A stretch of 19,996 bases of DNA from Propionibacteriaceae bacterium (lineage in GTDB: Bacteria; Actinomycetota; Actinomycetes; Propionibacteriales; Propionibacteriaceae), in contig JAUNRO010000006.1 of assembly GCA_030544185.1 (NCBI GenBank), positions 1,571 to 21,566 of the forward strand, in the 5' to 3' direction. The position numbers were made by a program, and so were the translations under genes. The notes beneath the pieces were generated by a model. The model ran no database searches, was not told the origin of the DNA, and saw nothing but the letters and a program-made list of their open reading frames with translations. Shown piece after piece: positions 1 to 19,996 of the stretch (positions are counted from its first letter, which is position 1; the number at the start of each line of letters is the position of its first letter).

Positions 1-1
1 T

Positions 2-190
2 ATCCCGCTCGCGCTCGTGCAGGTCGTGGCGAGCGAGCTGCTTCAGGCGCGCCTGATCCCCTATCGCGCAGGTGATGTGCACGACGCGATCGCCGACGTG
101 GTCGGCATCGCGCTGGGGGTCTGGCTGGATGCAGGGGCGAAGCTCACAGCTCGGGCAGACGGGAGCCCGAGGCAGCGGCGTGCCGGTTGA
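2..190 (+). CDS. VanZ-like membrane protein, C-terminal fragment
   Basis: This is the 3' end of a gene whose start lies outside the window; 62 residues and a TGA are visible. The visible part has the end of a hydrophobic segment, an S-E-L-L-Q motif, then R-L-I-P-Y-R-A-G-D-V-H-D and a hydrophobic G-rich segment (VVGIALGVWL). The order E-x-x-Q, P-x-R, D-x-x-D, N/D-x-x-G, membrane helix is what I know from the end of VanZ-like proteins, small membrane proteins first described with teicoplanin resistance and mostly of unknown function. The last 47 bp overlap the 3' end of glpX on the other strand. The tail after the last helix is basic and poorly conserved in type. Family assignment is by motif memory from a short fragment, so it is tentative. 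Confidence 0.55.
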   Translation: MPLALVQVVASELLQARLIPYRAGDVHDAIADVVGIALGVWLDAGAKLTARADGSPRQRRAG

Positions 191-1172
191 GCTTGTCGAG
201 GTGATGGAACGCCTCGATATAGCGCGTGGTGCCGGACGAGGAGCGCATGACCACAGAGTGGGTCCGGGCGCCGCCGTGCGGGAGATAGTGCACACCGTCG
301 ACGAGATCGCCGTTGGTGATGCCGGTGGCGACGAACAGCGTGTTCTCGCTGGCGACGAGATCGTTGGTGTCGAGAACCGCGTCGACGTCGAGGCCCGCAT
401 CGATCGTGCGCTGGCGCTCCTCATCGGAGGTCGGGTGAAGCTTGGCCATGATCCGCCCGCCCATGGCCTTCATGGCGCACGCGCTCACGACGCCCTCGGG
501 GCTGCCACCGACACCGGCGAGGATGTCGATGCTCTGGACGCCCTCCGAGGCCGCAGCGACGGAGGCCGCGACATCACCATCGGTATACATCCGGGTGCGC
601 GCGCCGGCCTCGCGGATCGCGCGGGCGAGGTCCTCGTGCCGATCCCGGTTGAGCATGGCGACGACGATGTCCTCGGGCTTCTTGCCCTTGGCTTTCGCAA
701 CCTTCTGGATGTTCTCGGCGATCGGCGCCTCGATGTCGATCGCATCGGCCGCCTCGGGGCCGACGCACAGCTTGTCCATATAGAAGCACATCGTCGGGTT
801 GTACATCGTGCCGCCCTCGGCCGCCGCCAGCACCGCGATCGAGTTTCGCATGCCCAGCGCGAGCAGCCGCGTGCCGTCGACGGGGTCCACGGCGATATCG
901 ACGCTCGGGCCCTCGCCGTTGCCGACGCTCTCGCCGTTGTGCAGCATCGGGGCTTCGTCCTTCTCGCCCTCACCGATGATGATCGTGCCATTCATGCGGA
1001 CGCCGGCGAGCACAGCGCGCATCGCGTCGACCGCGGCACCGTCCCCGGATTCCTTCTGCCCCCGGCCCGCCCAACGCGCCGCAGCCAGAGCCGCGGCCTC
1101 GGTCGCACGCATCAGATCCAGGCCCAGGTTGTTCGTCCCGATCGCATATCCGCGTTCGAACTGCTCGGTCAT
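144..1172 (-). CDS. glpX: Class II fructose-1,6-bisphosphatase
   Basis: A 342-aa cytoplasmic enzyme that hydrolyses fructose-1,6-bisphosphate to fructose-6-phosphate, the committed step of gluconeogenesis. Actinobacteria typically depend on this GlpX type. The sequence shows the class II metal and substrate motifs: G-E-G-E-K-D-E-A-P-M-L near residues 67-77 and D-P-V-D-G-T-R at 96-102 (the Li+-sensitive phosphatase signature), followed by a GGSPEGV loop in the middle of the protein. Length is normal for the family. The ATG is preceded by a strong AGGAGGAG ribosome site about 6 nt away. A candidate -10 box (TAGGGT on the minus strand) lies about 50 bp upstream. The 3' end overlaps the VanZ-like gene convergently. 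Identification is secure. Confidence 0.97.
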   Translation of the reverse strand: MTEQFERGYAIGTNNLGLDLMRATEAAALAAARWAGRGQKESGDGAAVDAMRAVLAGVRMNGTIIIGEGEKDEAPMLHNGESVGNGEGPSVDIAVDPVDGTRLLALGMRNSIAVLAAAEGGTMYNPTMCFYMDKLCVGPEAADAIDIEAPIAENIQKVAKAKGKKPEDIVVAMLNRDRHEDLARAIREAGARTRMYTDGDVAASVAAASEGVQSIDILAGVGGSPEGVVSACAMKAMGGRIMAKLHPTSDEERQRTIDAGLDVDAVLDTNDLVASENTLFVATGITNGDLVDGVHYLPHGGARTHSVVMRSSSGTTRYIEAFHHLDKLNRHAAASGSRLPEL

Positions 1173-1221
1173 CGTCGACTCCTCCTCGCGTCAGGGCTCC
1201 ACCGCCCCGCTTTCGCTTGTC

Positions 1222-1227
1222 ACCCTA
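1222..1227 (-). promoter_or_regulatory. Candidate -10 element of glpX
   Basis: On the minus strand this reads TAGGGT, fitting the actinobacterial TAnnnT -10 pattern. It lies about 50 nt upstream of the glpX ATG, leaving a roughly 42-nt leader with a strong Shine-Dalgarno. No good -35 is visible; the expected -35 position falls on a 13-bp palindrome at 1239-1251. Called by eye only. Confidence 0.35.
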
Positions 1228-1238
1228 GCGTTTCGGGT

Positions 1239-1251
1239 CCGGAGTCTCCGG
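1239..1251. repeat. 13-bp palindrome CCGGAG-T-CTCCGG in the glpX/dehydrogenase spacer
   Basis: A perfect inverted repeat with 6-bp arms around one base, in the divergent spacer between glpX and the octopine-dehydrogenase-like gene. It covers the expected -35 position of the glpX promoter. A related perfect 8-bp palindrome, CTCCGGAG, lies at 1329-1336 and contains the GGAG ribosome site of the dehydrogenase gene. It could be an operator, or a chance product of high GC. Confidence 0.3.
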
Positions 1252-1344
1252 CGGACCGGACACCTGGGTGATTTCGGTGCCGAAGACCACGCAGAACGCG
1301 AGAGGATCGAGCTGTTCTGTTCCGTCGACTCCGGAGACTTCGTC

Positions 1345-2421
1345 ATGCGCATCACGATCATGGGTTCTGGCAACGGCGCGAGCGCCGCGGCGTTCGAGGC
1401 AGCCGAGGCCGGCCATCAGGTGTCGGTGTGGGACTTCGAACAGTTCCCGGACAATATCGCGGCCATCGCCGCGTCCAAGACGATCGAAGGCCGGGTGAAG
1501 TTCGAGGGCACCGCACCGATTCACTACGCCGGCCACGATCTCGACCAGGCCCTGGCCGGGGCGGAACTGGTGCTGATCGTCGGTCCGGCGTACGCCCATG
1601 AAGCCATGGGCACCGCCCTGCGCGGCCGGCTCACCACCGAGGCCAGCTATTGCCTGCTGCCCAGCGCCTGCAACGGCGCGGTCGTCGTCAAGCAGGCGCT
1701 CGGGCTGGACCTGCGCGACGACACCTACGTGATCGGCGAGACCAGCACCCTCCCCTATGGCTGCCGGGTCATCGAGCCAGGCGTGGTGCGCGTGACCACC
1801 CGCGTCCTCGACGGGCTCTATGTCGCCACCCTCCCCAGCACGCGCACAGACGAACTACTCACGAAATTGCAGGTGATCTGGCCCCAGGCCGAGGCCGCCA
1901 GAAACGTGTTGCAGACCACCTTGCAGAACGGCAATCCGGTCCTGCACCCGGCGATCATGCTCCTCAACGCGAGCCGGATCGAGAACACCGGCGGGGACTT
2001 CTTGTTCTATACCGACGGCGTCACGCCCGCCTCGGCCCGGCTCATCGAGACCATCGACCGCGAACGGATCGCCCTGGGCAGGGCGATCGGCGTCGACATC
2101 GTGGCCGATCCGGAGCTCGGCCTGCGGCAGGGCTATCTGTCGGAGGCGACCTACCTCAAGGGCTACAACCAGGGCATCGGGTTCGCGAAGTCCCAGGCGC
2201 CGAAGTCGCTGGACTTCCGCTATCTCACCGAGGACGTTCCCTATGGGCTGGTGTTCGCCTCCGAGCTCGCCCAGCAGTTCGACGTGCCCACGCCCGCGAT
2301 CGACACGGTCATCTCGATGGCCTCGATCATTCTCGGCACCGATTTCCGCGCCCAGGGCAAGCGCATGCCCCAGGATCTGGGGTTCGGTGGGTTGACTCCG
2401 GATCAGGTACGCGCGCTCTGA
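1345..2421 (+). CDS. NAD/NADP octopine/nopaline dehydrogenase family protein
   Basis: A 358-aa cytoplasmic oxidoreductase. The N-terminal Rossmann fold opens at once with a dinucleotide-binding G-S-G-N-G-A motif (residues 7-12), the GxGxxA form typical of octopine/nopaline (opine) dehydrogenases. The C-terminal half has the family's N-P-V-L-H-P segment with a conserved His (about 201) and helical E-N-T-G-G-D and T-I-D-R-E-R motifs. Known members reductively condense an amino acid with a keto acid, but many bacterial homologs have unknown substrates and none can be read here. I chose the ATG at 1345 because GGAG lies 8 nt upstream and the Rossmann strand begins immediately; the same frame is open far upstream, but that part is antisense to glpX. 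It is convergent with the GalT-like gene, with a 12-bp gap. Confidence 0.85.
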   Translation: MRITIMGSGNGASAAAFEAAEAGHQVSVWDFEQFPDNIAAIAASKTIEGRVKFEGTAPIHYAGHDLDQALAGAELVLIVGPAYAHEAMGTALRGRLTTEASYCLLPSACNGAVVVKQALGLDLRDDTYVIGETSTLPYGCRVIEPGVVRVTTRVLDGLYVATLPSTRTDELLTKLQVIWPQAEAARNVLQTTLQNGNPVLHPAIMLLNASRIENTGGDFLFYTDGVTPASARLIETIDRERIALGRAIGVDIVADPELGLRQGYLSEATYLKGYNQGIGFAKSQAPKSLDFRYLTEDVPYGLVFASELAQQFDVPTPAIDTVISMASIILGTDFRAQGKRMPQDLGFGGLTPDQVRAL

Positions 2422-2433
2422 GCGCCCCGCACC

Positions 2434-3462
2434 TCAGGCGGTGAGCGCGGCGGCCAGGTGGGGCTGCAGGGCCGCCGCCACCTGTTCGGGATGAAGGTCG
2501 ATCATTGCCTCGGCATGCATCTTCTCGAAGTAGGTGACATCGCTGCGATACATCGGCGTGGGGTTCGACCGGCTCACCACGCGCAGCAGCAGGCCATAGC
2601 GCCCGCTCGGCGCCGGGCCGCCGCCATAGAGCGCCCAGTTGAACGAGGCGAGGTTGAGCGCGTGATAGCCCGCCAGCACCCCCGACAGCACCGCGCCGAT
2701 GTCCGCGCAGTCGTCGTCGGTGAGGTCCACGATGTCGTGGACCTCGGGCAGCACCAGATCCACCGCGTGGAAGCCGATCGGCGCCCACGGCGTCAGGGTG
2801 TGGACGCGGCCACGGGTGCCCAGCCAGCGGGGCCCGCCGGCCTCGGCCTCGATGAGCTCGCGCCAATAACTGTCCCCGGACCAGGCCTCGGACGCGGCGA
2901 CCAGGGCCCGCTGGGCAGTGGTGCCGAGGTAGTCATGGGCGGACTGGGCGTGCGGGTGGATCACCGAGCTCCCCGACGGGGGCAGATAGTTTGCGTTGAT
3001 CGAGTGCCACATCGGGCGTACGCCCCCGACCCCGCGCGAATAGGCGACCATGCCCACGAACAGGTCCCCGATCAGCTGCGGCGACAGCGCGTCGAGGTCC
3101 ACGAAGTGGCGCGTGGTGTCGAAGAGCCCCACCGCGGAGAACTCCGAATAGGACAACACATTGGGCACCACCGCGCTGACGCCCCGGCGGATGCGCCCCT
3201 CGTCGGTGATCGCCGGATCGATCATGCCCGTCGCGGACTCGATCCGGTCCTCGCAGAACGGGCAGAACCGCGGTGGCGCGACGAGGTCACTGAGGTCGGG
3301 GCGCGCGGCCAGGTCGAGCTTGGCCACGTGCAGGATCCGGGCGGTGTGCCCCAGCAACGGGTCGACGCGGATCGTCAGCTCGCCGTCGATGACCTGGGTC
3401 GCATCGCCCAGTTTCGGGACGCGCGCGGTGATCTGGTGTTCGACGAAAGAGATCTCGGCCAT
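2434..3462 (-). CDS. GalT-like (HIT superfamily) nucleotidyltransferase
   Basis: A 342-aa protein resembling galactose-1-phosphate uridylyltransferase. It has a C-P-F-C zinc-type pair (Cys67, Cys70) in the N-terminal domain and the catalytic H-P-H-A-Q motif at residues 169-173; by analogy with GalT the second His would carry the nucleotidyl intermediate. Near the C-terminus, Y-F-E-K-M-H-A-E matches the GalT Y-E-x-x-x-x-E region. It looks divergent, so the sugar substrate is not certain; it may belong to one of the uncharacterised GalT-like families of actinobacteria. The ATG at 3462 is 41 nt after the AEC transporter stop on the same strand, so the two are probably co-transcribed. No clear Shine-Dalgarno precedes this ATG. 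A 6-bp inverted repeat (GACGAG/CTCGTC, 3466-3471 and 3492-3497) spans the intergenic gap. Confidence 0.75.
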   Translation of the reverse strand: MAEISFVEHQITARVPKLGDATQVIDGELTIRVDPLLGHTARILHVAKLDLAARPDLSDLVAPPRFCPFCEDRIESATGMIDPAITDEGRIRRGVSAVVPNVLSYSEFSAVGLFDTTRHFVDLDALSPQLIGDLFVGMVAYSRGVGGVRPMWHSINANYLPPSGSSVIHPHAQSAHDYLGTTAQRALVAASEAWSGDSYWRELIEAEAGGPRWLGTRGRVHTLTPWAPIGFHAVDLVLPEVHDIVDLTDDDCADIGAVLSGVLAGYHALNLASFNWALYGGGPAPSGRYGLLLRVVSRSNPTPMYRSDVTYFEKMHAEAMIDLHPEQVAAALQPHLAAALTA

Positions 3463-3503
3463 GCCGACGAGGTTAATGTGCCCGCCGGTGACTCGTCCGG
3501 GGC

Positions 3504-4409
3504 TCAGGGCAACAACGGGAGCGCCGCGGTGACGGCGGCGGTGACGAACAGGCTGAGCAGCGTCGAGATCGTGACGGTGTCGGCGACAGTCCGCACATCG
3601 CCCTTGTATTCCAGGGACAACAAGAACGCGTTCACCGCGGTCGGCATGGCCCCGGCCAGCACGAGCGCCTGCAGCGGGACACCGCTCAGCCCGAACAGCA
3701 ACCCCACGCCCAGGGAGAGGAAGGGCATGCCGACGACACGGACGAGGCTGGCGGTGAGCACGGGGCGGGTGAGCTGCACGGACTTGGTCGCCCCGAGCTG
3801 GACACCGAGCGCCAGCAACACAATCGGCAGCGCCGCATCGGCGAGCATCTCGACCCCGCGCATGAGGCCGACGGGCAGCGACCACCCGAGCGTACGCATG
3901 ATCAGCGCGACCGCGATCGCCCACAGTGCCGGGAGCTTGGCCAGGTTCCTGAGCGACCCACCGATCCCCTGGCCGGAGCCGAACAGCAACGGCCCGACGA
4001 TGAACCCGAGGATGACCGAGGCCAGGAACATGAGCACGCTCTGCTCGAAGCCCGCCTGACCCAGCGCGAACAGCGCGATCGGCAGGCCCATGTTGCCGCT
4101 GTTGGAGATCGCCACGCTCGCCATCACCGCGCGCCGCGTCGGGGCGGCGACCGCAGGGGTGAGCAGGCCGCCGATCGCGGCGCCGACGAGCGAGACCGCG
4201 ACATAGGCGGCGATGAGTGTGGCGCCGACCGCACCCGACACCTCGGTGGTGAGCAGGACGTTCAGGCACAGCGCCGGGGTGAGCGCGTTGAGGGCGATCT
4301 TGCTGATCGTCCCCGCATCGAGGGGGAACAGCCGGCCGAGCCCGAACCCGGCGCCGGCCACGACCAGCACCGGCACGATCACGTTGCCCAGCGCCACCAG
4401 CAGTCCCAT
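3504..4409 (-). CDS. AEC (auxin efflux carrier) family transporter
   Basis: A 301-aa integral membrane protein with about ten hydrophobic segments in two groups of five around a central polar stretch (near RNLAKLP), the layout of the AEC/bile-arsenite-riboflavin superfamily. The first half has the family-like N-S-G-N-M-G-L-P-I motif; the second half ends in a hydrophobic helix with no tail. Bacterial members export or exchange small organic acids such as malate; the substrate cannot be read here. I chose the ATG at 4409 because AGAGG lies about 8 nt upstream and the first helix starts immediately; the open frame upstream is low-complexity and lacks a ribosome site. The GalT-like gene follows 41 nt downstream. 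Upstream is a 146-bp divergent spacer shared with the flavoprotein gene. Confidence 0.87.
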   Translation of the reverse strand: MGLLVALGNVIVPVLVVAGAGFGLGRLFPLDAGTISKIALNALTPALCLNVLLTTEVSGAVGATLIAAYVAVSLVGAAIGGLLTPAVAAPTRRAVMASVAISNSGNMGLPIALFALGQAGFEQSVLMFLASVILGFIVGPLLFGSGQGIGGSLRNLAKLPALWAIAVALIMRTLGWSLPVGLMRGVEMLADAALPIVLLALGVQLGATKSVQLTRPVLTASLVRVVGMPFLSLGVGLLFGLSGVPLQALVLAGAMPTAVNAFLLSLEYKGDVRTVADTVTISTLLSLFVTAAVTAALPLLP

Positions 4410-4438
4410 GGCCGCATCCTCTCCCGTCCTCCTCGGCC

Positions 4439-4453
4439 CGCGGAAGGTCCGCG
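4439..4453. repeat. Inverted repeat CGCGGA-AGG-TCCGCG in a divergent spacer
   Basis: Perfect 6-bp arms around a 3-nt centre, 30 bp upstream of the AEC transporter start and about 100 bp upstream of the flavoprotein start. Its position fits an operator for the transporter unit, but no regulator is encoded nearby. The remainder of the spacer (4410-4555) shows no convincing promoter. Confidence 0.25.
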
Positions 4454-4555
4454 ATCCCTGCTGTGCAGTGTGCCTCGCCGGGCGAACGTGATCGTGCCCA
4501 CCTCCCGCACGGCGGCACATCCCCCACGGACGGCGCCCGGGCCTGAGAGACTTGG

Positions 4556-5869
4556 GTGGTGCAGCACATCGTGACCGACTTGCCGACCACCAATTGGTGC
4601 GAGACTCGTTCCCTGGCTGTTGCGGAGCGCACCGCGGCGGTCGGTGATGCCGACGAGGCCGCGAAGGTGATCCGCGAGAGCGATGCCCGGGTGCAGGCGT
4701 TCGGCTCCCGCTTCAGCTATCCGACCTATGTGACCGCCCACGACGGGCTCGCGGTCCATCTGCGCTCGGAGCGCACGATCCTCGCCAGCGATGCTGAGAC
4801 GATCACCGTGACCGGGGACGCCACCTTGAGCGAGGTCTGGGACCACCTCGGCGATCGCGGCCTGACGCTGCCGATCTGCCCGCCGGTCATCGCCCAGCAG
4901 ACGGTCGCCGGCGCCATCGGCACCGGCACCCACGCCCAGGGCACCGGCGAGGGCATCTTCGCCGACATCGTGCAGTCGATCGACTATGTCGATGCCGTCG
5001 GCCAGCACCGCCGGGTCGAGCGCGGTGGCGACACCTTCGGCGCCTTCCAGCTCCACCTCGGTGCGCTCGGGGTCATCACCGAGCTCACGCTGGCGGTCAC
5101 GCCGAACCGGGACTATGTCTGCCACAAATACACGACGTCGGGCGCCGATCTGCGCCGCGACTTCGCGCTGTGGAACGAGCGCTCGGAGCACGTCAAGGCC
5201 TGGTGGTTCACCGAGGAGGACCGGGCTCACATCTGGGAGGTCGCACCCCAGCCGCAGACCGGGGCCGCGGGCACCGACGACACCCTGCACACCGACCTGA
5301 ACCCCATCCTGGAGGCGACCCAGCGCCGGATGAGCGCGCAACTCCACAACGACGATAAGACGATCGCGGCCCAGCGCACGGTGGGCCGGTTCTATGACTA
5401 TGCGGACGCGGCCGGGGATCTGGTGGAGATCTTCCGCAACGGCATCCCGGCCCCGCAGATCAATATGGAGGTCGGGGTCCCGCTCGACCGCTTCGAGGCC
5501 GCGGCCGACGACCTGCGCCGCGTGCTCGCCGATTCGGCCTACCGCCTTCACTATCCCGTCATCCTGCGCCCCACCGGGCCGAGCGAGGCGTGGCTCGCGG
5601 CGGCGTACGCCCGGCCCACCTGCTGGTTCGGCTTCGTCGTCTATCAGCGGGCCGACGGTTCGGTGGCCGAGGGGTCGATCGAGCTGCTCGGTGAGATCCA
5701 GGCGGCGCTCGCGGCCCACGCGGGCCTGCCGCACTGGGGGAAATACTTCGATCCGGTCCACTTCGACTTCACCACGCTGCCGCGCTGGGACGATTTCCGG
5801 GGCGTGCGCCACTGGCTCGATCCGCGCGGCCGGTTCCTGCACCCCCGGCTCGCGGGGCTGATCTCCTGA
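4556..5869 (+). CDS. FAD-linked oxidoreductase, aldonolactone oxidase (ALO) type
   Basis: A 437-aa flavoprotein of the PCMH/D-arabinono-1,4-lactone oxidase family. The FAD domain is N-terminal, with T-V-A-G-A-I-G-T-G-T-H-A-Q-G in the first third and a L-G-A-L-G-V-I-T-E-L-T-L strand after it. The ALO domain is C-terminal and carries the hallmark H-W-G-K motif at about 393-396. In sugar-lactone oxidases the segment at residues 50-54 is normally G-S-G-H-S, whose His binds FAD covalently; here it is G-S-R-F-S, so FAD is probably bound non-covalently. The stop overlaps the ATG of the DprE2-like reductase by one base (TGATG), so the two are translationally coupled. This suggests an oxidation-reduction (epimerising) pair like DprE1/DprE2, though the protein itself is closer to ALO than to DprE1. 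GTG at 4556, 4559 or 4571 are possible starts; only a weak GAGAG (4545-4549) lies upstream. Confidence 0.85.
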   Translation: MVQHIVTDLPTTNWCETRSLAVAERTAAVGDADEAAKVIRESDARVQAFGSRFSYPTYVTAHDGLAVHLRSERTILASDAETITVTGDATLSEVWDHLGDRGLTLPICPPVIAQQTVAGAIGTGTHAQGTGEGIFADIVQSIDYVDAVGQHRRVERGGDTFGAFQLHLGALGVITELTLAVTPNRDYVCHKYTTSGADLRRDFALWNERSEHVKAWWFTEEDRAHIWEVAPQPQTGAAGTDDTLHTDLNPILEATQRRMSAQLHNDDKTIAAQRTVGRFYDYADAAGDLVEIFRNGIPAPQINMEVGVPLDRFEAAADDLRRVLADSAYRLHYPVILRPTGPSEAWLAAAYARPTCWFGFVVYQRADGSVAEGSIELLGEIQAALAAHAGLPHWGKYFDPVHFDFTTLPRWDDFRGVRHWLDPRGRFLHPRLAGLIS

Positions 5870-6621
5870 TGCCGCAGCAGCGGGGTCAGGTCGTCGCCGT
5901 CTTCGGGGGCCGCAGCGAGATCGGTTCCGCCATCGCCACGCGCCTCGCCGGCGGGAACACCGTCGTGCTCCTCGCGCGCACCGGATCGCTCACCGCCGAG
6001 GAGGCTGCGTGCCGCGCCGCCGGCGCGACCCGGGTGGTCACGATGGAGTTCGACGCCGACGACACCGACTCCCACGCCCGCCTGCTGGACCGGATCGAGG
6101 CCACGGCCGGTCCGGTCGACGTGGCCGTGCTCGCCTTCGGGATCCTCGGTGACCAGGCCGCCGCCGAGCGCGATCACCGGGCCGCAGTGGCGATCCTGCA
6201 CACCGACTTCCTCGCCCAGGCGAGCCTGCTGACCGCCCTGGCCGAGCGGATGCGGCCACGCCGGGCGGGCACACTCGTTGCCTTCTCCTCGGTCGCCGGG
6301 ATCCGGGTGCGGCGGGCGAACTATGTCTATGGCTCGGCCAAGGCGGGGCTGGACGGGTTCGCCTCGGGCCTGGCCGATGCGCTGCACGGCTCGGGCGTAC
6401 GCCTGATCATCGCGCGGCCCGGCTTCGTGATCGGGCGGATGACCCAGGGCATGGAGCCCGCACCGTTCTCGGCGACCCCGGCCCAGGTCGCCGAGGCCGT
6501 GGTCCGCGAGATCCGCTCCGGCGGCACGCGGGTGGAGCTGTGGATCCCCTGGCAGCTGCGGGTGATGTTCTCCGTGGCGCCGTTCATCCCGCGGGCGATC
6601 TGGCGGCGAATGCCCCGCTGA
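5869..6621 (+). CDS. dprE2: DprE2-like short-chain dehydrogenase/reductase
   Basis: A 250-aa SDR. The N-terminal nucleotide motif is G-G-R-S-E-I-G (13-19), the family Ser is at 140/141, and the catalytic pair is Tyr154-x3-Lys158 in N-Y-V-Y-G-S-A-K. Several stretches match what I recall of M. tuberculosis DprE2 (Rv3791): GG-x-SEIG, FDA-x-DTDSH, VAFG-x-LGD, RVRRAN-x-VYGS-x-KAGLDGF and the C-terminal IPR-x-I-x-R. DprE2 reduces decaprenylphosphoryl-2-keto-erythro-pentose to decaprenylphosphoryl-arabinose for cell-wall arabinan. Whether this organism makes arabinan cannot be told from the window, so a related polyprenyl-sugar 2-keto reductase is the cautious reading. The ATG overlaps the stop of the upstream FAD oxidase, giving the same oxidase-then-reductase order as dprE1-dprE2. 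Confidence 0.85.
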   Translation: MPQQRGQVVAVFGGRSEIGSAIATRLAGGNTVVLLARTGSLTAEEAACRAAGATRVVTMEFDADDTDSHARLLDRIEATAGPVDVAVLAFGILGDQAAAERDHRAAVAILHTDFLAQASLLTALAERMRPRRAGTLVAFSSVAGIRVRRANYVYGSAKAGLDGFASGLADALHGSGVRLIIARPGFVIGRMTQGMEPAPFSATPAQVAEAVVREIRSGGTRVELWIPWQLRVMFSVAPFIPRAIWRRMPR

Positions 6622-6654
6622 GGCCGTGTCGGACCCGTCTGGTTCACTTCCCTC

Positions 6655-8085
6655 ATGAAGCCTGTGAACCTGATGTTTCTCGGTGCGGTCGGCACGGTGA
6701 CCGGCTCGAAATACCTGCTGACGATCGCTGAGCGCCGCGTCCTGGTCGATGCGGGCATGTTCCAGGGCGAGAAGCAGTGGCGCGAGCTCAACTGGGCCGA
6801 GTTCCCGGTCGACCCGGCGACGATCACCGACGTCCTCCTCACCCACGCGCACACCGATCACGCGAGCTATCTGCCGGCGCTGGTGCGTCAGGGGTTTGCA
6901 GGCCCGATCTGGGCAACGGAGGGTACGCGCCGGTTGGCGGAGATCGTCCTGCGCGATGCGGGCCGGCTGCAGGAGTCACAGGCCGCCGAGGCCAATGCGG
7001 GCGGCTGGTCGAAGCACTCCCCCGCGCTGGCGCTCTATACGACCGCGGACGTCGAGAACACCCTGCCGCTGTTCCAGCGCGTCGACTGGGACACCGAGGT
7101 CGACCTCGGCGAGGGGCTGAGCGCGACGTGGACGAGGTCGGGCCACATCCTCGGCTCGGCCAGCGTGCACGTGCGGGTCGACGAGGCGGATGTGCTGTTC
7201 TCCGGCGATGTCGGGCGCCATGACCATCCGATCCTCAAGCCGCGGGCGATCCCGGAGGGTGCACGGTTCGTGCTGATCGAGTCGACCTATGGCGACCGGG
7301 AACACCCCGAGCCCGACGGCCCTGGCCACGAGGATCTCGCCGCCGCCATCCGCCGCACGGTCGGCGCCGGCGGTGAGGTGATCATTCCCGCGTTTGCGAT
7401 CGACCGCACCGAGGCCGTCCTGCGCGCCCTCACCGAGATGTATCGCGCCGAGCGCATCCCCGATGTCCCCGTCATCGTCGACGGGCCGATGGCGTTGGCC
7501 GCGCTCGATGTCTATCGCGACGAGTCGCTGGACGAGCTCCGCGACGACATCGACGTGGACGACTTCACGGGGCTGCCGCAACTGCGCGAGGTGCGCTCGG
7601 GCCGGGAGTCCAAGACGCTCAACAAGCGCTCCGGGCCGCGGATCATCGTGTCCTCCTCGGGCATGGCCGAGGGCGGCCGCGTGCTGCATCATCTCGCCCG
7701 CGCCCTGCCCGACCCGAAGAGCACGGTGGTGCTCACCGGCTTCCAGGCGGAGGGCACCCGGGGCCGCGACCTCGAGGAGGGCGCCCACCAGGTCAAGATC
7801 AACGGCCGCTATGTCAAGGTGCGCGCGACGATCGTCCGCGACCGGGAGTTCTCGGTCCACGGCGACTGCTCCGATCTGCTCGACTGGCTGCGGGAGCTCG
7901 ATGAGGAGCCGGAGACGGTGTTCGTCACCCACGGCGAGGCGGACGTCGCCGCCTCGTTCGCGGAGCGGATCGAGCAGGAGTTCGGCTGGACCGCGGTCGT
8001 GCCGCGCTATGGCGAGGTGGTCACCCTCAACCCGCCCACCGACGGCCTCGACACCGATTTCGAGTCCGCCGCCGACCGGCCCTGA
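6655..8085 (+). CDS. MBL-fold/beta-CASP metallohydrolase (RNase-like)
   Basis: A 476-aa protein with the complete metallo-beta-lactamase set: H64-A-H66-T-D68-H69, H164 in S-G-H-I-L-G, D185 in F-S-G-D-V-G-R and a late H-G-E. The beta-CASP insert is marked by E-S-T-Y-G-D-R-x-H (209-217), S-S-S-G-M and G-F-Q-A-E-G-T-R-G-R. A C-terminal V-H-G-D-C-S-D motif follows. This is the architecture of CPSF73/TTHA0252-type RNA-processing nucleases, so a zinc-dependent endo- or exoribonuclease role is likely but unproven. It starts 33 bp after the DprE2-like gene. No Shine-Dalgarno precedes the ATG at 6655, and an in-frame ATG at 6673 is an alternative that would still keep the first strand largely intact. 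Confidence 0.9.
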   Translation: MKPVNLMFLGAVGTVTGSKYLLTIAERRVLVDAGMFQGEKQWRELNWAEFPVDPATITDVLLTHAHTDHASYLPALVRQGFAGPIWATEGTRRLAEIVLRDAGRLQESQAAEANAGGWSKHSPALALYTTADVENTLPLFQRVDWDTEVDLGEGLSATWTRSGHILGSASVHVRVDEADVLFSGDVGRHDHPILKPRAIPEGARFVLIESTYGDREHPEPDGPGHEDLAAAIRRTVGAGGEVIIPAFAIDRTEAVLRALTEMYRAERIPDVPVIVDGPMALAALDVYRDESLDELRDDIDVDDFTGLPQLREVRSGRESKTLNKRSGPRIIVSSSGMAEGGRVLHHLARALPDPKSTVVLTGFQAEGTRGRDLEEGAHQVKINGRYVKVRATIVRDREFSVHGDCSDLLDWLRELDEEPETVFVTHGEADVAASFAERIEQEFGWTAVVPRYGEVVTLNPPTDGLDTDFESAADRP

Positions 8086-8126
8086 GCGGTCCGCCCCGCG
8101 ATCGGCCTCGGGCTCGGCATCCAGTT

Positions 8127-8132
8127 GATAAT
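8127..8132 (+). promoter_or_regulatory. Weak candidate -10 element upstream of the Hsp70-like gene
   Basis: GATAAT in the otherwise very GC-rich 119-bp gap between the MBL protein and the Hsp70-like gene, about 72 nt upstream of the latter's ATG. No recognisable -35 hexamer lies 16-18 bp upstream. Called only because AT-rich hexamers are rare here. Confidence 0.25.
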
Positions 8133-8204
8133 CTCGGTCCGGGATGGGGTCGTGCTTCCCCCGGGGGCCAGCCCCACGGTGCGGCCCGCCGGAGGAGCCG
8201 AATC

Positions 8205-9704
8205 ATGGATCTAGGTGTGGACTTCGGGACCACGCGCACCATCACCGCCGCCGCTGATCGCGGGAACTATCCGGTGGTGAGCCTGACCGACCAGCTGGGC
8301 GATTCCCACGACTGGTTCCCCTCGGTCGTATCGGTGCGGGACGGCCAGCTCGTCCACGGCTTCGACGCCCTGGCTGCCGCCGAGGAGGGCGCACCGCTCC
8401 TGCGCTCATTCAAGCGCGCGCTCGCCGCGCCCGACTTCGGCCCCGACACGCTGTTGCGGATCGGCGAGGCGACGTTCCCCGCGGTGAAGATCCTCGAGTC
8501 CCATCTGCGGGCACTGCGCGAGGCGCTCATCGCCTCGGGCGTGGACTGGGCCTCGGTCGACTCGACCGTCGTCGCCGTCCCCGCCCACGCCCACGGTTCC
8601 CAGCGCTTCTGGACCCTGGAGACGTTTCGCCGCGCCGGCTTCCCGGTGACCGCGATGATGAACGAGCCGTCGGCGGCGGGCTTCGAATACACCCACCGCC
8701 AGCCGAAGACGCTGAGCTCGAAGCGCACCCGGCTGATCGTCTATGACCTCGGCGGCGGGACGTTCGACGCCTCGCTGGTCAAGGTCGAGGGCACCGCGCA
8801 TGAGGTCGTGGAGTCCCTCGGCGTCAACGCGCTGGGCGGCGACGACTTCGACCGGGTGCTCGCCGATCTGGCCCTGTCCGCAGCCGGGACCTCGGCCTCC
8901 GCGCTGTCGCCGGCCCAGAGCGATGATCTGCTCATCGCCTGCCGCGAGGCCAAGGAGCGGCTCTCGCCGCAGACCCGGCGCATCGCCCTCGAGGTCGGCT
9001 CGGAGGTGGTCGTGGTCCTCGTTGACGACTTCTATGCCGCCGCGACCCCGCTGGTGGAGGCGAGCCTGGATGCGATGCTGCCGCTGCTGGGCGGGCTCGA
9101 CGCCGCGACGGCGGACCTCAGCGAGGTCGCCGGCATCTATCTCGTCGGCGGTGGCTCCGGCCTGCCGCTGGTCCCGCGGCTGCTGCGCGAGCGCTTCGGC
9201 CGCCGCGTCCACCGCTCGCCCTATCCCGCCGCCTCGACCGCCATCGGCCTCGCGATCGCGGCCGATGCCCAGTCGGGGTTCTCGCTCACCGACCGGCTGT
9301 CCCGCGGCTTCGGCGTCTTCCGGGAGGTCGCCGACGGCCGGGCCCTGAGCTTCGATCCGATCGTCGACCGCTCGGCCGAGGTGCCGAGCGATGGTGAGCA
9401 CGTGGTCGTCCGGCGCTATCGGGCGCGGCACAACGTGGGTGATTTCCGCTTCGTGGAGTACGCCCAGCTGGACCGCTCGGGCCATCCCGCGGGCGACGTC
9501 GTGCCTTTCGGCCGGGTGGTGTTCCCGTTCGAGGCGCAGCTGCAGGGCGCCGGGTCCGCCGGCCCGGGCGTCGCGGTGGAGCGCCGGGACGCAGGGCCGG
9601 AGATCGAGGAGCGTTATGTGATCGACCCGAACGGCATCGTGACCGTCCGGATCACCGACCTCGACACCGGCTTCGCGCTCGAGGAGTCCCTCGCGGGCAG
9701 CTGA
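8205..9704 (+). CDS. Hsp70 family (DnaK-like) ATPase
   Basis: A 499-aa protein with an N-terminal actin-like ATPase domain (about 1-360) and a short C-terminal beta-type region (about 370-499) in place of a full DnaK substrate-binding domain and lid. ATPase motifs: phosphate-1 G-V-D-F-G-T-T-R (4-11), N-E-P-S-A-A (153-158), phosphate-2 Y-D-L-G-G-G-T-F-D (180-188) and adenosine-site [10 protein letters not shown] (312-321). No DnaK-type hydrophobic linker (V-L-L-L-D) is obvious where the domains meet. Such short Hsp70-like proteins are frequent in actinobacteria and their clients are unknown. GGAGGAG (8191-8197), 7 nt upstream, fixes the ATG. No DnaJ or GrpE gene is nearby. Confident as a family call; not DnaK itself. 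Confidence 0.93.
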
Positions 9705-9708
9705 CCGG

Positions 9709-9724
9709 CGCCGAGCGGTCGGCG
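9709..9724. terminator. Candidate stem-loop between convergent genes
   Basis: CGCCGA-GCGG-TCGGCG forms a 6-bp GC-rich stem with a 4-nt loop in the 33-bp gap between the Hsp70-like gene and the convergent MDMPI-like gene. Position and symmetry fit a bidirectional terminator; no T-tract follows on either strand. Confidence 0.4.
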
Positions 9725-9737
9725 GTCCAGGGGCCGT

Positions 9738-10448
9738 TCAGGCGAACTTCGGCGGCTCCGGCAGGTCGCCGTCGGTGCGCACGCCCTCGGTCAGGCCGCG
9801 GGTGATCCACCCGAGGATCGCGTCGCGACCACCCTTTAGCCTCACCGCGCCATCGCCGACCAGATAGCTCTCGCCCTCGTCGGTCTCGATCTGCACCCCC
9901 GGGAAGTCATCGCGCTGCTGGATGCGGAACACCGCGAGATCCAGCGCGTCCTCCAGGGCGTCCATGTCGGCCTCGTGCAGCTCCCACAGGGTGTCGAGGT
10001 CGTGGTGATGGATGAGGATCTCGGAGATGCGATAGGCGGGGATCAGATAGGCATTCACCGGCCCGACGGCCATCTCGACCTCCTCACTGGCCAGCGTGCC
10101 GTTGCGCAACTGATCGGCCGCGGCGGCGAACGCACCGTTGGCCTCGCGGAGCACCCGCTTCAGCTCGGCCGGAGGCAGCGCCGCGAGCTCCTCGATCTCG
10201 CCTTCGCGGGCTTCCATCGACTCATACATGGGCGTCTTGGTGCCGGTGACCGCCCATTCGAGCAGGCGGCTCAGCGCCCGGGCGTTCCCGGCGAGATGGG
10301 CGACCACATGGGCGCGGGTCCAGCCCTCGCACAACGACGGGGCAGCCATCTCCGCATCGGACAGGCTCTCCACGGTGGCCATCATCATGCCGGTCTCGCG
10401 CTCGAGCCGGTTGAGGTCGGCGGGCATGTACGCAGCAGTCTTCTTCAT
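9738..10448 (-). CDS. Maleylpyruvate isomerase/DinB-fold (MDMPI N-terminal) family protein
   Basis: A 236-aa cytoplasmic protein. The N-terminal part has [15 protein letters not shown] (40-54), the signature of the mycothiol-dependent maleylpyruvate isomerase metal-binding domain. His51 and the later E143-x3-H147 (in S-E-I-L-I-H-H-H-D) match the three metal ligands known for this fold. Members are thiol-dependent enzymes using mycothiol in actinobacteria; most, including this one, have no assigned reaction. The C-terminal part ([10 protein letters not shown] and onwards) resembles the small second domain of the family. The chosen ATG (10448) is the last in-frame ATG before the conserved helix with an M-K-K start; upstream frame is non-coding in character. 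A BenE-type transporter diverges from the same spacer, so an aromatic-catabolism link (maleylpyruvate is a gentisate product) is possible but not shown. Confidence 0.82.
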
Positions 10449-10490
10449 GGGAGTCAGTCTTGCCCCCCGCCCCCATCGCCGCCAGACCGG

Positions 10491-10506
10491 GTCCACCGGT
10501 GTGGAC
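10491..10506. repeat. Inverted repeat GTCCAC-CGGT-GTGGAC between divergent genes
   Basis: Perfect 6-bp arms around a 4-nt centre in the 163-bp spacer between the MDMPI-like gene (minus) and the BenE-like gene (plus). Its location fits an operator shared by both genes. No regulator gene is adjacent, and no convincing -35/-10 pair was found around it. Confidence 0.3.
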
Positions 10507-10602
10507 GACAAGGTGTCTCCAAACCGGCACAGCTGATGGCGCACCCGGCCGGCATGCGCAAGACTGCGCGGTGCCCCCGTGGAACAGATCACCTTGACGA
10601 TG

Positions 10603-10608
10603 AGGAGG
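10603..10608 (+). promoter_or_regulatory. Ribosome-binding site of the BenE-like gene
   Basis: AGGAGG lies 3 nt before the GTG at 10612 and inside the frame of the upstream candidate ATG at 10600. It favours the GTG start, although the spacing is shorter than usual. Confidence 0.45.
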
Positions 10609-10611
10609 ATC

Positions 10612-11859
10612 GTGTCCGACACGACGATCACAGACACCTATCGGCCGAGCCTGCGCCGCGACGTCTCGGCCTCGGCGATTCTCGCCGGGTTCATCGCGGT
10701 CGCGGTGTCCTATGCGGGCCCCCTGCTGGTGACGCTGGAGGCCGCGCGCGCGGGCGGTCTGTCGCCCGAGCTCACCGCGTCCTGGGTCTGGGCCATCTCC
10801 GTGGGCTCGGGCGTGATGAGCCTGATCTTCTCGTGGTTCACCCGCCAGCCGATCATGGTGGCCTGGTCGATCCCGGGTGCGGCGCTGCTGGTGACCTCGC
10901 TCGGACCCTATGTGGAGGCCGGGCGCTATTCCGATGTGATCGGGGCCTATGTGGTCTGCGGCATCGCCTCGGCGATCCTCGGCGCGACCGGTCTGGTCGG
11001 CAAGCTCATCGCCGCCACCCCGAAACCCATCACCGCCGCGGTCCTCGCCGGCGTCCTCTTCCCCTTCGCCATCAAGGTCGCCCAGGCCGTCGTGGACAAT
11101 CCACTGGTCGCGGGCGGCTTGATCATCGGCTATCTGATCGGGCGCCGCTGGAACCCGCGCTATGCGGTGTTCGTGGCGATGGCCTTCGGCGGCATGCTCG
11201 CCGCGGTGTCCGGGGCGACCGACCCGCTCGCGGTCGATATCGCGCTCACCGTCCCGGTCTGGGTCACCCCGACCTTCTCACTGCAGGCGATTCTGGAGAT
11301 CGCGGTGCCGCTGTTCATCGTCACCGCCGCCGGCCAGAACGCGCCGGGCCTGATCGTCATGCACCACTCGGGCTATGACGCCAACGACAAGCTCCTGCTC
11401 GGCAGCGCCGGTGTCGCCTCGGCGATCTTCTCCCCGTTCAGCAGCCACGCCCTCAATTTCGCGGCGGTCACGGCCGCGATCGCGACCTCGGCGGAGTCCC
11501 ACCCGGACAAGCGCCGCCGCTATATCGCCGGCATGTCGTGCGGGGTGTTCTATATCGTCGGCGGCTTCCTCGCGACGTTCATCGTGTCGCTGTTCTCCGC
11601 GATCCCGCCCGGCATGATCACCGCGCTCGCCGGCGTGGCGCTGCTCAGCCCGCTGCAGAACTCGCTCTATGACACCATGCACGAGGGCAAGCACCACAAG
11701 TCCGTCATCGAGGCCGCGCTCATCACGCTCGCCGTGACGATCTCCGGCATCACCGCGTTCGGCATCGTCTCGGCCTTCTGGGGCCTGCTGGCCGGCATCG
11801 TGGCGTACGCGATCCTGCGGCCGCGGCCGCCCAAACCGGACCCCGCCGCCGAGATCTGA
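10612..11859 (+). CDS. benE: BenE family benzoate/H+ symporter
   Basis: A 415-aa polytopic membrane protein, roughly 11-12 hydrophobic segments. The first part has the family pattern A-G-F-I-A-V-A-V-S-Y-A-G-P followed by S-W-V-W-A-I-S-V-G-S-G and then Q-P-I-M-V-A-W-S-I-P-G-A-A-L; the middle has A-A-G-Q-N-A-P-G and F-S-P-F-S-S-H-A-L-N. These match BenE transporters, which import benzoate with a proton. The exact aromatic substrate is not readable. Starts at 10579 (GTG), 10600 (ATG) and 10612 (GTG) share the frame; AGGAGG just upstream favours 10612. No benzoate-degradation enzymes lie downstream, so it acts with genes elsewhere. Eleven of its twelve tyrosine codons are TAT, odd for such a GC-rich gene. 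Two candidate hairpins follow it. Confidence 0.9.
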   Translation: MSDTTITDTYRPSLRRDVSASAILAGFIAVAVSYAGPLLVTLEAARAGGLSPELTASWVWAISVGSGVMSLIFSWFTRQPIMVAWSIPGAALLVTSLGPYVEAGRYSDVIGAYVVCGIASAILGATGLVGKLIAATPKPITAAVLAGVLFPFAIKVAQAVVDNPLVAGGLIIGYLIGRRWNPRYAVFVAMAFGGMLAAVSGATDPLAVDIALTVPVWVTPTFSLQAILEIAVPLFIVTAAGQNAPGLIVMHHSGYDANDKLLLGSAGVASAIFSPFSSHALNFAAVTAAIATSAESHPDKRRRYIAGMSCGVFYIVGGFLATFIVSLFSAIPPGMITALAGVALLSPLQNSLYDTMHEGKHHKSVIEAALITLAVTISGITAFGIVSAFWGLLAGIVAYAILRPRPPKPDPAAEI

Positions 11860-11869
11860 CTGGTCAGTG

Positions 11870-11892
11870 GGCTGGTCGTGGTCGCACCAGCC
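11870..11892 (+). terminator. Candidate hairpin downstream of the BenE-like gene
   Basis: GGCTGGT and ACCAGCC form a perfect 7-bp stem around a 9-nt loop, starting 11 nt after the benE stop. No T-tract follows. The rest of the 202-bp gap up to 12061 holds no convincing gene; a second, stronger hairpin lies at 12008-12043. Confidence 0.4.
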
Positions 11893-12007
11893 ACCACGCC
11901 AAGGCCACGAGCACCACCGTGAGCACACCTCCGCCGACCCAAGAATCAAGAGGGCTTGGAGCCGCTGCCGAGGGAGGGCTGCATCGCGCATAGCTTCCGG
12001 CACAGCA

Positions 12008-12043
12008 CAGGGCCCGGCCTCCGTCAGGGAGGCGCGGGCCCTG
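12008..12043. terminator. Strong bidirectional hairpin between benE and the sulfur operon
   Basis: CAGGGCCCG-GCCTCC and its near-perfect complement GGAGGC-GCGGGCCCTG form a stem of about 14 bp with one bulge and a short loop. It lies 18 bp beyond the stop of the chelatase-Tpx gene and about 150 bp beyond benE, so it can end both convergent transcription units. There is no T-tract, which is common for actinobacterial terminators. Confidence 0.65.
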
Positions 12044-12061
12044 TCGCGTTGATGCTCGGCG

Positions 12062-12559
12062 TCAGCCCAGCGCAGCCGTCGCCGCGTCGTAGTCCGGCTC
12101 TTGGCCGATCTCAGGCACCAACTCGGAATGGATGACGGTGCCGTCGGTGTCGAGCACGACGACCGAGCGGGCCAGCAGGCCCTGGAGCGGGCCGTCGGCC
12201 ATCGTCACGCCGTAGTCGGCGCCGAAGCTCGACTTGAACACCGAGCCGGTCTTGACCTTGTCGATGCCCTCGGCACCGCAGAAGCGCGCCTGCGCGAACG
12301 GCAGGTCGGCCGAGACGTTGAGGACGGTGGTGTTGTCATAGCCCGCGGCGAGCTCGTTGAACTTGCGGACGCTGGTCGCGCACACGCCCGTATCGATGCT
12401 CGGGAAGATGTTGAGGACAACGCGCTGACCCGACAGTTCGGACAGCTGGATCTCGGCGAGGTCGGCGCCGGTCACGGAGAAATCGGGGGCGGGGGTGCCC
12501 TGGGAGGGCAGGTCCCCGACGGTCTGGACGGGGTTTCCCTTGAAAGCAGTAGTGGCCAT
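12062..12559 (-). CDS. tpx: Thiol peroxidase (Tpx), nested as the C-terminal part of the chelatase frame
   Basis: From the internal ATG at 12559 the frame encodes 165 aa, the normal length of a stand-alone Tpx. Tpx is a thioredoxin-dependent 2-Cys peroxiredoxin that reduces H2O2 and organic hydroperoxides. It shows the typical F-P-S-I-D-T-G-V-C60-A-T-S-V-R-K-F-N peroxidatic site and the resolving cysteine C94 in F-A-Q-A-R-F-C, close to the C61/C95 of E. coli Tpx. The N-terminus (A-F-K-G-N-P, then G-x-x-P-A-P-D-F) is also complete, so nothing of Tpx was lost at the join. No clear Shine-Dalgarno precedes the ATG; a poor -10-like TAAACA ends 7 nt upstream, so leaderless initiation is conceivable but weakly supported. 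Independent translation or only fused product are both possible. Confidence 0.85.
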
Positions 12560-13258
12560 GCGCACATGTTTAGCAGGCCCCGTGAAACGCTCGACCAGCA
12601 GGTCGATCAACGCGGGATGCGCGCCGATCGGCGCCGTGGTCAGGTCCCCTCCCGCGGCCGCCAGTCGGCGGTGGAAGAAGCCTTCGGCGAGGAGGTACGC
12701 CGCGACCGCGACGTTCCCGCGGGAACGCGTGAGTTGTTCTGTGACAGGGATTCCGGGCCCGGAGAGGACGCCCAGCGACACGCGAACCCCCATTCGCTCG
12801 GCCAGCCCGTCGGCGACGCGGTGCGCGAGTGCATGCCAGGATTCGCGCGCCGATCCGGTGGCGCCCAGGACGACCGGCTCCCCCGTCCAGCCCGCCTCGG
12901 CGAGCCGGTCGGCGAGCGCGTCGATGATTCGGGGGTCGTCGCCCAACGGCGAGGTCACCTCGACGTCGGCATGCGCGGGCAGTTCGGCGGCCAGCGCTTC
13001 GGGGATGTCGGCACGGATGTGGTAGCCCTCGCTCAGCAGCAGAGGCACGACCACCACCCGCGAGGTCCTGTGCTCCACGTCCGCGTCGACCTCATCGGCG
13101 ACCTCGGCCAGCACCTGTGCGAGCGTCGGTTCGAGGACGTCGAGCCACGCGATCCGGACCGGGCCGACCCTCTCGGCAACAGCCGCCCGGATCGCCTCGA
13201 CGGTCGCCTGGCCCGCCGGGTCCTTGGTCCCGTGCGCGGCGAGGATGCGGATGGTCAC
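12062..13258 (-). CDS. sirB: Sirohydrochlorin chelatase fused in frame to thiol peroxidase
   Basis: The frame beginning at GTG 13258 runs 398 codons without a stop. Residues 1-233 are a sirohydrochlorin (ferro)chelatase of the CbiX/SirB type, which inserts Fe2+ to make siroheme. His9 (A-A-H-G-T-K-D-P-A) and His80 ([11 protein letters not shown]) are the two catalytic histidines; a second, degenerate repeat half follows, with G-F-F-H-R at about 203-207. Residues 234-398 are a full Tpx starting at its own Met (see nested entry). The GTG start overlaps the cysG stop by 4 nt (GTGA). Function fits the neighbours: CysG makes sirohydrochlorin and SirA uses siroheme. The missing chelatase stop is unusual; an out-of-frame TAA sits at 12570-12572, 10 nt before the Tpx ATG, so a single-base indel or sequencing error could have joined two genes. 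Chelatase identity is firm; a true fusion protein is uncertain. Confidence 0.85.
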
Positions 13259-14451
13259 GCGGCGGGAAGCTCGTCCCAGTCGGGCCCGAGGCGCACGACA
13301 TCGCCGATGACGATGACGGCCGGCGCCTGTACGCCCCGGGCCTCCGCGACGTCGGCAACCGAGGCCAAGGGCGCGACGGTGACGCGCTGCCCCGGCGTAC
13401 ACCCCCGCTCGATCAGCGCCACCGGGCACTCGGCTGACCTGCCGCCGGCGACCAGCGCCGCCGCGGTCGTGCGCAGCCCCGCGACGCCCATCAGCACGAC
13501 GAGCGTGTGCCCCGAATCCGTCGGGAGAGTCGGCAGCTGATCGTGCCCCGTGACCACGGTGAACCCGCGCGACACCCCGCGATGCGTCACCGGGATCCCG
13601 GCGGCGGCCGGCACGGCCAGGGCGCTGCTGATGCCCGGCACGACCTCGACGTCGACCCCCGCCTCGACGCAGGCGAGCCGTTCCTCCTCGCCGCGACCGA
13701 GCACATAGGGGTCGCCGCCCTTGAGCCGGACGACCCCGCGGCCGGCGGAGGCGTGCTCGACGAGCAGGCGGTTGATCTCATGCTGGGGCACCGGATGGTG
13801 GCCGGTCGTCTTGCCGACGTCGATGACGATCACGTCCGGGTCGAGGGTGTCGAGCACGGCCTGCGGGGCCAGCCGGTCGATGACCACGACGTCGGCGCTG
13901 TGCAGCAGCGTCAGGGCGCGCGAGGTCAGCAGCCCGGCGTCGCCGGGACCGCCGCCGACCAGCGCGACCCAGCCGGCGTGCGGCCGGCGCGGACGCAGCC
14001 CGACGGGGCCGGTGCGCAGGTCGTGGCTGATCCGGTTGCGGATCTCCACCGAACGGATCGGGTCGGCCGAGGACACCGCGACGGTGACGCCCCCGGTGGG
14101 GGTATCGACGGTGGCCCGGGCCGGCACCACGGCGGTCCCGGCGCGCGATTCGGACGCGTTCACGCACCAGAGGCCGCGCTCGGTGGCCATCTCGACGACC
14201 TTGCGGTCGATCTCGGGGTCGCCGGTCGCGGTGTGCACCAGGCGCATCCCGTCGAGGTCCTCCGGCGCGACGCCGCGGGCGTGCCAGCGTACGCCCGGGG
14301 GCAACTCCCGCAGCGCGGTGCACAGCACCGGCGCCACGACCGTCACCTCGGCGCCGGCGTCGACGAACGCGCGGACCCGGCGGGCGGACACGGGCCCGCC
14401 GCCAACCGCGAGCACGGGCACGCCGCACAGATCGACCGACAGGGAGAACAC
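13255..14451 (-). CDS. cysG: Siroheme synthase CysG-type: precorrin-2 dehydrogenase + uroporphyrinogen-III C-methyltransferase
   Basis: A 398-aa two-domain enzyme. Residues 1 to about 150 form a Met8/SirC-like NAD-dependent precorrin-2 dehydrogenase with G-G-G-P-V-S-A-R-R (17-25) and a C-V-N-A-S-E-S-R segment. Residues about 162-398 are a SAM-dependent SUMT domain: [25 protein letters not shown], and [22 protein letters not shown]. Together they turn uroporphyrinogen III into sirohydrochlorin. Iron insertion is probably done by the chelatase encoded next, whose GTG overlaps this stop by 4 nt. The GTG start directly follows the cysN TGA with no gap, so translation is likely coupled. The dehydrogenase half has Ser-Glu-Ser where many Met8-like proteins have an acidic D-D, so chelation by this half is doubtful. 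Confidence 0.93.
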
Positions 14452-15747
14452 TCAGATCACCCAGTCGGTGGCGGAAAGGTCCTGCGGCACGGTGTTCCGG
14501 ATCATTCCGGCCGCCAGCGTGTGACCGGTCTGGGCGTCGATCAGCAGGAACGAACCCGTCTGGCGCGACTCGGCGTACGTCTCCGCGGAGACCTCGTCGG
14601 CCAGCTTCAGGTGGACGCGGCCGATGTCGTTGAGCCCGAGGCTCTCGGCCGGGACTCCGGTCAGGGTGTCCAGGTCGAGCCGGCTGTCGAGAGCCTTGAC
14701 GATCGCCCGCACCGTGCGGGTGGTGTGCTTGAGCAGGACCTTGTCCCCCGCGCGCAACGGCCGCTCGTGCAGCCAGCACACCAGCGCCTCGACCTCGCGG
14801 GTCGGCGTGGGCGCGGCCTGCGCCGCGGCGATCAGGTCCCCACGGGACAGGTCGATGTTGTCGGACAGCCGCAGGCTCACCGACTGCCCGGCGAACGCCT
14901 CGTCCAGTTCCCCGTCGGCGGTGTCGATGCCGGTGACCGTGGCCGTGCGGCCGGTGGGCAGGACCGCGATCTCGTCGCCCACCCGCACGATGCCCGAGGC
15001 GACCTGGCCGGCATAGCCGCGATATTCGACGTACGCGGGGTCGACCGCCGCGCCCTGGGGGCGCAGCACATACTGCACCGGGAACCGGAACGGCTGGTCC
15101 TCGGGATTCTCCCCGGCGGGGAGGGCTTCCAGCAGTTCGAGGAGGGAGGGCCCGGAATACCAGGCGGTGTTGGCCGAGCGCTCGGCGATGTTGTCCCCGT
15201 GCAGCGCGGACACCGGGATGACGGTGACGGCCGGGATCCCGAGCCCCGCGACGACCTCGCGTACCCGCTCTTCCAACCCGCGGAAGACGTCCTCCGCGAA
15301 GCCGACGAGATCGATCTTGTTGACCGCGATGATCACGTGCGGCACGCGCAGCAGCGAGGCGACCGCGAGATGGCGCCGGGTCTGCTCGAGCACGCCGTGG
15401 CGCGCGTCGACGAGCAGCACGATCACGTCGGCGGTCGAGGAGCCGGTGACGGTGTTCCGGGTGTATTGCACGTGCCCCGGGCAGTCCGCCAGCACGAACG
15501 ACCGATTGGGCGTCGCGAAATAGCGGTAGGCCACATCGATCGTGATGCCCTGTTCGCGCTCGGCGCGCAGGCCGTCGGTGAGCAGGGCGAGGTCGGCGGT
15601 CTCCAGCCCACGCTCACGGCTGACACGCTCGACGGCGTCGAGCTGGTCGGCGAGGATGGACTTGGTGTCGTGCAGCAGCCGCCCGACGAGCGTCGACTTG
15701 CCGTCGTCGACCGAGCCGGCGGTGGCGAGCCTCAACAGGGTGCTCAT
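14452..15747 (-). CDS. cysN: Sulfate adenylyltransferase subunit 1 (GTPase)
   Basis: A 431-aa translation-factor-type GTPase that, with CysD, makes adenosine 5'-phosphosulfate (APS) from sulfate and ATP, driven by GTP hydrolysis. Visible motifs: G1 G-S-V-D-D-G-K-S (11-18), switch region R-E-Q-G-I-T-I-D (64-71), G3 D-C-P-G-H (88-92) and G4 N-K-I-D (143-146), followed by two beta-barrel domains. Length fits CysN alone; there is no C-terminal APS kinase (CysC) as in the mycobacterial CysNC fusion, which agrees with an APS-reducing pathway. Its ATG overlaps the cysD stop by one base (TGATG); its stop abuts cysG. Confidence 0.96.
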   Translation of the reverse strand: MSTLLRLATAGSVDDGKSTLVGRLLHDTKSILADQLDAVERVSRERGLETADLALLTDGLRAEREQGITIDVAYRYFATPNRSFVLADCPGHVQYTRNTVTGSSTADVIVLLVDARHGVLEQTRRHLAVASLLRVPHVIIAVNKIDLVGFAEDVFRGLEERVREVVAGLGIPAVTVIPVSALHGDNIAERSANTAWYSGPSLLELLEALPAGENPEDQPFRFPVQYVLRPQGAAVDPAYVEYRGYAGQVASGIVRVGDEIAVLPTGRTATVTGIDTADGELDEAFAGQSVSLRLSDNIDLSRGDLIAAAQAAPTPTREVEALVCWLHERPLRAGDKVLLKHTTRTVRAIVKALDSRLDLDTLTGVPAESLGLNDIGRVHLKLADEVSAETYAESRQTGSFLLIDAQTGHTLAAGMIRNTVPQDLSATDWVI

Positions 15748-16700
15748 CAGAAGTACCCCTCCTTCTTGCGGTCTTCCATGGCGGCCTCGGTGAGGCGGTC
15801 GTCGGCGCGGGTGGCGCCGCGCTCGGTGACGCGGGTGGCGGCGACCTCGGTCAACACGTCTTCGACGCCGGCAGCATCGGATTCGACCGCACCGGTGCAG
15901 GACATGTCACCGACCGTGCGATAGCGGACCTGTCGGATATGTGTGTTCTCACCGTCGCGGGGCTGGCTGAACTCGCCGACCGCGAGCAGCATGCCGTCGC
16001 GCTCGAACACCTCGCGCTCGTGCGCGTAATAGAGACTCGGCAGCTCGATGTTCTCCCGCGCGATGTAGCGCCAGATGTCCAGCTCGGTCCAGTTCGACAG
16101 GGGGAACACCCGGACGTGCTCACCGGCGCGGTGGCGGGTGTTGTAGAGGTTCCACAGTTCGGGGCGCTGGTTGCGCGGATCCCACTGGCCGAAGTCGTCG
16201 CGCAGGGACACCACGCGCTCCTTGGCGCGAGCCTTCTCCTCATCGCGGCGCCCACCGCCATAGACGGCGTCGAAGCGGCCGCGCTCGATCGCGTCCAACA
16301 GGGGCGCGGTCTGCAGCGGGTTGCGAGTGCCGTCGGGGCGCTCGGCGAGCCGGCCGTCGTCGATCCAGTCCTGGACCCGCGCAACCTCCAGCCGCAGGCC
16401 GAAGTCGGCGACCGTCTTGTCACGGAAGTCCATGACCTCGGGGAAGTTGTGCCCGGTGTCGACGTGCAGCACGGGGAACGGCACGGGCGCCGGCCAGAAC
16501 GCCTTGCGGGCGAGATGCAGCATGACGACGGAGTCCTTGCCGCCGGAGAACAGCAGCACGGGGCGCTCCCGCTCGGCGGTCACCTCGCGGAAGATGTGGA
16601 TCGACTCGCTCTCCAGGGCGGACAGCTGATCCAGGTGCCGGGCGCTCTCGCCAGTCGGGGCAGCGGTGCCCGCAACGGGCTTCGCAATATCGAGGCTCAC
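15747..16700 (-). CDS. cysD: Sulfate adenylyltransferase subunit 2
   Basis: A 317-aa PP-loop ATPase, the catalytic adenylyl-transfer subunit partnering CysN. It has the PP-loop S-G-G-K-D-S (52-57), H-V-D-T-G-H-N-F-P-E, the G-G-G-R-R-D-E-E-K-A-R-A-K-E-R region, L-S-N-W-T-E-L-D-I-W-R-Y-I and the family's R-K-K-E-G-Y-F C-terminus. The start is the GTG at 16700, overlapping the cysH stop by 4 nt (GTGA). The longer frame upstream of it is antisense or out-of-frame with cysH and not coding. An alanine/threonine-rich N-terminal tail of about 20 residues precedes the conserved L-D-x-L-x-x-L-E-x-E-S start of the domain. Confidence 0.96.
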   Translation of the reverse strand: MSLDIAKPVAGTAAPTGESARHLDQLSALESESIHIFREVTAERERPVLLFSGGKDSVVMLHLARKAFWPAPVPFPVLHVDTGHNFPEVMDFRDKTVADFGLRLEVARVQDWIDDGRLAERPDGTRNPLQTAPLLDAIERGRFDAVYGGGRRDEEKARAKERVVSLRDDFGQWDPRNQRPELWNLYNTRHRAGEHVRVFPLSNWTELDIWRYIARENIELPSLYYAHEREVFERDGMLLAVGEFSQPRDGENTHIRQVRYRTVGDMSCTGAVESDAAGVEDVLTEVAATRVTERGATRADDRLTEAAMEDRKKEGYF

Positions 16701-17473
16701 AGGTGGATCCCACATTCTGTCTTGCCGAGGCCGGCCCAACGGCCGGCTCGGGGGTCTTCTCCGGGGGCGACCCGGCGGGTGCAGGGGGCGCAACCGATCG
16801 ACGGATAGCCGTCGGCCAGCAGTGGGTTCACGGGCACGAGGTTGTCCTGGGCATAGGTGATGACCTCGTCGAAGGTCCAGGCCGCGAGCGGGTTGAGCTT
16901 GACCATGCCGTGGCTCTCGTCCCACTCGACGAGCTGGGCGTTGGCGCGCAGGGCGTTGTCCTCGCGGCGTACGCCGGTGATCCAGGCCTGATAGCCGGCC
17001 AGCGACGCGTTCAGCGGCTCGACCTTGCGCAGCCCGCAGCACAGCCCCGGATCGCGGTCGTGGAGCTTCGCACCGTGCTCGGCGTCCTGCTGGGCGACGG
17101 TCTGCCTGGGGTGGACCTCGACCAGCGTGATCGGCAGCTTCGCCGCGAGGGCATCGCGGGTCGCATAGGTCTCGGGGAAGTGATAGCCGGTGTCGAGGAA
17201 CAACACGTCGATCCCGGGCAGGACCTGGCTGGCCAGGTGCGCGAGCACCGTGTCACCGGCCATGGAGCACGCGACCGCGATCCCGCTGCCGAAGGTCTCG
17301 CCCGCCCACGCGAGGACTTCCTCCGCACCGGCATCGGTGAAGCGCGCGGCGGCCTCGGTGGCGATGGCCTCGAGTTCCTCGGGCGTACGCTCCGGCGGGG
17401 CGGGCAGGGAATTCACCGGTGTGTCCAGGTCGATCCGCTGCGCGCCCTGGGTGAGGTTGGACAGCTCGCTCAT
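16697..17473 (-). CDS. cysH: Assimilatory APS reductase (Fe-S, CysH family)
   Basis: A 258-aa thioredoxin-dependent reductase converting APS to sulfite and AMP. It has the adenylyl pocket S-M-A-G-D (70-74), L-D-T-G-Y-H-F-P-E-T-Y (93-103) and the arginine loop T-G-V-R-R-E-D. Cys145-Cys146 and Cys228-x2-Cys231 are the four ligands of the [4Fe-4S] cluster that separates APS reductases from Fe-S-free PAPS reductases. Cys254 in K-T-E-C-G-I-H-L is the catalytic cysteine. Lack of APS kinase in the operon agrees with APS as substrate. The ATG overlaps the sirA stop (ATGA) and has GGAGGAGG about 7 nt upstream, inside the end of sirA. Confidence 0.95.
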   Translation of the reverse strand: MSELSNLTQGAQRIDLDTPVNSLPAPPERTPEELEAIATEAAARFTDAGAEEVLAWAGETFGSGIAVACSMAGDTVLAHLASQVLPGIDVLFLDTGYHFPETYATRDALAAKLPITLVEVHPRQTVAQQDAEHGAKLHDRDPGLCCGLRKVEPLNASLAGYQAWITGVRREDNALRANAQLVEWDESHGMVKLNPLAAWTFDEVITYAQDNLVPVNPLLADGYPSIGCAPCTRRVAPGEDPRAGRWAGLGKTECGIHL

Positions 17474-19170
17474 GCCAGTGCCTCCTCCTCGGCCCGGTGG
17501 GCCCACTGGGCGAAGGACTCGCCGTCGGTGCGATCCGCGGCGTACCGGCGGATGATCCGCTCGGTCCAGTTGGGCAGATCCTCGGCGGTGACCTTGAGGC
17601 CACGGACGGTGCGCCCGAGCTGGCCGCCGTCGCCGGTGTCCTCCGCGAGCCCGCCGCCGAGGTGGATCTGGAAGCCGAACTCGCCCTGGAGCAGCTGGCC
17701 CTTCAGGCCGATATCGGCGACCTGGATGCGGGCACAGGAGTTGGGGCAGCCGTTGAGGTTGATCGTCAGCTTCTGGTCGCCGAGTTCGAGGTCGGCGAGC
17801 CGGTTCTCCAGCTCGTCGATCAGCGTGCCCGCGAGGGTCTTGGTCTCGACGAACGCGAGCTTGCAGTATTCGATGCCCGTGCACGCCATCGTCCCGCGGC
17901 GGAAGATGCTCGGCCTGGACTGGAGCCCGATGGCGTTCAGAGCCTTGACGAGCTCGTCGGCCTTGGCCGGGTCGACGTCGAGGACGAGGAGCTTCTGGTG
18001 CGGGGTGAGCCGGACGCGGTGGGAGCCGGCGGCCTCGGCGAGATCGGCGACCTGGTTGAGCAGCGTGCCCGAGACGCGGCCCACGACGGGGGCGACGCCA
18101 ACCCAGACGCGGCCGTCCTTCTGCTCGTGGACGCCGACGTGATCGTAGGTGCCGGTGCCCGGCCCGGGGGCCGGGCCATCGGGCAGCTCGCGGCCGAGGT
18201 ATTCGTCCTGGAGCACCTGGCGGAACTTCTCCACGCCCCAGTCGGCGATGAGGAACTTCAGGCGGGCCCGCGTGCGCAGGCGGCGATAGCCGTAGTCGCG
18301 GAAGATCGCGGTGACCCCGGCCCAGACCTCTGCGGCTTCCTCGGGACGGACGAACACGCCAACCCGCTCGGCCAGGCGCGGGTTGGTGGACAGGCCGCCG
18401 CCGACCCACAGGTCATAACCGGCGCCGAGCTCGGCGTGACGCACACCGACGAGGGAGATGTCATTGATCTCGTGCACGACGTCGAGGCTGGGATGACCCG
18501 TGATCGCGGACTTGAACTTGCGCGGCAGGTTCGAGAACTCGGGATCGCCGATGAAGCGCTCCTTGATCTCCTCGATCACCGGCGTCGGGTCCAGGATCTC
18601 GTCGGCGGCGATACCGGCGACCGGCGAGCCCAGGATCACGCGCGGGGTGTCGCCGCAGGCCTCAACGGTGTCCATCTGTGCCTGGTCGAGGCGATTCCAG
18701 ATCTCGGGAACGTCCTCGATGCGGATCCAGTGGTATTGGATGTTCTGGCGGTCCGAGATGTCCGCGGTATCGCGGGCGAAGTCAATCGAGATGTCGGCCA
18801 GGACCCGGAGCTGGTCGGTGGTGAGCGCGCCGCCGTCGAGGCGGATGCGCATCATGAAGTATTCGTCCGACAACTCCTCCGCGCTCATCGTCCCGGTCCG
18901 GCCACCGTCGATGCCCTGCTTGCGCTGGGTGTAGAGACCCCACCAGCGCATCCGGCCATAGAGATCGTCCTCCGGGATGGAGGCGAAGCCCTGCTTGGAG
19001 TAGGTGTCGATGATCCGCTGGCGGACGTTCAGGCCATTGTCGGCCGCCTTGAACTCCTCGTTGGCATTCAGCGGGGTCTTCCCGTCGACCTTCCACTGGC
19101 CCTGGGGCTTGGCGTTCCGAGCGGGTCGGGCCTTGCGGGCAGGCGCGGGGGCAGAAGTAGGAGGATTCAT
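17470..19170 (-). CDS. sirA: Ferredoxin-dependent sulfite reductase SirA
   Basis: A 566-aa siroheme/[4Fe-4S] enzyme reducing sulfite to sulfide. Residues from about 25 on closely track M. tuberculosis SirA/NirA as I recall it (P-L-N-A-N-E-E, R-W-W-G-L-Y-T-Q-R, D-I-S-D-R-Q-N). Cluster ligands are C430-x5-C436 and C475-x3-C479 (N-G-C-P-N-S-C-A-R). Tyr80 and Cys172 sit exactly 92 residues apart, the same spacing as the Tyr69-Cys161 thioether link described in the mycobacterial enzyme, supporting sulfite rather than nitrite use. The ATG at 19170 gives a basic, Pro/Ala-rich N-terminal tail. It has no good Shine-Dalgarno, and an in-frame GTG at 19245 would add 25 residues. First gene of the sulfur operon; a candidate promoter lies at 19255-19283. 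Confidence 0.95.
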   Translation of the reverse strand: MNPPTSAPAPARKARPARNAKPQGQWKVDGKTPLNANEEFKAADNGLNVRQRIIDTYSKQGFASIPEDDLYGRMRWWGLYTQRKQGIDGGRTGTMSAEELSDEYFMMRIRLDGGALTTDQLRVLADISIDFARDTADISDRQNIQYHWIRIEDVPEIWNRLDQAQMDTVEACGDTPRVILGSPVAGIAADEILDPTPVIEEIKERFIGDPEFSNLPRKFKSAITGHPSLDVVHEINDISLVGVRHAELGAGYDLWVGGGLSTNPRLAERVGVFVRPEEAAEVWAGVTAIFRDYGYRRLRTRARLKFLIADWGVEKFRQVLQDEYLGRELPDGPAPGPGTGTYDHVGVHEQKDGRVWVGVAPVVGRVSGTLLNQVADLAEAAGSHRVRLTPHQKLLVLDVDPAKADELVKALNAIGLQSRPSIFRRGTMACTGIEYCKLAFVETKTLAGTLIDELENRLADLELGDQKLTINLNGCPNSCARIQVADIGLKGQLLQGEFGFQIHLGGGLAEDTGDGGQLGRTVRGLKVTAEDLPNWTERIIRRYAADRTDGESFAQWAHRAEEEALA

Positions 19171-19254
19171 GGGGAGTGGCACACCTGTCGATGAGGACGG
19201 CCCCCAGCCCGGACGGAGCGGGGGTGGGCGGGTGCAGCCCGCCACGTATTGGAA

Positions 19255-19283
19255 ACCGTAATGGATCCATAGGTTGGGCCCAA
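19255..19283 (-). promoter_or_regulatory. Candidate promoter of the sirA-cysHDNG operon
   Basis: On the minus strand, TTGGGC (19278-19283) and TACGGT (19255-19260) are spaced exactly 17 bp, about 85-110 nt upstream of the sirA ATG. Each matches three of six consensus bases. The -35 lies in the palindrome TTGGGCCCAA and the spacer contains ATGGATCCAT directly next to the -10. Read by eye; no start site data. Confidence 0.4.
19261..19283. repeat. Two adjacent perfect 10-bp palindromes upstream of sirA
   Basis: ATGGATCCAT (19261-19270) and TTGGGCCCAA (19274-19283) are separated by 3 bp and overlap the candidate -35/spacer of the sulfur operon promoter. They are a plausible binding site for a repressor of sulfate assimilation. 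They do not resemble a regulator site I can name. A third perfect palindrome lies at 19343-19354. Confidence 0.4.
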
Positions 19284-19342
19284 ATCGTGGTCCGAATCAT
19301 GGACTGACGTCCGGTCACTGAGTGGATCTCGTGCTGCGAGGT

Positions 19343-19354
19343 GGGCCATGGCCC
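19343..19354. repeat. 12-bp perfect palindrome GGGCCATGGCCC
   Basis: Lies 20 bp beyond the stop of the two-TM protein gene and about 60 bp upstream of the candidate sulfur-operon -35. It could be an operator for the operon or part of a terminator for the upstream gene, although with no loop it is a poor hairpin. Confidence 0.3.
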
Positions 19355-19373
19355 CGGTGAGCGAACCCCGTCG

Positions 19374-19937
19374 TCAGAGCGCGTAGCGGCCGCCGGCGTC
19401 TTTCGACTTCTTTCCCTCGCGCGGCTCGGGCGCCGGAGTCGCGCCGATGATCCGTCGCGAGGGGGGCGCGGTGAGCAGAACCCGATCCCCGTCGGAGCGC
19501 ACCTCGACCGCGATCCGCTCCCCCGGATCACCCAGGGCGCCGGAGCGGACTTCCAGCCGGACGTCGGTCAGCGAACGGCCGTGCACCAGCTCGCCGTGCC
19601 GACCCTCCCCCAGGGTCAGCTCGCCCGGCAACCAGGGCCCCTTGCGCAAGAACCCCCGCGTCCGCCCCCAGACGACCGTCATCGCCACGGCGCCCGCGAG
19701 GGCACCTCCCGCGAGTCCGGCCGCGGCCACCAGAGCCGCCAGTCCCCACGGCTCGCCCAGATAACCCAGGATCACGATCGCTAAGGCCGCCCCCGTCGCC
19801 ACAAGCCCAACGAACCCGGCCAGGAGGGCAATCCACAGAGTGCGATTCACCGAGCGCCGGGTTGCTGCATCGTCCCAGGCCGGTGACGATTGCGAATATC
19901 CCGGCAAGGGCAAAGGCGTGGTCGGCTGGTCACTCAC
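19374..19937 (-). CDS. Two-TM membrane protein of unknown function
   Basis: About 187 aa. A polar, proline/serine-rich N-terminus of about 35 residues is followed by two hydrophobic segments (near 37-62 and 68-92: T-L-W-I-A-L-L-A-G-F-V-G-L and A-A-L-V-A-A-A-G-L-A-G-G). A soluble C-terminal half of about 95 residues has strand-like stretches (L-T-D-V-R-L-E-V-R-S-G and I-A-V-E-V-R-S-D-G-D-R-V-L-L-T) and a charged tail. I do not recognise the family. The start is uncertain: GTG at 19937 abuts GGAGGA with no spacing, and the frame stays open to GTG codons at 19970 and 19982. It lies upstream of and on the same strand as the sulfur operon, but a 203-bp gap with a promoter separates them. Confidence 0.6.
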   Translation of the reverse strand: MSDQPTTPLPLPGYSQSSPAWDDAATRRSVNRTLWIALLAGFVGLVATGAALAIVILGYLGEPWGLAALVAAAGLAGGALAGAVAMTVVWGRTRGFLRKGPWLPGELTLGEGRHGELVHGRSLTDVRLEVRSGALGDPGERIAVEVRSDGDRVLLTAPPSRRIIGATPAPEPREGKKSKDAGGRYAL

Positions 19938-19996
19938 TCCTCCAGCATGCCCGATCAGGTCCGGCTCCACCCTGCGGCACACGCCCGAGCCCGCTG

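Follow-up and report, generated by a model that had tools for sequence, protein, structure and literature searches.

In the 19,996-nucleotide stretch of Propionibacteriaceae DNA analysed here (the window), a sirohydrochlorin chelatase and a thiol peroxidase (Tpx) are read as a single protein, raising the question of whether the organism possesses a new bifunctional enzyme or whether two ordinary neighbouring genes have been joined at their boundary. The comparison with related loci highly favours the second answer: a stop loss of one nucleotide, either real or a base-level error, would join two ordinary genes in this sequence alone.

One reading frame composed of two conserved genes

ORF translation of the minus strand, to which all features below belong unless otherwise noted, confirmed the continuous frame described in the original prediction: window positions 12062–13258 encode 398 residues with no internal stop, from a GTG at 13258 to a TGA at 12064–12062. 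The same frame remains open upstream as far as a GTG at 13429 (455 residues); the start was set at 13258 because homologous chelatases begin there in the alignment, and this GTG overlaps the stop codon of the preceding cysG-like gene (GTGA). Pfam assigns CbiX to residues 9–116 and Redoxin to residues 253–393 and, since conserved genes make up both halves, the frame is not a long open reading frame that arose by chance.

The first half (12584–13258; residues 1–225) matches CbiX (PF01903) with 87 bits against a cut-off of 22, and His9 and His80 are invariant across a 12-sequence chelatase alignment. The CbiX domain, the paired active-site histidines and the fold of SirB (5zt8) are shared with class II chelatases of the CbiX/SirB type, to which this half can be assigned from its sequence. 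The frame differs from the listed homologues of the close group at its C-terminal end; those proteins terminate no more than ~10 residues past the last conserved Arg, whereas the window frame continues into Tpx. Among the six best-matching chelatases, five (P0003, P0004, P0005, P0243 and P0008) end with a Cys five residues past that Arg, P0006 being the one that does not, and a terminal Cys of any kind occurs in 5 of 120 chelatases among the matches listed (P0005 and P0131 are Ammonicoccus fulvus proteins). The chelatase is 57–65% identical to its counterparts in the related loci L001 and L057, compared to 73–94% for sir, cysH, cysD, cysN, cysG, tpx and benE; by this measure it is diverging faster than the surrounding genes.

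The second half (12062–12559; residues 234–398) is a complete Tpx with its own ATG at 12559. Residues 234–397 match the NCBIfam thiol peroxidase profile NF001808 with 230.3 bits (cut-off 123), and Tpx Cys60 and Cys94, which are residues 293 and 327 of the frame, align with the cysteines of the solved Tpx structures 6udg and 1xvq. PDB titles for the E. coli Tpx counterparts designate C61 as peroxidatic and C95 as resolving. The original prediction that both halves retain their catalytic residues is thus upheld. The full-length profile match and both catalytic cysteines identify this half, at the level of sequence, as an atypical 2-Cys peroxiredoxin of the Tpx type; unlike 6udg and 1xvq, the Met of the window Tpx lies in phase with the open frame of an upstream gene.

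Between the two halves lies a junction of 24 nucleotides (12560–12583), which is translated as the eight-residue linker TGPAKHVR (residues 226–233). An AlphaFold2 model of the 398-residue protein, built from a 15-sequence alignment, has a mean pLDDT of 79, with values below 50 at residues 230–247 and 346–362, and a Foldseek search with this model returned the Tpx entries 6udg and 2xpe together with B. subtilis SirB (5zt8). The model makes two separate domains plausible, and its reach ends there.

Genomic context

The frame stands at the end of a run of co-directed genes assigned by profile matches: a sulfite/nitrite reductase, which is a siroheme enzyme (17470–19170; start taken from the orthologue alignment), cysH for phosphoadenylyl-sulfate/adenylyl-sulfate reductase (16697–17461), cysD and cysN for the small and large subunits of sulfate adenylyltransferase (15747–16676 and 14452–15747), a cysG-like precorrin-2 dehydrogenase/uroporphyrinogen-III methyltransferase gene (13255–14451), the chelatase and tpx. 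Convergent with tpx on the plus strand is the benE transporter gene (10579–11859), a marker of conserved synteny. L001 and L057 share this arrangement as far as a metallo-beta-lactamase gene at its other end, and L058 and L059 share part of it; from this synteny, the window stems from a Propionibacteriaceae member related to these. L058 has ~1.5 kb between cysG and tpx, in which no chelatase match was found at E 1e-10. A G+C-rich hairpin (12012–12062) directly follows the tpx stop, between tpx and benE. Its predicted stability is –24.8 kcal/mol (z –2.22; equally stable in 6 of 200 shuffles), and a terminator scan of 11860–13300 found nothing, leaving this hairpin without a call.

The CysG-like protein comprises an NAD-binding dehydrogenase domain (residues 5–111) and a methyltransferase domain (162–365). 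It scores 297 bits against the full CysG profile, under the cut-off of 400, and iron insertion is therefore probably the task of a separate class II chelatase. CysG siroheme synthase itself is described as a fusion of siroheme-pathway enzymes in PMC7018833. However, CysG unites enzymes that act one after another in a single pathway, with substrate binding shared between its modules, whereas the partner of the window chelatase is an unrelated peroxidase.

A one-nucleotide difference at the junction

Related loci with an adjacent chelatase–tpx pair provide a direct view of the separate state. Like the window, these loci carry the chelatase followed by tpx; unlike the window, all four (L001, from a Propionibacterium sp. 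MAG; L002; L022, from genome G076; and L024, from genome G074) have an in-frame stop between the two genes. The nearest relative by chelatase is G076, which also supplied L057, and its chelatase and Tpx are 65% and 85% identical to those of the window. From the final Arg-Phe codons of the chelatase to the tpx ATG there are 25 nucleotides with a TAA stop in G076, and 24 nucleotides without a stop in the window. The corresponding distances are 66 and 68 nucleotides in L001 and L002, each with a TGA stop; in L024 the distance, measured from the Arg codon, is 368 nucleotides with a TAA stop. L024 also has a small open reading frame between the two genes (beginning MCRNIRTLHNF), and hence the gene content of the junction varies among relatives. 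This small frame presumably encodes a DUF2277-type protein.

Alignment of the window with G076 locates the difference. The G076 chelatase ends in SRFSDSC, and its final TGC-TAA codons sit within the sequence TGCTAAACATG just 5′ of tpx, which is common to the window, G076 and L001. The Arg-Phe codons are separated from TGCTAAACATG by 9 nucleotides in G076 and by 8 in the window; consequently, the counterpart of the G076 stop (TAA at 12570–12572) is out of phase by one frame, and the chelatase frame enters that of tpx. In five of the six best-matching chelatases, the terminal Cys noted above falls at the place that corresponds to this G076 ending. The simplest history suggested by this comparison would be that the C-terminal tail of the chelatase, which is under little constraint, changed in length by one nucleotide.

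The original prediction had proposed that a stop between the two domains in close relatives would speak against a fusion. Such a stop is present in all four, and in G076 it is a single nucleotide away from the window arrangement, but the relatives are other species, and by themselves they do not settle a one-nucleotide difference in this organism.

Stop loss or sequence error

The change is known as a length difference from other species, and it could therefore have arisen in the organism or in its sequence. In the latter case, the chelatase stop of the organism would be intact, with one nucleotide dropped during sequencing or assembly. This explanation is a serious contender, although we regard it as somewhat short of an even chance when taken alone. 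Retention of the stop in four of four relatives is what it would lead one to expect, as is the size of the difference, a single nucleotide. In addition, the protein database holds the Tpx of the window as a separate 165-residue entry (P0123), with no 398-residue fusion among the matches listed; on the other hand, those matches do not include an intact matching chelatase for the window either.

A frameshift control weighs further against an artefact. In the window, twelve further genes, amounting to 13,245 bases, were each aligned with orthologues (the best of L001, L057, L058 and L059 per gene), and every one aligned in a single uninterrupted frame; coverage was lowest for a membrane protein gene at 19374 (89%) and cysH (93%). 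Genes with no match in those loci stood outside the count, namely glpX, an octopine dehydrogenase-like gene, the gene at 2434–3489 and a transporter gene at 3504–4412. The corresponding indel error rate in the window is below ~2.3e-4 per base (95%). Frequent indel errors are thus unlikely, although a single error is still compatible with the control, and with such clean frames the fusion could be real and may be functional. Moreover, the C-terminal tail of the chelatase differs in length among the relatives, and real indels therefore do occur at this position. Taken together, the sequence comparisons incline us moderately towards a real one-nucleotide stop loss, with base-level error retaining a sizeable minority share of the probability.

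A promoter-like element overlapping the former stop

The sequence in which the G076 chelatase terminates may have a second role. TGCTAAACATG (12565–12575), present in a single copy in the window, resembles an extended –10 element and lies at leaderless spacing to the tpx ATG, so that it is a putative promoter of tpx. The motif TGnTA occurs at –14 to –11 from the tpx ATG in 22 of 39 upstream regions, whereas 2000 shuffles gave 0.23 on average and never more than 2, and TA alone occurs at this position in 30 of the 39 against 4.0 expected from shuffles. The 39 regions represent the window and the 38 best-scoring loci (duplicate loci L001, L002, L018 and L048 excluded), from species whose relatedness the shuffles do not take into account and which do not form a random sample. 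TGnTA is absent from the remaining 17, including that of G002 (L017), the Tpx of which is 87% identical to that of the window; this region reads TGCAAGGATG, which could provide a ribosome-binding site instead of TGnTA. Among 198 family genomes, the longer string TGCTARACATG-N5-ATGGC had a single match each in G076 and G001, in both at tpx, and none in the others. Its reversed control also matched twice in those genomes, and the string is therefore telling by its place at tpx and not by its count.

Comparable promoters have been described in this group: TAnnnT boxes and leaderless mRNAs have been mapped in P. acnes by RNA-seq (PMC3848588), and PMC3898074 associates the extended –10 TGNTANNNT with stronger promoters in M. 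tuberculosis. The window hexamer, TAAACA, lacks the sixth-position T of TAnnnT (extended form TGnTAnnnT, 6–7 nucleotides 5′ of the start codon), and a sigma-70 scan of 11860–13300 returned no promoter match. By eye, a TTG can be seen ~11–14 nucleotides before the TA of TGnTA in the tpx upstream regions of L021, L023, L037, L038 and L042. This TTG is too near for a usual –35 box; it may instead be bound by a regulator or belong to a promoter of unusual form.

Given the TGnTA element at leaderless spacing, free Tpx is probably still produced from a leaderless mRNA, even when ribosomes read through from the chelatase. A promoter role before tpx could also account for the retention of TGCTAA in the window.

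Search for the fusion in other genomes

A fusion family would require more than one genome with an uninterrupted two-domain frame, and among the matches listed our searches gave no second one. When the 398-residue sequence was compared with 5.8 billion proteins, scoring the 7,998 candidates with the most shared words, no protein with both Pfam domains was found among the best 120 of 238. Among the matches listed for 198 family genomes (188 matched) and 391 order genomes (386 matched), two sets that overlap, there was no uninterrupted fusion spanning residues 1–398; the only listed match over this full range, in G001, has an internal TGA. The original prediction that no protein of this architecture had been described agrees with these protein searches and with the literature, in which we found no description of a sirohydrochlorin chelatase–thiol peroxidase fusion. 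As far as these searches reach, the architecture is a singleton.

Is the joined protein useful?

If the stop loss is real, it could have been fixed recently as a read-through fusion in which the tethered form is useful while the overlapping promoter yields free Tpx. We consider this improbable, if worth keeping in mind. It would give the organism two forms of the peroxidase, one of them tied to siroheme synthesis and produced together with the sulfate-assimilation enzymes.

An evolved bifunctional enzyme, in which Tpx removes peroxide where ferrous iron enters sirohydrochlorin, appears less probable again. Conserved catalytic residues in both halves, a linker without a stop, two separately folded domains in the model and the adjacency of chelatase and tpx in several relatives could all be accommodated by such an enzyme. 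However, among the matches listed in the genome and protein searches described above there was no second example, the literature offered no precedent, free Tpx is probably still produced, and the linker bears no signs of design beyond out-of-phase promoter-like DNA. Nor did we find evidence for the earlier suggestion that a fusion protects iron, siroheme or sulfite reduction from peroxide; four relatives manage with separate proteins. Least probable of all, and by our estimate very unlikely, is ribosomal frameshifting at the G-rich tail that lets some ribosomes end at the old TGC-TAA and so yields normal chelatase alongside the fusion; the old codons are indeed retained beside the junction, but they also belong to the promoter-like element of tpx, and their retention needs no translational role.

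Discussion

The reading that we favour, two ordinary neighbouring genes joined by a one-nucleotide stop loss, leads to a simple picture of expression. The chelatase and tpx would be separately working genes that close a sulfate-assimilation and siroheme operon, one directly after the other. Should the difference be real, the operon mRNA would be translated into a read-through protein of ~42 kDa, chelatase and Tpx connected by eight residues, and the two domains would be expected to fold and act independently across this short linker. A leaderless mRNA beginning at the tpx ATG would supply free Tpx, and would probably be the main source of the peroxidase. The join itself would probably be a recent, near-neutral accident that creates neither a channelling nor a protective enzyme.

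The importance of the locus is modest unless the fusion proves to be fixed. If the junction is in error, it illustrates that one indel is enough to give the appearance of a novel enzyme architecture. If it is real, one nucleotide has shifted a stop codon that, in a relative, doubles as part of a promoter-like element of the next gene, and the window would offer a snapshot of the birth of a domain fusion, with the separate state still readable in the lineage. In either case, the conserved element of leaderless type that precedes tpx overlaps with a chelatase stop, a minor observation but one open to testing.
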